A stretch of 64,000 nucleotides of DNA from Kribbella jiaozuonensis (GTDB lineage Bacteria > Actinomycetota > Actinomycetes > Propionibacteriales > Kribbellaceae). The notes below the pieces were generated by a model. That model ran no database searches and was not told the origin of the DNA. It saw only the letters and a program-made list of their open reading frames with translations. Numbering within the stretch: the first letter of the stretch is position 1; the number at the start of each line of letters is the position of its first letter. The position numbers were made by a program, and so were the translations under genes. Location: positions 1,116,001 to 1,180,000 of the forward strand of contig NZ_SZPZ01000001.1 in NCBI RefSeq assembly GCF_005233875.1, given 5' to 3'. This document shows positions 1 through 64,000 of the stretch, in pieces.

Positions 1-43
1 GGGAGCAGCGGACATCAGCAGCCTCCTGGGCTGAACTAGATAG

Positions 44-60
44 TTGGTTTCTGCAACCAA
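44..60. promoter_or_regulatory. Inverted repeat upstream of TetR gene
   Basis: TTGGTT and AACCAA form 6-bp arms around a 5-base centre. It lies about 75 bases before the TetR start and could be an operator, although the second palindrome at 65-84 is better placed. Confidence 0.35.
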
Positions 61-64
61 AGAC

Positions 65-84
65 TAAGTCAGGCAGTTGACTTA
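65..84. promoter_or_regulatory. Candidate TetR operator
   Basis: TAAGTC and GACTTA form 6-bp arms with an 8-base centre. The right arm overlaps TTGACT (77-82), a plausible -35 box for the regulator, so binding here would block transcription. Autoregulation of the P450 cluster is inferred from position and from habit of the family. Confidence 0.5.
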
Positions 85-135
85 AACAAGTAGGCGAGGC
101 AAGCTGGAAGAGCAACCACGCGGAGGTGATGTCCT

Positions 136-786
136 GTGACCAAGAGTGATCAGACAGTCAGGGCTGCGCGGGTGAACGCGACCCGGGACCTGATCCTGGC
201 GACGGCCGAGCGGATGTTCGCCGAGCGTGGCGTGCACGAGGTGTCGAACCGGCAGATCAGCGAGGCGGCCGGGCAGGGCAACAACACCGCGGTCGGGTAC
301 CACTTCGGGACCAAGACCGACCTGGTCCGGGAGATCGTCCGCAAGCACGCGGTGCCGGTCGAGGAGCGGCGCCGCGAGCTGATCGCGGAGCTCGGCGCGG
401 ATCCGTCCGTCCGGGACTGGGTGACGGTGCTGGTCCGGTCGGCGACCGACCACATGAGCAGTCTGGGTCCGCCCAGCTGGCTCGCGCGGTTCAGCGCCCA
501 GCTGATGTACGACCCGTTGCTCCGCGACATCCAGCTCCAGGAGTCGCTGAACTCGCCGACCCTGCAACGCGTGGTCGAAGGGCTCGGCGAACACCTCGCG
601 GACCTGCCGCCGGCGGTCCGGATGGAGCGTGGCGACATGGCCCGGCATCTGATCATCCAGATGACCGCGGAGTTCGAGCGAGCGCAGGCCGAGGGTACGC
701 CGACGGCGCGGGCGACCTGGCAGGAGATGGCCGACGGTCTGATCGACGGAATCGTCGGGCTGCTGACCGCACCGGTGAGTTCGTGA
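136..786 (+). CDS. TetR family transcriptional regulator
   Basis: This 216-residue protein has a TetR helix-turn-helix at about residues 12-60, ending in the typical NTAVGYHFGTKTDLVREI stretch. The rest is a helical ligand-binding domain of normal size. The GTG start at 136 follows GGAGGTGAT (122-130). Its stop overlaps the start of the ferredoxin reductase, so it heads a cotranscribed cluster with P450 and ferredoxin. It probably represses that cluster in response to the substrate; the ligand cannot be read from sequence. Confidence 0.9.
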   Translation: MTKSDQTVRAARVNATRDLILATAERMFAERGVHEVSNRQISEAAGQGNNTAVGYHFGTKTDLVREIVRKHAVPVEERRRELIAELGADPSVRDWVTVLVRSATDHMSSLGPPSWLARFSAQLMYDPLLRDIQLQESLNSPTLQRVVEGLGEHLADLPPAVRMERGDMARHLIIQMTAEFERAQAEGTPTARATWQEMADGLIDGIVGLLTAPVSS

Positions 787-1955
787 GTGTGCTCGTGGTG
801 GGTGCTTCCGCGGCCGGCCTGACAACCGTGGAAGCCCTGCGACGCAAGGGATATCGCGAGCCGATCACGGTCCTCGGCGCCGAGTGGCACCCGCCGTACG
901 ACCGGCCGCCGCTGTCGAAACAGTTCCTCTGCGGCGACTGGGACGAGGCACGGACCCGCCTGCGCCCGGACGCGATGCTGTCCGCGCTCGATGCCGACTT
1001 CGTCCTCGGCGATCCCGCAGTTGCCCTGGACGCCGAACGACGCGTTGTCCGAACCGCCGCCGACCGCGCCTTGACAGCTGACGCGGTGGTCATCGCAACC
1101 GGCCTGACCCCACGCCGCCTTCTGGGCCCCGAGCTCGAGGGCGTGCATGTACTGCGCACCCTCGATGACGCAGCCGCCCTGCGCAAAGACCTACTGGTAG
1201 CTGATCGGGTTGTTGTGGTCGGCGACGGAGTTCTCGGAGCCGAGATCGCCGCCACCGCCCGCAACCTCGGCCGCCAGGTCACGCTGGCCGGCCCGCAGAC
1301 GTTCCTCCTGGAAAGCCAACTCGGCCCCGTAGTCGGTGCACTGCTAGGGGAACTGCACCGTGCCGAGGGTGTCGACCTTCGACTCGGCACGGCGGTGACC
1401 GGGTTGACCGGGTTGACCGGGTTGACCGGGTTGACCGGGTTGACCGGGGTGGATGGGCGTGTGCGCGGCGTGCAGCTGGCGGATGGTGAGGTGTTGCCGG
1501 CTGATGTGGTCGTCGTCGCGTTGGGTGCGGCCCCGGCGACCGGGTGGTTGGAGGGGAGTGGGCTCCGGCTCGACAACGGAGTCGTGTGTGATGCGCATTG
1601 TCGCGCCGCCGACGGGATCTATGCGGCCGGTGACGTCGCCCGGTGGCAGCATGATGATTCCCTTGTCCGGCTGGAGAATCGGACCAACGCGACCGAGCAG
1701 GCGCTGTGTGTCGCCGCCAACATCCTCGGCGACGAGCAGCCGTACCGGCCGATCCCGTACTTCTGGACCGACCAGTTCACCGTGAAGCTCCAGGTCCACG
1801 GTCGCCCGACGGCCGACGCCGAGGTGACCGTTGCTGAGGGCAACATCGCCGACGGCCGGTTCGTCGCCCACTACCGCCGCGGCGATCGTCTCGTCGCGGT
1901 GCTCGGTTGGAACATGCCGAAACAGACCCGCCTGCACCGGGAGCACCTGGTGTAA
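783..1955 (+). CDS. FAD-dependent ferredoxin reductase of the P450 chain
   Basis: The protein (390 residues) belongs to the rhodocoxin/putidaredoxin reductase family, which passes electrons from NAD(P)H through FAD to a ferredoxin. The FAD-binding GASAAG motif is at the N terminus, the DRPPLSK stretch typical of the family is near residue 40, and a second Rossmann motif GDGVLGAE lies near 145. The late GIYAAGDVA motif binds the FAD ribityl chain. GTG at 783 overlaps the TetR stop. A run of five GLT tripeptides near residues 207-221 is encoded by a 9-bp tandem repeat and sits in the NAD domain, where homologues have a loop. It should serve the P450 and ferredoxin immediately downstream. Confidence 0.9.
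   Translation: MSVLVVGASAAGLTTVEALRRKGYREPITVLGAEWHPPYDRPPLSKQFLCGDWDEARTRLRPDAMLSALDADFVLGDPAVALDAERRVVRTAADRALTADAVVIATGLTPRRLLGPELEGVHVLRTLDDAAALRKDLLVADRVVVVGDGVLGAEIAATARNLGRQVTLAGPQTFLLESQLGPVVGALLGELHRAEGVDLRLGTAVTGLTGLTGLTGLTGLTGVDGRVRGVQLADGEVLPADVVVVALGAAPATGWLEGSGLRLDNGVVCDAHCRAADGIYAAGDVARWQHDDSLVRLENRTNATEQALCVAANILGDEQPYRPIPYFWTDQFTVKLQVHGRPTADAEVTVAEGNIADGRFVAHYRRGDRLVAVLGWNMPKQTRLHREHLV
1401..1445 (+). repeat. In-frame 9-bp tandem repeat, five copies
   Basis: GGGTTGACC is repeated five times without a mismatch inside the ferredoxin reductase gene, encoding Gly-Leu-Thr units. Loss or gain of copies keeps the frame. Perfect identity suggests recent slippage. Confidence 0.9.
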
Positions 1956-1984
1956 CTCGAATACCTCTCTGGGGAAGGATTCGT

Positions 1985-3184
1985 ATGACTACTCCGGTCT
2001 ATCCGATGACCCGGGCACAAGGTTGCCCGTTCGACCCGCCGCCGCAGTTGCGCGAACTGCAGGACGAGGCGCCGTTGGTCAAGGTCCGGATCTTCGACAC
2101 GACCGCCTGGCTGGTCACGCGGTACGACGACCAGCGCACCCTGCTCGCCGATCCGCGACTGAGCTCCGACGTCAACAAACCCGGCTACCCGAACACCGTC
2201 GCCCGGGCGATCCCGACCGGCGAGGACGCCGGGATCGGGTTCATCCTGATGGACGACCCGGAGCACGCGCGGCTGCGGCGGATGGTGACCGCGCCGTTCA
2301 TGATCAAGCGGATCGAGGCGATGCGGCCGCAGGTGCAGGCGATCGTCGACGGGCTGGTGGACGATCTGCTCGCGGGTCCGAAGCCGGTCGACCTCGTCGA
2401 GGCGTTCGCGCTGCCGGTGCCGTCGCTGGTGATCTGCCGGCTGCTCGGGGTCCCGTACGACGACCACGAGTTCTTCCAGCAGAACAGCCGTATCCTGATC
2501 CGCACGACCGCGTCGGTCGAGGAGCGGACGCAGGCCCGGAACAACATCGGCCGCTACTTGAACGAGCTGATGGGCGAGAAGCTCGCGAACCCGCAGGACG
2601 ACCTGCTGTCCGGCCTGGGCGAGCGCGTCAAGGCCGGTGAGCTGACTCGCCGGGACGCGGCCGGCATCGGCGTACTGCTGCTGATCGCCGGGCACGAGAC
2701 CACCGCGAACATGATTGCCCTCGGCACCCTTGCGCTGCTGGAGCACCCGGAACAGCTGGCCGTACTGCGGGAGACCGACGACCCGAAGGTGGTTGCGGGC
2801 GCGGTCGAGGAGCTGTTGCGGTACCTGAACATCACGCACAACGGCCGTCGGCGGGCGGTGCTCGAGGACATCGAGCTGCACGGTCAGGTGATCAAGGTCG
2901 GCGAGGGTGTGATCCTTCCGAACGACATCGCGAACCGGGATCCGTCGATGTTCTCCGACCCGGACACGCTGGACGTGCACCGGGACGCGCGGCGGCATGT
3001 CGCGTTCGGGTTCGGCGTACATCAGTGCCTTGGGCAACCGTTGGCGCGGATGGAGTTGCAGGTCGTGTACAGCACGCTCTACCGCCGGATCCCGACGCTG
3101 CGCCGGGCCGTCGAGCTGGACGAGATCCCGTTCAAGCACGACGGCGCCGTGTACGGCGTCTACTCACTCCCCGTGACGTGGTGA
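1985..3184 (+). CDS. Cytochrome P450 (CYP105-like)
   Basis: This is a 399-residue soluble bacterial P450. The I-helix oxygen-activation motif AGHETT is at about 235-240, the K-helix ELLR follows, and the haem loop FGFGVHQCLG places the thiolate ligand at Cys348. The length is normal. ATG 1985 is preferred because GGGGAAGGAT (1971-1980) precedes it; an earlier in-frame start at 1907 would overlap the reductase. The closest family by eye is CYP105, whose genes often sit beside a 3Fe-4S ferredoxin as here. With the reductase, ferredoxin and epoxide hydrolase it suggests oxidation of an unsaturated or aromatic substrate; the substrate is unknown. Confidence 0.94.
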   Translation: MTTPVYPMTRAQGCPFDPPPQLRELQDEAPLVKVRIFDTTAWLVTRYDDQRTLLADPRLSSDVNKPGYPNTVARAIPTGEDAGIGFILMDDPEHARLRRMVTAPFMIKRIEAMRPQVQAIVDGLVDDLLAGPKPVDLVEAFALPVPSLVICRLLGVPYDDHEFFQQNSRILIRTTASVEERTQARNNIGRYLNELMGEKLANPQDDLLSGLGERVKAGELTRRDAAGIGVLLLIAGHETTANMIALGTLALLEHPEQLAVLRETDDPKVVAGAVEELLRYLNITHNGRRRAVLEDIELHGQVIKVGEGVILPNDIANRDPSMFSDPDTLDVHRDARRHVAFGFGVHQCLGQPLARMELQVVYSTLYRRIPTLRRAVELDEIPFKHDGAVYGVYSLPVTW

Positions 3185-3195
3185 AAGGACGACCT

Positions 3196-3390
3196 ATGAA
3201 GATCATCGTTGACCAGGACAGGTGCGTCGCCTCCGGCCAGTGCGTGACCGCGGCCGGTGATGTGTTCGACCAGCGGGACGAGGACGGCATCGTCGTACTG
3301 CTCACCGACAACCCGCCGGAGGACCTCGCTGCCGACGTACACCAGGCTGCCGCCGTCTGCCCGGCGCTGGCCATCGTCGTCGAGGACTGA
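3196..3390 (+). CDS. [3Fe-4S] ferredoxin
   Basis: A 64-residue ferredoxin with Cys10, Cys16 and Cys55 in the C-x5-C...CP arrangement typical of single-cluster [3Fe-4S] ferredoxins that feed actinobacterial P450s. The codon where a fourth cysteine would fall in 4Fe proteins is Ser or Gly (VASGQ). It starts 12 bases after the P450 stop behind AAAGGAC, so the two are translated from one message. It carries electrons from the reductase at 783-1955 to the P450. Confidence 0.92.
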   Translation: MKIIVDQDRCVASGQCVTAAGDVFDQRDEDGIVVLLTDNPPEDLAADVHQAAAVCPALAIVVED

Positions 3391-3397
3391 TCACGTC

Positions 3398-3403
3398 TAG
3401 AGT
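3398..3403 (+). promoter_or_regulatory. Candidate -10 box for VOC gene
   Basis: TAGAGT lies seven bases before the GTG start at 3411, giving a leaderless or nearly leaderless message. No ribosome binding site is visible between. Confidence 0.4.
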
Positions 3404-3410
3404 GCTGTAG

Positions 3411-3758
3411 GTGATCAACGGAGCGCATGTGATCATCTACAGCACGGACGCCGAGGCGGACCGTGCGTTCTTCCGCGATGTGCTGGAGTATCCGTCGGTG
3501 GATGCCGGGCACGGGTGGCTGATCTTCAAGCTGCCACCGGCCGAGGTGGCTATGCATCCGGCCGAGGCCGCGTCACACGAGTTGCTGCTGATGTGTGACG
3601 ACCTCGAGCAGACGATGGCCGAGCTGACCTCGCGTGGCGTCGAGTTCTCGCAGCCCGTGCAGCGGCAGCGGTGGGGTGTGCTGACGGCGTTCCGATTGCC
3701 GGGTGGGGGCGAGGTCGGGCTGTACGAGCCGCTGCACGAGCGGGCGCATGATCTCTGA
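3411..3758 (+). CDS. VOC family (glyoxalase/bleomycin resistance fold) protein
   Basis: A 115-residue single-domain VOC protein made of paired beta-alpha-beta-beta-beta modules. The N terminus GAHVIIYSTDAEADRAFFRDVL and the C terminus LTAFRLPGGGEVGLYEP are typical. The fold covers metal-dependent lyases, dioxygenases and binding proteins, so the reaction is not identifiable. It overlaps the epoxide hydrolase start by 11 bases, indicating coupled translation and possibly a shared detoxification role. Confidence 0.82.
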   Translation: MINGAHVIIYSTDAEADRAFFRDVLEYPSVDAGHGWLIFKLPPAEVAMHPAEAASHELLLMCDDLEQTMAELTSRGVEFSQPVQRQRWGVLTAFRLPGGGEVGLYEPLHERAHDL

Positions 3759-4866
3759 GTTCCGCATCCAGGTGCCGGACGCGGACCTGGACGATCTGCG
3801 CGCCAGGCTGCAGCGAGTTCGTTGGTCTCGGCAACTACCCGGGGACGGGTGGGAGCGCGGGGTGCCGGTCGAGTATCTGCAGCGGGTCGCGGAGCGGTGG
3901 GCGGCGTACGACTGGCGGTTGTGGGAAGCGCGGCTCAACGAGTATCCGCAGTACACGACCGAGATCGACGGGCAGACGATTCATTTCCTGCAGGTGCGAT
4001 CGCCGGAAGCGGATGCGTTGCCGTTGGTGCTGACGCATGGGTGGCCGGGGTCGGTGGCGGAGTTCCTCGAGGTGCTCGGCCCGCTGACGGATCCGGCGGC
4101 GTACGGCGGAGATCCGCGGGACGCCTTCCAGGTCGTCGCGCCGTCCGTGCCGGGGCATGGTTTCTCGCTGCAGTTGCAGGACGGCTGGAATCACGGGCGG
4201 ATCGCGCGGGCCTGGGCGGAGTTGATGCGCCGGCTCGGATACGAGCGGTACGGCGCACAAGGTGGCGACACGGGATCGGTGGTGTCGCCGCTTCTCGGGC
4301 AGCTCGACCCGGACCACGTCGTCGGCGTACATATCAACGGCGGGCTGGCGTTTCCGCCCGTTGAGCCCGGTGATGTCCAGACCGAGGTGGAACGAGAGCG
4401 GTTGGCGGCGGCCGAGCGATTGCGTGCAGTCGGGACCGGGTACGCCGACCTGCAGGGGACGCGGCCGCAGACGGTGTCGTACGGGTTGAGCGATTCGCCC
4501 GTCGGGCAGTTGGCGTGGATCCTGGAGAAGTTCTGGGAGTGGACCGATCCGGAGCGCGCGCTGCCGGAGGATGCGGTCGACCTGGATCACCTGCTCACTG
4601 ACGTCTCGATCTACTGGTTCACCAACACCAGCGCGACTTCCGCCAACCTGTACTACGAGAACCGCCGCGCCGCCGACGACATCCGGCCGAGTGTGCCGAC
4701 CGGCATCGCCGTCTTCCCGACGGATCCAGCGATCCGCCGAGTACTAGACCGCCGGCACCACATCGTCCATTGGTCGGAGTTCACCCGCGGCGGGCATTTC
4801 GCGGCTCTCGAGGCTCCCGACCTGCTCGTCGACGACATCCGCGCGTTCTTCCGGCTGGTCCGGTAG
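3748..4866 (+). CDS. Epoxide hydrolase (EHN-type alpha/beta hydrolase)
   Basis: The 372-residue protein has the N-terminal EHN domain (FRIQVPDADLDDLRARL) followed by an alpha/beta-hydrolase core. The oxyanion HGWPGS motif is near residue 92, the nucleophile is Asp174 in GGDTGS, and the base is His350 in RGGHFAALE. This is the microsomal-type epoxide hydrolase family, which opens epoxides to diols. ATG 3748 fits the family N terminus. Following a P450 system it could hydrolyse the epoxide that the P450 makes. Its last 123 bases lie antisense to the downstream GNAT gene. Confidence 0.9.
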   Translation: MISEFRIQVPDADLDDLRARLQRVRWSRQLPGDGWERGVPVEYLQRVAERWAAYDWRLWEARLNEYPQYTTEIDGQTIHFLQVRSPEADALPLVLTHGWPGSVAEFLEVLGPLTDPAAYGGDPRDAFQVVAPSVPGHGFSLQLQDGWNHGRIARAWAELMRRLGYERYGAQGGDTGSVVSPLLGQLDPDHVVGVHINGGLAFPPVEPGDVQTEVERERLAAAERLRAVGTGYADLQGTRPQTVSYGLSDSPVGQLAWILEKFWEWTDPERALPEDAVDLDHLLTDVSIYWFTNTSATSANLYYENRRAADDIRPSVPTGIAVFPTDPAIRRVLDRRHHIVHWSEFTRGGHFAALEAPDLLVDDIRAFFRLVR

Positions 4867-5340
4867 CCGCGCCGGCGCGACGAACGTCAGCAGCGTGCCG
4901 TCACGTTCGACGGTCGCGTCCGGCCAACGGCGGCGGACCATCCGGATCGAACGTTCGTTGGCCGCACTCACGACGAACAGGAAATGCTTCGCGCCGGCGG
5001 CGATCGCATCCGCGGCCGCGATCGCCAGCATCCGGATCCCCAGCCCACGACGCTGATCGTCCTCACCGATGACGGCGGCGAGCTCGGCCGTCGCCTCGCC
5101 GGGCGCCCAGGCCCACATCGCGTGGCCGACGATCGTGTCATCGCGCGTTGCCACGAAGGCCGCGCCGGTGGGGCACAGCAGCCGTAGCAGCAACGCCGCT
5201 CGCGGCGGAGAACCGATCGCGGTCTGGAAGCGGAAGTAGCGGCTGAGGTCGGTCAGCCCCGACAGCATCGTGGCCAACTCGTCCGCGTCGGGTTCGCCGG
5301 CGCGACGGACGAGTGGCGGTCTCGCCTGAGTCTGGTTCAC
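4744..5340 (-). CDS. GNAT family N-acetyltransferase
   Basis: The 198-residue product has a GNAT core: central strand with GHAMWAWAP, then the acetyl-CoA pyrophosphate loop DDQRRGLGIRML near the middle, and an alpha4/beta7 region. The substrate is unknown. GTG 5340 is chosen because it starts just before the domain; an upstream extension to 5628 would run over the divergent HxlR gene. The C-terminal tail of about 40 residues is wholly antisense to the epoxide hydrolase gene and lies outside the fold, so the overlap may be accidental read-through to the next stop. Confidence 0.8.
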   Translation of the reverse strand: MNQTQARPPLVRRAGEPDADELATMLSGLTDLSRYFRFQTAIGSPPRAALLLRLLCPTGAAFVATRDDTIVGHAMWAWAPGEATAELAAVIGEDDQRRGLGIRMLAIAAADAIAAGAKHFLFVVSAANERSIRMVRRRWPDATVERDGTLLTFVAPARLPDQPEERADVVDEQVGSLESREMPAAGELRPMDDVVPAV

Positions 5341-5382
5341 GGATTCAGCGTTCCCTGCTTGGCTGAGTCTGTCAAGCGGACT

Positions 5383-5388
5383 TATCAT
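5383..5388 (+). promoter_or_regulatory. -10 box of leaderless HxlR gene
   Basis: TATCAT is exactly six bases before ATG 5395. TTGGCT (5359-5364) is a candidate -35 box 18 bases upstream. Confidence 0.5.
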
Positions 5389-5394
5389 GAACCC

Positions 5395-5886
5395 ATGAGT
5401 ACGGTGATCGGTGAGCAGCTGCCCGAGGCGATGAACTGGTCCACGGAGAACTGCACGATCTCGCGGGTGATGGAGATCCTCGGTGACAAGTGGACTTTTC
5501 ACGTCCTCCGCGAGATCTTCGTCGGCGTCCGCCGGTTCGAGGACATTCGCGCCCGGGCCGGCATTCCGCGCCAGGTCCTCACCGAGCGACTCGCGGCCCT
5601 GATCGAGCGCGGCCTGATCCGCCGCCATCCGTACCGGCTGCCCGGCCAGCGCGAGCGTTCGGAGTACCGGCTGACCGAGGCCGGGCTAGACCTCTACCCG
5701 GTGCTGGTGGCAATGATCCAGTGGGGCGACGAGTACCTCCCGCTCGCCGCGGGCGCGCCGATCGAGCCGCGTCACCGCGGCGACTGCGGCGAACGCGTCA
5801 CCGTCACCATGCACTGCGAGAGCGGCCACGAGCCGACCCCGCGAGAAGTTGCCTTCCGCCCCGGTCCTGGAGCCCAACGACGCTAG
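5395..5886 (+). CDS. HxlR family winged-helix regulator
   Basis: A 163-residue protein with the HxlR winged helix: NCTISRVMEILGDKWTFHVLREIF then RQVLTERLAALIERGLI as recognition region. Cys at about residue 20, just before the first helix, is the position used for thiol or electrophile sensing in relatives such as HypR and QorR. It is divergent from the GNAT gene with only 54 bases between and may control it. The stop codon shares CTAG with the convergent DUF5753 gene. The C-terminal 45 residues are extra and low in secondary-structure signal. Confidence 0.87.
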   Translation: MSTVIGEQLPEAMNWSTENCTISRVMEILGDKWTFHVLREIFVGVRRFEDIRARAGIPRQVLTERLAALIERGLIRRHPYRLPGQRERSEYRLTEAGLDLYPVLVAMIQWGDEYLPLAAGAPIEPRHRGDCGERVTVTMHCESGHEPTPREVAFRPGPGAQRR

Positions 5887-6761
5887 ACATCCAAACGTTC
5901 GATCGCCTGACGGATCAGCTTTTCGGTTTCGCGGGGCTGGGCTGCGGTGATCGAGACGGCGTCCATCGTGACGACGTACGTGTCGAGTTCTTCGCGCTTG
6001 TCGAGATAGACCGCACTGGTCAGGTGCTCGATGTAGACGATGTCCGGAAGGTCGGCGTCGTTGAAGCGGAGCAGGGTGAACGCGCCGCCGGTCGCGGTGT
6101 AGCCGCCCTTCGAGAACGGGATGATCTGCAGCGTGACGTTGTGCCGCCGGGACGCGTCGATCAGGTGCTCGAGCTGGGCTTTGAGGATTGCCGGGCTGCC
6201 GATCGGACGTCGCAGTACGGCCTCGTCGACGACCGCCCAGAGTCGCGCGGGTCGTTGCCGCGTCAGCACGTCCTGGCGGCTCATTCGCAACGAAACAAGG
6301 CGATCCTGCTCGGTCCGCGACAACGGAACGTCCTGCCGGCCGAGCTGCATGACGGCCCGCGCGTACTCCGGTGTCTGCAGCAGACCCGGGACGAACTGCA
6401 ACTCGAACGTACGAATGAGATCCGCTGCCATCTCGAGCCCGAGATAGGAGTGGAACCACTGCGGCGTGAGGTCGTCGAACCGTTGCCACCAGCCCGGGCT
6501 GTTGGCCTCGCGGGCCAATGTCAGCAGGCGTTCGCGCTCGTCGTCGTCCTCGACCTTGTAGAGCGTGAGCAGGTCGTCGACGTCGCGCACCTTGAAGCCG
6601 ACCCGGCCGAGCTCGAGCCGGCTGATCTTGGATTCGGAGCCGCGGATCGCCCAGCCCGCATCGGTCCGGCTGATCTGCGCTTCCTCGCGAAGCCGGCGCA
6701 GGTGCACGCCAAGCATGATGCGCAGGGCGGTCGGGCCGCCGTACGCGCCAGGCTCGGTCAC
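5883..6761 (-). CDS. XRE helix-turn-helix regulator with DUF5753 (Scr1-like)
   Basis: A 292-residue protein. The Cro/C1-type HTH is at about 14-70 (LRREEAQISRTDAG region through SKISRLELGR), followed by a DUF5753 domain with the family hallmarks FVPGLLQTPEYARA and a late VYIEHLTSAVYLD. Such proteins are abundant in actinomycetes and often pair with a small DUF397 protein; none is present here. GTG 6761 is preferred over TTG 6803 because GGGAGG lies just upstream. The neighbour transcribed away from it is a DUF574-type methyltransferase, a possible target. Confidence 0.88.
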   Translation of the reverse strand: MTEPGAYGGPTALRIMLGVHLRRLREEAQISRTDAGWAIRGSESKISRLELGRVGFKVRDVDDLLTLYKVEDDDERERLLTLAREANSPGWWQRFDDLTPQWFHSYLGLEMAADLIRTFELQFVPGLLQTPEYARAVMQLGRQDVPLSRTEQDRLVSLRMSRQDVLTRQRPARLWAVVDEAVLRRPIGSPAILKAQLEHLIDASRRHNVTLQIIPFSKGGYTATGGAFTLLRFNDADLPDIVYIEHLTSAVYLDKREELDTYVVTMDAVSITAAQPRETEKLIRQAIERLDV

Positions 6762-6932
6762 CTCATGCCTCCCAGCCGCTGTCCCCGTGGTGTCCCGATG
6801 CAACAGCTGATCATTTCACAACAGATAGTGACCTCGTCCACCCCGACGCGCAGATACGGTGTGTCCAACGGGCCCTACGGTCAGTAGAGTCGGCCTCACA
6901 GATTTCCGACCACTCTCTGCGAGGTCCACCCG

Positions 6933-7763
6933 ATGCCCGATGCCAAACAGGCACCCAGTTCGATCCCCGTCGGCGTCGACACCAGCCGGGCCAGCATCGC
7001 CCGGGTCTACGACGCCTTCTTGGGCGGCAAGGACAACTTCGAGGTCGACCGCGAGGTACTGCGTGGTGTGCAGGCCGCCGCGCCGCAGGCCCAGGACCTG
7101 GCCTGGTCGAACCGGAACTTCCTGATCCGCTCGTGCCGGTTCCTGGCCGGTCAGGCCGGTATCACGCAGTACCTGGACTGCGGATCCGGTCTGCCGACCG
7201 CCGAGAACACCCACCAGGTCGTGCAGCGGATCCAGCCCGAGGCCAAGGTGCTCTACATCGACAACGACCCGGTGGTGCTCGCGCACGGCCGCGCGCTGCT
7301 CGAGGAGAACGAGAACACGCTGTTCGTCAGCGCCGACATCTTCGAGCCGGACGAGGTGCTCAGCAGGCCCGAGGTGCGTGAGTTCCTCGACTTCAGCCAG
7401 CCGATCGCCGTGATCCAGGCCGGCACGCTGCACCACTACATCGGCACCGAGGGCGCGCAGATCATGCAGAAGTACGTCGACGCGGTGGTGCCCGGGTCGT
7501 ACACGGTGATCTCGCACTTCTACGACCCGGAGACTCCGGAGCACACCGCGGTCGCCCAGAAGATGGAGGAGAAGTTCATCCACAGCCCGATGGGCAGCGG
7601 CCGGTTCCGCACCCGCAAGGAGCTGATGGAGTTCTTCCCGGACCAGGAGCTGGTGCCGCCGGGCCTGGTGCTCTGCGACGACTGGTGGCCGGACGGCCCG
7701 CGGCTCAAGCCGCTGAACCAGGTCGAGGAGTGCATCGTCGGCGGGGTCGGCCGCAAGCTCTGA
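6933..7763 (+). CDS. SAM-dependent methyltransferase, DUF574/Methyltransf_19 family
   Basis: The 276-residue protein opens with the family signature IPVGVDTSRASIARVYDAFLGGKDNFEVD and has the SAM loop YLDCGSGLPTAENTH. The acidic residues YIDNDPVVLAHGRALL would hold the SAM ribose. The family is common in actinomycetes, and its substrates are mostly unknown. GCGAGG precedes ATG 6933. A strong bidirectional hairpin ends it. It is divergent from the DUF5753 regulator with about 170 bases between. Confidence 0.9.
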   Translation: MPDAKQAPSSIPVGVDTSRASIARVYDAFLGGKDNFEVDREVLRGVQAAAPQAQDLAWSNRNFLIRSCRFLAGQAGITQYLDCGSGLPTAENTHQVVQRIQPEAKVLYIDNDPVVLAHGRALLEENENTLFVSADIFEPDEVLSRPEVREFLDFSQPIAVIQAGTLHHYIGTEGAQIMQKYVDAVVPGSYTVISHFYDPETPEHTAVAQKMEEKFIHSPMGSGRFRTRKELMEFFPDQELVPPGLVLCDDWWPDGPRLKPLNQVEECIVGGVGRKL

Positions 7764-7776
7764 CCCAAGGTCATTG

Positions 7777-7809
7777 TGACGCCCGGGACCACCTCGGTCC
7801 CGGGCGTCA
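7777..7809. terminator. Bidirectional hairpin between methyltransferase and lectin genes
   Basis: GACGCCCGGGACC (7778-7790) and its complement (7796-7808) form a 13-bp perfect stem around ACCTC, with one more A-T pair outside. It lies between two convergent genes and has no clear T run, as is usual for actinomycete terminators. Confidence 0.8.
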
Positions 7810-7815
7810 TGTTCT

Positions 7816-8892
7816 TCAGAACGTCCAGCGCTGCGCCGCCGAATTGTTGCATGAGGCAACGGTTACCGGATTGCCGAGGGCACCTGGTGCGGTCAGACAC
7901 AATCCGTTGGCGCGGATGGTGCCGTCGCCGGGCTGCGTCCACTGCTGGTTGGCGCCGCCGTGGCAGCTGTAGAGGATCACGGCGCCGGCTTGCGTCGCGC
8001 TCGAGTCGAGACAGCTGAACTGGGCGTGGAACGTCTTGTTCTCCGCGTGCACCCAGTTCTGGTTGTCGTTGCCGGTGCAGGAGTACAGCAGGATCGTCGT
8101 TCCGTCCGAGCCGGAGACGTCGAGGCAGCCGCCGCTGCCGCGGATGTCGCCGGAGGCCGAGTTGCCGATGCCGTTCTCCTGGACGGCTGTCGAACCGTTG
8201 AGTGTGACCTGGCTGTCGGCCGCGCAGCCGGTGCTTTCCGAGCTGCCGGTGAAGTGCGCGGTGAGACTCCCGCTGGTCGGCAGGTTCATCGTCAGCTTCG
8301 AGTACGGCTCGTCGTCGCAGGTGGCCTTGTCGTTGTTCCAGTCGAAGTACTCGGTCCAGCTGACCATTCCTGACGTACTGATCGTGTTGCCGGCGCCGGT
8401 CTGCAGGCTGCCGAGTTTGAACGACGTTCCGGCGGTGAGGTCGCGGACGGTCACGCCGTACCAGCCGCTGCCTTCGCTGGCGACGGCGAACGCATAGGTG
8501 TGGCCGGGCGTCGGGGCTCGGTCGAGGCGGCAGCTGCCGCCGGTGCCGTCCTCCTGGAACTTGATGCAGTACGTGCCGGCGTCGCCCACGCGCATGTCGG
8601 TCGAGTTCCAGAGCGAGTACAGGAACATGCCGCCGCCGTCGCGGTGGGTCTGCATGCCGGTGTACCCGCCGACGTCGCCGCCGGTGAAGTCGAACTGGTT
8701 GGACCAGTAGACGTTCGCGCGTCCGGGCGAGTTGTTGATCGTCATCCGGAACTCGGCCTGGGTGAGCGAGGCGGAGTCGAACGTGTAGTTGACGTACGTG
8801 CCGGGCGTGACGCCGATCGCGGACGCACTACCGGGGACGAGGGCGGCTGCGAGGCCGAGAAGGGCGCACAGCAGTAGGGATTTGAGTCTCAT
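7816..8892 (-). CDS. Secreted protein with C-terminal ricin-type beta-trefoil lectin domain
   Basis: A 358-residue exported protein with a classical signal peptide (KSLLLCALLGLAAALVPGSASA). The N-terminal 200 residues resemble DUF3472 (aromatic-rich beta sandwich, NVYWSNQFDF, HRDGGGMFLYSLW). The last 125 residues hold three trefoil repeats, each with a QxW motif (NQNW, NQQW, AQRW) and CLD-type cysteines. Such domains bind galactose or xylan-type sugars on the cell surface or in soil polymers. ATG 8892 follows GGAGG. A LacI-like palindrome lies upstream at 8934-8945. No catalytic domain was recognised. Confidence 0.88.
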   Translation of the reverse strand: MRLKSLLLCALLGLAAALVPGSASAIGVTPGTYVNYTFDSASLTQAEFRMTINNSPGRANVYWSNQFDFTGGDVGGYTGMQTHRDGGGMFLYSLWNSTDMRVGDAGTYCIKFQEDGTGGSCRLDRAPTPGHTYAFAVASEGSGWYGVTVRDLTAGTSFKLGSLQTGAGNTISTSGMVSWTEYFDWNNDKATCDDEPYSKLTMNLPTSGSLTAHFTGSSESTGCAADSQVTLNGSTAVQENGIGNSASGDIRGSGGCLDVSGSDGTTILLYSCTGNDNQNWVHAENKTFHAQFSCLDSSATQAGAVILYSCHGGANQQWTQPGDGTIRANGLCLTAPGALGNPVTVASCNNSAAQRWTF

Positions 8893-8933
8893 CGGGGGTG
8901 CTACCTCCAAGCGAAGTGGGGCGGACTTCGACC

Positions 8934-8945
8934 AGAGAGCTCTCT
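8934..8945. promoter_or_regulatory. Perfect 12-bp palindrome, LacI-type operator candidate
   Basis: AGAGAGCTCTCT lies 42 bases before the lectin start. GAGAGC-type palindromes are common sites for LacI sugar regulators in actinomycetes, which would fit a secreted carbohydrate-binding protein. No LacI gene is in the window. Confidence 0.45.
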
Positions 8946-8999
8946 CGACTTGATGATGCGCAGACGTGCGCGGAGTTGTCCAGAGGTGAGCGGTTAACG

Positions 9000-9554
9000 T
9001 TACACATGCTCGGAAACGAGCGTGGCCGCTGTGCCTTCCTCGAGGGCTTGGAAGACATGCGGGAGGTCGCCGGGGTAGGCGATGTAGTCGCCGGGGAAAA
9101 GCTCGACCGGGTCGTCGGTCGGGCCGACGAGGGCGCGGCCGGAGCCGAGCACGACGTGTTCGACGACGCCGGGCATGTGGGGCTCGGACTTCCGGCCCGG
9201 GCCGGGGGAGGCGACGATGCGGTAGATGTCGCGGCGCGCGTTCGGTGGGCTGGACGCGACCAGCGTGGCGCTGTAGTCGGCCTGGTCGGAGTAGATGGCA
9301 GGGCCTTCGCCGGCACGGATGATCTGCACCTTCGGGCGTGGCGGATCAAGGAGCGCCGCGAACGGGGTATCGAGCGCAACGGCCAACGCCCACAGGGTTT
9401 CCACGCTGGGGTTGCCGGTGCCGGACTCCAGTTGCGACAGCGTGGACTTCGCGACGCCGGCGCGTTTCGCCACCTCGGTGAGGGAGAGGCCGGTCCGGGC
9501 GCGGTGCCGGCGCAGGGACGCGGCGATCACGTCCAGTGGTGCCCTGTTGTCCAT
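9000..9554 (-). CDS. XRE regulator with C-terminal cupin domain
   Basis: A 184-residue protein with HTH_3 at residues 5-65 (SLRRHRARTGLSLTEVAKRAGVAKSTLSQLE) and a cupin at about 110-180 (EHVVLGSGRALVG ... ELFPGDYIAYPGDLPHVF). The cupin probably senses an amino acid or related ligand. ATG 9554 is chosen because GATGGAG sits about ten bases upstream; two ATGs near 9613 have no ribosome site. It is divergent from azlCD, the usual arrangement in which it controls that exporter, and two copies of one palindrome lie between or at the gene starts. Confidence 0.88.
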   Translation of the reverse strand: MDNRAPLDVIAASLRRHRARTGLSLTEVAKRAGVAKSTLSQLESGTGNPSVETLWALAVALDTPFAALLDPPRPKVQIIRAGEGPAIYSDQADYSATLVASSPPNARRDIYRIVASPGPGRKSEPHMPGVVEHVVLGSGRALVGPTDDPVELFPGDYIAYPGDLPHVFQALEEGTAATLVSEHV

Positions 9555-9580
9555 CGCGTGTTCGCTCCATCGGTCTGGTT

Positions 9581-9596
9581 GTTCGGCTTGACGAAC
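9581..9596. promoter_or_regulatory. Operator copy 1 for the azlCD regulator
   Basis: GTTCG-GCTTGA-CGAAC. It overlaps TTGACG (9588-9593), a candidate -35 box for azlC. The same palindrome recurs at 9629-9644, and both share an off-centre TTG in the spacer. Confidence 0.65.
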
Positions 9597-9611
9597 GGGC
9601 GGATCGTTGTT

Positions 9612-9620
9612 CATCATAAT
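9612..9620 (+). promoter_or_regulatory. Candidate -10 region of azlC
   Basis: CATCATAAT holds two overlapping -10-like hexamers: CATCAT lies 18 bases after TTGACG, and CATAAT ends next to ATG 9619. The transcript would start close to the start codon. Confidence 0.4.
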
Positions 9621-10311
9621 GCCCATGCGTTCGATTTGGCGAACACTCGATCGGGGACTCGCCCGCGATATTGCCTTGGTCTGCCTGGCCGACGGTGTCG
9701 TGGGCCTTTCGTACGGCGCGATCAGCGTCGGCGGCGGGCTGCCGTTGTGGGTGCCGATCCTGCTCTCGATCGTGGTCTTCGCGGGTGCGTCGCAGTTCCT
9801 GTTCGTCGGGATCGTCGCGGCCGGCGGCAGCCCGATCGCGGCGATGATCGCGGGGCTGCTGGTGAACAGCCGGCACGTCGCGTTCGGGCTGGCGGTCAGC
9901 GATGTGATCGGCAGCGGGTGGCGGCGGTTCCCCGGCAGTCACGTGATGACGGACGAGAACGTTGCGTTCGCGATGGGGCAGGACGAGTTGGAGCAGAAGC
10001 GGGCGGCGTACTGGGCCGGCGGCATCGGCATCTTCGTCTGCTGGAACATCGGCGTCGTGGTCGGTGGGCTGGCCGGGTCGGTGATCACCGATACCGATGT
10101 GTTCGGGCTGGACGCGGCGTTCCCCGCGGTCCTGCTTGCACTCGTACTGCCGTCCCTGCGCGACCGGTCGACGCGGACGGCGGCGCTCATCGGTGTCGTG
10201 GTGGCGCTGGCGGCAACTCCGTTCCTGCCGGCCGGTCTGCCTGTCCTCTTCGCCTTGGTCGGCCTGCTCTTCTACCGCGCCGAGAAGCCCGCCCTGGAGG
10301 TGGCCGGATGA
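9619..10311 (+). CDS. azlC: AzlC-type branched-chain amino acid exporter large subunit
   Basis: A 230-residue membrane protein with about six or seven helices. The family segment LADGVVGLSYGAISVGGGLPLW...VVFAGASQF is at the N terminus. AzlC and AzlD together export branched-chain amino acids or their analogues. Starts at 9619 and 9625 are both possible; neither has a ribosome binding site, so a leaderless message is likely. Operator copy 2 (9629-9644) lies within the first codons. It overlaps azlD by four bases (ATGA). Confidence 0.9.
   Translation: MPMRSIWRTLDRGLARDIALVCLADGVVGLSYGAISVGGGLPLWVPILLSIVVFAGASQFLFVGIVAAGGSPIAAMIAGLLVNSRHVAFGLAVSDVIGSGWRRFPGSHVMTDENVAFAMGQDELEQKRAAYWAGGIGIFVCWNIGVVVGGLAGSVITDTDVFGLDAAFPAVLLALVLPSLRDRSTRTAALIGVVVALAATPFLPAGLPVLFALVGLLFYRAEKPALEVAG
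9629..9644. promoter_or_regulatory. Operator copy 2 for the azlCD regulator
   Basis: GTTCG-ATTTGG-CGAAC, 48 bases centre to centre from copy 1. It would lie at or just after the azlC transcription start. Confidence 0.65.
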
Positions 10312-10631
10312 CCAACACCCCGCTCCTGCTGGTCGGTATCGGAGTACTTGCCGTAGGCACCTTTTCGCTCAGGTTCGCGGGCCCGGCGTTACGGAGCCGG
10401 TTCGAGATACCCGAACGGGCGCAGCAGTTGCTCGCGGCGGCCGCGATCGTCCTGCTGACTGCCCTGGTCGCGACCTCCGCGCTGACCGAAGGCCATGGGC
10501 CGGCTGGAATCGCGCGGCCCGCGGGGGTGCTCGTCGGTGGAGTGCTGGCTTGGCGGAAGGCGCCGTTCGTACTGGTCGTGGTCGCCGCCGCGGCAACCGC
10601 GGCCGGGCTCAGGCTGCTTGGCGTGCCGTAG
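10308..10631 (+). CDS. azlD: AzlD-type branched-chain amino acid exporter small subunit
   Basis: A 107-residue protein with three to four helices and the AzlD pattern (TFSLRFAGPAL, then PAGVLVGGVLAWRKAPFVLVVVAAA). ATG 10308 overlaps the azlC stop. AzlD is needed with AzlC for export. Confidence 0.88.
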   Translation: MTNTPLLLVGIGVLAVGTFSLRFAGPALRSRFEIPERAQQLLAAAAIVLLTALVATSALTEGHGPAGIARPAGVLVGGVLAWRKAPFVLVVVAAAATAAGLRLLGVP

Positions 10632-10635
10632 CAGG

Positions 10636-10641
10636 TACCGT
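10636..10641 (+). promoter_or_regulatory. -10 box of leaderless gene
   Basis: TACCGT ends six bases before ATG 10648, directly after azlD. Confidence 0.5.
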
Positions 10642-10647
10642 GCGGGC

Positions 10648-11301
10648 ATGACCATGCAGCCCGGCATGCCGATGCCAGCGCCGAAGAAGTCGGTTCTTCC
10701 GATGATCGCCATCGCCTGTTTCGTCGTCGGCGCTCTGCTGGTCGGGTTCTTCGTCTGGCGGATCGTGGTGACGGCGCCGCACACGCCGCAGCCGATCGAG
10801 TCCGGGCGGGTCGAGCTGAAGGAGGAGGGGCTGACGATCTACTCGTCCGTCCCGGTGCTGACCCCGCCGTGCAAGGCGCAGGACGCCGACGGCAACGACG
10901 TACCGCTCAAGCGGGAGACGGGATCGGAGACGATCACGATCAACGGCAACAGCTGGTACGTCGTCGCCCGCTCGGCGCAGACCGTACCGGCCGGTGTCTA
11001 CAGCATCTCGTGCACCGACGACGAGACCAGCGCGACGTACGCCGCCGGCCCGAAGTCCTCGGTCGTCGCGTTCGTGCTCTCGATCCTCGGCGCGATCTTC
11101 TCGTTCCTGGTCTTCGCCGGCCTCGGCATCGTCTTCCTGATCATCTGGGCGGTCCGCAGGAGCCGCCGCAACCGCCCCGCCCAACCAGGTGCCCCAGGCA
11201 ACTATCCGCCACCGGGCCATCCCCAGCAGCCGAACTACAACTTCCCACCGCCCCAGCCGTACAACCCAGGTCCGAACCCCGACCGCCCGGAGGACCGGTG
11301 A
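10648..11301 (+). CDS. Two-helix membrane protein with Pro/Asn-rich tail
   Basis: A 217-residue protein of unknown function. Residues 17-40 form a first membrane helix and about 140-170 a second. The part between them (about 100 residues, two cysteines) probably lies outside the cell. The last 45 residues are rich in Pro, Asn, Gln and Tyr (NYPPPGHPQQPNYNFPPPQ) and would be cytoplasmic. Similar architecture is common in actinomycete membrane proteins of unknown role. Its stop overlaps the tyrosine phosphatase start. Confidence 0.8.
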   Translation: MTMQPGMPMPAPKKSVLPMIAIACFVVGALLVGFFVWRIVVTAPHTPQPIESGRVELKEEGLTIYSSVPVLTPPCKAQDADGNDVPLKRETGSETITINGNSWYVVARSAQTVPAGVYSISCTDDETSATYAAGPKSSVVAFVLSILGAIFSFLVFAGLGIVFLIIWAVRRSRRNRPAQPGAPGNYPPPGHPQQPNYNFPPPQPYNPGPNPDRPEDR

Positions 11302-12008
11302 CCGCGATGGATCTCGACTGGGCCGGGTGCCGGAACGCTCGTGATGTCGGCGGGTTGCCGACTGCGGACGGGCGGGTGATTCGCGAAGGGGTGCTGATCC
11401 GGTCGGAGAGTTTGCAGTATCTGACCGATGAAGGCGTGGAGGCGGTACGGCGGGCCGGGGTCGGGCGGATCCTTGATCTGCGCGGGGATGGCGAGGTCGC
11501 GGCGTTCCCGACGCCGTTCACCGGTACGGCGTTGGCGGTGCGGCAGGCGTTGCAGGATCCCGCGGATCCGGATCACGGGCAGCCGACCATCGTCGAGGCA
11601 TGTACGTGGATGCTCGATCGGCGGCCGGAGCTGTTCGCGGCCGCGGTGAAGGCGATCGCGGACGAGGAGGACGGCGCGGTGGTCGTGCACTGTCACGGCG
11701 GGAAGGACCGGACCGGGATGGTCGTCGCGCTGGCGCTCAGTGTGGCCGGCGTACCGGAGGAAGAGATCGTTGCCGACTACTTCCTGACCCAGGAGCGGCT
11801 CGCGCCGTGGCTGGAGGAGCAGCTGGCCGCGGAGCCCGATACGTCCAAGCATCCGGAGATGATCGAGTTCCGCGACACCCGGGCCGAGTCGATCGTCGCG
11901 ATCCTGCGCCACCTCGACACGAAGTACGGCGGACCCGAGGCATACCTGCTGCATGGTGGTCTTACCGGCGAGGACCTCGCGAAGCTGAGAGCCCGCTTGG
12001 TCGACTGA
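11298..12008 (+). CDS. Tyrosine-protein phosphatase (PTP, Y_phosphatase3 type)
   Basis: A 236-residue cytoplasmic phosphatase. The active-site loop is HCHGGKDRTG with nucleophile Cys132, fitting CX5R. The N-terminal signature GCRNARDVGGLPTADGRVIREGVLIRS is typical of the PtpB/Y_phosphatase3 family, some members of which act on phosphoinositides or phosphoserine. GTG 11298 overlaps the previous stop and has GGAGGA four bases upstream; ATG 11307 is an alternative. The target is unknown. Confidence 0.88.
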   Translation: MTAMDLDWAGCRNARDVGGLPTADGRVIREGVLIRSESLQYLTDEGVEAVRRAGVGRILDLRGDGEVAAFPTPFTGTALAVRQALQDPADPDHGQPTIVEACTWMLDRRPELFAAAVKAIADEEDGAVVVHCHGGKDRTGMVVALALSVAGVPEEEIVADYFLTQERLAPWLEEQLAAEPDTSKHPEMIEFRDTRAESIVAILRHLDTKYGGPEAYLLHGGLTGEDLAKLRARLVD

Positions 12009-12038
12009 CCTGCGTCACGATCGGATCACACAGCGCAG

Positions 12039-12044
12039 TACATT
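12039..12044 (+). promoter_or_regulatory. -10 box of leaderless exporter gene
   Basis: TACATT is exactly six bases before ATG 12051. Confidence 0.5.
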
Positions 12045-12050
12045 GGCGCA

Positions 12051-12941
12051 ATGCCGACCGCCGCAGAGCCGACCGGGGTAGACGACCCCGCGGCCTTGGC
12101 CGAACGCTACGGACTCTCCAAGAGCTCGATCCGCCCCCCGCTCAGCTCGTATCTCCGTGAGCTGTGGAGCCGTCGCCAGTTCGTCCTCAGTTACGCCACC
12201 GCACGCACCTACGCCATGTACGCCGGAGCGCGCCTCGGCTCGATCTGGCAGGTGCTGACGCCGTTGCTCAACGCCGGCGTGTACTACCTCGCCTTCGGTG
12301 TCCTGCTCGGCACCAAGAACGGGATCGACAACTACGTCGCGTTCCTGCTCAGCGGGATCTTCGTCTTCACGTTCACGCAGCGCTGCATGACCGAGGGCTC
12401 GCGCTCGCTCGCGCTGAACCTCTCGCTGATCCGTACGCTGCACTTCCCGCGTGCGACCCTCCCGCTCGCCTACGTGCTGAACGAGCTGAACCAGATGCTG
12501 GTCTCGCTCGCGATCCTGTTCGTGGTGGTCGGGTTCACCGACGGGCCGGCCTGGCGCTGGTTCCTGATCGCGCCGGCGATGGTGCTGCAGATGATGTTCA
12601 ACATCGGCATCACGCTGGTCTTCGCGCGGATCGGCACGTTCGTCTCCGACATCACCCAGTTGCTGCCGTTCGTCACCCGGACCTGGCTGTACGCGTCCGG
12701 GATCTTCTTCTCGCTGCCGTCCAAGCTCGAGGAGTTGAACGCGCCGGCGTGGGTCGTCCAGGTGCTCGCGTTCAACCCGATCTCGGCGTACATCGACATC
12801 GTCCGGCGATCGCTGCTCCAGGAGCACAAGCAGAACGAGCTGCCGCACGCCTGGACGATCGCGATCGTCTGGTCGTTCGTGATGCTGGTCGCCGGGTTCT
12901 GGTACTTCTGGCAGGCGGAGGACCGTTATGGCCGCGGCTGA
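12051..12941 (+). CDS. ABC-2 type polysaccharide/teichoic acid exporter permease (TagG-like)
   Basis: A 296-residue protein with a cytoplasmic N-terminal amphipathic region and six membrane helices, matching the ABC-2 family that exports undecaprenyl-linked wall polymers. Conserved patches include RRQFVLSYATARTYAMYAGARLGSIWQVLTP and the late NPISAYIDIVRRSLL. It overlaps its ATPase by 14 bases. With the GT2 and LCP genes that follow in opposite orientation it suggests a wall glycopolymer pathway. Confidence 0.9.
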   Translation: MPTAAEPTGVDDPAALAERYGLSKSSIRPPLSSYLRELWSRRQFVLSYATARTYAMYAGARLGSIWQVLTPLLNAGVYYLAFGVLLGTKNGIDNYVAFLLSGIFVFTFTQRCMTEGSRSLALNLSLIRTLHFPRATLPLAYVLNELNQMLVSLAILFVVVGFTDGPAWRWFLIAPAMVLQMMFNIGITLVFARIGTFVSDITQLLPFVTRTWLYASGIFFSLPSKLEELNAPAWVVQVLAFNPISAYIDIVRRSLLQEHKQNELPHAWTIAIVWSFVMLVAGFWYFWQAEDRYGRG

Positions 12942-13686
12942 ACCGACCGTCATCGCCGACAAGCTCGACATCATCTACAAGGTGATCGCCGGCCAGGGCG
13001 GCAAGGGTACGGCGGCGACCGCGCTGCGGCGGATCCTGAAACGGCAGGACCGGCCGACGATCCGCGAAGTACACGCGGTCAAGAGCGTCAGCTTCACCGC
13101 GAACAAGGGCGACGCGATCGGCGTGATCGGCCGCAACGGCTCGGGCAAGTCGACGCTGCTGCGCGCGATCGCCGGCCTGCTGCCGCCCGCGTCCGGCGCC
13201 GTCTACACCGGCGGCCGGCCGTCGCTGCTGGGCGTGAACGCGGCGATGATGAACGACCTCACCGGCGACCGCAACGTGGTCCTCGGCTGCCTCGCGATGG
13301 GCATGTCCCCGGCCGAGGTCCAGCGCCGGTACGACGAGATCGTGGAGTTCTCCGGGATCGGTGACTTCATCGACCTGCCGATGTCGACGTACTCGTCCGG
13401 GATGGCGGCGCGGCTCAAGTTCGCGATCGCGTCCGCGAAGACGCACGACATCCTGCTCGTCGACGAAGCGCTGGCCACCGGCGACGCCGAGTTCCGGGTG
13501 CGGTCCGAACGCAAGATCAAGGAGCTCCGGGACCAGGCCGGCACGGTGTTCCTGGTCAGCCACAGCCTCGAGGTGGTCCAGGAGACGTGCAACCGCGCGA
13601 TCTGGCTGGACGCCGGCGTACTGCGCCTCGACGGCCCGGTCAACGAGGTCGTCGAGGCCTACATCAAGTCGACCCGGGCCGGCTAG
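12928..13686 (+). CDS. ABC exporter ATP-binding protein (TagH-like)
   Basis: A 252-residue ATPase with Walker A GRNGSGKST near residues 68-76, signature YSSGMAARL and Walker B ILLVDEALATGD. The SSGM form of the signature and the short length are typical of polysaccharide exporter ATPases. There is no C-terminal substrate-recognition domain, so the polymer need not carry a terminal cap. The stop shares CTAG with the convergent glycosyltransferase. Confidence 0.92.
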   Translation: MAAAEPTVIADKLDIIYKVIAGQGGKGTAATALRRILKRQDRPTIREVHAVKSVSFTANKGDAIGVIGRNGSGKSTLLRAIAGLLPPASGAVYTGGRPSLLGVNAAMMNDLTGDRNVVLGCLAMGMSPAEVQRRYDEIVEFSGIGDFIDLPMSTYSSGMAARLKFAIASAKTHDILLVDEALATGDAEFRVRSERKIKELRDQAGTVFLVSHSLEVVQETCNRAIWLDAGVLRLDGPVNEVVEAYIKSTRAG

Positions 13687-14687
13687 ACGGCCTTCGGCTT
13701 CTCCCGGAGGCCGATCAGGAAGCCCAGACCCCACGAGACGTGCATGGTCGCGCAGACCAGCGGCATCCAGAACAGGGCCTTCCAGGGCAGGTAGCGGCCT
13801 TCCATCGCCGACCCGAAGATCAGCAGCAGCGCGTAGCCCAGCGGCGCGATGAAGCCGAGGTCGAGCCAGCTGACGCCGGTGGCCAGGCCGACGATGCCGA
13901 GGATCGTGCCGACGGCCAGCAGGATGACCGCGACCGGCGGCGCCAGGTACCGCTTGTTGGCGGTCTCCGGGTGCCGGCGGATCACCTCGCGGCGCCACTG
14001 ACCGGTGTGGAAGAACTGCTTCGCCACCGCGGACAGCGACGAGCGCGGCCGGTACGTGACCGAGAGGTCCGGGGTGAACCAGATCAGCCCACCGGTCTTG
14101 CGGATCCGGTAGTTGAGCTCCCAGTCCTGGGCCCGGTGCATGGTCTCGTCGAAGCCGCCGACCCGCTCCAGCGCGGCCCGCCGGAACACACCGAGGTACA
14201 CGGTGTCGGCCGGCCCGGCCTTGCCGCCCTGGTGGAACGTGGACGCACCCAGACCCAGCCGCGATCGGTACGCGCAGGCGACCGCCATCTCGGTCGGGGT
14301 CCGGCCCTCGGCGGCCATCACGCCGCCGACGTTGTCCGCGCCGCTCTCGTCCAGCACCTCGACCGCGCGGGTGATGTACCCGTCGGTGAGCGCGCCGTGC
14401 CCGTCGACCCGGACCAGGATGTCGTGCTTGGCGTGGGCGATGCCGACGTTCAGCGCGGCCGGGGTCTTGCCGGTCGGGTTCGGCACGATGCTGATCCGGT
14501 GATCCTTCTCGGCCAGCTTGTCCGCGATCTCCTGGGTCCGGTCCTTGCTCGGGCCAATCGCGAGGACGACCTCCAGCTCACCGGGGTAGTCCTGCTCGAG
14601 GACGCGGCCGACCGCCTCCTCGAGATGGCGTTCCTCGTTCAGCACGGGCATCACGACGGATACGGGTGGCCAGTGGGACAGCGGCAT
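13683..14687 (-). CDS. Family 2 glycosyltransferase with C-terminal membrane helices
   Basis: The 334-residue protein has a GT-A fold: VSVVMPVLNEERHLEEAV at the N terminus, sugar-nucleotide acidic motif VRVDGHGAL near 115 in place of DxD, and the acceptor motif QDWELNYRIRKTGG. Three membrane segments occupy the last 100 residues. It is probably inverting and membrane-bound, adding sugars to a lipid carrier for the adjacent exporter. The sugar is not predictable. Confidence 0.88.
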   Translation of the reverse strand: MPLSHWPPVSVVMPVLNEERHLEEAVGRVLEQDYPGELEVVLAIGPSKDRTQEIADKLAEKDHRISIVPNPTGKTPAALNVGIAHAKHDILVRVDGHGALTDGYITRAVEVLDESGADNVGGVMAAEGRTPTEMAVACAYRSRLGLGASTFHQGGKAGPADTVYLGVFRRAALERVGGFDETMHRAQDWELNYRIRKTGGLIWFTPDLSVTYRPRSSLSAVAKQFFHTGQWRREVIRRHPETANKRYLAPPVAVILLAVGTILGIVGLATGVSWLDLGFIAPLGYALLLIFGSAMEGRYLPWKALFWMPLVCATMHVSWGLGFLIGLREKPKAV

Positions 14688-14693
14688 ATCAGG

Positions 14694-16169
14694 TCAGGCC
14701 TTACAGATCGATGCGACGTCGTCGACGCCGGTGGCGGGTGTGGTGGGTGAGGTGGTGGGTTTCTTCGTGGTGCCGGTGGTCGGCTTCTTGGTCGTGCCGG
14801 TGGTACTACGCGGAGTGGTCGAAGTCTTACCGTCTCCTCCCGAGCCGCCCTTGTCCAGCGATTCGGACTTGGCGATCGCCTCGGCGACCTTCGTCCGGAT
14901 CAGCGCGAAGTCCGGGTCGCCGGTGTGGATCAACGGCGGGACCGCGGAGAAGCTTGACACCGGGAGCTTCTTCGCGTCCAGCGCGAGATCGGTGAAAGTG
15001 CCCAGCTCTCCGGCCGGAATGTCGGTCTTGACCACCTGTTTGCTGGCCGACGCGATGCCCTGGAACTTGGTCAGCACGGTCGACGGCGACAGCTGGTTCA
15101 GCATCGCGGACATCACGCACTTCTGCCGCGCCATCCGCTCGTAGTCCGACGACTCGGCCCGGGACCGGGCGAACCAGAGCGCGTGGTACCCGTCCAGGTG
15201 CTGGTTCTTGCCGGCCTCGATGTAGCCCTTGATCGGGGAGCTGCCGCCGCCGATCGGGACCCGTTTGCCGATGTCCAGCGTGATCCCGCCGACCGCGTTG
15301 AGCAGGTCGCGGAACCCGGCCAGGTCGATCAGCACGAAGTAGTTGATCTTCAGCCCGGTGACGGCCTCGATCGCCTGTGTGGTGGCGGTTTCGCCCGGGT
15401 TCGGGTCGCCGGGGAAGAGCGTCTTGTGGTTGGCGGCGTACGTGTAGACGGCGTTGAGCAGGCACTCGGCGGCGCACTTGTTCCACTGGAAGCCGTCGGG
15501 GAACTGCTTCGCCATCGCCGTACCGGCCGGGAACGGGACCTTGGCCAGGTTGCGCGGCAGGCCGATCAGCACGGTCCGGCCGGTGTCCGCGTTGATGCTG
15601 GCCACCGTCATGCTGTCCGGCCGGGTGCCGATCCGGTCCGCGCCGGAGTCGCCGCCCATCAGCAGCACGTTGTAGCGGCCCTTCTCGGCCTTCGACGACT
15701 TCCCGCTGCCGAACACGCTGGCGACGAAGTCCCGCTGGGTGTTCACGATCACACTCGCGTAGACCAGTGCGCCGACCACCACGAAGATCAATGCGCCGTC
15801 GAGGATGCTGGTGATCAGCCGGTGGTTGCGCTCCAGCGTCAGCGGCTGCGAGATCCGGTACGCGTCGATGAACAGTGCTGCCCAGCCGACCGCGAGCAGG
15901 ATCAGGATGATCTGGACCAGCCGCAACGTCCCCGGCCGGGCCAGGAAGTTGATCGTCCCCGAGCGCCAGATCAGGCCGAGGACGACCAGGAACACGATGA
16001 TCGCGATCAGCCCGAAGACGACCCGCCAGGCCCAGCGGCCCGCGCGCCGGCTGCCCGCGACGATCTGCGCCGACCCGGGCAGGATCAGCGTCATCAGCAA
16101 CAGTGTCAGCGCCCGCTTGAACCGGACCGGCTCGCGGAGATTGCGCAGGTCTGGCTTCTCCTGCGGCAT
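14694..16169 (-). CDS. LytR-CpsA-Psr (LCP) family wall-polymer ligase
   Basis: A 491-residue protein. The N terminus is cytoplasmic, with about four helices between residues 20 and 150, more than the single helix of most LCP proteins. The LCP domain follows: NVLLMGGDSGADRIGTRPDSMTVASI, then GRTVLIGLPRNL, and the arginine-rich ALWFARSRAESSDYERMARQKCVM. LCP proteins attach teichoic acid-like polymers or arabinogalactan to peptidoglycan. ATG 16169 follows GGAAGGA. The C terminus is a Thr/Lys/Pro tail with a repeated TTGTTKKP unit. It probably attaches the polymer exported by the ABC pair. Confidence 0.9.
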   Translation of the reverse strand: MPQEKPDLRNLREPVRFKRALTLLLMTLILPGSAQIVAGSRRAGRWAWRVVFGLIAIIVFLVVLGLIWRSGTINFLARPGTLRLVQIILILLAVGWAALFIDAYRISQPLTLERNHRLITSILDGALIFVVVGALVYASVIVNTQRDFVASVFGSGKSSKAEKGRYNVLLMGGDSGADRIGTRPDSMTVASINADTGRTVLIGLPRNLAKVPFPAGTAMAKQFPDGFQWNKCAAECLLNAVYTYAANHKTLFPGDPNPGETATTQAIEAVTGLKINYFVLIDLAGFRDLLNAVGGITLDIGKRVPIGGGSSPIKGYIEAGKNQHLDGYHALWFARSRAESSDYERMARQKCVMSAMLNQLSPSTVLTKFQGIASASKQVVKTDIPAGELGTFTDLALDAKKLPVSSFSAVPPLIHTGDPDFALIRTKVAEAIAKSESLDKGGSGGDGKTSTTPRSTTGTTKKPTTGTTKKPTTSPTTPATGVDDVASICKA

Positions 16170-16417
16170 GACGTCCTTCCGTTCTCCAACCGGGCGGTCT
16201 CTTGCCGACCGTACCTTGTCCTCACTTGTCACTCGGTACGACGTGCCGCGCGACGAACTGGTTCGGGCGGAGGCGGATCCGGAGACGAAGAGTAGCAGCC
16301 CATTCACACAGCGCAGGAAAACCCGTGCACTCACCCTGCTTGACACAGTTGTGATGGTCGGCGGCGGACGGATGCGTTACGAAGTCCTCTAAGTACAACC
16401 AGTGAGGACACCGCCCC

Positions 16418-17251
16418 ATGAAACTGTTCCGTACGTTCCTGGCCGCCACAGCGGTCGCGACTACCACCCTCCTCGGCACCAGTGCGGCCCAAGCCGCCGC
16501 ACCCGGTACCGACTTCACCGGGATCGCCGCGCTGAGCAACTGCTCCGCATCCCTCGTCCGGTACGCCGAATCCGTCAGCACCGACAAGGCGCTCGTACTC
16601 ACCAACGGGCACTGCTACGAAGGCGGGTTCCTGCAGCCCGGCCAGGTGCTGGTGAACAAGGCGTCGACGCGCTCGATCACGTTGCTCAAGCCGGACTCCA
16701 GCCGGGCCGGTACGGTCCGCGCCGACAAGATCCTGTTCGGCACGATGACCAAGACCGACATGATCGTGTACGAGGTCAACGAGACCTACGCATCGATCAA
16801 GAGCAGGCTGAACGTCACCCCGCTCACGCTGGCCAAGCAGGGCCCGGCAAACGGCGCCGGGATGGCGGTCGTGTCCGGTTACTGGAAGCGGATCTACACC
16901 TGCTCGGTGCAGGCGACGATCCCGCAGTTGCGCGAGGGCGACTGGACCTGGCAGAACTCGATCAAGTACCAGCAGCCCGGTTGCGAGACGATCGGCGGTA
17001 CGTCGGGATCACCCGTCGTGAGCACGACGACCGGCGAGATGATCGGCATCAACAACACCGGTAACGAGGACGGCGAGCGCTGCACGGTGAACAACCCGTG
17101 CGAGGTCGACGCCAACGGCAACGTCACGGTCGAGCAGGGCGCGGCGTACGGCCAGCAGACCTGGTGGCTCTACACCTGCCTGACCGCGACTCGCAGCATC
17201 GATCTGAACAAGTCCGGCTGCGAACTGCCGAAGCCGACCCGCCGCCGCTGA
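16418..17251 (+). CDS. Secreted trypsin-like serine protease
   Basis: A 277-residue exported protein with a signal peptide ending in AQAAA. The triad is visible as His65 in TNGHC, Asp114 in KTDM and Ser196 in GGTSGSP, so this is a chymotrypsin-fold (S1) enzyme with GTSGS in place of GDSGG. Six or more cysteines suggest disulfides. The TGAGGA ribosome site is 11 bases before ATG 16418. Target unknown; likely a nutritional or wall-associated protease. Confidence 0.87.
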   Translation: MKLFRTFLAATAVATTTLLGTSAAQAAAPGTDFTGIAALSNCSASLVRYAESVSTDKALVLTNGHCYEGGFLQPGQVLVNKASTRSITLLKPDSSRAGTVRADKILFGTMTKTDMIVYEVNETYASIKSRLNVTPLTLAKQGPANGAGMAVVSGYWKRIYTCSVQATIPQLREGDWTWQNSIKYQQPGCETIGGTSGSPVVSTTTGEMIGINNTGNEDGERCTVNNPCEVDANGNVTVEQGAAYGQQTWWLYTCLTATRSIDLNKSGCELPKPTRRR

Positions 17252-17301
17252 CCCTTTGTAACGGTTGCCCGCGGGGTGACGCACGCCACTCCGATATCCG
17301 G

Positions 17302-17307
17302 TAACGT
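17302..17307 (+). promoter_or_regulatory. Candidate -10 box
   Basis: TAACGT lies eight bases before ATG 17316; no ribosome site is visible. Confidence 0.4.
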
Positions 17308-17315
17308 CGCCCCGC

Positions 17316-19400
17316 ATGGCAGTCGACTCCTCCACTGACCACGTCACGACCACCAACTGGCCGAGCCCGTTCGGAGTACGGACGCGGCTGGTTGCGGCCA
17401 GTGCGTTGATGCTCTTCACCGAGCTCGCGCTGATCCGGTGGACCGGCTCGAACGTGGTGCACCTGAGCTACTTCTCGAACTTCGTGCTGCTCGGTTCGTT
17501 CCTGGGCATCGGGATCGGCGTACTGCGATCCGGCCGCGCGAAGCGGCTGCCGTACTACTCGCCGATCATGCTCGGCCTGCTGGTGCTGGTGATCGCCTGG
17601 AAACCGGTGACGGTCAACCGGGGTAGCTCGTCGAGCGTCATCTACTTCACCAGCCTGAACACCACCGGTCCGCCGGTCTGGGTGATCCTGCCGATCATCT
17701 TCATCGCCGCCGCGGTGGTGCTGGCCGGTCCGGCCGAGCTGGTCGGTCGCTGCTTCGCCGAGTTGCCGCGGTTGACGGCGTACCGCTTCGACCTGATCGG
17801 CAGCCTGGCCGGGATCGTGACGTTCACCGGGCTGTCGTTCCTGGGCGCGCCGCCGATCTGGTGGGGGCTCATCGTCACGATCATGTTCGGGCTGCTGATG
17901 ATCCCGCGGACGGCGGCGTCCGGTCGCCGGGCCGTGGCGATGGGGTTGAGCGCCGCGATGGTGCTCGCGCCGCTGCTGGTGATGCTCGGGGTGCTGTTCC
18001 ACGAGTCGACCAAGGCGGACAACAGTTGGTCGCCGTACTACAAGGTGCAGACGAAGCAGTACACGTGGGAGGGCGTGCCGCTGCTGACGATCACGGTGAA
18101 CGGCGTACCGCATCAGCAGGCGATCCCCGCGGACGCGCGGTTGCAGTGGGAGCCGCAGTACGGACTGCCGTACGAGCGGGCGAACGTCGGGAAGACGCCG
18201 AAGAACGTACTGATCATCGGTGCCGGCTCCGGGTCGGACGTCGCGATCGCGTTGAAGAAGGGCGCGACGCATGTGGACGCGGTCGAGATCGACCCGCGGA
18301 TCCGCGATCTCGGCAAGGCGCTGCACCCGGATCGTCCGTACCAGGACCCGCGGGTGACGTCGCACATCGACGACGGGCGTGCGTACCTGTCGCGGACGGA
18401 CAAGAAGTACGACCTGATCCTGCTGGCGCTGCCGGACTCGTTGACGCTGGTGAACGGCGCGAGTTCGCTGCGGCTGGAGAGCTACCTGTTCACGAAGCAG
18501 GCGTTCGAGAGCGCTCGCGACCACCTCAATCCGGGTGGGGCGTTCGCGATGTACAACTACTACCGCGAGACCTGGCTGATCGACCGGCTCGCGTCGACGG
18601 CGCAGCAGGCGTTCGGGCACAAGCCGTGTGTGGACAAGATCGGTGACGGTCTGCAGCAGGCGGTTGTGACGGTCGGTCTGACCGAGCAGGACCAGACGTG
18701 TGCGGCCGAGTGGCCCGGCCCGGCCGCGATCACGCCGCCGCCGGCCACGGACAACCGGCCGTTCCTGTATCTGTTCACGGACCGGATCCCTAGCTTGTAT
18801 CTGGTGACGCTGGGACTGATCCTGGTCGCCGGTCTGGTCGGAGTAGGCATCGCGGGCGGCGGGTCGTCGTACCGGCGGATGCGGCCGTACGCGGACCTGT
18901 TCCTGCTGGGCGCGGGCTTCATGTTGCTGGAGACGAAGAGCATCACGGGGTTCGCGTTGCTGTTCGGTACGACGTGGGTCGTGAACGCGATCGTGTTCGC
19001 CGGCGTGCTGGTGGCGGTGTTGGCCGCGGTCGAAGTCACCAGACGGTTCAGGACACCACCGGTCAAGGTGATGTTCGCCGTACTGTTCGGCGGGCTCGCG
19101 TTGTCGTGGGTCTTCCCGGACAGCTGGCTGCTCAGCATGCCGGTCGGGTTACGCGTGATCGTCGCGGTCCTGATCGCGTTCACGCCGATCTTCGCCGCGA
19201 ACGTCATCTTCGCCAAACGCTTCACCGACACCGCAGACGGCACAGCCTCCTTCGGCGCCAACCTCCTGGGCGCGATGCTCGGCGGCTGCCTCGAATACGC
19301 CGCCCTCATCATCGGCTTCCACGGCCTGCTCATCATCGCGGCGCTCCTGTACGCCGGAGCCTTCCTACTGACACCCAAAGCCCGCTCCCTAGCCCGATGA
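17316..19400 (+). CDS. Membrane protein with central spermidine synthase-like domain
   Basis: A 694-residue protein. About seven membrane helices (residues 25-230) precede a soluble spermidine synthase-like Rossmann domain at about 285-470 (VLIIGAGSGSDVAIALKKGATHVDAVEIDPRI, then ILLALPDS), and about six more helices follow. The polyamine synthase GGGDG is replaced by GAGSG, and the catalytic Asp region reads ALPDSLTLVNGA. Such fused proteins are widespread and mostly uncharacterised; polyamine synthesis should not be assumed. It stands alone on its strand. Confidence 0.82.
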   Translation: MAVDSSTDHVTTTNWPSPFGVRTRLVAASALMLFTELALIRWTGSNVVHLSYFSNFVLLGSFLGIGIGVLRSGRAKRLPYYSPIMLGLLVLVIAWKPVTVNRGSSSSVIYFTSLNTTGPPVWVILPIIFIAAAVVLAGPAELVGRCFAELPRLTAYRFDLIGSLAGIVTFTGLSFLGAPPIWWGLIVTIMFGLLMIPRTAASGRRAVAMGLSAAMVLAPLLVMLGVLFHESTKADNSWSPYYKVQTKQYTWEGVPLLTITVNGVPHQQAIPADARLQWEPQYGLPYERANVGKTPKNVLIIGAGSGSDVAIALKKGATHVDAVEIDPRIRDLGKALHPDRPYQDPRVTSHIDDGRAYLSRTDKKYDLILLALPDSLTLVNGASSLRLESYLFTKQAFESARDHLNPGGAFAMYNYYRETWLIDRLASTAQQAFGHKPCVDKIGDGLQQAVVTVGLTEQDQTCAAEWPGPAAITPPPATDNRPFLYLFTDRIPSLYLVTLGLILVAGLVGVGIAGGGSSYRRMRPYADLFLLGAGFMLLETKSITGFALLFGTTWVVNAIVFAGVLVAVLAAVEVTRRFRTPPVKVMFAVLFGGLALSWVFPDSWLLSMPVGLRVIVAVLIAFTPIFAANVIFAKRFTDTADGTASFGANLLGAMLGGCLEYAALIIGFHGLLIIAALLYAGAFLLTPKARSLAR

Positions 19401-19466
19401 GCGAGCTGGTACGGGTTCGGCCCGTCTGCGCGGATCCTGCTGGGGTGTGATGGCAGGATCTGAGGT

Positions 19467-20420
19467 ATGACGTGGCTCGTTACTGGTGGTGCCGGGTATA
19501 TCGGGGCGCATGTGGTGCGTGCGTTCCGCAGCGACGGGATCGATGTGGTTGTGATCGACGACCTGTCGAGCGGGAAGGCGGAGTTCGTACCGGACGGTGT
19601 GCCGTTCGTGCGGGCGAATCTGCTCGACGGTACGGCGGTCCGGGAGGCGCTTGACGGCGTCGACGGCGTCGTACATCTCGCCGGGTTCAAGTACGCCGGG
19701 GTGTCGGTGGAGCGCCCGCTGCACACGTACACGCAGAACGTGACGGCGATGGTGTCGCTGCTCGAAGCGATGGCGGAGAAGTCGGTGCGCAACATCGTCT
19801 TCTCGTCGAGCGCCGGTGTGTACGGGACGCCTCGCGACGAAGAGGTCACCGAGGACACCACGCCGGACCCGCGGTCGCCGTACGGCGAGTCGAAGCTGAT
19901 CGGTGAGTGGCTGCTCCGCGACCAGGCGGCCGCTACCGAGCTGCACCACACCTCGCTGCGCTACTTCAACGTGGTCGGCTCCGGCGATCCGACCGTGTAC
20001 GACGCGAGCCCGTACAACCTGTTCCCGATCGTCTGCAACCTGCTGACGCAGGGGAAGGTGCCGCAGATCTACGGCACCGATCACCCGACCCCGGACGGTA
20101 CGTCGGTCAAGGACTACGTGCACGTCGCCGACCTGGCCCGCGCCCACGTCGCCGCCGCTCGGGCACTCGAGTCCGGCAAGACGCTCGAGCGCGTCTACAA
20201 CCTGGGCAGCGGCACGGGTACGTCGGTCCGCGAGATCATGGACGCCGCCCGTCGCGTGACCGGGATCGACTTCGCCCCGACCGAGGGACCGCGCCGACCG
20301 GGTGACCCGTCCCGCGTCGTCGCGAACGGCGACCTCGCCGCCCGCGACCTTGCCTGGAAGAACACCTACACGGTCGACGAGATGTTCGCGACCGCCTGGG
20401 AGGCCTGGCCGAAGGGCTAG
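19467..20420 (+). CDS. galE: UDP-glucose 4-epimerase-like NAD-dependent sugar epimerase
   Basis: A 317-residue extended SDR. The NAD motif GGAGYIGAH is at the N terminus, the serine at SSSAGVYG and the catalytic pair in SPYGESK are all present, and YNLGSGTGTSVREIM closes the GalE-like C-terminal region. The size is slightly short of E. coli GalE. It likely interconverts UDP-Glc and UDP-Gal or a related pair for wall sugars. The stop shares CTAG with the convergent SDR. Confidence 0.85.
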   Translation: MTWLVTGGAGYIGAHVVRAFRSDGIDVVVIDDLSSGKAEFVPDGVPFVRANLLDGTAVREALDGVDGVVHLAGFKYAGVSVERPLHTYTQNVTAMVSLLEAMAEKSVRNIVFSSSAGVYGTPRDEEVTEDTTPDPRSPYGESKLIGEWLLRDQAAATELHHTSLRYFNVVGSGDPTVYDASPYNLFPIVCNLLTQGKVPQIYGTDHPTPDGTSVKDYVHVADLARAHVAAARALESGKTLERVYNLGSGTGTSVREIMDAARRVTGIDFAPTEGPRRPGDPSRVVANGDLAARDLAWKNTYTVDEMFATAWEAWPKG

Positions 20421-21196
20421 TACTCCTTCTTGAAGGCTCCGCTCGTCGTCAGGTTGAGCACACCCGGCCCGGTGAGTACGCCGCCCTCGACCGGGAGGGT
20501 GTGGCCGGTGATCCAGGACGCGTCGTCGGAGGCGAGGAACGCGACCGCGGCGGCGATGTCCTCCGGCTCGCCGATGCGGCCGAGCGGGTACATCTTCCCG
20601 AACCGCTCGAGCGTGTCCGGCTGGTTGTCCCAGTTCGGCGTCCGGATGGTGCCTGGGGCAACGACATTGAAGCGGACGCCGAGGTTGCCGTACCGCGCTG
20701 CGTAGTTGACCGTCATCGCGACCTGGCCGGCCTTGGCGGCGGAGTACTCGATGTTGCCGAAGGCACTGAGTCCGTTGACCGAGCTGATCGTGACGACGTT
20801 GCCGCGGTTCTTGACCAGCTGCGGGAGCGCCGCCTGGATGCATCGCGACGCGCCGACCAGGGTCAGGTCGAGCTGGGCGTGCCACTCCTCCGGGGTCGTG
20901 TCCTCCGGGACCGTCGACACGATGCAGCCGCCGGCGTTGTTCACGACCACGTCGAGGCGGCCGAACCGCTCGACCGCGGCGGCGACCGCCGCGTCCACGT
21001 CGTCGCGGTTCGTCACGTCGACGCGCAGCGGGAGCGCCTGCTCACCGATCTCGGCCGCGACCTCGCCGACTTTCTCCACCTGGAGATCGGTCACCACCAC
21101 CGACGCGCCCTCGTCGGCCAGCCGCCGCGCGACCGCGGACCCGATGCCCTGCGCCGCCGCCGTGACCAGCGCGACCTTTCCCTCGAATCGCCGCAC
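20417..21196 (-). CDS. Short-chain dehydrogenase/reductase
   Basis: A 259-residue classical SDR: TAAAQGIGSAVA cofactor motif, NNAGG, catalytic Ser in ISSVNG and the YSAAK pair. The C terminus has ITGHTLPVEGG. Acidic Asp after beta2 (VTDLQ) favours NAD(H). GTG 21196 lies one base after the stop of the TIGR03089 gene and has GGAGGGG upstream, so the two form an operon. The substrate is unknown. Confidence 0.9.
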   Translation of the reverse strand: MRRFEGKVALVTAAAQGIGSAVARRLADEGASVVVTDLQVEKVGEVAAEIGEQALPLRVDVTNRDDVDAAVAAAVERFGRLDVVVNNAGGCIVSTVPEDTTPEEWHAQLDLTLVGASRCIQAALPQLVKNRGNVVTISSVNGLSAFGNIEYSAAKAGQVAMTVNYAARYGNLGVRFNVVAPGTIRTPNWDNQPDTLERFGKMYPLGRIGEPEDIAAAVAFLASDDASWITGHTLPVEGGVLTGPGVLNLTTSGAFKKEY

Positions 21197-21197
21197 G

Positions 21198-21878
21198 CTA
21201 CCCCTCCAGAATTCGGTCGACCTTCTCGTCCGCGACCCGGCGCTCCAGCTTGGCGGCGTCCAGGTTGCGGCAGAGCACGATCGAACCACCTCCGGAGATC
21301 ACCCCGACCAGCAGTCCCAGACCGTCCCGGTCCGTGAGCGTCCGCTGGACCAGAATGCGATCGCTGATCGGTTCCGCCGTACCGATCAGGTCCGCGTGCG
21401 TGAGATCGTCGTACGCCGGGGAGTCGGGTGTCGGCGGGTCGAACGGGACGAAGACGTCGGGGTGGTTGTAGACCTCGGCGCCGTAGTCCTGGATACCGTC
21501 CGGGATCGGCTCGCGGAAGCGGCCGCCGAGCGGGAGCAGGGCGGAGGCGACGGTCTCGCGGTCGCCGCGGACGCCGAAGTCGGGGCCGGTGATCGCGAGG
21601 GCGCCGGTCTTGCTGGTCAGGGACGCGCCGACCGACCAGGTGGAGAGCGCCCAGACGACGCCGAGCCAGTGCGGCGGGAGGCCGATCGCGACGGTCTCGC
21701 CGGCCTCCAGGTCGTACTCGTCGACCAGCAGGTTCGCGGTCTTCGCGACCCAGTTCGCGGTGGTGACCGCGCTCAGCTCGATCCGTTCGCCGGTCGAGTC
21801 GTCGTAGTAGGTCAGGAACGGGGCGCCGCCGTCCCGGCGGACCGCGGCCGCGAACAGCTCGGGGAGGACTCGTGACAT
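21198..21878 (-). CDS. TIGR03089 family protein
   Basis: A 226-residue cytoplasmic protein that matches by eye the actinobacterial TIGR03089 family, a shortened relative of the AMP-binding acyl-CoA synthetase N-terminal domain (FLTYYDDSTGERIELSAVTTANWVAKTANLL). It lacks the AMP-binding P-loop and C-terminal lid, so it is not expected to make acyl-adenylates. ATG 21878 has a TAGGGT box seven bases upstream. It is cotranscribed with the SDR. Confidence 0.78.
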   Translation of the reverse strand: MSRVLPELFAAAVRRDGGAPFLTYYDDSTGERIELSAVTTANWVAKTANLLVDEYDLEAGETVAIGLPPHWLGVVWALSTWSVGASLTSKTGALAITGPDFGVRGDRETVASALLPLGGRFREPIPDGIQDYGAEVYNHPDVFVPFDPPTPDSPAYDDLTHADLIGTAEPISDRILVQRTLTDRDGLGLLVGVISGGGSIVLCRNLDAAKLERRVADEKVDRILEG

Positions 21879-21885
21879 ATGGCCC

Positions 21886-21891
21886 ACCCTA
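21886..21891 (-). promoter_or_regulatory. -10 box of TIGR03089 gene
   Basis: TAGGGT on the minus strand lies seven bases before ATG 21878. TACCGT at 21909-21914 may serve tatA on the other strand. Confidence 0.4.
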
Positions 21892-21945
21892 CGGTTCGGT
21901 TCCCGGCGTACCGTGGTGGGGGATTTTGTCGAAAGAAGGCTTGTC

Positions 21946-22275
21946 ATGGTGCCACTGCTCGCGCTGCCCGAAGGCGGCGAATGGATCGTCATCCTGGTCA
22001 TCGTGGTCCTGTTGTTCGGCGCGAAGAAACTGCCCGAACTGACCAAGAACGCCGCCCGCGCAATGAAAGAATTCGAAAAAGTCCGCAACGGCGACGACGA
22101 CGAGACCCCCGCCCAGGTAACAGCACCCCCACAAGCCCAGCCCCAAGCCCCCGCCCAGCCGGTGCAGACGCAGGCGCCCCAGGCCCCAGCGGCGCCGCCC
22201 CAGGCGGCCCCGGCCCAGCCGACCGACGTCCAACCGACCCGCCCCACGGACACCGAGGGCGGCACCGCTCAGTAG
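21946..22275 (+). CDS. tatA: Sec-independent translocase subunit TatA/TatE
   Basis: A 109-residue protein with an N-terminal membrane helix (EWIVILVIVVLLF), the hinge FGAKKLPEL and an amphipathic helix (LTKNAARAMKEFEKV). The rest is a Gln/Pro/Ala-rich acidic tail. TatA forms the pore for folded exported proteins. ATG 21946 follows GAAAGAAGG. It stands alone, so it could be a second tatA copy; tatC is not here. Confidence 0.88.
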   Translation: MVPLLALPEGGEWIVILVIVVLLFGAKKLPELTKNAARAMKEFEKVRNGDDDETPAQVTAPPQAQPQAPAQPVQTQAPQAPAAPPQAAPAQPTDVQPTRPTDTEGGTAQ

Positions 22276-22285
22276 CAGACTTGGG

Positions 22286-23209
22286 TCAGCTTGGTGGGTT
22301 GACTTCGAGGGCGGCTGTGCGGAGGGCGGTGGCTAGTACGCGGGTTGGTTCGGGGGGTCGGCCGGGGAGGCGGGCCAGGATGGTGCGGCGGAGTTCTTGG
22401 GGGCCGCCGCGGACGGTGACTACTCGGACACCGGGTGGTACTGCGGTCGCCATCGACGCGGAGATTGTGGTGAGGCCGGCGCCGGCTGCGACCAGGTGGA
22501 GTTTGGCGAGCCAGTCACGGACCGTGTGGGCGATGACCGGGCGTTCGTCGAGGCCGGGCCAGACGCCCATCCAGAGTTCGGTGGAGGATGCGGGGCCGGC
22601 GATCCAGCGTTGGCCGCGGAGGTCAGCCACGTCGACCGAGTCGTGCGCCGCGAGCGGGTGCCCGGTCGGCACGGCCAGGCGGAGGGTTCGCTCGGCGAGG
22701 GTCTCGAGCTTCAGCGCGGGCGACTCGGCATCCGGCGGACGGAACGGCGGTGCGGACGCGATCAGCGCGAGATCGATCGTCCCGGCCCGCAGTGCCCGAA
22801 CCAGGTTGGGTGTCGACCCTTCTCTGGTCGTCACGGTGATCGCCGGGTGCGTACGCCGTACCGCGCTGATTGCTCTCGGCAACAAGACCGCACCGGCACT
22901 CGGGAACCAGCCGAGCCGTACGGTCCCGCCGTCGATCGGGAGGCCGGCGAGCTCGCGCGCGGTCGCGTCGAGCTGATCGAGCACGACGGCGGCGTTCCGG
23001 AGTACAACCTGACCGGCTGCCGTCAACACAACCCCTTCACGACGCCGCTCCAGCAGTTGGTTGCCAGCAGCCCGCTCGAGCGAGGCGATCTGCCGGGAGA
23101 CCGCGGACTGCGTGTAGCCGAGCGCGGAGGCGGCTGCGGTGAAGGTCCCCCGCTCAGCCACCTCCCGGAACACGCGCAAAGCAACCAGCGAGACGTCGGA
23201 GAAGTCCAT
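22286..23209 (-). CDS. LysR family transcriptional regulator
   Basis: A 307-residue LTTR with winged HTH at about residues 5-62 (LRVFREVAERGTFTAAASALGYTQSAVSRQIASLE) and a LysR substrate domain after a linker helix. ATG 23209 begins at the family position. It is divergent from an SDR-like gene with 70 bases between, the usual LysR-target layout. The inducer is unknown. Confidence 0.9.
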   Translation of the reverse strand: MDFSDVSLVALRVFREVAERGTFTAAASALGYTQSAVSRQIASLERAAGNQLLERRREGVVLTAAGQVVLRNAAVVLDQLDATARELAGLPIDGGTVRLGWFPSAGAVLLPRAISAVRRTHPAITVTTREGSTPNLVRALRAGTIDLALIASAPPFRPPDAESPALKLETLAERTLRLAVPTGHPLAAHDSVDVADLRGQRWIAGPASSTELWMGVWPGLDERPVIAHTVRDWLAKLHLVAAGAGLTTISASMATAVPPGVRVVTVRGGPQELRRTILARLPGRPPEPTRVLATALRTAALEVNPPS

Positions 23210-23267
23210 GACGTCTACGCATACCACCTGTGCTGAAGTTTCGCTGGAGTCATACCACCCACAGACC

Positions 23268-23273
23268 TACGTT
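23268..23273 (+). promoter_or_regulatory. -10 box of leaderless SDR gene
   Basis: TACGTT is exactly six bases before ATG 23280. Confidence 0.5.
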
Positions 23274-23279
23274 GGCCGT

Positions 23280-24323
23280 ATGACACAACCACGCGTAGCA
23301 GTAGTAACCGGAGCCAACCAAGGCATCGGATATGCCCTAGTAGAAGAGCTCGCACGCAGGATGAACCCACAAGACCTGGTCCTCCTGACCGGCAGAAACC
23401 CAGAGCGAGTCGCCGCCGCGGTAGAACAGTTGAACCGCCGCGCCGACGCCTCCGGCGCCGGCGCGGCGGGAGTTGAGACGAGAGCCGACGGCGGTGGTGA
23501 TGTGAGCGCCGCACCTGATCCGGTTTCCACCGCAGGCGGCGCGGGTGACGTAGCTCAACCTGCGTCCGCCCCAGGCGGCGTACTTCAACCTGCGTCCGCC
23601 CCAGGTGGCGTGATCCGCGCACCCCATCAGTCATCCGCCGCAGGCGGGGCTCGGGTTGAGGGGTGGGTTTTGGATGTGACGGATGAGGGGGCTGTTCGGG
23701 GGTTGGCTGAGGAGTTGGGGGAGGTGGATTTGGTGGTGTCTAACGCGGTGGGGCCGTTGGAGCCGGGGAAGGGACCGGCGGAGCAGGTGGATGAGTTTGT
23801 GGATGTGGCGAATTTGGGGGCGCAGTACGTTCTGCGGGCGTTTGGGCCGCGCGTCCGGGCCGGCGGGCGGTTGGTGGTGGTGGCTAGTTCTTTGGGGACG
23901 TTGGGGCAGTTGCCTCAGGAGTTGTGGGGGCGGTTTGACGGCGCTTCGTTGGAGGACGTCGAGAAGGTTGTGGAGGAGTGGCGGGCTGCTGTGCATGACG
24001 GGACGGCGGGGGAGCTCGGGTGGCCGGAGTGGGTGAATGTTCCGTCGAAGGTTGCGCAGGTGGCGGCGGTTCGGGCGGTGGCGGCGGAGCGGCGGGAGAA
24101 GGATCTGCGGGAGGACACCCTGGTCGCGTCCGTCTGCCCGGGGCTGGTGGATACCCGCGCATCCCGCCCGTGGTTCGACGACTTCAGTGAGGCCAAGTCG
24201 CCGCAGGACGCCGTCCAACCGATCGTCGACCTGCTGCTGGCCGAGCACGTCGACCCGGCGCTGTACGGCGAACTGATCCGCGACGGCAAGGTCGTCGAGT
24301 GGAAGCCGTCCACCCCTCGGTAG
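23280..24323 (+). CDS. Atypical short-chain dehydrogenase with repeat insertion
   Basis: A 347-residue SDR of the carbonyl reductase kind. The cofactor motif TGANQGIG and arginine (TGRNPERV) for NADPH are normal. Between residues about 62 and 125 there is an Ala/Gly/Pro-rich insertion with two QPASAPGGV copies, encoded by hairpin repeats. Ser of VVASSLG is present, but the YxxxK site reads NVPSK, so the catalytic Tyr is replaced by Asn. Codon use changes in 23640-24115, with many TTG, GTG, GGG and GAT codons. It may be a degenerate or non-catalytic relative. It probably answers to the divergent LysR. Confidence 0.75.
   Translation: MTQPRVAVVTGANQGIGYALVEELARRMNPQDLVLLTGRNPERVAAAVEQLNRRADASGAGAAGVETRADGGGDVSAAPDPVSTAGGAGDVAQPASAPGGVLQPASAPGGVIRAPHQSSAAGGARVEGWVLDVTDEGAVRGLAEELGEVDLVVSNAVGPLEPGKGPAEQVDEFVDVANLGAQYVLRAFGPRVRAGGRLVVVASSLGTLGQLPQELWGRFDGASLEDVEKVVEEWRAAVHDGTAGELGWPEWVNVPSKVAQVAAVRAVAAERREKDLREDTLVASVCPGLVDTRASRPWFDDFSEAKSPQDAVQPIVDLLLAEHVDPALYGELIRDGKVVEWKPSTPR
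23527..23647. repeat. Four intragenic short hairpins inside the SDR gene
   Basis: CCRCC-NCA-GGYGG occurs at 23527-23539, 23566-23578, 23596-23608 and 23635-23647. The second and third lie in a 30-bp tandem duplication (period 23556 to 23586). Arms pair as CCGCC/GGCGG with a three-base loop; one copy has a mismatch and one a G-T pair. The insert length keeps the reading frame. Confidence 0.75.
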
Positions 24324-24345
24324 ACCCCTCGCCCACGAAGAGTAG

Positions 24346-24363
24346 TTAGGTTAGCCTAACTTC
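24346..24363. promoter_or_regulatory. Iron box (DtxR/IdeR/DmdR type) over a leaderless promoter
   Basis: TTAGGTTAGCCTAAC (24346-24360) matches the first 15 bases of the 19-bp IdeR/DmdR consensus with its dyad; the last four are weaker. The -10 box TAGCCT (24352-24357) lies inside it, six bases before GTG 24364. Iron-loaded repressor would cover the promoter. Confidence 0.82.
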
Positions 24364-25251
24364 GTGAGGGGTACGACGATACGCGGTGAGATCAGGCGCT
24401 TGACGCGATCCGGCGACTCCCGGGTGATCTGCCCGGTGCGGGTGGAGGCGATCGAGCAGCTGACACCACGGTTCAGCCGGGTGATCATGCAGGGCGACGG
24501 ACTCGCGGCGTACCGCACGATCCGGCCGGCGGACGCGTTCAAGCTGGTCATCCCGCCGGACGGCATCGGCAGCGTGCGGATGCCGAAGATCAGCCCGGCC
24601 GGCGCGCCCGTCTGGTCCGAGGACCGCCCGACGCCCCTCACGCGCGGGTTCACGGTCCGCACGTTCGACCCGGACACCCGGCGGCTCGCGTTCGACGTCG
24701 CGCTCCACGGCGACGGTCCGGCGATCAACTGGCTGACGCACACCCGCCCCGGCGAGACCGCCGTACTGCTCGGCATGCGGCGCGAATTCCACGCCGGAGA
24801 CGTCGACCACCACCTGCTGATCGGCGACTCCACCTCCCTGCCGGCGATCGCGAGCATCGTCGAGAGCCTCGACGTACCGTCGACCGTCTATCTGCAGTCC
24901 GAGACGCCGGCCGAGCGGGCGCTGGTGAAGGGCGACGTGCAGTGGATCCACTCACCGCCCGTGATCGGCCCGGACAGCGCGCTGGAGCAGGCGGTCCGGG
25001 CCTTTCGGCGCCCGCCCGGTCGGCTACAGGCCTGGTGCGCGGCCGAGGCGGGCGTGGTTCGGGCGATCCGTCCGTACCTCGTCAACGAGCTCGGGGTGCA
25101 TCGCGACGATCTGCACACGGTCGCCTACTGGATCGCCGGTGAGACCTCGGAGCGCGGGGACGCCGTGCGGATGCAGGCATTCGCGAAGGCCAGTGAGAAA
25201 GGCCTCGACGTCACGGACCCCGCAGTACTGCAATCGCTGGAGTTCTCATAA
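24364..25251 (+). CDS. Siderophore-interacting protein (FAD/NAD(P)H ferric-siderophore reductase)
   Basis: A 295-residue SIP-family flavoreductase. The FAD-binding half includes RVIMQGDGLAAY and PLTRGFTVRTFDPDTRRLAFDVALHGDGPAINWL; the C-terminal NAD-binding half includes the LIGDSTSLPAIASIVESL motif and ends with YWIAGETSE. It would release iron from imported siderophores in the cytoplasm. The iron box directly over its start predicts repression by iron. No siderophore transporter is adjacent. Confidence 0.9.
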   Translation: MRGTTIRGEIRRLTRSGDSRVICPVRVEAIEQLTPRFSRVIMQGDGLAAYRTIRPADAFKLVIPPDGIGSVRMPKISPAGAPVWSEDRPTPLTRGFTVRTFDPDTRRLAFDVALHGDGPAINWLTHTRPGETAVLLGMRREFHAGDVDHHLLIGDSTSLPAIASIVESLDVPSTVYLQSETPAERALVKGDVQWIHSPPVIGPDSALEQAVRAFRRPPGRLQAWCAAEAGVVRAIRPYLVNELGVHRDDLHTVAYWIAGETSERGDAVRMQAFAKASEKGLDVTDPAVLQSLEFS

Positions 25252-25254
25252 GGT
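25249..25254 (+). promoter_or_regulatory. -10 box of leaderless CNNM gene
   Basis: TAAGGT overlaps the SIP stop codon and lies exactly six bases before ATG 25261. Confidence 0.5.
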
Positions 25255-25260
25255 CGTCCC

Positions 25261-26598
25261 ATGCTGATTCTGGTCGGCCTGGGCCTGATCCTGGTGCTGA
25301 CCGTTGCCACCGGCTACTTCGTCTCCCAGGAATTCGCGTACGTCGCCGTCGACCGGAGCCGCCTGCGCACGCTGGCCGAGGACGGTGACGCGGCCGCCGC
25401 GCGGGCGCTGAAGGTCACCTCGCGGCTGTCGTTCGTACTGTCCGGGGCACAGGTCGGCATCACGATCACCGCGTTGCTGGCCGGGTACTTCGCTGAGCCG
25501 TACCTCGGCCGGGGCCTGCAGCAGCTGCTCGGTTCGGCCGGCGTACCGAATGCCGTCAGCATGTCGATCTCGGTCATCCTGGCGTTGCTATTGGCAACAA
25601 TCATCCAGATGGTGCTCGGCGAGCTGGCACCGAAGAACCTCGCGATCGCGAAGGCCGAGGCGATCGCGCTGCGGCTGTCCTGGTCGACGCTGTGGTACCT
25701 GCGGCTCGCCGGTCCGGTCATCCACCTGTTCGACTCGGCCTCGAACCGGATCCTGCGCCGGGTCGGGATCGAGCCGGTCGAGGAGCTGCCGCAGGGCGCG
25801 ACGCCGAAGGAGCTCGACCGGATCATCGAGACGTCGTACGAGCAGGGCCTGCTCGACCAGGACACCATGCGGCTGCTCGATCGCGGCCTCGACTTCCGCG
25901 GCCGGACCGCGGGCGAGGCGATGGTCCCGCGGGTCGATGTGGTGACGATGCATCGCGACGAGCCGCTGACCCGCGTGGTCGAGCTGCAGGACACCGGCCA
26001 CAGCCGGTTCCCGGTGATCGGCGACTCGGTCGACGAGGTGGTCGGCGTGGTCGCGATCGGCGATGTCGTCGAGCTGGAGCCGGCCGACCGGGCCGCGATC
26101 GCCGTCGGATCGTTGGCGTCACCCGCGGTCGCGGTACCGACGACGCTGCCGCTGCCCGGCGTACTCGAGCGGCTCCGGGTCGCGCGCCGCCAGCTCGCGA
26201 TCGTCGTCGACGAGTACGGCGGGTTCGCCGGGATCGTGTCGCTCGAGGACATAGCCGAGGAACTGGTCGGCGAGATCCGCGACGAGGACGACCTGCCGGA
26301 GACCGGGCTGGTGCAGGGCGGTGACGGGTCGTGGGTCGTGCCGGCCCGCTGGCGGCTCGATCAGGTCGAGGAGGCAACCGGGGTACAACTGCCTGAGGGC
26401 GACGACTACGAGACGGTCTCCGGTCTGGTGATGGCGCGGCTCGGTCGCATCCCGCTGGTCGGCGATGAGGTTGCGGTCGAGCTGCCGCAGCGGATCGATC
26501 ACGACGGCCGGCCGATCCCGGCGGAGTACGTTCGGCTGACCGTGCAGACGATCGAACGTCGCGTGCCCGGCATCGTCGTGATGGAGCGAATGGCATGA
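25261..26598 (+). CDS. CNNM/hemolysin C family protein (DUF21, CBS pair, CorC_HlyC)
   Basis: A 445-residue membrane protein: four-helix DUF21 domain at 1-200 with SRLSFVLSGAQVGITITALLAGYFAEP, two CBS domains at about 215-340, and a C-terminal CorC_HlyC FAD-like domain at 355-430. Bacterial CNNM proteins transport Mg2+ or, in some lineages, Na+/Co2+. It overlaps a paralogous gene by four bases, so the pair may form a heteromer. Confidence 0.9.
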   Translation: MLILVGLGLILVLTVATGYFVSQEFAYVAVDRSRLRTLAEDGDAAAARALKVTSRLSFVLSGAQVGITITALLAGYFAEPYLGRGLQQLLGSAGVPNAVSMSISVILALLLATIIQMVLGELAPKNLAIAKAEAIALRLSWSTLWYLRLAGPVIHLFDSASNRILRRVGIEPVEELPQGATPKELDRIIETSYEQGLLDQDTMRLLDRGLDFRGRTAGEAMVPRVDVVTMHRDEPLTRVVELQDTGHSRFPVIGDSVDEVVGVVAIGDVVELEPADRAAIAVGSLASPAVAVPTTLPLPGVLERLRVARRQLAIVVDEYGGFAGIVSLEDIAEELVGEIRDEDDLPETGLVQGGDGSWVVPARWRLDQVEEATGVQLPEGDDYETVSGLVMARLGRIPLVGDEVAVELPQRIDHDGRPIPAEYVRLTVQTIERRVPGIVVMERMA

Positions 26599-27653
26599 GT
26601 ACGACGTGGGCGCTGATCATCTCCGCCGTACTGCTCGCGTTGAACGGGTTCTTCGTCGCCGCCGAATTCTCCCTGGTCGCGTCGAAGCGGCACCGGCTCG
26701 AGGAAGCGGCCGCGTCCGGCAGCCTGGCTGCCCGGGCTGCGCTCGCCGGGATCAGCGAGCTGTCATTGATGCTTGCGGGCGCGCAGCTCGGGATCACCTT
26801 GTGCACGTTGGGGCTCGGTTCGCTGAGTGAGCCGGCGGTCGCGCATCTGCTGCACCCGCTGTTCGAACTGGCGAACGTCCCCGAGGGCGTCGGGCATGTG
26901 ATCGCGTTGATCATTGCGGTCGGCGGGATCGGTCTGCTGCACGTGCTACTTGGCGAGATGGCACCGAAGTCGTGGGCGATCAGCGATCCCGAGCGGTCGG
27001 CGCTGGTGCTGGCGATGCCGTTCCGCGCGTTCACGTGGGTCTTCCGGCCGCTGCTGATCGCGCTCAACTGGCTCGCCAACCTGTGCCTGCGGCTGGTCAA
27101 GGTCACGCCGCAGAACGAGATCGCCAACGCCCACGGCCCGGACGAGCTCCGGCTGCTGATCGAGTCATCGCGCGAGCACGGCACGCTCGAGGAACCCGAG
27201 CACGAGTTGCTGACCGCGATGCTCGCGCTGCAGAACACGACGGTCGGGCAGGTGATGACACCGATCGCCGAGCTGTCGACGGTTCCCGCGTCCGCGACGG
27301 CCCGCGAGGTGGAGCTGACCAGCCGGCGTGAGGGCCATTCCCGGCTTGCGGTGGTCAGTTCCGGTACGACGATCTGCGGCATCGTGCACGTCCGCGACGC
27401 CGCCCGCGCGACCACAGCGGGCGACACGAACGCGCGTGCATCGGACCTGATGATGGCGGCGCTCGAGCTCGGTGACCGTACGCCGGTCGCGAAGGCGATC
27501 CGCACGATGCGCGACGAACGCTCCCAGCTGGCGGTCGTCTGCGGCGGCGACGTGGCGATCGGCGTGGTCGCGCTCGAGGACCTCCTGGAAGAGGTCATCG
27601 GCGAGTTCGACGACGAGACCGACCCGATCATCAACGCGGCCAAGCGTGACTAG
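26595..27653 (+). CDS. CNNM/hemolysin C family protein (DUF21 plus CBS, no CorC domain)
   Basis: A 352-residue paralogue of the preceding protein with the DUF21 core and a CBS pair but ending about 15 residues after the second CBS, so it lacks CorC_HlyC. The motif LAGAQLGITLCTLGLGSLSEP aligns with the DUF21 repeat in the first gene. A division of roles within a heteromer is plausible. Confidence 0.9.
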   Translation: MSTTWALIISAVLLALNGFFVAAEFSLVASKRHRLEEAAASGSLAARAALAGISELSLMLAGAQLGITLCTLGLGSLSEPAVAHLLHPLFELANVPEGVGHVIALIIAVGGIGLLHVLLGEMAPKSWAISDPERSALVLAMPFRAFTWVFRPLLIALNWLANLCLRLVKVTPQNEIANAHGPDELRLLIESSREHGTLEEPEHELLTAMLALQNTTVGQVMTPIAELSTVPASATAREVELTSRREGHSRLAVVSSGTTICGIVHVRDAARATTAGDTNARASDLMMAALELGDRTPVAKAIRTMRDERSQLAVVCGGDVAIGVVALEDLLEEVIGEFDDETDPIINAAKRD

Positions 27654-27696
27654 TACGGCTACCTTGTAGGCAGAAACTGTCCGGAGGAGGGGTGGC

Positions 27697-28767
27697 GTGG
27701 CGATCAGCCGGATTGGGCTTGTGGTTCACCAGGGTCGGCCGGTTGCGGTGGAGACTGCCGGGACCGTGCGGAAATGGGCGGCCGACCACGGGATCGGCTG
27801 CACCGACATCGACGTCTGGAAGGACCACCAGGAGCGGCGCAGCGGTACGGACGAGCTGCACCACGCCGGCGACCCGGATCTCGTTGTCACGCTCGGCGGC
27901 GACGGGACGTTCCTGCGCGGGGCGCGGATCGCGGCGAAGAACAACGCCGCCGTACTCGGGGTCGATCTCGGCAAGGTCGGGTTCCTGACCGAGGTGGCGT
28001 GCCGCGACGTCGAGGCCGCGCTGGAGGCGGTACATCACGGCGGAGCGACGTACGAGGAACGGATGACGCTGACCATGCGCGCGTCGCGGCCGCTGGAGAT
28101 CCCGCAGGGGATCGAGTCGTTGCTGCGGTACGGGCACGGGCCGGCGCTGCCGCCACCGCCGGTACGGCACGAGATGGCCGAGGGCGACGGCTGGGGGATG
28201 GCGCTCGACGTGACCGCATTGAACGACGTGGTGGTGGAGAAGCTGGCGCGCGACCATCAGGTGGCGCTCGGCGTGTACCTGTCTGGGCGGCTGCTGGCGT
28301 CGTACTCCGCAGATGCGGTGATCGTGGCGACGCCGACCGGGTCGACGGCGTACAGCTTCGCCGCCGGCGGGCCGATCCTGTCGCCGAACACCGAGGCGAT
28401 CGTGTTCACACCGGTCGCACCGCACATGACCTTCAACCGAACGGTTATCGCAGCGCCGGACGAGCCGATCGCGCTGCGCGTACTGCCGCATTCGGGGCAG
28501 GCCGCGGTGAGCATCGACGGGCAGCTGCGCGGCGTACTCGACCCGGGGGACTGGATCGGCGTGTACGGCTCGCCGCAGCGACTGCGGCTCGTGCGGCTCC
28601 GGCCGACCGACTTCTACGGGCGGCTGCGCGACCGCTTCAACCTCACCGACGCACCGGCGACCGCCCTCGACGGAGAGGCCGAGCTGTTCTGGCAGCCCGC
28701 GGATTCACCGATCCCACCCGACCTGAAGCACCTACGGATTCCGCTAGCACCTGGTGACGACCGGTAG
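27697..28767 (+). CDS. nadK: NAD kinase
   Basis: A 356-residue ATP-NAD kinase making NADP. The catalytic GGDGT is at residues 67-71, NE/D-type VTALNDVVVEK near 175, and the glycine-rich TPTGSTAYSFAAGGPIL near 210. It is longer than typical (about 290-310) because of an insertion near 140-165 (GHGPALPPPPVRHEMAEGDGW). GTG 27697 follows GGAGGAGG. TACCTT about 35 bases upstream is a possible -10 box, so this gene may have a leader. Confidence 0.92.
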   Translation: MAISRIGLVVHQGRPVAVETAGTVRKWAADHGIGCTDIDVWKDHQERRSGTDELHHAGDPDLVVTLGGDGTFLRGARIAAKNNAAVLGVDLGKVGFLTEVACRDVEAALEAVHHGGATYEERMTLTMRASRPLEIPQGIESLLRYGHGPALPPPPVRHEMAEGDGWGMALDVTALNDVVVEKLARDHQVALGVYLSGRLLASYSADAVIVATPTGSTAYSFAAGGPILSPNTEAIVFTPVAPHMTFNRTVIAAPDEPIALRVLPHSGQAAVSIDGQLRGVLDPGDWIGVYGSPQRLRLVRLRPTDFYGRLRDRFNLTDAPATALDGEAELFWQPADSPIPPDLKHLRIPLAPGDDR

Positions 28768-28770
28768 GGT
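28765..28770 (+). promoter_or_regulatory. Candidate -10 box
   Basis: TAGGGT overlaps the nadK stop region and lies eight bases before ATG 28779. Confidence 0.4.
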
Positions 28771-28778
28771 CTTTCCTC

Positions 28779-29873
28779 ATGCGAAACGTGGTGATCCTGG
28801 CGGGTGGTTCAGGGACGCGGTTGTGGCCGATGTCCAGAGACGACAGGCCGAAGCAGGTACTGCCGTTGGCAGCGGGACAATCGCTGCTGCGGGTGGCGTT
28901 CAACCGGCTCCATGGACTGGTCGAGCCGGAGAACATCTACGTCTGCACGGTCGGTGCGTACACGGACGTCGTACGCCAGGAGTTGCCGGAGCTCGGTCCG
29001 CACAACATCATCGGCGAGCCGGCGCGGCGCGACACCGCGAACGCTGTCGGGCTCGCGTCTGCTGTGGTGGCGCGGAATGATCCCGATGCGGTGGTCGCCT
29101 TTGTCGGTTCGGATCACCTGATCAGCCCGGAGGACGAGTTCCGGGCCGCGATCGAGCACGGGTTCGAGGTCGTCGAGGCACGTGGGCGGTCGTTGGTGAC
29201 GTTCGGGATCGAGCCGACGCATCCGCACACCGGGCTCGGGTACATCGAGCGGGGCGAGGCGATCGAGGGGACGCGCGCGTTCGTGGTCGATCGGTTCCGG
29301 GAGAAGCCGGACCGGGCGACGGCGGAGGAGTACCTGGCGACCGGGCGGTTCTGGTGGAACTCCGGGATGTTCGTGTGGCAGGCGTCGACGGTGCTCTCCG
29401 TACTCGATGCACTGTTGCCTGAGTCAGCCGCTCGGTTGCGCGAAGTCGCCGCGGTGTGGGACACGCCTGCGCGGGACGAAACGCTCGCGGAGATCTACCC
29501 GAACCTGCAGAAGATCTCGGTCGACTACGCCGTGATGGAGCCGGCCTCGCAAGGCAAGGTCGACGCGGACGTGGTCGTCGTACCGATGCCTGTGCATTGG
29601 TTGGACGTGGGCTCGTGGGCGGCACTGGCCGACACGTACGAAGCCGACGCCAACGGAAACAGGACCGACAGCATCACGTTGAGCTGCCTGCTGGATTCCC
29701 ACGACAACATTATCGTCACGGACGACCCGGATCATTTGGTCGCGGCGGTGGGCCTGCAGGGCCACATCATCGTCCACACCCAGGACGTGACGATGGTGTG
29801 CCCGTTGTCGGATGGCGAGCGCGTGAAGGATTTGGTGGCACGGGTGCAGTCGGACCACGCCAACTACATCTGA
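28779..29873 (+). CDS. manC: Mannose-1-phosphate guanylyltransferase (GDP-mannose synthesis)
   Basis: A 364-residue nucleotidyltransferase. The pyrophosphorylase signature is LAGGSGTRLWPMSRDDRPKQVLPL; further motifs are GEPARRDTANAVGL, VGSDHL, FREKPD and WNSGMFVW, all typical of GDP-mannose pyrophosphorylases. It makes GDP-Man from Man-1-P and GTP. Phosphomannomutase (42813) and ManA (45491) in this window supply Man-1-P. The C-terminal isomerase domain of some ManC proteins is absent. Confidence 0.9.
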   Translation: MRNVVILAGGSGTRLWPMSRDDRPKQVLPLAAGQSLLRVAFNRLHGLVEPENIYVCTVGAYTDVVRQELPELGPHNIIGEPARRDTANAVGLASAVVARNDPDAVVAFVGSDHLISPEDEFRAAIEHGFEVVEARGRSLVTFGIEPTHPHTGLGYIERGEAIEGTRAFVVDRFREKPDRATAEEYLATGRFWWNSGMFVWQASTVLSVLDALLPESAARLREVAAVWDTPARDETLAEIYPNLQKISVDYAVMEPASQGKVDADVVVVPMPVHWLDVGSWAALADTYEADANGNRTDSITLSCLLDSHDNIIVTDDPDHLVAAVGLQGHIIVHTQDVTMVCPLSDGERVKDLVARVQSDHANYI

Positions 29874-29879
29874 GTACAG

Positions 29880-30005
29880 CCCATCGCGGTGCTACGCGCG
29901 GCTCCTTCGTCGCCGTGCTACGCGCCGCACCCACCCACCCCCGGGCTTATCGCCCGGAGCATCCTTTCCGGCTATCGCCGGAGTTGCGGGCTGTCGCCCG
30001 GACCC
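29880..30005 (-). repeat. Hairpin element copy A0, inverted
   Basis: Reverse complement of the tail and last hairpins of copies A1/A2, including CCGGCTATCGCCGG and GGGCTTATCGCCCGG. Differs from A1 at scattered positions. Confidence 0.75.
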
Positions 30006-30222
30006 GTGCGCGCTGCCGCGCGAGCGACCGCCCCGTGGTGACGCCCGGTCCGCGTTCGTCGAGGCGGATCGTGGGGCGGCGTTCCGTCGTGGGCGATCGA
30101 GGCCATCGCCGCAGCACGCTTCAGTTGCCGCACCACGAGCCGTACACGAGCACAGCTCGCCCCGTTGCCCGTGCTGCGCCTAACACCCGCCTGCAGGCGA
30201 GTAGCGCGCCGCGTGGCCTACA

Positions 30223-30470
30223 ACCACATCCACCCACCACCACAGCTCGCTCAAACCCACGGGCCCGCGCCTAGCACTCACCCGCGGGCGGCAGCCCGCC
30301 ACCCCCGGCGACAGCCGGAAGGTCCCGGCGGAAGCCGGAAGTCCCCGGCGATAGCCGGAAGGTCCCGGCGGTAGCCGGAAGGGTTGCTCCGGGCGATAAG
30401 CCCCGGGGGTGGGCGGGTGCGGCGCGGAGCACGGCGAGGAACGAGCCGCGCGTAGCCCCGCGATGGGCTG
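30223..30470 (+). repeat. Hairpin element copy A1
   Basis: Starts ACCACATCC. It carries CGGGC-GGCA-GCCCG, then four 20-bp units (30304, 30324, 30344, 30364) with CCGGC-GNNA-GCCGG loops GACA, GGAA, GATA and GGTA, then CGGGCGATAAGCCC and a GC-rich tail of about 75 bases. Repeated almost intact as A2. Confidence 0.85.
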
Positions 30471-30715
30471 ACCACATCCACCCACCACCACAGCTCGCCC
30501 CGACCCACAGGCCCCGCCTAGTACTCACCCGCGGGCGGCAGCCCGCCACTCCCGGCGGAAGCCGGAAACCCCCGGCGAGAGCCGGAAGCCCCGGCGGTAG
30601 CCGGAAGATCCCGGCGATAGCCGGAATGGATGCTCCGGGCGATAAGCCCGGGGGTGGGCGGGTGCGGCGCGGAGCACGGCGAGGAACGAGCCGCGCGTAG
30701 CCCCGCGATGGGCTG
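30471..30715 (+). repeat. Hairpin element copy A2
   Basis: A tandem direct duplicate of A1, 245 against 248 bases. Four hairpin units start at about 30551, 30571, 30590 and 30610 with loops GGAA, GAGA, GGTA and GATA. Stems are unchanged while loops differ from A1. Confidence 0.85.
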
Positions 30716-30752
30716 ACCACACCCGCACGAGCACCGCGATGGGCTTACGGCA

Positions 30753-31469
30753 TCAGCCGCCGTTGGGCTCCTGGGCGTCGGTGGCTGGGTACTTCTCCAT
30801 GAACTGCTTCAGGGCATCTCCGCTGACAGACCCGCAGAACTGCCGATGGCCGAAGGACTTCTGGTCGGCGCCGGGGCCGCTCCAGTGGGCGAAGGCGAGG
30901 TTCTTGCCGTCGGGCCAGCCCTTGCCCTCCGACTGCTTGTACGGGGCCGCGATGAACTTGCCGATCGAGCTGTCGGGGAGCTTCGACTTCGACAGCTTCT
31001 CGATCTGGTCGATCTGGTCCTTGGGCATGGTGTCGCGGTACCAGAGGATCGTGTAGCCGTGCTCCAGGTTGTGGACCAGGTTCTCCACCGGCGGGCGGTC
31101 GCTGCTCGAGTAGAACTTCTTGTCGAACGGCGCCCAGACCGCGTAGTGCGGGCCGGAGGAGGGCGGGGAGACGGAGTACAGGATCTTCTCGCCGTCGGGG
31201 CGGTGGTCCTGGGTGCCGCCGGCCGCGTCGTTGGTGGCCGGGTCGCAGGAGGCCGCGGAGGCGGCCACGCCGAAGTCGGTGAGGGCCTGGTTCTTGGTCC
31301 GAGAGTCCTGCACCAGCTTGATCGCCGGGTAGGCGATGATCGCCAGGCCGACCACGATCGAGCACACCACGATGATGATGGTGCGGCGGCGGTCCGACCG
31401 GGACTGCTCGCGCTGCATCCTCTCGATCATCTCGCGGCGCGACTGCTTCTGCGACGACGCTTTACCCAC
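30753..31469 (-). CDS. DUF3105 membrane-anchored extracytoplasmic protein
   Basis: A 238-residue protein with a basic N terminus, one membrane helix at about 30-52 (TIIIVVCSIVVGLAIIAYPAI) and an outside DUF3105 domain with GPHYAVWAPFDKKFY, ENLVHNLEHGYTILWY and HWSGPGADQKSFGHRQFCGS. The conserved His, Cys and acidic residues hint at metal binding, but the function is unknown. GTG 31469 is chosen because homologues begin GKASS; ATG 31511 has no ribosome site. Confidence 0.82.
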   Translation of the reverse strand: MGKASSQKQSRREMIERMQREQSRSDRRRTIIIVVCSIVVGLAIIAYPAIKLVQDSRTKNQALTDFGVAASAASCDPATNDAAGGTQDHRPDGEKILYSVSPPSSGPHYAVWAPFDKKFYSSSDRPPVENLVHNLEHGYTILWYRDTMPKDQIDQIEKLSKSKLPDSSIGKFIAAPYKQSEGKGWPDGKNLAFAHWSGPGADQKSFGHRQFCGSVSGDALKQFMEKYPATDAQEPNGG

Positions 31470-31555
31470 AGTGTTGGTCTTCCCGGCTAAGGGCGGCCAC
31501 CGCGCCGCCATGCGAAGGCAGTGTACGAGGCAACCCTAAGAAGTTGCCTAGAAAA

Positions 31556-32530
31556 CTAGCGCGACCGTGAGCCGAACGTGACCGTCGCCTCAGCGCCCGG
31601 CCCCGGCCGCACCGTCACGCCGTACCCCTCCGCGTGCAGCAGTACGGCGAGCTTCTCCGCGATCACCCCGACCGTCACCGGCTCCGCACCAAAGATCGTG
31701 ACAGCGTTGTCACCCAACTCGAGCCGTACGTCGTCGACGTCGCGCAGCAACCCGGCCCACACCGCCGGATCCACCTCGCGTGGACCGGACGGCTCCTGCC
31801 GGGACAGTACGGCGGCCCGCGCCGCCTCCCGCGTACCCAGGCTGAACATGTCGAACTCGGCGTCCCGCACCAGCGCCCGCGCGCCCGGCCCGTGCTCGCC
31901 GACCGGCAGTACGACGTCCTCCAGCCCACGCAGTACGGCGACGGGCACCCCGTCCGCCTTGCCCTTGACCAGCTCACCCGCACTGGCGATCTCGTCCGCC
32001 AGCGCCGGTTCCGTCACAGCCAGGACGTTGCCGTGGCTGTCGGTGGTACCGCGCAGGTCCTCGATGACCCGCACACCCGCGGCACCGATGGCCAGGTCGA
32101 TCTGTCCGTTGCGCCACGGGCGGCCCAGTGTGTCGGTGATCACGATGCCGACGTTGACGTCGTACCGCTCCTTCAACGCGGTCCGCAGTACCCGCGCCGA
32201 CTCGTCCGGGTCGACCGGGAGCAGCAGGACCGTGCCGGGTGCTGTGTTCGACGTGTCAGTGCCCGCGGCGGCCATAACGAGGCCGTGCCGGGTCTGCACG
32301 ATCCGGGTCTCGCCGCGTTGCGCGACGACCCGCACCAGCTCGGCGTCAATGGCCTCCTGGCGGGTGCCGTGCGTGAGCCGGCCCTCCGCCTTGCTGACGA
32401 TCTTCGACGTGACCGCGACGACGTCGCCGTCGCGCAGGTCGGTGCCGTCGGCGATCAGCGCCGCCAGGTCCGCCCCGGCCGCCACCTCCGGCAGTCCGGT
32501 CACCGGGAAGATCTCCAGGTGCTTCCTCAT
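31556..32530 (-). CDS. cofE: Coenzyme F420-0:L-glutamate ligase
   Basis: A 324-residue CofE/FbiB-type ligase that adds gamma-linked glutamates to F420-0 with GTP. The family patches [47 protein letters not shown] and [24 protein letters not shown] are all present. Mycobacterial FbiB has an extra nitroreductase-like domain of about 200 residues that reduces dehydro-F420-0. Here only about 80 residues follow the ligase core, so that domain is missing or much reduced. The start overlaps the cofD stop. Confidence 0.93.
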
Positions 32531-33504
32531 TGCCGCACGGCCTCCGCGAGGTTCAGTGCCGCGTCAGCCATCGCGGCGGTCTTGGTCTCGTCCGTCATCC
32601 ACAACGGCACGGCCTGGACATGAATTCCGGCGCCGGCGATCGAATCCGCCTGCATCGCGTCCGACGTGTCGATCAGCCAGCCGTCGAGTACGCCGCCGGT
32701 CGCGCGCGAACCGTAGTACCGCGCGACTGCCGACGCTGTGGACGCTACACCGACCGTGGCGAGCACCTTGTCGGCCATTCCGCGGACCGGACCGCTGCCG
32801 ATGATCGGCGACAGCCCGATGACCGGGGCCTTGGTCTCCCGGACCGCGTCCCGGACACCGGGTACGCCGAGGATCGTGCCGACCGACACCACCGGGTTGG
32901 ACGGCGGGATGATCAGTACGTCGCAGTCCGCGATCGCCTCGAGTACGCCGGGCGCCGGCTTGGCCTTGTCCGCGCCGACCGCGACGATCTGGTGCGCGGT
33001 GATCTCCGCCTGCCAGCGGACCCAGTACTCCTGGAAGTGGATGGCCTTGCGCCGCCCCGGCTGGTCCGGGTCCTCCACCACCACATGCGTCTCGATCCGG
33101 TCGTCACTCATCGGCAGCAGCCGCACCGGAAGCTTCCAGCGCGTGCACAGCGCCTCGGTGACCGCACTGAGGGTGTAGCCGGCGTCCAGCATCTGCGTCC
33201 GCACCAGGTGCGTCGCGACGTCCCGGTCGCCGAGCCCGAACCAGGTGGGCTCGACGCCGTACGCCGCGAGCTCCTCCTTGATCACCCAGGTCTCGTCCTC
33301 GCGGCCCCACTTACGTTCCTCCGAGATGCCACCGCCGAGCGTGTACATCACGGTGTCCAGGTCGGGGCAGACCCGCAGCCCGAACAGGGTGATGTCGTCC
33401 GCGGTGTTCCCCACGACGGTGATCTCGGCGTCCGGCCGGGCCTGGAGCAGCCCGCGCAGGAAGGTGGAACCGCCGATGCCACCGGCCAGCACTGTCAATC
33501 GCAT
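32527..33504 (-). CDS. cofD: 2-phospho-L-lactate (or PEP-derived) transferase of F420 synthesis
   Basis: A 325-residue CofD/FbiA protein that joins the lactyl or enolpyruvyl phosphate unit to the deazaflavin Fo. Motifs: [44 protein letters not shown], and [21 protein letters not shown] 33504 begins exactly at the family N terminus. It is translated before cofE with a 4-base overlap, the same operon order as fbiAB in mycobacteria. Confidence 0.94.
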
Positions 33505-33619
33505 GGGAAGAGTCTGCACGAGTCGTCAATCGGTCGAACCACCGCGGGACTATGCTGCGGGGGGTCCGAACCATCCGCACAGCTCAGTTGTACGGCCCCC
33601 CAACATCCGAGGAGCCCTC

Positions 33620-34852
33620 GTGGTCACCGACGCAACCAAGAAGCTCAGAGAGCCGGTCGCGTACATCCTGCTCGCATTCGCCGGCCTGCTCGCGCTGGCC
33701 TCGCTGATCCGGCTGTTCGTCGGCGGAGCCGGCTTCACGGCCGCCGCAGGCACAGTGCAAGGCGTAGTCACCCCACCCTCGATCTCCGGGCTGGTGATTC
33801 TCCTCGTCCTGGTCGGTGCCGTCTGGCTGGTCAACGAAGATGAGCGGACCCCGAACGCGCGCACCGTCGCTCTCGCGGCGCTCGTCATCATCGGCGTCAC
33901 CGGGCTGATCGGTCTGATCACCGCGTTCGCCGGTTTCAACGAGACCAGCACGGCCGGCATGAAGATCGTCGGCTTCATCTACGCGCTCGGCGGCCTGGCG
34001 CTGTACGGCGCTGCCGGTCTCTACATCCTGAAGACCTTCCAGTCGCTGCCCGCGCCGGTGCGGGCGCCGAAGCCGGGCCAGTTCCAGCAGCAGGGCCAGC
34101 AGTACGGCCAGACCGCGCCGTACGGCCAGCAGGGCTATCCGCAGCAGGGCCAGCCGGGCTACCCCCAGCAGGGCCAGCAGTACGGCGGACAGTACGACCA
34201 GAGCCAGGGCCAGTACGGCGGATACGCCGCTGCCGGTGCCGCCGGTGGGTACGCCGCGGGCCAGGGCGAGCAGCAGCAGTGGCCGCAGGAGCAGGGCTGG
34301 AACCAGGGCGAGCAGCAGGCGTGGTCGGCCGGTGAGGCCGAGGCGCAGCACTCCGCGCAGCACGCTGCCGGTCAGCCGCAGGGCGAGCAGCAAGCCTGGT
34401 CCGCTGAGGGCCAGGGCGCCGAGCCGACGCAGCCGTGGAGCGCCGAAGGCCAGCAGCAGTGGGGCGGCCAGGACCAGGCCCAGCAGGGCCAGCAGTGGCC
34501 GCAGGAGCAGCAGTGGGGCGGCGCAGAGGCCGGCCAGCAGCAGTGGGCCGGTCAGGAGTACGGGCAGGCCCAGCCGGCTCAGCCTGGTCAGCAGGAGTGG
34601 GGCCAGCCGGAGCACCCGGTGGCCGAGGAAGGGTCGCACGAGCAGTCCGACGCCCAGCCGCAGGCGTGGCAGCAGGAGCAGGCCTGGCAGGCCGACGAGA
34701 CCCCGGCCGCCGAGCAGCAGCCGGCCGCGTCGGAGCCCGCGCAGACGGAGCCCGCCGACGAGACCCGGGTCGACCCGCGCGTCGAGCCGGACAAGAACGA
34801 CCCGAACCAGCAGGGCCAGGGCCAGCAGGGCTGGTGGTCCCAGCCTTCCTGA
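33620..34852 (+). CDS. Four-helix membrane protein with long Gln/Trp-rich tail
   Basis: A 410-residue protein. Residues 10-150 hold about four membrane helices. The remaining 260 residues are a disordered cytoplasmic tail made of Gln, Gly, Tyr and Trp repeats (QQGQQYG, then EQQQW, QQAWSA, QQWGG). No enzyme motif. Such tails in actinomycete membrane proteins may aid clustering or binding, but I cannot assign a function. GTG 33620 follows GAGGAG. A strong terminator ends it. Confidence 0.85.
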   Translation: MVTDATKKLREPVAYILLAFAGLLALASLIRLFVGGAGFTAAAGTVQGVVTPPSISGLVILLVLVGAVWLVNEDERTPNARTVALAALVIIGVTGLIGLITAFAGFNETSTAGMKIVGFIYALGGLALYGAAGLYILKTFQSLPAPVRAPKPGQFQQQGQQYGQTAPYGQQGYPQQGQPGYPQQGQQYGGQYDQSQGQYGGYAAAGAAGGYAAGQGEQQQWPQEQGWNQGEQQAWSAGEAEAQHSAQHAAGQPQGEQQAWSAEGQGAEPTQPWSAEGQQQWGGQDQAQQGQQWPQEQQWGGAEAGQQQWAGQEYGQAQPAQPGQQEWGQPEHPVAEEGSHEQSDAQPQAWQQEQAWQADETPAAEQQPAASEPAQTEPADETRVDPRVEPDKNDPNQQGQGQQGWWSQPS

Positions 34853-34936
34853 CAGGGAAGGGATCTGGGCGGCAAGCCCTTGCCCAGCTAGTAGAAAAAT
34901 CCCGGCGCGACGAGGTTTGAGCCCGGGCACACAGCG

Positions 34937-34971
34937 CGAGAGGCCTGTATCCACAGGCCTCTCGTTCTTTT
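34937..34971 (+). terminator. Rho-independent terminator after Q-rich gene
   Basis: CGAGAGGCCTGT and its complement make a perfect 12-bp stem with ATCC loop, followed by TTCTTTT. This is unusually canonical for an actinomycete. Confidence 0.9.
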
Positions 34972-35010
34972 GCGGCCATGTTGCGGATGATCCCAATAGC
35001 AGAGCACGGC

Positions 35011-35039
35011 TTGACTTTCGTGGATTGCAGGAATGTAAT
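35011..35039 (+). promoter_or_regulatory. Promoter of whiB
   Basis: TTGACT (35011-35016), 17-base spacer, TGTAAT (35034-35039). The leader would be about 120 bases. One of the best sigma-70-like matches in the window. Confidence 0.7.
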
Positions 35040-35109
35040 TTCAACCGTGTCGTTCGTTGGACACTCGGTATCGGGGACCGTTGCAGAGCGCAGGACGGAC
35101 GAGGTCAGG

Positions 35110-35132
35110 CATGTGGACCGCAAACCCACATG
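35110..35132 (+). promoter_or_regulatory. Hairpin in the whiB leader
   Basis: CATGTGG and CCACATG pair over a 9-base loop. It ends 21 bases before the ribosome site GAGGAGG and might affect translation. Confidence 0.4.
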
Positions 35133-35167
35133 TACAGGGGAACGAACAGGGTCGAGGAGGTCGTACC

Positions 35168-35431
35168 GTGACAGAGCTGATGGCGATTGTCGACGGTGAG
35201 GCGATCGAGGAGGAGCCGAACTGGCAGGAAAGGGCGCTGTGCGCCCAGACCGATCCAGAGGCTTTCTTCCCGGAGAAGGGCGGTTCCACCCGCGAAGCCA
35301 AGAAGGTGTGCCTCGGCTGCGACGTCCGGGGCGAATGCCTCGAGTACGCGCTGCAGAACGACGAGCGCTTCGGGATCTGGGGCGGCCTGTCGGAGCGGGA
35401 ACGCCGCAAGCTGAAGAAGAAGGCCGTCTGA
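35168..35431 (+). CDS. whiB2: WhiB family iron-sulfur transcriptional regulator (WhiB/WhiB2 type)
   Basis: An 87-residue Wbl protein. Cysteines 25, 48, 51 and 57 (C-x22-C-x2-C-x5-C) hold a [4Fe-4S] cluster, followed by the Wbl turn FGIWGG and a basic DNA-contact tail RERRKLKKK. GTG 35168 sits seven bases after GAGGAGG. In mycobacteria WhiB2 controls septation and lies next to fbiA as here; in streptomycetes WhiB controls sporulation division. The protein would act with the principal sigma factor. Confidence 0.92.
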   Translation: MTELMAIVDGEAIEEEPNWQERALCAQTDPEAFFPEKGGSTREAKKVCLGCDVRGECLEYALQNDERFGIWGGLSERERRKLKKKAV

Positions 35432-35472
35432 CCGTCGGTAACCAGAGCACAACAACATCAGGACTTCCGCGA

Positions 35473-35499
35473 GGCCCCGGGCGAACGTCGCCCGGGGCC
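35473..35499. terminator. Terminator hairpin after whiB
   Basis: GGCCCCGGGCGA and its complement form a 12-bp perfect stem with an ACG loop; no T run. Confidence 0.75.
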
Positions 35500-35586
35500 C
35501 GCGGCTTTCCGTGCACTCGATCGGCGGCTGTATGGTGAGTCCTCGCCGGGACCTGCGGGTCACGGTGACCGTCCGCAAGCATCGAG

Positions 35587-38517
35587 GTGTCACAGCTCCG
35601 CATGGAACAAGAAGCTCCGGCCGGCTGGGAATTCTTCGACTCCGTCGACTTCCCGACCGATCACATCGACGACCCGATGGGTCGACCGCGGGTCCGGCAT
35701 GTCGTCACCGCGGTGGTGGTGGGTCACGAGGGCGCGGCCTGGCTGCCGCGACTGTCCGAGGCACTGTGGGCGCTCAACCCGCGGCCGGACCGGCTGATCG
35801 CGGTCGACACCGGATCCACCGACGAGACCGCTGAACTGCTCGCCGCGATGCCCGGCGTCGAGCCGGTCGTCAGCGTCTCGGCCCGCACCGGTTTCGGTAT
35901 GGCGGTTGCCCGCGGCCTCGAGGCACACGGCTTCGCGCCGATCCCGAGCGCCGTCGGTCCGTACGGCGATGACGGGCACATGCCCGTGGTCGAGTGGCTG
36001 TGGCTGTTGCACGACGACTGCGCGCCGGCCCCGAAGGCCCTGGAGAAATTGTTGCTTCAGGCCACAATGTCGCCGGCCACCGGCGTCTGGGGCCCGAAGC
36101 TGCGACTGTGGCCGCGGGATCGCGAGCTGCTCGAGGTCGGCGTCACCACGTCGCTCGGCGGCCGCCGCGACACCGGCATCGAGGCCGGCGAGCTCGACCA
36201 GGGCCAGCACGACCAGCCCCGCAACGTGCTCGCGGTCAGCTCGGCCGGCATGCTCGTCCGTCGCGACGTCTGGGAGGCGCTGCACGGGTTCGACCCGCGG
36301 CTGCCGATGTTCCGCGACGACATCGACTTCGGCTGGCGCGCCAGCCGCGCGGGGTACCACGTCGGCGTCGCGCCCGACGCGGTCATCTACCACGCACAGG
36401 CCGCTGCGACCGGCGAGCGTGCGCTGGCCGGCACCAGGCGGCACGCGTACCAGCTGGACCGCGCGCATGCCTACTACACCGTTCTCGCGAACGCACCGGG
36501 CAAGCTGCTGCCGCTGCTGATCCTGCGGTTCCTGTTCGGCACTGTGCTTCGCTCGATCTGGTTCCTGATCGGCAAGACGCCGTCAGGTGCTGTCGACGAG
36601 TGGACTGCGTTGCTGGGCACGCTGCTCGCCGGTGGCTGGACGCAGGCCCGCAAGAGCAGGCGAAATCTCGACCAGGTCCCGTACGACAGCATCAAGAGCC
36701 TGTTCTCCCGGTCGGTGCACGCATTGCGGCACAACCTGGAGGAAACGACCAGCACGATCTCCGAGCGGATCCGCGAAGCCTGGGCGGACGAGCCGGAAGA
36801 GCAGGTCGTCACCACTGCCCGGCGAGCGAAGTCCACGGCCCGCGTGGCGGTCGACCAGCCGCGCTGGCGCCGTCAGCTGATTCGCAGGCCGTTCCTCGTC
36901 GCGTGGGTCGTGTTGGCGATCGGTGCGTTGATTGCTGCGCGCGATCTGATCGGCGGCGGGTTCCTCAGGTCCAACCTGTTGCTCCCGGCCCACGAGAACA
37001 TCGCAGCGCTGTGGCATGCCGCAGCTTCTGCTCCGCCCGGTGTGACTCCGCCTGCTTGGCTGGCTCAGCTCTGGGCGTTCTCGACGGTGATGTTCGGTCC
37101 GTCCGGCGCGACCAACCTGCTTCTGCTGGGCGCGGTTCCGCTGGCCGGTCTGGCTGCGTGGGCGATGCTGCGGTCGTTCGTCGTCGACCGCGTCGCACGT
37201 GCCTGGGGCGCAACGGCGTACGGGCTGGCGGTGTTCACGAACGGCGCTATCTCGCAGGGGCGGCTCGGGACGTGTGTGGCGGCGATCGTGCTGCCGCTGC
37301 TCGGTGCCGCCGTACACACTGTTGCTCGGCGTCGGCGTGTCTACGTTCAGGGCAGCTGGCGGGCCGCGTGGTTCGCGGGTATCTGCCTGGCCGTGCTGTT
37401 CGCGTTCACGCCGGCTCTTGGTCTGCTGATTGCGATCATCCTCGTGCTCGGCGCAGTGTTCGGGCTCGGCTGGCGTCGACAGGGCCGGCAGCTGGTGTTC
37501 TCCGTCGTACTGGGTCTGCTGCTCGTTCTGCCGTGGACGATCGACCTGATCCAGCACCCGTCCAAGCTGGGGCAGGAGGCGGGCGGTCCGCCGACCGCTG
37601 CGGTCGGTCCGGGCGACAGCCTGCAGCATCTGCTGACCGGTACGCCGGTTGGTGCGCCGGCGCCGTGGTGGTTCGCCGTACCGCTGATTCTGGTGGCGTT
37701 GGTCAGTCTGCTGCGTGAGTCTCGCCAGCGGTACGAGCTGCTCGGTTGGTTTGCCGCACTGGCCGGTCTGGCCGGGACGCTGGTTGCCAGCCGGCTCGGC
37801 GGTGGCAGTGGGCCGTTGATGTTCCTGATGACTGCCGGCTGGATCATCGCCGTGACGGTCGCCTGGGACTCGGTCGGCAAGTCCACCGAGATCATCGTGC
37901 AAGGCGTGCTCGGCATCGTGTTGCTGACGACCGTCGTGACAGCAGGCTTCTGGCTGGTGCGTGGGACCGACGGTCCGTTGTGGAGCGGGCCTGCTCAGGA
38001 CCTCCCGGCGTACCTGGTGTCCTCGCAGGATCCGCCGGAAAACCAGTCGATCCTGGTGGTGCGGAAGGCGCCGGCCGGCCAGATGCGGTTCTCGCTGGTC
38101 AAGGACGGCGGACCGCGGATGGGTGCGCTGGAGGCGGCGCCGACCGCTGCGCAGACCAAGCCGATCACTGATGTGCTGGCGACCCTCGGCGGTGGCGGCA
38201 GTGGTGAGGAAGGTCGGCAGTTGGCCGGCCTTGCGATCGACTACGTGTACCTGCCCGGTCCGGTGGATCCGACGCTGGCGTCCACACTCGACTCGTTGCC
38301 CGGCCTGACCAGGGCCAGCGCGAACGACGGTGACGCGTCGTGGCTGGTGGACCGGTCGAAGATCGAGGGCAAGACGCCGTTGAACGACCAGACGCACACG
38401 GTCTGGCGCATCCTCGGTCTGATCGGCTGGATCATCGCACTGGTGTTCTGCCTGCCGACAGTTCGCCGGACGGTCGCCGTGCCGCATGGCACGCACGCAA
38501 GGAGGGACCCGCGGTGA
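35587..38517 (+). CDS. Very large membrane-bound GT2 glycosyltransferase
   Basis: A 976-residue protein. Residues 30-290 are a GT-A domain (TAVVVGHEGAAWLPRLSEAL, IAVDTGSTDETAELL, the acidic LLHDDCAPAP, and the late MFRDDIDFGWRASRAGY). After residue 430 come about twelve membrane helices and extracytoplasmic stretches. The layout resembles lipid-linked sugar glycosyltransferases of the actinobacterial envelope. GTG 35587 or ATG 35602 may be the start. It overlaps the DUF5719 gene by four bases, so the two likely work together. Confidence 0.88.
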   Translation: MSQLRMEQEAPAGWEFFDSVDFPTDHIDDPMGRPRVRHVVTAVVVGHEGAAWLPRLSEALWALNPRPDRLIAVDTGSTDETAELLAAMPGVEPVVSVSARTGFGMAVARGLEAHGFAPIPSAVGPYGDDGHMPVVEWLWLLHDDCAPAPKALEKLLLQATMSPATGVWGPKLRLWPRDRELLEVGVTTSLGGRRDTGIEAGELDQGQHDQPRNVLAVSSAGMLVRRDVWEALHGFDPRLPMFRDDIDFGWRASRAGYHVGVAPDAVIYHAQAAATGERALAGTRRHAYQLDRAHAYYTVLANAPGKLLPLLILRFLFGTVLRSIWFLIGKTPSGAVDEWTALLGTLLAGGWTQARKSRRNLDQVPYDSIKSLFSRSVHALRHNLEETTSTISERIREAWADEPEEQVVTTARRAKSTARVAVDQPRWRRQLIRRPFLVAWVVLAIGALIAARDLIGGGFLRSNLLLPAHENIAALWHAAASAPPGVTPPAWLAQLWAFSTVMFGPSGATNLLLLGAVPLAGLAAWAMLRSFVVDRVARAWGATAYGLAVFTNGAISQGRLGTCVAAIVLPLLGAAVHTVARRRRVYVQGSWRAAWFAGICLAVLFAFTPALGLLIAIILVLGAVFGLGWRRQGRQLVFSVVLGLLLVLPWTIDLIQHPSKLGQEAGGPPTAAVGPGDSLQHLLTGTPVGAPAPWWFAVPLILVALVSLLRESRQRYELLGWFAALAGLAGTLVASRLGGGSGPLMFLMTAGWIIAVTVAWDSVGKSTEIIVQGVLGIVLLTTVVTAGFWLVRGTDGPLWSGPAQDLPAYLVSSQDPPENQSILVVRKAPAGQMRFSLVKDGGPRMGALEAAPTAAQTKPITDVLATLGGGGSGEEGRQLAGLAIDYVYLPGPVDPTLASTLDSLPGLTRASANDGDASWLVDRSKIEGKTPLNDQTHTVWRILGLIGWIIALVFCLPTVRRTVAVPHGTHARRDPR

Positions 38518-39998
38518 GCCGGTTGCTGTCCGACCCGCGTCTCCGGCTCGGGGCCGTCATCCTTGCGATGGCGGTGCTGGCCGGGCTCGCCGTGGTCACG
38601 CATCCCAAGCAGCCGGACACCAGTCCGGCGGCCGCTACGACCGAGCCGGCCCGCACAGTGGTGAACCGTACGGCGCTGTCGTGCCCGGTGCTCGCAGCCG
38701 GCGGCAAGATGGCCAGCGTGGTGAACGGTGTGTCGCCGACGCTGCCCGAAGGTACGCCGACCGCGGCCGGCAGTGCACAACCCTTGACGATCGCGCCGCT
38801 CCCGGCCACGTCCAACCCGGTCGGCTCGATCCTCAGGCGCGGCTTCATCGGTTCGAGCGCTGTGGTGGTGAAGCCGGAACCGCTGTCGATCCAGGGCGCC
38901 GGCCCACTCGCCGCCGGTACGGTCGGCACGAGCACGACGACCTCTGAGGACGGTGTGAACGCCGGTATGGCGAGCGTGCCGTGCCAGCAGCCCGGATCGG
39001 ACTTCTGGTTCGTCGGTGCGTCCGGTGCGAGTGATCGACGCGACGTATTGGTGCTGACGAACCTGGACAGTGTCAACGCCGAGGTGAACGTCACCGTGTA
39101 CGCGCGGTCCGGTCAGCAGGACCTGCCTGCCGCGCGCGGCATCGTTGTACCTGCCCGCGGCACGTTCCCGTTGTTCCTCAAGCAGATCGCTCCGAACCTT
39201 CGCGACATCGCCATGCACGTGGAGTCGACCGGTGGTCGCGTGTCGGCCGCCGTACGCTCCAATGCCTTGACCGGGGACAACGTGCCTGCCGGAGTGGACT
39301 GGCTGAACACGTCGGCCGCGCCCGCAACCAAGGTCTTCGTGCCTGCGGTCGCGCCCGGTGGCGGACTGCGGATTCTGTCGATCGCCAACCCGTCGGACCT
39401 CCAGGCGACCGCAAGCCTCAGCATCAACGGGCCGAACGGGTCGTTCAAGCCGGCTGGTCTGGAGACCGTGCAGGTCGCGGCCGGCTCTGTGAAGACGATC
39501 ATGCTTGACCCGGTGCTGCACGGTGACCCCAGTGCGATCACCGTGACGTCGGATCAGCCGGTGACCGCGTCGATGCGGATGACGGATGCGGCGCGGACCG
39601 AGTTCGCGTCGATCGGGTCGGCCGATGCGCTGACCGGTCCGGCGTACCTCGTGCTGCCGGCGCACAAGCAGCCGGCCGTGCTGCAGGTGACCGCGCCGGG
39701 GAAGACCGGGAGCGTGAAGTTCGAGCTGCGCGATGTGGCCGGGCGGGCGCTGATGACGCGGGCGCTCGATGTGGTCGGGGGTGCGACGACGCAGGTGTCG
39801 CTCCCGGCGCAACCGCGACCGACGTACCTGATGGTGCAGCAGACGCGGGGGACTGTTGTCGCCGGCGTCACGCTGATGCCGGCAGCAAAGCCGGCGAAGG
39901 ATGACGTGGCGCAGGTGGCTGCGTGGCCGTTGACGACCTCGCTGGTGTTCCGGGCTCAGCTGGGTGCGCAGCCGGACATCAGCGCCGCGCTGCGGTAG
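38514..39998 (+). CDS. DUF5719 family extracytoplasmic protein
   Basis: A 494-residue protein with one N-terminal membrane helix (LGAVILAMAVLAGLAVV) and an outside beta-rich body with repeated sandwich-like segments (FFVGASGASDRRDVLVLTNLDSVNAEVNVTVY type). DUF5719 proteins usually follow a large GT2, and their role is unknown. GTG 38514 has GGAGG eight bases upstream and overlaps the GT2 stop. Confidence 0.85.
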   Translation: MSRLLSDPRLRLGAVILAMAVLAGLAVVTHPKQPDTSPAAATTEPARTVVNRTALSCPVLAAGGKMASVVNGVSPTLPEGTPTAAGSAQPLTIAPLPATSNPVGSILRRGFIGSSAVVVKPEPLSIQGAGPLAAGTVGTSTTTSEDGVNAGMASVPCQQPGSDFWFVGASGASDRRDVLVLTNLDSVNAEVNVTVYARSGQQDLPAARGIVVPARGTFPLFLKQIAPNLRDIAMHVESTGGRVSAAVRSNALTGDNVPAGVDWLNTSAAPATKVFVPAVAPGGGLRILSIANPSDLQATASLSINGPNGSFKPAGLETVQVAAGSVKTIMLDPVLHGDPSAITVTSDQPVTASMRMTDAARTEFASIGSADALTGPAYLVLPAHKQPAVLQVTAPGKTGSVKFELRDVAGRALMTRALDVVGGATTQVSLPAQPRPTYLMVQQTRGTVVAGVTLMPAAKPAKDDVAQVAAWPLTTSLVFRAQLGAQPDISAALR

Positions 39999-39999
39999 G

Positions 40000-40383
40000 T
40001 CAGCCTTCGGAGGTGTTGGCGCCGGGGTCCTGCAGCATTCGCAGGTGGCCTCGGCGGGCTACCTCGACAGGTGCTCCCGGAGTACCCGCGCCTGGCTCAC
40101 GACGCGGCAACGGACGCGCTGCTTCCCGTACTGCGTTCGCCAGCGCTTCCAGGTCGTCGGACGACGGGCCGGCGGCCGCGGGGTCCGGAGCGAGCCGGAT
40201 GACTTCCCAGCCGTTCGGGGCGGTCAGACGGTCGGCGTGGTCGGCGCAGAGGTCGTAGCAGTGCGGCTCGGCGTACGTGGCCAGTGGACCGATGACGCAG
40301 GTCGAGTCGGCGTACACGTAGGTGAGCGTCGATACGGCAGGCTTCTGGCACCCGGCGCGCGAACAGATCCTGGCGATGCTCAC
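40000..40383 (-). CDS. DUF3499 family protein
   Basis: A 127-residue protein of the actinobacterial DUF3499 family, orthologous in context to Rv3258c. Cysteines in ICSRAGCQKPA and CYDLCADHADRLTAP, with two histidines, look like a structural zinc site. Function unknown. It ends one base from the DUF5719 stop and is divergent from the zincin-like gene with about 30 bases between. Confidence 0.87.
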   Translation of the reverse strand: MSIARICSRAGCQKPAVSTLTYVYADSTCVIGPLATYAEPHCYDLCADHADRLTAPNGWEVIRLAPDPAAAGPSSDDLEALANAVREAARPLPRREPGAGTPGAPVEVARRGHLRMLQDPGANTSEG

Positions 40384-40402
40384 GACCAGACATTACGCCC
40401 AC

Positions 40403-40408
40403 TAGGCT
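40403..40408 (+). promoter_or_regulatory. -10 box of leaderless gene
   Basis: TAGGCT is exactly six bases before GTG 40415. Confidence 0.5.
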
Positions 40409-40414
40409 GAGGGT

Positions 40415-40861
40415 GTGACCGAGGCTCGCCGTCATCGCAGGCACATCGACCGCCACGGACGTGGAATGCTCGGCCCGATCAGCCGGCCGAGCAAGTTCGC
40501 GCCGCGCGGTCTGCCCTTGCAGCGGTCCGGCTCGGCCCAGTTCGACGAGGTGGTCGCGATCGAGGTGACCCGGCTGGAGAAGCGGCTGCCGCAGGTGGTC
40601 GCGCGGGTCGAGTTCGCGATCGAGGACGTGCCGAACCTGGAGCTCGACGCCACCGAGATCCCGCTCACCCACGCCACCGGCGGGACGTCGCACGAGCCGT
40701 ACCGGATCGTCGTCTTCCGCCGCCCGATCGAGCTCCGCGCCGAACGCTCCGGCTCCGCCCTGTCCTGGCTGGTCCGCAGCGCCCTCGTCCTCGAACTGGC
40801 CGACGTACTGGCCCTCTCCCCGGAACAGATCGACCCGGACTTCGACGCCGACGACGACTAG
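40415..40861 (+). CDS. Zincin-like 'metallopeptidase family' protein lacking HExxH
   Basis: A 148-residue protein that matches the PF06262 family by EFAIEDVPNLEL, IVVFRRPIELRA and the late LSPEQIDPDFD. At the place of the zinc motif HElgHhfGl it reads LVLELADVLAL, so both histidines and the catalytic glutamate context are missing. Actinobacterial orthologues such as Rv3259 appear to share this. It is probably not a protease. Confidence 0.82.
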   Translation: MTEARRHRRHIDRHGRGMLGPISRPSKFAPRGLPLQRSGSAQFDEVVAIEVTRLEKRLPQVVARVEFAIEDVPNLELDATEIPLTHATGGTSHEPYRIVVFRRPIELRAERSGSALSWLVRSALVLELADVLALSPEQIDPDFDADDD

Positions 40862-40950
40862 GACACCCCGCTCCCGGCGGTGTTCGAACGTGTTCCGTAC
40901 TGTGGGAAGGGGTTTGTGTCCGTCGTTGTCATCGGGAGAGGATCGTAGTT

Positions 40951-42039
40951 GTGAACGATCAAAGACTGCGGGTCGGAGTTGTCGGGCTGGGCTTCGCCGG
41001 GCGGACGGCGCTGGAGGCGTTCTCCGAGCTGCCCGATGTCGAGGTGGTCGCGCTGGCGGGCCTCGAGAAGGACATCCTGACCAGCCTGGGCGAGAAGCAC
41101 GGCGTACCGCATCTCTACGAGAAGTGGGAGGACCTGCTCGAGACCGAGGGCCTGGAAGCGGTCAGCATCGGTACGCCGACGCAGCTGCACGCCCCGATCG
41201 CGCTGAAGGCGCTCGAGAAGGGCCTGCATGTCCTGTCCGAGAAGCCGCTGGCGCGGACGGTTGCCGAAGGTACGGCGATGGTCGAGGCCTCGAAGAAGGC
41301 CGGCCGGGTGCTGAAGGTCGTGTTCAACCACCGCGAGCGCGGTGACGTCGCGGCGCTGAAGCACCAGATCGACGAGGGCCAGCTCGGCCGGATCTACTAC
41401 GCGAAGGCGCACTGGATGCGCCGCAACGGCATCCCGGGCATGGGCGGCTGGTTCACCAACCGCGAGCTGTCCGGTGGCGGTCCGCTGATCGACCTCGGCG
41501 TCCACATCCTCGACATGGCGCTGCACCTGCTGGGCGAGCCGCAGGTGACGACGGTGTCGGCGAATACGTTCGCCGAGCTCGGTCCGCGCGGCAAGGGCAG
41601 CTCGAGCACCCCGGACCGGCCGACCGTCGACACGCTCGGCTCGAAGTTCGAGGTCGAGGACCTGGCGACGGCGTACCTGCGGCTGAAGGGCGGCGGCGCG
41701 CTGCAGCTGGAGACCAGCTGGGCGACGTTCCGGGCACCGGGCGACAACTTCGGCATCGAGCTGTTCGGCACCGAGGGCGGCGCGAAGATCGACGTACAGA
41801 ACTACACCACCGTGGACACGCTGCGGATCTTCACCGATGTGGCCGGGGTGCCGGCCGAGGTGAAGCCCGCGACCGGGGCCGGGCTCGGCCACCGTGCGGT
41901 GGTGCGGGAGTTCGTCCGGATCGTCAAGAGCGGCGACTGGGACGGTCAGAACGGGTCCGAGGCGCTGCTGCGGACCGAGGTCATCGACGCCTGCTACGCC
42001 TCGGCGAAGGCGGGACGAGAGGTTGTGCTGCATGACTGA
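40951..42039 (+). CDS. Gfo/Idh/MocA family oxidoreductase
   Basis: A 362-residue NAD(P)-dependent sugar dehydrogenase-like protein. N-terminal Rossmann motif [13 protein letters not shown], then the catalytic-lysine region [11 protein letters not shown], and a C-terminal alpha/beta domain with [23 protein letters not shown], where the histidine is the usual active-site residue. It overlaps ThuA by eight bases, a pairing seen in 3-keto-sugar and trehalose-related pathways. Confidence 0.9.
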
Positions 42040-42775
42040 TCCGATTCGCGTCACCGTCTGGGGCGAGAACGTCCACGAAGGCCGGGACGAGTCCGTCCGC
42101 AAGGTGTACCCGGACACGATGCACGGGACGATCGCCGCCGCGCTGCGCGCCAAGCTGGGCGAGGACGTCGTCGTACGGACCGCCACGTTGCAGGACCCGG
42201 AGCACGGCCTGACCGAGGAGGTGCTCGCGGACACCGACGTACTCACCTGGTGGGGGCACGCCGCACACGGTGACGTCGACGACGCGATCGTCGAGCGGGT
42301 CCAGCAGCACGTGCTGTCCGGCATGGGCCTGATCGCGCTGCACTCCGCGCACTTCAGCAAGATCTTCATCAAGCTGATGGGTACGACGTGCTCGCTCGAC
42401 TGGCGCGCCGAGAACGACCGCGAGCTGATCTGGACGGTCGCGGCCGGCCACCCGATCGCGCAGGGCATCCCGCACCCGCTGGTGATCGAGCGGGAGGAGA
42501 TGTACGGCGAGCTGTTCGACATCCCGCAGCCGGACGAACTGGTCTTCGTCAGCTCGTTCACCGGCGGCGAGGTGTTCCGCTCCGGCTGCTGCTACCGCCG
42601 CGGCCAGGGCCGGGTCTTCTACTTCCGCCCCGGCGACCAGGAGTACCCGACGTACCACCAGCCCGAGGTCCAGCAGATCCTCGCCAACGCCGCGAAGTGG
42701 GCCGCCCCGGTCGTCCCGCGCCAGCTGCCGACGGTGCACCACCGCAAGGACATCGGCTGGTTCGAGAAGGCCTGA
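42032..42775 (+). CDS. ThuA domain protein (trehalose utilization-like)
   Basis: A 247-residue class I amidotransferase-like fold protein of the ThuA family: [51 protein letters not shown] and the final [11 protein letters not shown]. ThuA proteins take part in disaccharide use through 3-keto intermediates. With the overlapping Gfo/Idh gene it forms a two-step sugar module; the actual sugar is not deduced. Confidence 0.9.
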
Positions 42776-42800
42776 AATACAGGATCGTGCGTGGGCCGGA

Positions 42801-42806
42801 TAGGGT
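42801..42806 (+). promoter_or_regulatory. -10 box of leaderless mutase gene
   Basis: TAGGGT is exactly six bases before ATG 42813. Confidence 0.5.
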
Positions 42807-42812
42807 CCACGC

Positions 42813-44207
42813 ATGGTTGACGTTGCGGCGATCTTCAAGGCGTACGACGTGCGTGGGGTCGTCCCGGACCAGTTGGACGAATCAGTGGCCCGGGCGACCG
42901 GCGCCGCGTTCGTCGAGGTCCTGGACGTCCTCGCGGGTCCGGGGGCGGTCGTGATCGGGTACGACATGCGACCGTCCAGCCCGGGCCTGGCAGCTGCCTT
43001 CGCCGAGGGGGTGACCAGCACCGGAGCGGATGTGATCGACATCGGCCTGGCCTCCACCGACCAGCTGTACTTCGCGTCCGGCCGGCTCGACCTGCCCGGC
43101 GCGATGTTCACCGCGAGCCACAACCCGGCGAAGTACAACGGCATCAAGATGTGCCGCCCGGGTGCCGCGCCGGTCGGTGCCGACTCGGGTCTGCGGGATA
43201 TCGCCGACCTGGTCGCGAAGGCCCTGACCGAAGGCCCGGCAACGAGCTCGGCAACGGGACATGTCACCCACAAGGACCTGCTCACGGCGTACGCCGACCA
43301 CTTGCACGACCTGGTCGACCTGAACGGCATCCGCCCGCTCACCGTGGTCGTCGACGCGGGTAACGGCATGGGCGGTCACACCGTCCCGGCCGTGTTCGCC
43401 AAGGGCCCGGTGACGATCATCCCGATGTACTTCGAGCTCGACGGCAACTTCCCGAACCACGAGGCCAACCCGCTCGACCCGAAGAACCTGGTCGACCTGC
43501 AGGCCAAGGTCCGCGAGACCGGCGCCGACCTCGGGCTCGCGTTCGACGGCGACGCCGACCGCTGCTTCGTGGTCGACGAGAAGGGCGACCCGATCTCGCC
43601 CAGCGCGATCACCGGCGCGGTCGCCGTACGGGAGCTGGCCAAGCACCCCGGCTCGACGATCCTGCACAACCTGATCACCTCCAAGGCGGTCCCGGAGCTG
43701 ATCACCGAGCACGGCGGCGTCCCGGTCCGGACCCGGGTCGGGCACTCGAACATCAAGCAGAAGATGGCCGAGACCGACGCGGTGTTCGGCGGCGAGCACT
43801 CCGCGCACTACTACTTCCGCGACTTCTGGCGGGCCGACACCGGCATGCTGGCCGCGCTGCACGTGCTGGCCGCGCTGGGTGAGCAGGACAAGCCGGCCAG
43901 CGAGCTGTTCGCCGAGTACGAGCGGTACGTCGCGTCCGGCGAGATCAACAACAAGGTCGCGGACGCGGCGGCGACGGTCGCGGCGATCGAAGATACGTAT
44001 TCTGGCGGCAGCAACATGGACGGCGTGACCGTCGACCATCTGGACGGGTTGACCGTGTCGGCGGGACAGTGGTGGTTCAACGTCCGTGCGTCGAACACGG
44101 AACCGTTGCTGCGGCTGAACGTCGAGGCCGCGGACCGGTCCGAGATGGAGCGTGTCCGTGACGAAGTACTGGCCCTGATCACCGGCGCATCGGTGGAGGA
44201 GAACTGA
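42813..44207 (+). CDS. manB: Phosphomannomutase/phosphoglucomutase
   Basis: A 464-residue alpha-D-phosphohexomutase. Phosphoserine loop FTASHNP with Ser102, metal loop FDGDADRC, sugar-recognition GGEHSAHYYF and phosphate loop RASNTEPLLRLNVEA are complete. It converts Man-6-P to Man-1-P for GDP-mannose. Same neighbourhood as Rv3257c. A tight operon follows: Trm112, SIS and manA. Confidence 0.93.
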   Translation: MVDVAAIFKAYDVRGVVPDQLDESVARATGAAFVEVLDVLAGPGAVVIGYDMRPSSPGLAAAFAEGVTSTGADVIDIGLASTDQLYFASGRLDLPGAMFTASHNPAKYNGIKMCRPGAAPVGADSGLRDIADLVAKALTEGPATSSATGHVTHKDLLTAYADHLHDLVDLNGIRPLTVVVDAGNGMGGHTVPAVFAKGPVTIIPMYFELDGNFPNHEANPLDPKNLVDLQAKVRETGADLGLAFDGDADRCFVVDEKGDPISPSAITGAVAVRELAKHPGSTILHNLITSKAVPELITEHGGVPVRTRVGHSNIKQKMAETDAVFGGEHSAHYYFRDFWRADTGMLAALHVLAALGEQDKPASELFAEYERYVASGEINNKVADAAATVAAIEDTYSGGSNMDGVTVDHLDGLTVSAGQWWFNVRASNTEPLLRLNVEAADRSEMERVRDEVLALITGASVEEN

Positions 44208-44411
44208 ATGGCAGTCAATCTGGACCCGGACCTGTTGAGCATCCTGGTCTGCCCGAAGTGCCGGTCGGAGTTCCGCGTGGACGACGAGGCGAACGAGCTG
44301 GTCTGCACCAACGCCGGCTGCGCGCTGGCCTACCCGGTGCGTGACGACATCCCGGTGCTGCTGATCGACGAAGCCCGGGACACCAGGGAAACGGCCGCGA
44401 CAGAGAGCTGA
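44208..44411 (+). CDS. Trm112 family zinc protein
   Basis: A 67-residue protein with zinc cysteines in LVCPKC and CTNAGC, and a YPVRDDIPVLL end. Trm112-like proteins help methyltransferases or act in unknown roles in bacteria. It starts right after the manB stop, and the next gene is nine bases away. Confidence 0.88.
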   Translation: MAVNLDPDLLSILVCPKCRSEFRVDDEANELVCTNAGCALAYPVRDDIPVLLIDEARDTRETAATES

Positions 44412-44420
44412 CGGAGAGCT

Positions 44421-45497
44421 ATGAGCGTCTTCGACGACACCCGACTGGACGACCCGGCCACCCTCCGGGCGGCCGACCACCTGCTCCGCCGCCTGGCCAT
44501 GGCCGGTGCTCGCGTCCGCGCCGAGCTGGAAGCGTCCGAGGACGTGCTGTCCAACCTGACGTCGGACGGCTTCCGCCCGCGCGCGGTGGTGGCCGCCGGT
44601 CGCGACGCCCGCCTGGTCCGCGCCGTGCTGGAGCCGGTCTGCCCGGTCCCGTTCCTCGCCTGGCCCGGTCCGGGGCTGCCCGGCTGGGCCGGTCCGCTCG
44701 ACATGGTCGTCGTACTCGGCGGAGCCAACGAGGACGCTGACGCGGTCTCGGCGGCAGCCGAAGCGGTACGGCGTGGTTGTGGCCTGCTGGTGGCTGCGCC
44801 GGAGGACTCGCCGGTGGCGATCGCCTCGGCCGGTCTGCGGCACGCGATCCGGCTGCCGTCCCAGTCCGACGACCAGCTCGCGTCGGCGGTCGCGGTACTG
44901 CAGGCGCTGCACCAGCTGGAGCTCGGTCCGGAGGTGGACCACAAGTCCGTCGCGTCGATGCTGGACGACGTCGCGATCGAATGCTCGCCGAACAACGACG
45001 TAGCCTCCAACCCCGCCAAGGACCTCGCGCTGATCCTCGCGGACGCGCTGCCGCTGGTGTGGGGCGGTTCTGTCCTCGCAGCGCGTGCAGCTCGTCGCGT
45101 GGTCGAGGCGCTGCGGCTGGCGAGCGGCCGGCCCGCACTGGCCGCTGACACAGGCCATCTGCTGCCGGTGCTCAACCAGCCGCCGCGGGATCTGTTCGCG
45201 GACCCGTTCGACAAGCCTGCGGAGCTTCGGCCCGCGCTGGTCATCCTGGACGACGGCGTGGAGGACGAAGGCGTCGCCGAGCACCACCGCAAGCTCGAGC
45301 GGAAGGCCGAGGCGCACGACGTCCGCGTGTTCACGGTGCGGCAGGCCAGCGGCACGGACATCGCGCGGTACGCCGCTCTGACCCAGCACGGTCGCTACGC
45401 CGCGGCGTACCTCGGCATCGGCCTCGGCCGCTACGGTACGGCGACCGACACCGACCCGGTCGAGCCAGGGATCCCCTCGGAGGACCCGGCGTGGTAG
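44421..45497 (+). CDS. SIS-domain phosphosugar protein (TobH/Rv3256c-like)
   Basis: A 358-residue protein with two tandem SIS-like halves. In the first, MVVVLGGANEDADAVSAAAEAVRRGCGLLVAAP; in the second, ARAARRVVEALRLASGRPALAADTGHLLPVLNQPPRDLFADPF. By position it corresponds to Rv3256c between manB and manA. A mannose-phosphate isomerase-like role is inferred only from context. GTGG at 45491 overlaps manA. Confidence 0.8.
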   Translation: MSVFDDTRLDDPATLRAADHLLRRLAMAGARVRAELEASEDVLSNLTSDGFRPRAVVAAGRDARLVRAVLEPVCPVPFLAWPGPGLPGWAGPLDMVVVLGGANEDADAVSAAAEAVRRGCGLLVAAPEDSPVAIASAGLRHAIRLPSQSDDQLASAVAVLQALHQLELGPEVDHKSVASMLDDVAIECSPNNDVASNPAKDLALILADALPLVWGGSVLAARAARRVVEALRLASGRPALAADTGHLLPVLNQPPRDLFADPFDKPAELRPALVILDDGVEDEGVAEHHRKLERKAEAHDVRVFTVRQASGTDIARYAALTQHGRYAAAYLGIGLGRYGTATDTDPVEPGIPSEDPAW

Positions 45498-46654
45498 TCC
45501 CGCTGCAGAACACGATCCGCGACTACGCCTGGGGCTCGGCGACCGCGCTCCCCGAGCTGCTCGGCGTGGCGCCGGACGGCAACCCGCAGGCCGAGATGTG
45601 GATGGGCGCGCACGAATCCGCGCCGTCGGTCCTGCCGAACGGCGACACGCTGTACGACGTGGTGTCGGACGACCCGGCCGCGGTGCTGGGCGAGGAGACG
45701 GCCGAGCGGTTCGAGGGCCGGTTCCCGTTCCTGGCCAAGCTGCTGGCGGCCGGGCAGCCGTTGTCGATCCAGGCGCATCCCTCGCGGGACCAGGCCATCG
45801 ACGGGTACGAGCGGGACGAGGCGGCCGGGATTCCGCGCGACGCCGGAGACCGCAACTACAAGGACGCCTGGCCGAAGCCGGAGATCCTGATCGCTCTCGA
45901 GCCGTTCGACGCGCTGGTGGGCTTCCGTCCGCTGGACCGGACGATCGCGTTGCTCGAGGCGCTGGGGCCGGCCGGCTTCGGTGAGCTGACCGACCGGCTG
46001 CGGGACGGGAAGCTGCGGGAGGCGTTCACCGATTTCATGAGCGCCGACCGGGACGCGATCCGTCCGCTGGTCGGTGCGCTCGGCGAGGCGGTTGCGCAGT
46101 ACGACGGGGAAGCCTTCCCGCTGGAGCGGGAGACGCTGTCGAAGTTGTGCGCGGACTTCCCGGACGATCCCGGCGTACTCGCGGCGTTGCTGCTGAACCG
46201 GGTTCGTCTGGAGCGGTTCGACGCGGTGTACCTGCCGGCCGGGAATGTGCACGCGTACCTGCACGGCCTCGGGTTCGAGGTGATGGCGAACTCCGACAAC
46301 GTGTTGCGTGGTGGACTGACGAGCAAGCACGTCGACGTACCGGAGCTCGTCTCGGTGGTCGACTTCGAGCCGCTGGCGGACCCGGTGCTGACCGCTGACG
46401 GCGAGGGTGTCTACGAGACAGGGTGCGAGTACTTCGCGGTCCACCGGGTCGAGCTGGATGGTGGCGAGCAGACCGTCGAGGGTGTCGGGCCGCGGATCAT
46501 CTGCTGTGTCGCGGGCACGATCGATGCTGCGGGCAAAGAATCCGTTGTGACCCCGGTGACACTGTCCGCGGGGCAGTCCGCGTTCGCCGCGGGACCCGAA
46601 GGACCCTGTATCTTGCGTGGTTCTGGCACGGCGTTCGTCGTGTCGGCCCGCTGA
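45491..46654 (+). CDS. manA: Mannose-6-phosphate isomerase, class I
   Basis: A 387-residue cupin isomerase turning Fru-6-P into Man-6-P. Zinc residues are in LSIQAHPSRDQA, KPEILIALEPF and NVHAYLHGLGFEVMANSDNVLRGGLTSKH. It overlaps the SIS gene by seven bases, and together with manB and the guanylyltransferase at 28779 completes GDP-mannose synthesis. Confidence 0.92.
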   Translation: MVVPLQNTIRDYAWGSATALPELLGVAPDGNPQAEMWMGAHESAPSVLPNGDTLYDVVSDDPAAVLGEETAERFEGRFPFLAKLLAAGQPLSIQAHPSRDQAIDGYERDEAAGIPRDAGDRNYKDAWPKPEILIALEPFDALVGFRPLDRTIALLEALGPAGFGELTDRLRDGKLREAFTDFMSADRDAIRPLVGALGEAVAQYDGEAFPLERETLSKLCADFPDDPGVLAALLLNRVRLERFDAVYLPAGNVHAYLHGLGFEVMANSDNVLRGGLTSKHVDVPELVSVVDFEPLADPVLTADGEGVYETGCEYFAVHRVELDGGEQTVEGVGPRIICCVAGTIDAAGKESVVTPVTLSAGQSAFAAGPEGPCILRGSGTAFVVSAR

Positions 46655-46688
46655 TCTCTGCAGTTTTCCTTGGGAGGACCTGAACACC

Positions 46689-47648
46689 ATGGCTGGTGGC
46701 GGAAACAAGGCCGTTGTCGCGGCTTTGCTGGCGAACACCGGGATCGCGGTCACCAAGTTCGCCGCCTGGGCCCTGACCCAGTCGGCGTCGATGCTGGCCG
46801 AGGCGATCCACTCGCTCGCCGACGCGGGCAACCAGGTGTTGCTGCTGGTCGGCGGCCAACGCGCCAAGCGGGCCGCGGACGAGCTGCACCAGTTCGGGTT
46901 CGGCCGGGAGCGGTACGTCTACTCGTTCATCGTGTCGATCGTGCTGTTCAGCGTCGGTGGTCTGTTCGCGCTGTACGAGGGCTACCACAAGGTGCACGAC
47001 CCGCACGGGATCGACAACTGGAAGTGGGTCCCGGTCGCGGTGCTGGTGCTCGCGATCGCGATGGAGAGCTTCTCGTTCCGGACCGCGATCGTCGAGGCGA
47101 ACAAGCTGCGCGGGAAGGTTCCGTGGGTCCGGTTCGTCCGCAACGCGCGGGCGCCGGAGCTGCCGGTCATCCTGCTGGAGGACTTCGCCGCGCTCACCGG
47201 TCTGGTGCTGGCGCTGATCGGCGTCGTACTGACCCTTGTCACCGGCAACGGTGTGTTCGACGGTCTGGGCTCGATGGCGATCGGCGCGCTGCTGGTCTGT
47301 GTGGCGATCTTCCTCGCGATCGAGATGAAGTCGCTGCTGCTCGGTGAGTCCGCGACCCGCGAGTCCCAGGACCGCATCGTCGCCGCGATCGAGAACACGC
47401 CCGGCGTCCAGCGGCTGATCCACATCAAGACGCTGCACCTCGGCCCGGAGGAGGTGCTGGTCGCTGCCAAGGTCGGGGTCGAGCCGACCACCGACGCGGC
47501 CGTCGTCGCCGAGACCATCGACGCCGCCGAGCGCGCCATCCGCGCGGCCGAGCCGATGAGCCAGCACATCTACCTCGAGCCCGACGTCTTCGACGAGAAC
47601 CACGTCCCCGACGAACGCCCCGCCGTACCCGAGGCTCCCTCGCACTAG
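46689..47648 (+). CDS. Cation diffusion facilitator transporter
   Basis: A 319-residue CDF protein with about five or six helices (GGGNKAVVAALLANTGIAVTKFAAWALTQSASMLAEAIHSLADAGNQVLLL) and a C-terminal cytoplasmic metal domain ending with MSQHIYLEPDVF. The AEAIHSLAD motif gives metal ligands. It is closest in form to the SLC30A9-like group. GGGAGG precedes ATG 46689. Metal unknown. The stop shares CTAG with the MerR gene. Confidence 0.9.
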   Translation: MAGGGNKAVVAALLANTGIAVTKFAAWALTQSASMLAEAIHSLADAGNQVLLLVGGQRAKRAADELHQFGFGRERYVYSFIVSIVLFSVGGLFALYEGYHKVHDPHGIDNWKWVPVAVLVLAIAMESFSFRTAIVEANKLRGKVPWVRFVRNARAPELPVILLEDFAALTGLVLALIGVVLTLVTGNGVFDGLGSMAIGALLVCVAIFLAIEMKSLLLGESATRESQDRIVAAIENTPGVQRLIHIKTLHLGPEEVLVAAKVGVEPTTDAAVVAETIDAAERAIRAAEPMSQHIYLEPDVFDENHVPDERPAVPEAPSH

Positions 47649-48004
47649 CGCTGCTTGGGTGGGAGCACACCCGACCTACCAAGCCATCTGAGGGCGCGGT
47701 CGCGGTCGATCTGGGCCTGGGTCGGGGGTGCGGTGAGGCGGCCGGTGCGGTAGCCGAGGTTGCGGATGTCGGCGGCCACGGACGGCTCGGCGAGGGCCCG
47801 GAGCGCGAACGCCAGCGCCGCCGGCGTCACGTCGTACCGGCGTTCGAGGTCGAGCGCGAGCTGCACGGCGGCCAGGTCGCGGTCGTCGTACTGGCGCTGG
47901 GCCGTGTGTTCGGACCGGGACCGCGGGAGCAGCCCGAGCGCCTCCCGGTAGCGCAGCATGCGTGGAGTGGTACCCAGCTGGCGAGCGGCCTCGGTGATGC
48001 GCAT
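47645..48004 (-). CDS. MerR family regulator (short)
   Basis: A 119-residue MerR protein. The winged helix is at 1-70 (MRITEAARQLGTTPRMLRYREALGLLPRSR) with RYREALGL where most have RYYExxGL. The C-terminal part is short and has no cysteine, so metal sensing is unlikely. An 18-bp palindrome stands ten bases before its start. Its neighbours are the CDF gene (convergent) and ahcY (divergent). Confidence 0.87.
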   Translation of the reverse strand: MRITEAARQLGTTPRMLRYREALGLLPRSRSEHTAQRQYDDRDLAAVQLALDLERRYDVTPAALAFALRALAEPSVAADIRNLGYRTGRLTAPPTQAQIDRDRALRWLGRSGVLPPKQR

Positions 48005-48013
48005 ATCTCAATC

Positions 48014-48031
48014 TTGACATTTCGGTGTCAA
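48014..48031. promoter_or_regulatory. Palindrome upstream of MerR gene
   Basis: TTGACA-TTTCGG-TGTCAA. Both arms read as a consensus -35 box, one on each strand. It suits autorepression by MerR and might also touch ahcY, whose own -10 candidate TAGGCT is at about 48073. Confidence 0.6.
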
Positions 48032-48113
48032 AATCGCGCCCGGAGCGATCAAACCGCGTGCCTCGCCCCTCTAGGCTCGTGCGAGTACCAATCACAGTCT
48101 TCAGGGGAGCGGC

Positions 48114-49550
<1,437 letters not shown>

Positions 49551-49560
49551 TTCCCCCCAC

Positions 49561-49597
49561 AGCAAACGCCCCGCAGGTTCCTGCGGGGCGTTTTGCT
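49561..49597. terminator. Bidirectional terminator between ahcY and RDD gene
   Basis: Stem CGCCCCGCAG/CTGCGGGGCG with GTTC loop, flanked by AGCAAA and TTTTGCT that extend it with one bulge; T run on the plus strand and the complementary A run serving the minus strand. Confidence 0.9.
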
Positions 49598-49601
49598 GTT
49601 C

Positions 49602-50561
49602 TCAGGACCACTGGGATTCGTTGCTGCCGGGGGTGGCCCAGCCTTGGGGGTTGAGGGTGGGCGGGCGGGGGCCTGGGGGTGGTGGGGGTGGGATGAACGG
49701 GGTCGGCGCGGGGACGGGGGCCTGGGCGCCGTACGGGCTGGGTGGGGTGAAGGGGCCGGCGGGGATCGCGTAGGACGGGGCGAACGGGCCGGTGGGGGTG
49801 GGGCGGTGGGTGGAGAGGCGGATGAGTTCTCGGCGGCGGCGTTCGGCGAGGATGGCGGAGAGGTACGCGGGGGCGATGATCGGGGTCGGCGGGGCCGGGG
49901 CCGTGACGGCGGCCATCTTGGCGGCGAGGGCTTCGCCGAGGGCGATCTGCGGGCCGGGGAGGAGATCGGTGTAGCGGGCGAGGTAGTCGCGGGCCGCGTT
50001 GGCCAGGTCGTCGGACAGGCGCGAGAGCTCCAGCGACTGGGCCCACTGGACCAGGTGGCCGGGGACGAACAGCGGCGGTGACGCCATCGCCTGGTGCCGC
50101 TCGCGGATGACGACCGTACCGGCGACCATGTCACCGATCCGCTTGCCCTGTTTGTTCATCAGGCTCGCCACGATCCCCGGACACGCCGCGAACCACGGCG
50201 CGAAGTCGACGAAGAACCACATCAGCGTCCGCACCAGCGCGTGCCGGAACCGGATCGAGCTGCCGTCGTCGCGCACCACCTTCAGCCCGAGCACCATCTT
50301 GCCGACGGTCCGCCCGCGGGTCAGCGTCTCCATCACGACCCGGTAGCCGACCGCCACCAGCAGTACGACGATGAAGATCAGCGCGAACGCCAGCGCCTCA
50401 CTGGACTCGCTCCCGAGCAGGAATCCGGCCAGCAACGAGATCAGCACGACCAGTACGACGCCCTGCAGCGCCACGTCGATCGCGCACGCCAGCGCCCGCG
50501 TCGGCATCCGCGCGATCCGCACCTGGAGGACGACCGCTTCGCCGGTGACCAGCTGAGACAC
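49602..50561 (-). CDS. RDD family membrane protein
   Basis: A 319-residue protein with the RDD domain in residues 10-150 (RMPTRALACAIDVALQGVVLVVLISLL ... RGRTVGKMVLGLKVV), about three helices, followed by a soluble linker and a Pro/Ala-rich tail. GTG 50561 follows GGAGGGGG. It is divergent from a SpoIIM gene, a pairing conserved in actinomycetes; function unknown. Confidence 0.88.
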   Translation of the reverse strand: MSQLVTGEAVVLQVRIARMPTRALACAIDVALQGVVLVVLISLLAGFLLGSESSEALAFALIFIVVLLVAVGYRVVMETLTRGRTVGKMVLGLKVVRDDGSSIRFRHALVRTLMWFFVDFAPWFAACPGIVASLMNKQGKRIGDMVAGTVVIRERHQAMASPPLFVPGHLVQWAQSLELSRLSDDLANAARDYLARYTDLLPGPQIALGEALAAKMAAVTAPAPPTPIIAPAYLSAILAERRRRELIRLSTHRPTPTGPFAPSYAIPAGPFTPPSPYGAQAPVPAPTPFIPPPPPPGPRPPTLNPQGWATPGSNESQWS

Positions 50562-50634
50562 GTCGTCGCCCCCTCCTGACTAGACACTGCGTCCGGCTAG
50601 TCTGCCAGCAGTCGGGTGGAGGAAGGGGGTAGCT

Positions 50635-51630
50635 GTGGACGTCGAAGCGTTCGTATCGGTGCACCAGCCGCAGTGGGACCGCCTCGCCTACCTGACCCGT
50701 CGCCAGCGCCGCCTGTCCGGTGCAGAGGCCGAAGAGCTCGTGGTCCTCTACCAGCGCGTCGGCACACACCTGGCCGCGCTGCGAGCCGCCGGCGCCGATC
50801 CGGTGTCGATCGGTCGCCTGTCCGGCCTGATCGCCGACGCCCGCGGTGCGGTGACCGGTGCGCAGGCACCCGTCTGGCGCGACATCTCGAAGTACTTCCT
50901 GGTGAGCTTCCCGGCCGCGCTGTATGCCTCCAGACGTTGGTGGCTCACTATCGGTCTGCTGTTCTATCTGGTCGCGGCCTGGACGGCGTGGCGAGTGCTG
51001 GCTCACCCAGAGGTGATCGACTCGATCGGTACGCCGGACCAGGTCAAGCAGCTGGTCGAGCACGATTTCGAGTCGTACTACTCGGACAACCCGGCACAGG
51101 ACTTCGCACTCCGTGTCTGGATCAACAACGCGACTATCAGTGCCGCCGTGCTGGCACTGGGGATCCTGCTGGTGCCGTCTGTCTTCATCCTGTGGGACAA
51201 CGCGGTCAACCTCGGTCTGAGCGCCGGTCTGATGATCGGCCACGACAGAGGCGGCCTGTTCTTCAGCCTGATCACGCCGCACGGTCTGCTCGAGCTGACC
51301 GCGGTATTCGTCGCCACCGCGGCCGGACTGCGCCTCGGCTGGTCCTGGATCGCTCCTGGCCCCCGCACTCGTATGCAGGCCATCGCCCAGACCGGACGCG
51401 CCACGATCGGCATGGCGATCGGACTGGCCGCAGTACTCCTGGTGACCGGCCTGATCGAGGGCTTCGTGACACCGTTCCTGCCGGCACCGGTCCGCGTGAC
51501 GATCGGCATCCTCGCCGAGCTGGCCTTCTTCACCTACGTCTGGACTCTCGGTCGCCGCGCCTACCGTCACGGTGAGTACGGCGACATCGACGAGGCGGAC
51601 CGGGAAGCCAGCGCACCTGTCTCCGCCTGA
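50635..51630 (+). CDS. Stage II sporulation protein M (SpoIIM) family membrane protein
   Basis: A 331-residue protein with a cytoplasmic N-terminal helical region (residues 1-100) and five or six membrane helices; the SpoIIM core has FALRVWINNATISAAVLALG and HGLLELTAVFVATAAGLRLG. In Bacillus SpoIIM is part of the DMP engulfment complex; actinomycetes have this family without endospores. GTG 50635 follows GGAGGAAGGGGG. Confidence 0.88.
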   Translation: MDVEAFVSVHQPQWDRLAYLTRRQRRLSGAEAEELVVLYQRVGTHLAALRAAGADPVSIGRLSGLIADARGAVTGAQAPVWRDISKYFLVSFPAALYASRRWWLTIGLLFYLVAAWTAWRVLAHPEVIDSIGTPDQVKQLVEHDFESYYSDNPAQDFALRVWINNATISAAVLALGILLVPSVFILWDNAVNLGLSAGLMIGHDRGGLFFSLITPHGLLELTAVFVATAAGLRLGWSWIAPGPRTRMQAIAQTGRATIGMAIGLAAVLLVTGLIEGFVTPFLPAPVRVTIGILAELAFFTYVWTLGRRAYRHGEYGDIDEADREASAPVSA

Positions 51631-51659
51631 TCGGTTTCCGGTGTGGGAACCGGGTCAGG

Positions 51660-52430
51660 GTGAGGATGGACCAGGAAGTGAGGCACAGCCGTGCGTACGG
51701 CGTGGCGATCACTGTCGGCCTGATGGCCTACGGAGTCGTCTATCTGCTGATCGCATGGATCGCTCTGCAGCTCGCCTGGGGGAAGTCGTCCCAGGAAGCG
51801 TCGCAGAAGGGCGCGCTGGAGGAGCTGGCGAGCAAACCGCTCGGCGGCGTCCTGCTGTGGGTCGTCGCGATCGGGTTGTTCGCGCTGGTGATCTGGCGCG
51901 CCCTGCAGCTCATCTACGGGCACCTGGACATGGAGCACAAGCTCTCCGCGATCGGCCGCGCCGCGGTCTACCTCGTGGTCGGCATCAGCGCGGTCAAGAT
52001 CGCCGTCGGATCCGGCGGCGGTTCCAGCACCAGCCAGCAGCAGTCGATGTCCGGCCGGGTCATGCAACACGGAGCGGGCCGGGTGCTGATCATCGTGGTC
52101 GGCATCGCGATCATCGCCATCGGTGCACGCCAGATCCACAAGGGCATCACGAAGAAGTTCACCGAGGACCTGGTCGGCGGCGTCTCCGAGACGACGATCC
52201 TGTTGGGCCGGATCGGGTACGTCGCGAAGGGGATCGCGTTCGCCGTGGTCGGCGTGCTGTTCGCGTGGGCCGCGATCAGCTATGACCCGAAGAAGGCCGG
52301 CGGACTCGACACTGCGCTGCGCACGATCAAGGACCAGCCGTTCGGTTCCGTCCTGCTGACCGTGCTGGCGCTCGGCGTCGCCGCGTTCGGCCTGTACTGC
52401 TTCAGCTGGTCGCGCAACGCTAAGAAGTGA
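51660..52430 (+). CDS. DUF1206 membrane protein
   Basis: A 256-residue protein with six helices in three paired repeats; each repeat has a GRxxYxxxG-like core (HSRAYGVAITVGLMAYGVVYLLIAW, IGRAAVYLVVGISAVKI, LGRIGYVAKGIAFAVVGVLF). DUF1206 proteins are of unknown role. ATG 51666 is an equally good start. Its 3' end overlaps the DUF899 gene by 11 bases. Confidence 0.87.
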   Translation: MRMDQEVRHSRAYGVAITVGLMAYGVVYLLIAWIALQLAWGKSSQEASQKGALEELASKPLGGVLLWVVAIGLFALVIWRALQLIYGHLDMEHKLSAIGRAAVYLVVGISAVKIAVGSGGGSSTSQQQSMSGRVMQHGAGRVLIIVVGIAIIAIGARQIHKGITKKFTEDLVGGVSETTILLGRIGYVAKGIAFAVVGVLFAWAAISYDPKKAGGLDTALRTIKDQPFGSVLLTVLALGVAAFGLYCFSWSRNAKK

Positions 52431-53166
52431 GGCGTCCCGCTTCGATTCGTGACCACTGGGCGATCGGCCGACCGTCGATGACCTTCGGGAGTACTGGGTC
52501 CTCCGTCGCCCACTGCTTCGGCCAACCGTCCGGTGAGTCCTCGAACGGCTCCTGCCGTCCGTAGACGGTGAGGTCCATCAGCGCGTAGTTGTTGTCCATC
52601 ACCTCGACGCCGCGCATGGTCGTCCAGTACGTCTCGAAGACGCGGTCGCCCTGGCGCACATACGAGATCAGGTACATCTGGCCGATGTTGCGTCCGACGA
52701 GCAAGCGCTCGAGTGACCCGACACCGGAGTACCACGGCATCGTCCAACCCATGAAGTCGCGGTACGCACGGCTCTCGGCGTACGGGCCCTGGGCGAAGAC
52801 GGCGAAGGTGATGTCGCGCGAGTGCAGGTACGAGATCTCCTGCACCTGACCTGTGCACCAGGTGCAGCCCTGGCATTGTTCTTCTGCTGGGTGTCCGGTG
52901 TGCCACATGTAGTAGTAGGCGAGGAGTTGCGTGCGCCCTTCGAAGGCTTCGAGCAGGGTGACCGGACCGTCAGGTCCGGTCACCGGGATGCTCGCGTCGA
53001 CCTCGACCATCGGCAACCTCTTGCGCTGTGCCGTGATCTCGTCACCCTCGCGGGTGTGGGCTTTCTCCCTGGCGCGCAGGTGATTCAGATCCGCGTCGAA
53101 CGTTGCCCGATCGACCACCGGCGGGAGGGCAGTTCTTTCCGGTACGGCTCGTTCGTGCTTTCTCAT
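52420..53166 (-). CDS. DUF899 thioredoxin-like family protein
   Basis: A 248-residue cytoplasmic protein of the DUF899 family. The hallmark is the thioredoxin-like core YYMWHTGHPAEEQCQGCTWCTGQV with closely spaced cysteines, followed by ITFAVFAQGPYAESRAYRDFMGW. The reaction is unknown. ATG 53166 lies at the domain start. It is separated from the frameshifted permease by 39 bases and has the same orientation. Confidence 0.85.
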   Translation of the reverse strand: MRKHERAVPERTALPPVVDRATFDADLNHLRAREKAHTREGDEITAQRKRLPMVEVDASIPVTGPDGPVTLLEAFEGRTQLLAYYYMWHTGHPAEEQCQGCTWCTGQVQEISYLHSRDITFAVFAQGPYAESRAYRDFMGWTMPWYSGVGSLERLLVGRNIGQMYLISYVRQGDRVFETYWTTMRGVEVMDNNYALMDLTVYGRQEPFEDSPDGWPKQWATEDPVLPKVIDGRPIAQWSRIEAGRLTS

Positions 53167-53205
53167 ACTGGCCACGTCGGAGCCGGTACCCCGTTCTCGA
53201 CATCG

Positions 53206-54788
53206 TCAGGCAGGAAGATCGCGCCTGCGCAGTCCCACCAGGCCTGCGAAGCCGACGACCACGGCGATCGCGAGCAGGGCGATCAGTGGACCTGCGGACA
53301 CCGTCCCGCCTGGTAGTGAGGGGAGATGGCTGAACGGCGAGATGTCGCGGATCCAGCCCGCCGTCGCGACCCCGGCGCTCACCAGGCCGATCAGAATGCA
53401 GACAGTTGGTCCGGCCCACGAGATCATCGAGGCCTGCGGGAAGAATCCGAAGATCGCGATCGCAATCGCGGCCAGCACCCATACCGCCGGGAGTTGCGCC
53501 AGCGCTGCACCGATGAGTCTCGGGACCTGTCCGCCCACATCGCCGATCGCGACGCCGTACGCAAGCCCTTCGGCCACACCAGCCGCCAGCAACGCGACCG
53601 CCGGCCCGAGCAGGCTGAAGACGAGATGGCTCGCGGCCCACTGCCAACGACTCGTCGCGGTCGCCAGCACGGGCTCGGCCCGCCCGCTGCTCTCCTCCAC
53701 GCGCATCCGCAGTGTTGCCTGTACGGCGTACGCCGAGGCGACCCGACCAGTGTCATGACTCCGGCCAGGAACGAGTCGATCAGCCCGGCCGATCCGCCCA
53801 TTCGCTGGAACATCTCCTGGATGGTCGGATCGTCCTTCATCATGTCGCCGACGCCCTTGGCGACGCCGCCGAACAGTAAGCCCAGCAAGGCGAATCCGAC
53901 TGTCCACGCTAGGAGCAGACCACGGTGCAACCGCCAGGCCAGCGCGAATGGCGAGCCGAGCGTCCCGTCCGCCGGGCCGAGCTTGTCGGGTAGCAGTCCG
54001 GCGCCGATGTCCCGTTTGGTAGCGAGAATGACGGCGGTGACGACCAAGCCGATGGTTGCTACCAGCAACACGGCGGCGAGCCACCAGCGGTTCTCGGCGT
54101 ACGGGTGGATCTGTTGTGCCCAGCCGATCGGCGAGAGGTAAGACAACCAGGCGAGCGGGCCGTCCGTGTGTGCGCTGGTGTCGCCTGCGGCGCGCAGTAC
54201 GTAGGACGCACCGAGAACGCCGATCGCGATCCCGCGCGCGGTGCCGGCGCTCGCGGTCAACTGCGCCGCGACTGCGCCTACTGCTGCGAAGAACCAGCCG
54301 GTGCCGGCGTAAACCATGCCGATGGCAACGGATCCTGCTACCGGGAGATCTTGGCTGTGCATGCCCAAGGCAAGGAGAACGGCCAGTGTCAGGTTGGCGC
54401 CGAAGACTGTGATCAGCGCCGCCGCCAGTTGTGCGTGCCGGCCGATGACGGTTGCCCCGAGCAACTCACGACGGCCGGTCTCTTCCTCGACCCGGGTGTG
54501 CCGGATCACCGTGAGCAGGCTGATCAGTCCGACCATCACCGGCACGAACCCGAGTCGCCAGGTGACGAATTCGCCCAGGCTGGAGCCGGACAGTTCGCCG
54601 TACAAGGTGATGAAGCCGGCGTTGCTCGCGTACTTGATGCGGGAGTCCGGCGTCGGGAACAGATCGCCGTACTCCTTCACGTAGCTGACCGAGATCGCCA
54701 CCAGCAGCACGATCCACAACGGCAGGACGATCCGGTCGCGGCGCAGGATCAGCCGGATCAGCCCGCCGGTCCCCGCGAGGCTTTTCAT
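53206..54788 (-). pseudogene. Frameshifted ABC-2 exporter permease
   Basis: The N-terminal part (from ATG 54788, [19 protein letters not shown]) reads well to FLAGVMTLVG near 53748. The rest (ASAYAVQATLRMRVEESSGRAEPVLAT and the last five helices to 53206) continues in another frame. The total length is one base short of a whole number of codons, so a single base is missing near 53737-53750. About twelve helices would result in the intact form. It overlaps the ATPase stop, so it belongs to the TetR/ABC operon. It may be a real inactivation or a sequencing error. Confidence 0.85.
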
Positions 54789-55681
54789 TTCACCGCCTCG
54801 GGTTCGTACAGCCGCAGGAACAACTCCTCCAACGAGGGCGGCTGGCTCACGAGACTCCGTACGCCGATCTCCGTCAACCGTCGCAGGACCGGGTTGATCT
54901 CGTCGGTGTCGACGTCGAACTGGACGCGCCCGTCGGCCTCCTTGAGATCGTGTACGCCGGACAGCTGGGCCAGGCCGTTCATCGGTCCGACCAGCTCGGC
55001 CTGGATCGACGTACGCGTGAGGTGCCGCAGCTCGGACAGTGTGCCGCTCTCGACCGCACGGCCGGCCCGGATGATCGTGACGCGATCGCACAGCGCTTCG
55101 ACCTCGGACAGGATGTGGCTGGACAGCAGCACGGTCCGGCCGTCGCGGTCGCTGATCTCCTGCACGACCTCGCGGAAGACCTCTTCCATCAACGGGTCAA
55201 GGCCGCTCGTCGGCTCGTCGAGCAGCAGGAGCTCGACGTCGGAGGCGAACGCGGCGACCAGCGCGACCTTCTGGCGGTTGCCCTTCGAGTACGCACGGGC
55301 CTTCTTGCGCGGGTCGAGATCGAACCGCTCGAGCAGCTCGGCCTTGCGCTTCTTGTCGATACCGCCGCGCATCCGACCGAGCAGGTCGATCGCCTCGCCG
55401 CCGGACAGATTCGGCCAGAGCGTCACGTCACCGGGGACGTAGGCCAGGCGGCGATGCAGGTCGGTCGCGTCCGACCAGGGGTCGCCGTCGAGGACCCGCG
55501 CGGTGCCCTCGTCCGCGCGCGTCAGTCCCAACAGGATGCGAATGGTGGTGGTCTTCCCCGCGCCGTTCGGGCCGAGGAACCCGTGCACCTCACCGGTTCG
55601 CACCGTGAGGTCGAGACCGTCCAGGGCAAAGGTCCGCCCGAACGACTTGACCAGACCTTCCGTGCTGATCGCAGCCGGCAT
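54785..55681 (-). CDS. ABC exporter ATP-binding protein (drug-resistance type)
   Basis: A 298-residue ATPase of the DrrA-like class. Walker [11 protein letters not shown], signature-like [10 protein letters not shown], Walker [15 protein letters not shown], and a C-terminal extension of about 80 residues with [16 protein letters not shown] 55681 is preferred; GTG 55687 overlaps the TetR stop. Its partner permease is frameshifted. Confidence 0.9.
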
Positions 55682-55683
55682 GA

Positions 55684-56292
55684 TCACTTCTCCTCAGAGC
55701 GTTGCTGGAGTTTTTCGATTTGTTCGGGGGAGATGAGCGGGATCGTGAAGACCTCCATCAAGGCCTGGCCGATCCGGTTGTAGCCCGCCGGGGTGGTGAT
55801 GTCCTCGCCGAGCGCCTTCGAGACCTGGTCCCGCAGGATGAAGACGCTCAGCTTGATCGCGGCCAGCGCGGCGGCGTACCCGCGGGGGTCCTTCGGTTTG
55901 ATGCCGTAACCACTGGCCCATTCCTCGACCGCGTCGACCCCTTCCAGGAACAGCGCGGTCGCGGTCTCGGAGCCGTCCATCATCGAGCGAACGATGTACA
56001 ACTGCAGCGGAAACGCGATCGGATGCAGCACCAGCGGATCGAGCCCGGTGAGATCACCGTCCTGCGTCAGCTCGGCCCCGATCTGCAGCATCCGATCCTT
56101 CGCGTACCGGTCGCAGGCGTCCCGCAACGCCTCCTTCGACCCGAAGTGATGCCGGACAAGCCCCGACGACACCCCCGCCTCGGCAGCAATATCCCGGATC
56201 GAGGCCCCCTCGATCCCACGCTCCCCGAACAACCTGATCGCCGCATCCCGAATCCGAGCCCGCGCCGTCAGGTCCTCTGCCGCTCGATCCAT
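55684..56292 (-). CDS. TetR family regulator of the ABC exporter
   Basis: A 202-residue TetR protein. HTH at about residues 8-55 ([47 protein letters not shown]), then a ligand domain. It is first in the operon with the ATPase and permease. A perfect 18-bp palindrome 35 bases upstream is its likely operator. Confidence 0.9.
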
Positions 56293-56326
56293 CACCCACT
56301 CCTCTCCCTACACACAAAAGCAAACT

Positions 56327-56344
56327 ACTACACGATCGTGTAGT
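56327..56344. promoter_or_regulatory. TetR operator, perfect palindrome
   Basis: ACTACACGATCGTGTAGT reads the same on both strands over 18 bases and lies just upstream of the exporter regulator. Confidence 0.8.
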
Positions 56345-56393
56345 CAAGTGCTTTGAGGTGGGTACTGCGGTCAGCCCCGCGTTCTCCGCAGCT

Positions 56394-56641
56394 GCTTTCT
56401 TCGTCGCTACGCTCCTCAGCGCACCCGCTCCGCCCGCACCCGCCCACCCCCGGCTCATCGCCGTACATCCCCTTCCGGCTATCGCCGGGTCTTCCGGCTA
56501 TCGCCGGACCGTGCCGGCTATCGCCGGAGTGGGCGGCTGCCGCCGCGAGTCGCTCGCTGCGCTCGCGGTGACTGCTGGCCGGGTCAATCGATGACTGGAC
56601 CGTGGAGGCTGGCGGGTGTCGACTCCTGCTGTCATGACGCG
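56394..56641 (-). repeat. Hairpin element copy B1
   Basis: Inverted orientation. Three CCGGC-TATC-GCCGG hairpins at 56475, 56494 and 56514 (GATA loops on the minus strand). Bases 56394-56452 are a perfect 59-bp inverted match to 58557-58615. Confidence 0.85.
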
Positions 56642-56659
56642 AATGGGTGCGATCGGCCC

Positions 56660-56900
56660 CGGCGTGCTACGCAGCTGCTTTCTTCGTCGCTTCGCTCCTC
56701 AGCGCAGCTGCTCCGCGCGCACCCCCACCCACCCCCGGCTCAGCGCCGGAGCATCCCTTGCGGCTATCGCCGGAGTGGCGGCTGCCGCCGCGGATCGCTC
56801 GCCGTGACCGCTCAGGCCGGGACTGGCCGATGACATGGACCGTGGAGGCGGCGGGTGTCGACTCGTGCTGTCCCGACGCGGGCGAGTGTGAGCCGCCCGC
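56660..56900 (-). repeat. Hairpin element copy B2
   Basis: A diverged direct copy of B1 about 240 bases on. It keeps the CTTTCTTCGTCGC start and the GGACCGTGGAGGC segment (56837 against 56597), but only one TATC hairpin remains. Confidence 0.75.
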
Positions 56901-57159
56901 GCGCCGGGGCTCAGCGTCGCGCATCCTTTCCGGCTATCACCATATCTGCCAGACGCCGCTGGCGATTTGCGCGGCCGATTGCGCATTCGGGCTGTCCGGC
57001 GCGCTTTGCGGCGGGCCGTGGTGGACCTCATTCTGCTCTGGCCGAGACGACCTAGTGTTAGCTCCTCCGAACGCGAAATCACCTGATCGAGTGCTCGGGC
57101 CTCGTGATGTGAGACCGGTCACTAGACGCCAGTCGCGCACGGCCTGGGATGCTTCTCGA

Positions 57160-57501
57160 ATGAGATCAAACGGCGCATTAGGTCGCGCGCGGAGCGTCCT
57201 CCGCGACGGAGCCAGATTTGAACAGCCGCTTCTGAATCAACCGGCACGCTGGCTTTTGCGAGCTATCTTGATGGGCGCGTGGTCCGCCGTTTGCGGTGCG
57301 CTAGCCTTCCTCATCCTGCTCGGCATGACGGTCGGTCGGTTCCTGTTCCACGGCTCTGAGCGCTTAGGCCATCTACTTGAGGTCGGGGCGCTAGCACTCG
57401 GCATCTTGGCGCTTGTGACCCTCGTTCTGGTGGTGTGGAAGGTGGACCGACCAACGCCGATGTCGGCTGTATCCACGAGCGAGGTAGGACGGGAGCAGTG
57501 A
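57160..57501 (+). CDS. Small two-helix membrane protein, first gene of foreign-looking module
   Basis: A 113-residue protein with membrane helices at about 38-63 and 73-97. No known domain. Codons include two TTA and three CTA leucines, which are rare in the neighbours, and many A/T third positions. The start at 57160 lacks a clear ribosome site; GTG 57109 is an in-frame alternative. Its stop overlaps the next gene's GTG, so the two are a unit. Confidence 0.6.
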   Translation: MRSNGALGRARSVLRDGARFEQPLLNQPARWLLRAILMGAWSAVCGALAFLILLGMTVGRFLFHGSERLGHLLEVGALALGILALVTLVLVVWKVDRPTPMSAVSTSEVGREQ

Positions 57502-58142
57502 AGCACTCTGCCCTAGTCGTCCTCGTAGTCATCTTGTTCGCAGTCCTCGTGGCATCGGCCTTCTGGGCCGGTCGAGAGTCAGTCCGGGCGATCCGCAGGT
57601 GGCGTGCAGGACTCCGGCAGCCGCTGATTTCTCTCGATCGAGTTACCGCCGCGACTCTTCCGCCTCATTGGCCAGTGAACGCCACGAGGTGGCCGAAACC
57701 ATTTGCCGACGGCGAACGGCAGTTGACGCGCGACATCTGTGCAATCTACGCGCATGAGGCGTGGCGTATGCATGGAAGGACCCGAGCTACTTCGGAGATG
57801 GCGCTGGTGGTCGGCGGCGCCTGGCTCGGCACGACTCTGCCTAACACGCTTCAGACGTTGTTTGCAGGGGAGCGGACCTTGCTGCTCGGATTCTTTTCGA
57901 GCGTGTTCCTCGATCCTCACTGGTGGAACGTGGTGTTGCCCGGAGCAGTCATCGCCGTAGGTCTGAATCTGCAAAGCGAGGCAGACGGCATTGAACTCGT
58001 GAAGGCTGCATACGCTGACGCAGCTCAGGTGCCGGTCAGGCCGCCAGGGACTGCGCAAAAACTGAGTGAGCAACCGTTGGCCGCTCGTCCGAGACTCGGT
58101 CTTCTGGATCGAGTTCGGCAGGCCTGGAGTAATCGGAGATGA
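57498..58142 (+). CDS. Membrane protein of unknown function, second gene of module
   Basis: A 214-residue protein with an N-terminal helix (ALVVLVVILFAVLVASAFWAG), a soluble part of about 60 residues with WRMHGRTRATSEMAL, then two more hydrophobic stretches (VVGGAWLGTTLPNTL and WWNVVLPGAVIAVGL) and a basic C-terminal tail. No family recognised. GGGAG is upstream of GTG 57498. Codon use is unlike the flanks, with frequent TTT, CTT, GCA and AAA. Confidence 0.65.
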   Translation: MKHSALVVLVVILFAVLVASAFWAGRESVRAIRRWRAGLRQPLISLDRVTAATLPPHWPVNATRWPKPFADGERQLTRDICAIYAHEAWRMHGRTRATSEMALVVGGAWLGTTLPNTLQTLFAGERTLLLGFFSSVFLDPHWWNVVLPGAVIAVGLNLQSEADGIELVKAAYADAAQVPVRPPGTAQKLSEQPLAARPRLGLLDRVRQAWSNRR

Positions 58143-58442
58143 TCCCCGAACGCCCCGCCGATCACCAGATGCTCGTGACGCCGGTCCCGCGTTCCGGACA
58201 GCGCTGTGCCGCTGCCGCGGTCGGACTTTCCCGCTCCTGCATGAGAAGCGGAGGGCTGTGGCCAGCGATTGGCCGGGAATAGTTGGCGACAAGGCATCGA
58301 CGGCGCCGTGACTGGGGCTGTCGCCTCCGCAGGCGAGATCGTCACTCGGCTCTGAGCCAGGGGCGGCGGAGTCGGGCGAGTCTCGCGCAGCACATGCCTG
58401 GGCGGATCGTGAGACACCTGACGCCACGGCTCGCCTGGACGA

Positions 58443-58640
58443 CCACGGCACGCCGTGGACCGCGGGCGGCAGCCCGCAGATTCCGGCGATAGCCGGAAAA
58501 GTCCGGCGATAGCCGGATGACCCGGCGATAGCCGGAAGGGGATGCACCGCGCTGAGCGGGGGTGGGCGGGTGCGGGCGGAGCGGGTGCGCTGAGGAGCGT
58601 AGCGACGAAGAAAGCGGCCGCGTAGCCCGCGGGGTAGACC
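58443..58640 (+). repeat. Hairpin element copy C
   Basis: Direct orientation. It starts with a 7-bp stem CCACGGC/GCCGTGG, then GCGGGC-GGCA-GCCCGC, three CCGGC-GATA-GCCGG hairpins at 58483, 58503 and 58522, and the tail with the 59-bp inverted match to B1 (58557-58615). Confidence 0.85.
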
Positions 58641-58710
58641 GCATTCCGACCGGTAAGAAGGTTACTTCAGTGTGACAAAGGGTCGTAGTTTGTTGACAGA
58701 GGGGTGTCTG

Positions 58711-58744
58711 CTGGTGTGGGTTCTTCCCCAAACACCAACACCAG
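58711..58744. promoter_or_regulatory. Imperfect inverted repeat before the peptide importer
   Basis: CTGGTGTGGG and CCAACACCAG pair at nine of ten positions with a 14-base centre. It could be an operator or a leader hairpin for the importer operon. TTGACA at 58693-58698 is a possible -35 box without a clear -10. Confidence 0.4.
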
Positions 58745-58763
58745 CTGGGGAAGGTTGGCGGCC

Positions 58764-60566
58764 ATGAGGAAGTTGTTGGCGGTGCTGGGGGCCTTGTGTT
58801 TGGCGGTGGTTCCGGGTGCGGCGTACGCGGCTGATCCGGTGAAGGATCCGGCCAAGAAGGTGATCAAGATCGGGGTGACCCAGTCGGTCGACTCGATGAA
58901 TCCGTTCTTGGCTGTGCGGCTGGTGACCGGGTCGATCCAGCGGATGATCTACGGCTTCCTCACGGTGCCGGACTCGAAGACCCTGCAACCCAGTCCGGAT
59001 CTCGCCGAGTCCTGGACAACGTCGCCGGACGGGCTGACGTGGACGTTCAAGATCCGGCAGGCGAAGTGGTCGGACGGGCAGCCGATCACGGCGGACGATG
59101 CGGCTTGGACGTTCAACAAGATGATCACCGACGACGGCGCCAAGACCGGCAACGGTCCGGCCGTCGCGAACTTCCAGAGCGTCACCGCGAACGGCCAGGA
59201 GCTGACCATCAAGCTCAAGACCCCGCAGGCGTCGATGCTCGACAACCCCGTCCCGATCATGCCCAAGCACGTCTGGGAGAAGGTCAAGAACATCTCGGAG
59301 TACGACGCTGAGGTGTACCCGACCGTCGGCAGCGGACCGTACGTCGCGGTCGAGCACAAGAAGGACCAGTTCGTGCGGCTCGAGGCGAACCCGCAGTACT
59401 GGCGTGGGCGGCCGAAGGTCGACGAACTGCAGGTGATCTTCTACGACAACCCGGCCGCCTCGATCGTCGGGCTGAAGAAGGGTGACATCGACCTGATCGG
59501 GCGGCTGAACCCGCCGGACTTCGAGTCACTGAAGGGCGATGACAACATCGTCCAGTGGAACACGCAGGGCCGGCGGGCGGCGTACCTGCAGATCAACCAC
59601 GGCGCGACGACCAGCGACAACAAGCCGATCGGCGACGGCCACCCGGCCCTGAAGGATCCGAAGGTACGGACCGCGCTGCACTACGCGATCGACAAGCAGA
59701 AGCTGGTCGACGAGGTCCAGGGCGGGCTCGCGAAACCGGCCGACGGATCGATCATTCCGCCGCTGTACAAGGACTTCTTCTGGGAGGCGAGCGGCGCCGA
59801 GAAGGTGACGTTCGACCTCGCGAAGGCCAACAAGATCCTCGACGACGCCGGGTACAAGAAGGGACCTGACGGCGTACGGACGATGCCGGACGGGTCGCGG
59901 AAGCTGCAGTTCCGGTTCAGCATCCACACGGACACGCCGATCGAGGACAAGCTCGCGGAGTACCTGACCGGCTGGTTCAAGGAGATCGGCATCACGCTGA
60001 CGACCAAGCGGCTCGACTCGAGCAAGTTCACCGAGGAGACCGGTACGACGGCGCTCTTCGACATCGCGATCAGCGGCTGGTCGGTGAACCCGGACCCGGA
60101 GGAGGTGCTCGGCACGCATCTCTGCAGCCGGCGTCCGACCGCGTCCGGGCAGGGCGGCGGGACCGAGTCGTTCTACTGCGACCCGCAGTACGAAAGCCTG
60201 TATCTGCAGCAGCAGAAGGAGCTCGACCGGACCAAGCGCGCCGACACCATCAAGAAGATGGAGGAGCGGCTCTACACCGACGCGCCGGTGATCGCGTTGT
60301 ACTACCCGAACGATCTCGAGGGCTACCGCAAGGACCGGATCGCCAGCATCACGCCGATCCCGGAGGACAAGGGCCTGCTGTACGGCGGGTCCGGGTACTG
60401 GCCGTTCTACACGCTCGAGGCGGTGTCGAAGGACGGAGTCACGGCCGAGAGCGGTGGGATGAGCGGCGGCGTGATCGCGGGCATCGCGGCGGCCGTGGTC
60501 GTCGTACTGATCGGTGGGTTCTTCGTACTGCGACGCCGTCAGGGCGCGGCCGATGAGCGCGAATGA
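58764..60566 (+). CDS. Oligopeptide-type ABC substrate-binding protein with C-terminal membrane anchor
   Basis: A 600-residue SBP_bac_5 protein. The signal peptide ends in AYAADP and has no lipobox cysteine. The body has the family pattern (QSVDSMNPFLAVRLVTGSIQRMIYGFL, ...VALYYPNDLEGY). Instead of a lipid anchor it has a C-terminal helix (VIAGIAAAVVVVLIGGFFVL) followed by RRRQ, so it would be anchored at the carboxyl end. ATG 58764 starts the signal peptide. It overlaps the first permease by four bases. Confidence 0.92.
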   Translation: MRKLLAVLGALCLAVVPGAAYAADPVKDPAKKVIKIGVTQSVDSMNPFLAVRLVTGSIQRMIYGFLTVPDSKTLQPSPDLAESWTTSPDGLTWTFKIRQAKWSDGQPITADDAAWTFNKMITDDGAKTGNGPAVANFQSVTANGQELTIKLKTPQASMLDNPVPIMPKHVWEKVKNISEYDAEVYPTVGSGPYVAVEHKKDQFVRLEANPQYWRGRPKVDELQVIFYDNPAASIVGLKKGDIDLIGRLNPPDFESLKGDDNIVQWNTQGRRAAYLQINHGATTSDNKPIGDGHPALKDPKVRTALHYAIDKQKLVDEVQGGLAKPADGSIIPPLYKDFFWEASGAEKVTFDLAKANKILDDAGYKKGPDGVRTMPDGSRKLQFRFSIHTDTPIEDKLAEYLTGWFKEIGITLTTKRLDSSKFTEETGTTALFDIAISGWSVNPDPEEVLGTHLCSRRPTASGQGGGTESFYCDPQYESLYLQQQKELDRTKRADTIKKMEERLYTDAPVIALYYPNDLEGYRKDRIASITPIPEDKGLLYGGSGYWPFYTLEAVSKDGVTAESGGMSGGVIAGIAAAVVVVLIGGFFVLRRRQGAADERE

Positions 60567-61585
60567 CGGTCACGGTCGAAGCTCCTGAGCAGAGCCCTGC
60601 TCGCCACGGTCTGCTGCGCTATGCGGCGACCAAGGCGGGCGGGGCCCTGCTCAGCATCGCGATGGTGATCGTCGCGACGTTCTTCCTGTTCCGCCTGCTG
60701 CCCGGCGATCCGGTCCGCGCGCTGGCGCAGGGGCGGAACATGACGCCGGAACAGCTCGACCTGGAGCGGGCCCGGCTCGGTCTCGACAAGCCGATCCCTG
60801 AACAGTTCCTGCACTTCGTGAAGCAGACGCTGCAGTTCGATCTCGGCGTGTCGTACGAGTACAAGCGGCCGGTGGTCGACCTGATCGGCGAGCGGATCGG
60901 GTCGACGCTGTTGCTCACCGGTACGGCGTTGGTGATCGCGGTCAGTCTCGGCCTCTGGCAGGGTGCGCGCGCCGGGTGGAAGCCGGGCAGCCGGTTCGAC
61001 AAGGTGTCGACCGCGATCTCGCTGGTGCTGTGGTCGGTGCCGACGTTCTGGCTCGGGCTGTTGCTGCTGATGGTGTTCGCGGCCGGGATCGGGCCGATTC
61101 CGGGGATCTTCCCGACGCGTGGCAGCTCGAGCGTCGACAAGCCGGACGGGTTCGCCGGCGTGCTGGATGTCGGCGTACACATGGTGCTGCCGTGTCTGAC
61201 GCTCGTCGCGGTGGTCTATGCGCAGTACCTGCTGGTGATGCGGTCGTCCGTGCTCGACGAGGTCGGGCAGGACTACATCACGACGGCTCGGGCGAAGGGT
61301 TTGCGCGATGACGACGTACGGCGGAAGCACGCCGTACCGAACGCGCTGCTGCCGACGGTGACGCTGGTGTTCATGCGGATCGGGTTCGTGGTCGGGGGTG
61401 CCGTGACGGTCGAGGCGATCTTCAGCTGGCCGGGGCTCGGGCAGCTGTTCTACGAGGCGATCCGGGTGCCGGACTTCACGTTGATGCAGGGGACGTTCCT
61501 GCTGATCACGGTGTCGGTGATCCTGATGAACACGTTGGCGGACGTCATCTATCACCTCTTGGACCCGCGGGTGAGGTCGGCATGA
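60563..61585 (+). CDS. Peptide ABC importer permease, DppB/OppB-like
   Basis: A 340-residue permease with six helices, the N-terminal DppB-like stretch (FFLFRLLPGDPVRALAQG) and the EAA loop (DYITTARAKGLRDDDVRRKHAVPNALLP). It overlaps the neighbouring genes by four bases on each side. Confidence 0.93.
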   Translation: MTVTVEAPEQSPARHGLLRYAATKAGGALLSIAMVIVATFFLFRLLPGDPVRALAQGRNMTPEQLDLERARLGLDKPIPEQFLHFVKQTLQFDLGVSYEYKRPVVDLIGERIGSTLLLTGTALVIAVSLGLWQGARAGWKPGSRFDKVSTAISLVLWSVPTFWLGLLLLMVFAAGIGPIPGIFPTRGSSSVDKPDGFAGVLDVGVHMVLPCLTLVAVVYAQYLLVMRSSVLDEVGQDYITTARAKGLRDDDVRRKHAVPNALLPTVTLVFMRIGFVVGGAVTVEAIFSWPGLGQLFYEAIRVPDFTLMQGTFLLITVSVILMNTLADVIYHLLDPRVRSA

Positions 61586-62466
61586 GCAACGTGACCTGGG
61601 TACGCCGTCGTCGTGCCGCCGGGCGGTTCTGGGCGGATTTCCGGACGCACCGGGCCGGCGTTGCCGGCTTGGTGATTCTCGCGGTTGCCGTCGTACTGGC
61701 GTTGATCGCACCGTTGTTCATCGACGCCGGCGTGACGAACGTGGTGTCCGGCACCGGCGCGAAGCTGGCGCCGCCGAGCCTCGACGATCCGCTCGGGACC
61801 GACGAGTCGGGACGGTCGGTGCTGCTGATGATCTGGTGGGGTTCGCGGACGTCGCTGCTGATCGGATTCCTGGCGGCGCTGCTCAGCATGGTGATCGGGA
61901 CGGTGCTCGGGATCGCGGCCGGGCACTTCCGGGGGTGGGTCGGTGCGGTGATCCTGCGGGTGACCGACTGGTTCCTGGTGCTGCCGTCGCTGGTGACCGC
62001 GTTGGTGCTGGCGGCGATCCTGGGTGGTTCGACGGCGACGATCATCGTGGCGATCGGGGTGACGTCCTGGCCGTCGACGGCGCGATTGATCCGCGCGCAG
62101 ACGCTGGCCGTCGAGGCACGCCCGTACATCGAGAGATCGCTGGCGCTCGGCGGCGGCCACTGGCACATCACGACGCGCCACGTGCTGCCGAACGTCGCGC
62201 CGTTGCTGTTGGCAAGTACGACGCTGGAGGTCGCGAGCGCGATCGTGACGGAGTCGACGCTGGCGTTCCTCGGCGTGAGTGCGAACAAGACGTCGTGGGG
62301 GACGATGCTGCGCGGGGCTTATGACTGGGGTGCGGCGACGGCCGGCGCCTGGTGGTACATCTTGTTGCCGGGTCTCTGCATCGTCATCGTGGTGATGGCT
62401 TTCACCTTGTGTGGAAGGGCTTTGGAGTCGGTCTTGAATCCTCGCCTGCGGACCGGGGGTGCCTGA
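61582..62466 (+). CDS. Peptide ABC importer permease, DppC/OppC-like
   Basis: A 294-residue permease: N-terminal helix, APPSLDDPLGTDESGRSVLLMIWWGSRTSLLIG, and the EAA loop ARPYIERSLALGGGHWHITTRHVLPNVAP. The stop overlaps the next start (TGATG). Confidence 0.93.
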   Translation: MSNVTWVRRRRAAGRFWADFRTHRAGVAGLVILAVAVVLALIAPLFIDAGVTNVVSGTGAKLAPPSLDDPLGTDESGRSVLLMIWWGSRTSLLIGFLAALLSMVIGTVLGIAAGHFRGWVGAVILRVTDWFLVLPSLVTALVLAAILGGSTATIIVAIGVTSWPSTARLIRAQTLAVEARPYIERSLALGGGHWHITTRHVLPNVAPLLLASTTLEVASAIVTESTLAFLGVSANKTSWGTMLRGAYDWGAATAGAWWYILLPGLCIVIVVMAFTLCGRALESVLNPRLRTGGA

Positions 62467-63404
62467 TGCTTGAACTCGACAACTTGTCCGTGACCTATAA
62501 GGCAGGTGGCGACATCCCTGCCGTCCGCGGCGTGTCCTTGTCGTTGGCGGCCGGGGAGGCGGTTGGTCTGGCCGGCGAGTCGGGCTCGGGCAAGTCCTCG
62601 GTCGCGCTTGCTTTGTTGCGGCTGCTGCCCCGGTCGGCTGTCGTGGGTGGACGGGTCCTGCTCGACGGCGAGGACGTGCTGACGATGAAGTGGGGCCGGT
62701 TACGCGCCGTACGCTGGTCGTCGGCATCGATCGTGTTCCAGGGCGCGCAGCACGGGTTGAATCCTGTGCAGCGGATCGGGGAGCAGATCGCAGAGCCTCT
62801 CGTCGTACATCGACAGGCATCGGGATCTGCTGCTGACGCGCGGGTGCGGGAGCTGCTCGAACAGGTCGGACTGCCGGCCTGGCGAGCCCGGAGCTATCCG
62901 CATGAGCTGAGTGGTGGCCAACGGCAACGAGTAATGATCGCGATGGCACTTGCTTGCTCACCGCAACTGATCATCGCCGACGAACCGACGACAGCACTCG
63001 ACCTGATGGTCCAGGCGCAAGTGCTCACGCTCATCCGCGACCTGATCGCCTTGCACGGGATCTCGCTGCTGATGATCTCGCACGACCTGTCGGTCCTGGC
63101 CGACGTGTGCGATCGCCTCGCTGTCATGTACGCCGGACGCTTGGTGGAGCTCGGTCCGTCGTCGGGGGACTTTCGCCACCCGTACAGCCAGGCGCTCGCG
63201 GCGGCGTTCCCGACCGTCGGCGATCCCGCTTCACGGCTGGCGCCACGCGGTCTGGCCGGTGATCCGCCGGATCCGCAGCAGCTTCCAGGTGGGTGTTCGT
63301 TCCATCCGCGTTGCCCGGTCGCGATCGAGTCGTGCGCGACGTCCGACGTACAACTGCGTCCGGTCGGCGATCGAACCGCCGCCTGCATCCTGGTAGGGGA
63401 GTGA
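62466..63404 (+). CDS. Peptide ABC importer ATPase, DppD/OppD-like
   Basis: A 312-residue ATPase with Walker A GESGSGKSS, signature LSGGQRQRV, Walker B LIIADEPTTALD, and the OppD-type C-terminal cysteine region (CSFHPRCPVAIESC) that in relatives holds an iron-sulfur cluster or a disulfide. Start ATG overlaps the permease stop. Confidence 0.94.
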   Translation: MLELDNLSVTYKAGGDIPAVRGVSLSLAAGEAVGLAGESGSGKSSVALALLRLLPRSAVVGGRVLLDGEDVLTMKWGRLRAVRWSSASIVFQGAQHGLNPVQRIGEQIAEPLVVHRQASGSAADARVRELLEQVGLPAWRARSYPHELSGGQRQRVMIAMALACSPQLIIADEPTTALDLMVQAQVLTLIRDLIALHGISLLMISHDLSVLADVCDRLAVMYAGRLVELGPSSGDFRHPYSQALAAAFPTVGDPASRLAPRGLAGDPPDPQQLPGGCSFHPRCPVAIESCATSDVQLRPVGDRTAACILVGE

Positions 63405-63407
63405 CTC

Positions 63408-64000
63408 TTGCTAGAGGCAACTGATCTGCACGTCGAGTTCTCCGGCCGCGGCGGACGGCGAGCCCGGGCCGTCGACGGCGTCAACCTCGCCATCGGCGCC
63501 GGCGAGATCGTCGCCCTCGTTGGCGAGTCCGGCTGCGGCAAGACCACCCTTGCGCGCACCCTGCTCGGTCTGGAACGCCCCACCGCGGGTCAGATCGTGT
63601 ACGACGGCACGCCGCTGAGCTACTCGGGCCGCGCCCTGAAGGCCTTCCGCCGTCAGGTCCAGCTCGTCCTCCAGGACCCGATGGGCTCCCTCAATCCCCG
63701 CCACACCGTCCACGAAGCGGTTGCCGAAGGCCCCAGAATCCACAACCTTCCCGACGAGGAATCCGTCGTCTCCTCGGCCCTCTCGCGCGCCGGCCTGCGC
63801 CCACCCGAGCGATTCCTCCATCGCTACCCCCACGAACTCTCCGGCGGCCAACGCCAACGCGTCGTCATCGCCGGCGCACTCGCCCTCGACCCCAAGGTCC
63901 TCATCGCCGACGAACCCGTCGCCTCCCTGGACGCCTCGGTCCGCGGCGAGATCCTCTCCCTAATCCTCCGCCTCCGCGACGACCTGGGCCTGTCCGCCCT
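63408..64000 (+). CDS. Peptide ABC importer ATPase, DppF/OppF-like (cut by window end)
   Basis: Partial gene, 197 codons visible. Walker A GESGCGKTT, Q-loop QDPMGSLNPRHTV, signature LSGGQRQRV and Walker B LIADEPVASLD are seen. A TTG start at 63408 with GGGGAG seven bases upstream fits the family N terminus; no in-frame ATG or GTG is nearer. The C-terminal part lies outside the window. Confidence 0.9.
   Translation, partial: MLEATDLHVEFSGRGGRRARAVDGVNLAIGAGEIVALVGESGCGKTTLARTLLGLERPTAGQIVYDGTPLSYSGRALKAFRRQVQLVLQDPMGSLNPRHTVHEAVAEGPRIHNLPDEESVVSSALSRAGLRPPERFLHRYPHELSGGQRQRVVIAGALALDPKVLIADEPVASLDASVRGEILSLILRLRDDLGLSA

Follow-up and report, generated by a model that had tools for sequence, protein, structure and literature searches.

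The hairpins at 29880-30715 of the window (the whole analysed stretch of 64,000 nucleotides from Kribbella jiaozuonensis) belong to a larger element that is directional and dispersed in this Kribbella genome, about 250 bases in size and built from strings of tight hairpins. The element family is dispersed, directional and structured, is tied to gene ends and is unevenly distributed among related species; its classification as a genus-specific, non-autonomous family of REP/BIME-like interspersed palindromic elements with a new architecture is, in our judgement, an even call. A dispersed repeat family with one plan had been proposed in the initial annotation for copies A0, A1, A2, B1, B2 and C: Six heads detected by covariance models fit this proposal, and the pattern CCGGCGRNAGCCGGAA is found far above chance (124 occurrences in the genome versus one of the reversed pattern; CCGGCGNNAGCCGG: 195 occurrences versus 29 of the reversed control). 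The initial annotation had recognised neither the head hairpin nor the linker, and it had missed both the one-way orientation relative to stop codons and the insertion sequence targeting the element.

In the reading direction of the upstream gene, the parts of the element follow each other in the order P1 head, linker, H1, tetraloop hairpin array, further hairpins and tail. The onset of the P1 head is sharp and lies at AGCCC or (A/G)CCCC; the information content amounts to approximately 0-0.4 bits per position across most of the 30 positions upstream of the head and reaches almost 2 at the edge (the edge motif served as alignment anchor, so that the sharp step arises partly by construction, which does not hold for the missing upstream conservation). 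P1 is a two-storey hairpin composed of an outer stem, a symmetric 3x3 internal loop (TNC/TNC), an inner stem and a pyrimidine-rich apex, e.g. CTTCGTCGCTCCGCTCCTCA. It is followed by the C-rich linker CCCACCCACCCC, nearly invariant among the aligned heads, by the pentaloop hairpin H1 (loops TTATC, TCATC or TCAGC) and by an array of one to eight CCGGC-TNYC-GCCGG tetraloop hairpins with a period of 19-20 bases. Downstream of the CCGGC array, hairpins are formed on other stems (CGGGC, CGCGC, GCGGC, CGAGC) with unchanged loop type, and the element ends in a less conserved tail. What had been taken for a GC-rich tail is in fact the element's head, which is conserved and forms a two-storey hairpin with covariation. 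The strand read at that time is antisense to the neighbouring genes. Two subfamilies, A and B/C, are distinguished; copies 1-3 of the window belong to A, copies 4-6 to B/C.

The six covariance-model heads of the window are located at 29882-29983 (+), 30363-30465 (-), 30609-30710 (-), 56375-56490 (+), 56658-56775 (+) and 58520-58634 (-). The region 29880-30715 lies within the 879-bp gap between two convergent genes that provide its context, the upstream gene of a ManC-like nucleotidyl transferase (28779-29873, +) and the gene of a DUF3105 protein (30753-31511, -); one copy reads right from the ManC-like gene and two read left from the DUF3105 gene. Based on the sequence, the alignment of 20 A-type heads and the covariance-model match, the P1 head of copy 1 was assigned to 29877-29929 (+), its AGCCC start being positioned 4 nt past the ManC-like stop codon. 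The linker CCCACCCACCCC (29930-29941, +) shares its last base with the outermost base of H1 (29941-29957, +; CCGGGC-TTATC-GCCCGG, GATAA loop on the minus strand), and three tetraloop hairpins with differing stems (CCGGC-TATC, CGGGC-TGTC, CGCGC-TGCC) follow at 29968-30022 (+). Copies 2 and 3, with heads assigned on the same three grounds, lie on the minus strand: Copy 2 consists of the P1 head (30418-30470), the linker (30406-30417), H1 (30389-30405), four CCGGC units with a 20-base period (30304-30378) and a GCGGGC-TGCC-GCCCGC hairpin (30284-30299); copy 3, directed towards the DUF3105 stop codon, consists of the P1 head (30663-30716), the linker (30651-30662), H1 (30635-30651), four CCGGC units (30551-30624) and a GGGC-TGCC-GCCC hairpin (30531-30546). 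Both copies (30223-30470 and 30471-30716) represent a tandem duplication with 91.5% identity. The whole facing pair spans 29877-30716, its outer arms (29877-29981 and 30611-30715) being complementary to 94% over 105 nt, and a solitary outer arm, AGCCCATCGCGGTGCT, is present at 30730-30745 (-) as an exact inverted repeat of 29878-29893; the relative G034 has these two arms fused to a single palindrome. Covariance model and sequence identified copy 4 (56375-56547, +; head, linker, H1, three CCGGC units and a GCGGC-TGCC hairpin), copy 5 (56658-56792, +) and copy 6 (58462-58640, -; head, linker, H1, three CCGGC units and a GCGGGC-TGCC hairpin).

From an alignment of 66 heads, the covariance models R1 (subfamily B/C) and R2 (subfamily A) were built. 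The search of the genome and its relatives that the initial annotation had suggested as a check yielded 100 complete heads in this genome (R1, E<=1e-5), copies in related species and the stem covariation described below. Within the genus Kribbella, matches were obtained in 29 of 38 genomes at 1e-3 (20 of 38 with R2) and in 24 of 38 at 1e-5 under stricter filters; there was no match in 256 other genomes of the same order (1e-5) nor in 394 other genomes of the same class (1e-6). The number of heads per Kribbella genome varied from 100 in this species to 36 (G033), 27 (G011), 20 (G034), 5 (G032) and none in several. The copies are situated mostly outside called genes. The assumption that no named family has this form held: Rfam gave no match at the gathering score (and none at E<=1 for 29860-30770), no match to the element was retrieved from plasmid and phage collections, and the open-access papers searched included none on these Kribbella repeats.

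The structure of the element is conserved and the sequence of its stems is not: stems change with compensation across the family. Among the 33 B/C heads of this genome, both sides were changed in 9 of 20 pairs, corresponding to 37 such cells versus 14.5 in shuffled alignments (none of 500 reached 37) and at most 5 in slid controls. The 57 heads from other Kribbella genomes, left out of model building and yet aligned with the model, revealed both-sided changes in 19 of 25 pairs (75 cells versus 24.4 shuffled and at most 13 in slid controls); the copies are related by descent and the cells are thus not independent events, a relatedness that the slid controls preserve. The stems originally described as invariant are so for the CCGGC units of the 29880-30715 stretch, but not for the family.

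In the 65 arrays, 189 of 230 four-base loops carried T..C in the sense strand (G..A in the antisense strand) over several different stems, as did 48 of 71 five-base loops; the control, four-base loops closed by C-G in other parts of these loci, gave T..C in 43 of 506 cases. In the arms and apex of P1 (116 heads), GC-TNC-GC occurred 240 times versus four times for GC-GNA-GC (control DNA 479:479). The antisense strand obeys the rule GC-G(N1-3)A-GC almost throughout, with loops GNA, GNNA and GNNNA. The retention of the outer G and A of the tetraloops was borne out for most loops, the suggested likeness to GNRA was not: on the G..A strand, five of 189 tetraloops fit GNRA and 182 fit GRYA, and the loops of neither strand are of the GNRA or UNCG type. 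Stems of two or more G-C pairs capped by a GNA or GNNA loop form extraordinarily stable DNA mini-hairpins, GCGAAGC melting near 78 C (PMC4686876). The Kribbella element has such G(N)A and G(NN)A loops with the same closure by two or more G-C pairs; the published mini-hairpins, d(GCGNAGC)/GNNA, were synthetic oligonucleotides (PMC4686876), whereas the rule recurs throughout a natural repeat family in Kribbella and is extended by GNNNA. Because nearly every loop follows this mini-hairpin rule, the constrained molecule may be single-stranded DNA of the strand that is antisense to the upstream gene. The rule is that of the most stable DNA hairpins described in chemistry, so that a single-stranded DNA and an RNA reading can be tested directly against each other. 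Read in sense, B/C-type P1 contains fewer G-U than A-C combinations; this is a hint at the antisense strand, with few informative pairs and with founder effects as a possible cause. Folding energy was also considered for the choice of strand: The antisense strand folded better in 128 of 129 heads, but dinucleotide shuffles reproduced the gap (antisense minus sense -11.06 observed, -11.10 shuffled), and this composition effect was dropped as evidence.

With regard to genes, 44 of the 67 heads with known context had a same-sense stop codon no more than 250 nt before their start, at a median distance of 28 nt (quartiles 7-46). Of the heads in convergent gaps, 29 were near their own upstream stop and two were not; in tandem gaps, 15 were near, one was far and seven had the opposite orientation. 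Another 13 of the 67 heads were in gaps called divergent, some of which possibly hide uncalled genes, as the context was derived from a home-made codon-usage caller at about 45 loci that misses short or unusual genes, and some divergent calls may err. With regard to the inverted REP doublet with short spacer that replicates as a REPIN, facing pairs were common in convergent gaps with very variable spacing; single copies were also common.

This one-way siting right after stop codons and the enrichment in convergent gaps would also be expected of a structured 3'-UTR RNA that is kept by selection because it ends transcription, shields mRNA 3' ends or stops convergent antisense transcripts, and that spreads passively by recombination and gene conversion. 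Such an RNA role, possible in our view if on balance doubtful, is a serious rival to single-stranded-DNA spread, and the two are not exclusive but can coexist. The conserved pairing is in accordance with it, and at the manC-DUF3105 locus the element occupies the place of an ordinary terminator-like hairpin in 17 other species; furthermore, an influence on translation is reported for those REPs of E. coli that lie no more than 15 nt from a stop codon (PMC12306157). However, terminator-like sites (GC-rich hairpin plus T run) were absent from 29600-31000, the region of the copies, the tetraloop classes typified by GNRA and UNCG are missing, and the shortage of sense G-U relative to A-C would be unexpected for a sense RNA, unless explained by founder effects. 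In addition, the same genes lack the element in most relatives, and one site (L010, second) has kept its native terminator with the element located after it. If single-stranded DNA is the form that spreads, the element, once placed, would still give the upstream gene hairpins in its 3'-UTR, with a possible part in ending or protecting its transcripts. Of the two origins initially offered, a structured RNA and a hairpin spread by a mobile enzyme, both remain, without the GNRA loops of the former and, as outlined below, without a RAYT-type enzyme for the latter.

The gap between manC and the DUF3105 gene measures 879 bp in this genome versus 48 bp in G034, 0 bp in G026, 54 bp in G032 and 61 bp in G018, the four nearest relatives compared. 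The element was in none of 19 further Kribbella manC-DUF3105 loci, the gaps of which were mostly 63-230 bp long with ordinary hairpins; four B-type copies were present in the gap of G011 and one in that of G033. According to this cross-species comparison, the site is empty in most species and filled by other subfamilies elsewhere. At other sites, this genome has gaps of 1011, 669 and 422 bp where relatives have 20-37, 42-402 and 70-172 bp, frequently including remnants of the element; no clean empty site or insertion with target duplication was found among the twelve sites compared. Relatives differ in copy number, in the sites occupied and in subfamily, so the family spreads; both spread and decay of the element are evident. 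As one species has about 100 copies and its close relatives have few or none, it should be possible to date gains and losses and to seek the enzyme by comparison. Unrelated tandem palindromic repeats (e.g. CCCGAGGCGGCGTCCGCC..., CACGAGGGGATATCCGCTCGTG...) were observed in the gap after the ManC-like gene of G002 (L139), G016 (L141), G023 (L145) and G035 (L154); unrelated repeats in other species mark this gap as a hot spot of hairpin repeats in general.

The gap of G034 (L098, G034:C1:3692300-3692900) contains, between both stop codons, a perfect 44-bp palindrome (GTAGCCCATCGCGGTGCTACGC/GCGTAGCACCGCGATGGGCTAC) whose arms are the first 22 bases of the element, joined in both orientations. Together with the tandem duplication of copies 2 and 3 and the unrelated palindromic repeats in the same gap of four species, it might indicate a local growth of bidirectional terminator palindromes by replication slippage and tandem duplication without dedicated mobility. 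We consider this improbable: one sequence, one part order and one sharp edge recur at about 100 unlinked loci, which slippage cannot give, and the palindrome is explained equally well by a deletion across the GCGCG common to both arms. It can be such a deletion product, or an ancestral terminator or pre-insertion state.

In agreement with the non-autonomous appearance noted initially, there was no transposase beside the copies, and no autonomous partner element with shared terminal inverted repeats was found for the Kribbella element. A RAYT/IS200-type transposase, which had been proposed as a search target, was rejected as mobiliser: Y1_Tnp (PF01797) had no match in this genome (G000) or 36 other Kribbella genomes, the sole match being in G008, a genome without element matches, so that the domain is absent from all element-bearing Kribbella genomes found. 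Whatever enzyme mobilises the element, this genome encodes no Y1 (RAYT/IS200-type) transposase that could do so. A hairpin-reading enzyme acting in trans might copy the element to new 3'-flanks, where it would then multiply locally by tandem duplication and could be removed by deletion between inverted arms. That the family constitutes a distinct class of single-stranded-DNA mobile elements of Actinomycetota, with the chain of GNA/GNNA/GNNNA mini-hairpins on the antisense strand as its signal and with spread to gene 3' ends by a non-RAYT enzyme, is a decidedly tentative and rather unlikely extension.

An IS3-like insertion sequence was observed in no other target than the element: all four of its copies occupy one linker position of the element in one orientation. 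These copies are represented by four right and four left ends, all at contig ends of G000 where the assembly is broken: C1 start (L158), C5 end (L171), C9 end (L178) and C12 start (L169) as well as C6 start (L163), C7 start (L164), C10 start (L167) and C8 end (L174). The start of OrfA resembles HTH_Tnp_1 (E 5.5e-4) and the end of OrfB weakly resembles rve_3; the family assignment is tentative because the transposase is known from end fragments alone. With its ends (TGAGGTGTATCGAGG... and ...GTCCACAATCCTTGACA) differing from those of the element, the insertion sequence is regarded as a user, not the source, of the element; its landing only in the Kribbella repeat makes it a second, independent reader of this repeat. 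It was absent from the other Kribbella genomes, save for one unrelated one-mismatch match. A MITE-like miniature derivation of the element from this insertion sequence is very improbable: both occur together in the same genome, the only place where the insertion sequence was found, but it lies inside the element linker, has unlike ends and is lacking in the other element-bearing Kribbella genomes. The IS3-family members IS1397 and ISKpn1 insert specifically into REPs (PMC1525189); the Kribbella sequence is alike in that all four copies share one repeat position, and differs in repeat family and host, its transposase being seen from end fragments.

REP-like repeats are best known in Proteobacteria, where they are explained by the RAYT transposase; the Kribbella family shows a REP-like lifestyle in an actinobacterial genus without this enzyme. 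REPs are high-copy extragenic palindromes that are clustered, near stop codons, compensated in their stems, uneven between related genomes and targets of specialised insertion sequences (PMC3733652, PMC3116915, PMC1525189). The Kribbella element resembles the GTAG/CGTC-tagged REP/BIME/REPINs in copy number, clustering, stop proximity, compensated stems, unevenness and insertion-sequence targeting. In contrast, none of 130 Kribbella units was flanked (4 nt) by GTAG, CTAC, CGTC or GACG, and the genome is without a Y1_Tnp/RAYT gene; as tag and transposase were tested and not found, the element was not filed as a RAYT-type REP. It is, moreover, larger and composite (two-storey head plus C-rich linker), keeps a constant orientation to the upstream gene and belongs to the Actinomycetota, for which a 2013 survey lists neither tagged super-family. 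Like ERIC, RUP, RU and MITE-like sequences, it is non-coding, 100-250 bp long, dispersed and foldable; it differs from them as a tandem hairpin array with no single-copy terminal inverted repeat or target duplication shown.

Between two facing elements (L013:3961-5665), a YefM-YoeB toxin-antitoxin pair is encoded in this genome; the equivalent site contains a GNAT acetyltransferase in G018 (L120) and neither gene set in G034 (L118) and G026 (L119). Facing copies may bracket exchangeable genes. The differing gene content between facing copies at this site was the reason for considering an integron attC array, a system with an IntI integrase and R'/R'' boxes. The element was also considered as an insertion sequence with an own open reading frame in the 1.7-kb stretches between facing copies; this was rejected, as those stretches share the elements alone. 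Two pairs of element matches, at G000:C6:1275141-1275829 and G000:C11:38948-39636, have identical scores and spacing, which suggests a duplicated stretch in the assembly or the genome.

Follow-up and report, generated by a model that had tools for sequence, protein, structure and literature searches.

A 59-bp inverted repeat in Kribbella jiaozuonensis is the best-matched part of two facing arms of a dispersed repeat family whose partners appear to exchange sequence

Introduction

The REP sequences described so far are 20–40 bp long, form one stem-loop and carry a GTAG or CGTC tag; they are dispersed, intergenic and arranged as facing dimers (BIMEs) near the 3′ ends of convergent genes, with dimer spacers mostly of 20–100 bp (PMC3733652). 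CGTC families also occur without a dedicated transposase, and single REPs may be the remnants of dimers (PMC3733652). In REPINs, paired inverted repeats form a unit that goes with RAYT transposases (PMC3116915). Facing repeats may also recombine to give natural inversions, as in Wolbachia, where an insertion sequence flips between its own ends (PMC3004938).

The DNA analysed here, hereafter the window, is a stretch of 64,000 nucleotides from Kribbella jiaozuonensis, in which a perfect inverted repeat encloses two open reading frames. We find that this repeat belongs to arms that resemble REP/BIME dimers in being dispersed, intergenic and set as facing dimers at gene 3′ ends, and resemble REPINs in that paired inverted repeats form a unit. 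They differ from REP/BIME elements in length (about 110–250 nt), in being built of a terminal hairpin of ∼65 nt and arrayed GNNA hairpins that bear no tag, and in facing each other across gaps of about 0.3–7 kb in one orientation only. Whereas REPINs go with RAYT transposases, no Y1 transposase was found in any arm-bearing genome searched, and whereas the Wolbachia insertion sequence flips between its own ends, in Kribbella it is a resident two-gene module between arms that has been flipped. Literature searches for repeats in Kribbella, at the level of paper listings, brought up no description of such elements. The inverted repeat is probably a facing pair of arms from a Kribbella-specific dispersed family, akin to REP/BIME dimers but larger, whose partners exchange sequence.

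Results

The inverted repeat and its arms in the window

The preliminary description had reported a 59-bp perfect inverted repeat around three copies (B1, B2 and C) of a hairpin element and two genes of unusual codon use, and all of this holds. Bases 56394–56452 are the exact reverse complement of 58557–58615 (59 of 59 positions), B1 and B2 are tandem copies in the same direction with C facing both, and the two ORFs have a GC3 of 0.69 and 0.65 against 0.81–0.97 in eight other genes of the window. The features considered are the following.

29865–30727, no strand assigned: another facing pair of the family, with arms of a diverged type, in the spacer of two convergent genes
55684–56295, minus strand: flanking TetR-family gene (PF00440, E 2.3e-17), pointing away from the unit
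56375–56580, plus strand: arm B1, outer tip at 56375, located by profile and alignment and used as the query with 63 own-genome matches; from the tip inwards it consists of the terminal hairpin (first ∼65 nt), a C-rich box, three CCGGCTATCGCCGG hairpins and a GGCGGCTGCCGCC hairpin
56394–56452, plus strand: left copy of the 59-bp inverted repeat, tested by exact match
56658–56802, plus strand: arm B2, tandem same-direction copy of B1 with fewer hairpins, located by direct repeats and blast
57160–57501, plus strand: ORF1, 113 aa, two hydrophobic segments, no family
57498–58142, plus strand: ORF2, 214 aa, one N-terminal hydrophobic segment, an orphan
58465–58634, minus strand: arm C, facing B1, outer tip at 58634, 90% like B1 over 170 nt
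58557–58615, minus strand: right copy of the 59-bp inverted repeat, tested by exact match
58764–60566, plus strand: flanking solute-binding protein gene (SBP_bac_5; PF00496, E 1.4e-84), pointing away from the unit

The likeness of B1 to C extends past the 59 bp, reaching 87 nt at 92% (56366–56452 against 58557–58643) and, in a second stretch, 89 nt at 88% (56448–56536 against 58474–58562), and a 26-mer from the inverted repeat has 3 matches in the window versus none in 100 shuffles; the inverted repeat is therefore not a product of chance. Taken with the 63 matches that B1 finds in its own genome as a blast query, these results also rule out an assembly error as its origin. B1 and C are ∼170-bp arms of a dispersed repeat family, and the 59-bp repeat is where the two agree best. 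B1 and C are reciprocal best matches among the 57 near-complete arms in the fetched regions of their own genome, a count from which the duplicate contig region L014 was dropped, and B2, 283 nt from B1, matches it at 86% and 81% over two stretches.

Pfam and NCBIfam searches with the four proteins encoded within the unit and next to it revealed neither a recombinase nor a transposase, and the 25 bp outside either tip of the B1/C unit, where the preliminary description had proposed to look for a target-site duplication (beside 56380 and 58640), hold none. ORF2 was found in one of 38 Kribbella genomes, its own, and has no relatives by a pattern-based scan of genome contigs or in plasmid or phage collections. 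Its residues 86–126 give a weak PADLOC match (PDC-M18B, best E 0.0086), which for a role in defence is a lead rather than a result.

Distribution and pairing of the arms

The arms are multi-copy, almost always paired tip-outwards and mostly located in spacers at gene 3′ ends. A covariance model built from 30 arms has matches in 31 of the 38 Kribbella genomes at E ≤ 1e-3 and, at E ≤ 1e-6, in 25 of 38 genomes of the genus versus none of 158 others of the order; an exact arm pattern matches K. rubisoli and K. pratensis. The outer end of an arm is sharp and begins CCCCGCG, with an outer box GTACTGCGGTCAGC common to some copies, and the ∼65-nt terminal hairpin is followed by a C-rich box and by 14-nt hairpins in a variable array. 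By reading, the CCGGCTATCGCCGG hairpins are untagged, and CGTC is confined to the loop portion of the terminal hairpin.

Among the best 150 matches listed (98 candidates being scored per genome), neighbours within 2.5 kb stood in +− order 19 times, ++ 5 times, −− 6 times and −+ never, with one −+ pair at 4.3 kb; the 19 +− pairs include one near-identical contig copy (C11/C6), and orthologous units across species are not independent. As judged by our own GC-by-codon-position rule rather than an annotation tool, the neighbouring gene reads toward the arm for 33 outermost arms (at a median of 37 nt) and away from it for 15, with 4 undecided; the same rule supplied the gene calls at the 29865–30727 pair, at L191 and at the ABC-csoR site. 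A strict rule that each arm marks the 3′ end of the upstream gene was rejected, since it fails for 15 of the 48 assignable arms. The B1/C unit belongs to this rarer group, both the TetR and the solute-binding protein genes reading away from it.

Comparison with Rfam covariance models gave a single chance-level match, so a known RNA family was rejected as the identity of the arms. Arm C has no match in plasmid or phage collections, and a 22-base arm pattern has none in viral contigs; with the corresponding result for ORF2, a phage or plasmid vehicle was likewise set aside. In the K. jiaozuonensis genome itself, designated G000, six contigs (C5, C6, C7, C8, C10 and C12) have an end no more than about 450 bases away from an arm, which suggests that these repeats interrupt the assembly. 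L013 (on C11) and L014 (on C6) are 99.7–99.9% identical, C11 repeating part of C6, and raw copy counts are thus slightly inflated. In G011 (L191), arms lie beside a gene with the same sequence start as a gene at the 29865–30727 pair of the window.

A fold specific to one strand

Base-pair variation among the arms indicates that the fold matters on one strand, running from the inside of the pair outwards. On this strand, inner-stem column pair 69–106 is GC in 12 arms, AU in 9 and GU in 8, with no AC; column pair 72–103 is UG in 13, CG in 13 and UA in 4; and column pair 68–107 is CG in 19, UG in 10 and UA in 1. Over the inner stem as a whole, 65 arms from other Kribbella genomes give 372 Watson–Crick cells, 56 outward-strand wobbles, no other-strand wobble and 84 other cells, while 62 arms of G000 give 343, 59, 5 and 67, respectively; with both sets pooled, G·T on the outward strand outnumbers A·C by 115 cells to 5. 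In the outer stem the asymmetry has the same direction but is weaker (30 versus 15 and 20 versus 9 cells); the stem register was chosen by most Watson–Crick cells, and one of eight column pairs (21–45) is mostly T–C, a non-pair.

The 14-nt hairpins point the same way. Read on the outward strand of 132 unique arms, 341 of 397 have a GNNA loop, compared with 207 of 2046 for hairpins of this kind across all fetched loci, a background that still includes the arms themselves, and 301 of the 341 carry C or T at the third loop position; arm copies being related by descent, neither stem nor loop counts are independent events. It is this variation among G–C, A–T and G·T with almost no A·C, together with the GNNA loops of the outward strand, that argues for a fold that matters on one strand. 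RNA GNRA loops have a purine at the third position, while GNNA loops with a pyrimidine there form what we take to be a very stable class of DNA tetraloops.

Likeness of partners and inversion at the SDR-PadR locus

Facing partners are on average 0.829 alike versus 0.747 over all arm pairs, a likeness reached in none of 20,000 shuffles (p about 5e-5), where 6 of the 19 partner pairs are combinations from L033 and a further 2 each come from L030 and the window, with L014 dropped. The arms of L015 are each other's best match, as are B1 and C; the pairs of L017, L018 and L025 show no special partner likeness. The L015 unit, which carries the SDR-PadR module, is common to G000 and G034 (L112 in the latter), and its arms are 96.5% and 98.3% alike within species, 91–94% alike between species, with a number of hairpins that follows the species. 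The arms of this unit evolve in concert. L018/L120 is a counter-example, in that at least the left arm of L018 and the right arm of L120 find their best match in the corresponding arm of the other species rather than in their partner.

The SDR-PadR module has a substantial match in 10 genomes (partial in G023); G025 and G002 contain only short fragments of it and were left out of the comparison of orientations. The uninverted order, namely LacI on the plus strand, SDR on the minus, PadR on the plus and last a 717-aa gene on the minus strand, is seen in G026, G018, G012, G032, G011, G005, G008 and G023, the 717-aa gene of G008 not being found within the fetched stretch. The module is inverted relative to its flanks in G000 and G034, and in those two only are there arms on both sides, G011 having them on one side. 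An alignment of G000 with G026 is collinear to 4994, inverted over 5436–6891 and collinear again from 7295; the tips of the arms fall at about 5021 and 7265, which places the breakpoints about 30 nt from them. A leftover partial arm lies inside the inverted unit, as would follow from the presence of one unit on either side before the flip. Transposition of the unit between places had first been suspected and was rejected, as G000 and G034 hold it at the same place; the inversion is most likely one event, at one locus, common to two related genomes.

The likeness of partners and an inversion where arms bracket the module support recombination between arms, including inversion, for the family. 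The arms appear to exchange sequence and to have flipped the intervening DNA at least once, and the earlier suggestion of an invertible cassette can be retained in this form, for the family and at this one other locus, rather than for the window unit itself. Gene conversion would be the main form of recombination between facing arms and would account for the identity of B1 and C over 59 bases, and an occasional crossing over between such arms may flip the DNA in between.

Contents of the spacers

The spacer between the TetR and solute-binding protein genes was compared at 32 loci, our own and those of 31 relatives, in 20 of which the two genes are near each other. The spacer is short (about 130–200 bp) in 10 of these 20, contains other DNA and no arms in 7 (by reading, an amidase-like gene in G034 and phosphotransferase-like genes elsewhere), and contains an arm pair in 3 (our own, G033 and G022), with unlike middles. 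These varying contents, along with the presence of ORF2 in one genome of 38 and its lack of relatives, mark the module as private to this genome and the spacer as a hot spot; conservation of the module in place without repeats across the genus, which the preliminary description had named as evidence against recent mobility, is not what the 38 genomes show.

At L022, two relatives, G034 and G018, have the two genes identically placed and oriented but no arms, and in G000 about 0.8 kb and 0.7 kb of arm-bearing DNA have been added on either side. At the ABC-csoR site, outer arms in three species enclose three differing interiors, one with IS21-like genes (names by reading). Bracketed genes are thus often bystanders. 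Arm presence differs between species at the sites compared, and when all fetched loci were compared with one another, those that are unlinked had arms in common and no long middle. The 13-bp spacer at site A of G034, first considered as a clean empty site, is by eye better explained as a deletion between two copies of GCTAC, one within the left arm and one within the right flank.

In other species the same convergent spacers contain sequences that also form hairpins but are unrelated to the arms, at site A (L128, L129 and L216) and at L134, L138, L139 and L141. One sort of such sequence recurs at two different sites.

Discussion

The Kribbella arms present a case in which facing dispersed repeats are tied, with breakpoints within about 30 bases, to the inversion of a gene module between species, and in which the partners of the same repeats evolve in concert. 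Since the strand that bears the fold is now known, they also make it possible to ask cleanly whether REP-like repeats that lack a transposase act as single-stranded DNA or as RNA.

The sharp outer ends of the facing arms, the restriction of ORF2 to its own genome and the variation in arm presence between species at the compared sites would each be consistent with a composite transposon or MITE-like element, with the arms as terminal inverted repeats and ORF1–ORF2 as cargo. We nevertheless regard such an element as improbable, and the composite mobile unit first proposed for the window finds no backing: the unit has neither a target duplication nor a transposase inside, ORF2 is nowhere else, unlinked fetched loci share arms and no long middle, arms were added beside resident genes at L022, and the short spacer at site A of G034 looks, by eye, more like the outcome of a deletion through a short repeat than like a site that was never occupied. 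Nor was one and the same cargo, ends included, found at two unrelated places, ORF2 occurring once in 38 genomes. Facing dimers, spacers near gene 3′ ends and hairpins resembling REPs (PMC3116915; PMC3733652) recall REPIN-like elements moved in trans by an IS200/IS605-type Y1 transposase (RAYT). This origin is very improbable here, however, as Y1_Tnp (PF01797) is absent from the arm-bearing genomes among the 38 searched, its one occurrence being in G008, which has no arm match, whereas the same search was positive in 5 of 14 control genomes; by reading, the hairpins also lack the GTAG or CGTC tag.

What the fold does is a separate matter. The arms might serve as bidirectional transcription stops, the far arm, read outwards, folding before a transcript runs antisense into the opposite gene, and this has in its favour a fold on the outward strand, the 33 of 48 assignable outermost arms located behind a gene reading toward them at a median of 37 nt, and the presence of unrelated hairpin-forming sequences in the same convergent spacer of other species. 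It is a possibility that we hold only tentatively: 15 of the 48, including both in the window, face a gene reading away, no U-tract follows the hairpin, 301 of 341 loops have C or T in third position rather than the purine of RNA GNRA, and enrichment behind genes can also arise because insertions are tolerated there. These pyrimidines in GNNA loops, presumably of the stable DNA class, and a strand-specific fold with the 3′ end at the tip would instead suit processing of the arms as single-stranded DNA by an enzyme that spreads them. That role is unlikely, though worth keeping in view, given that no candidate enzyme emerged, no copy was seen moving and the plasmid, phage and viral collections yielded no match. 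Its fuller form is doubtful: Kribbella would possess genus-specific paired ends, recognised as single-stranded DNA and spread by a putative enzyme, whose facing copies homogenise themselves and act as natural flip points, rearranging accessory genes between core genes.

If, as we favour, the inverted repeat is a facing pair of REP/BIME-like arms that exchange sequence, the two orphan ORFs would have come to be enclosed within a spacer where accessory genes accumulate, through their own entry into an existing unit or through units landing on both sides of them.

Among other occupants of such sites, phosphotransferase-like (APH) genes recur in differing spacers and species (L082–L084, L086, L090, L091, L220 and L221), as if single genes move among permissive spacers. 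At L082 of G032, a TetR/solute-binding protein spacer, an smpB-like reading frame stands beside the phosphotransferase-like gene.
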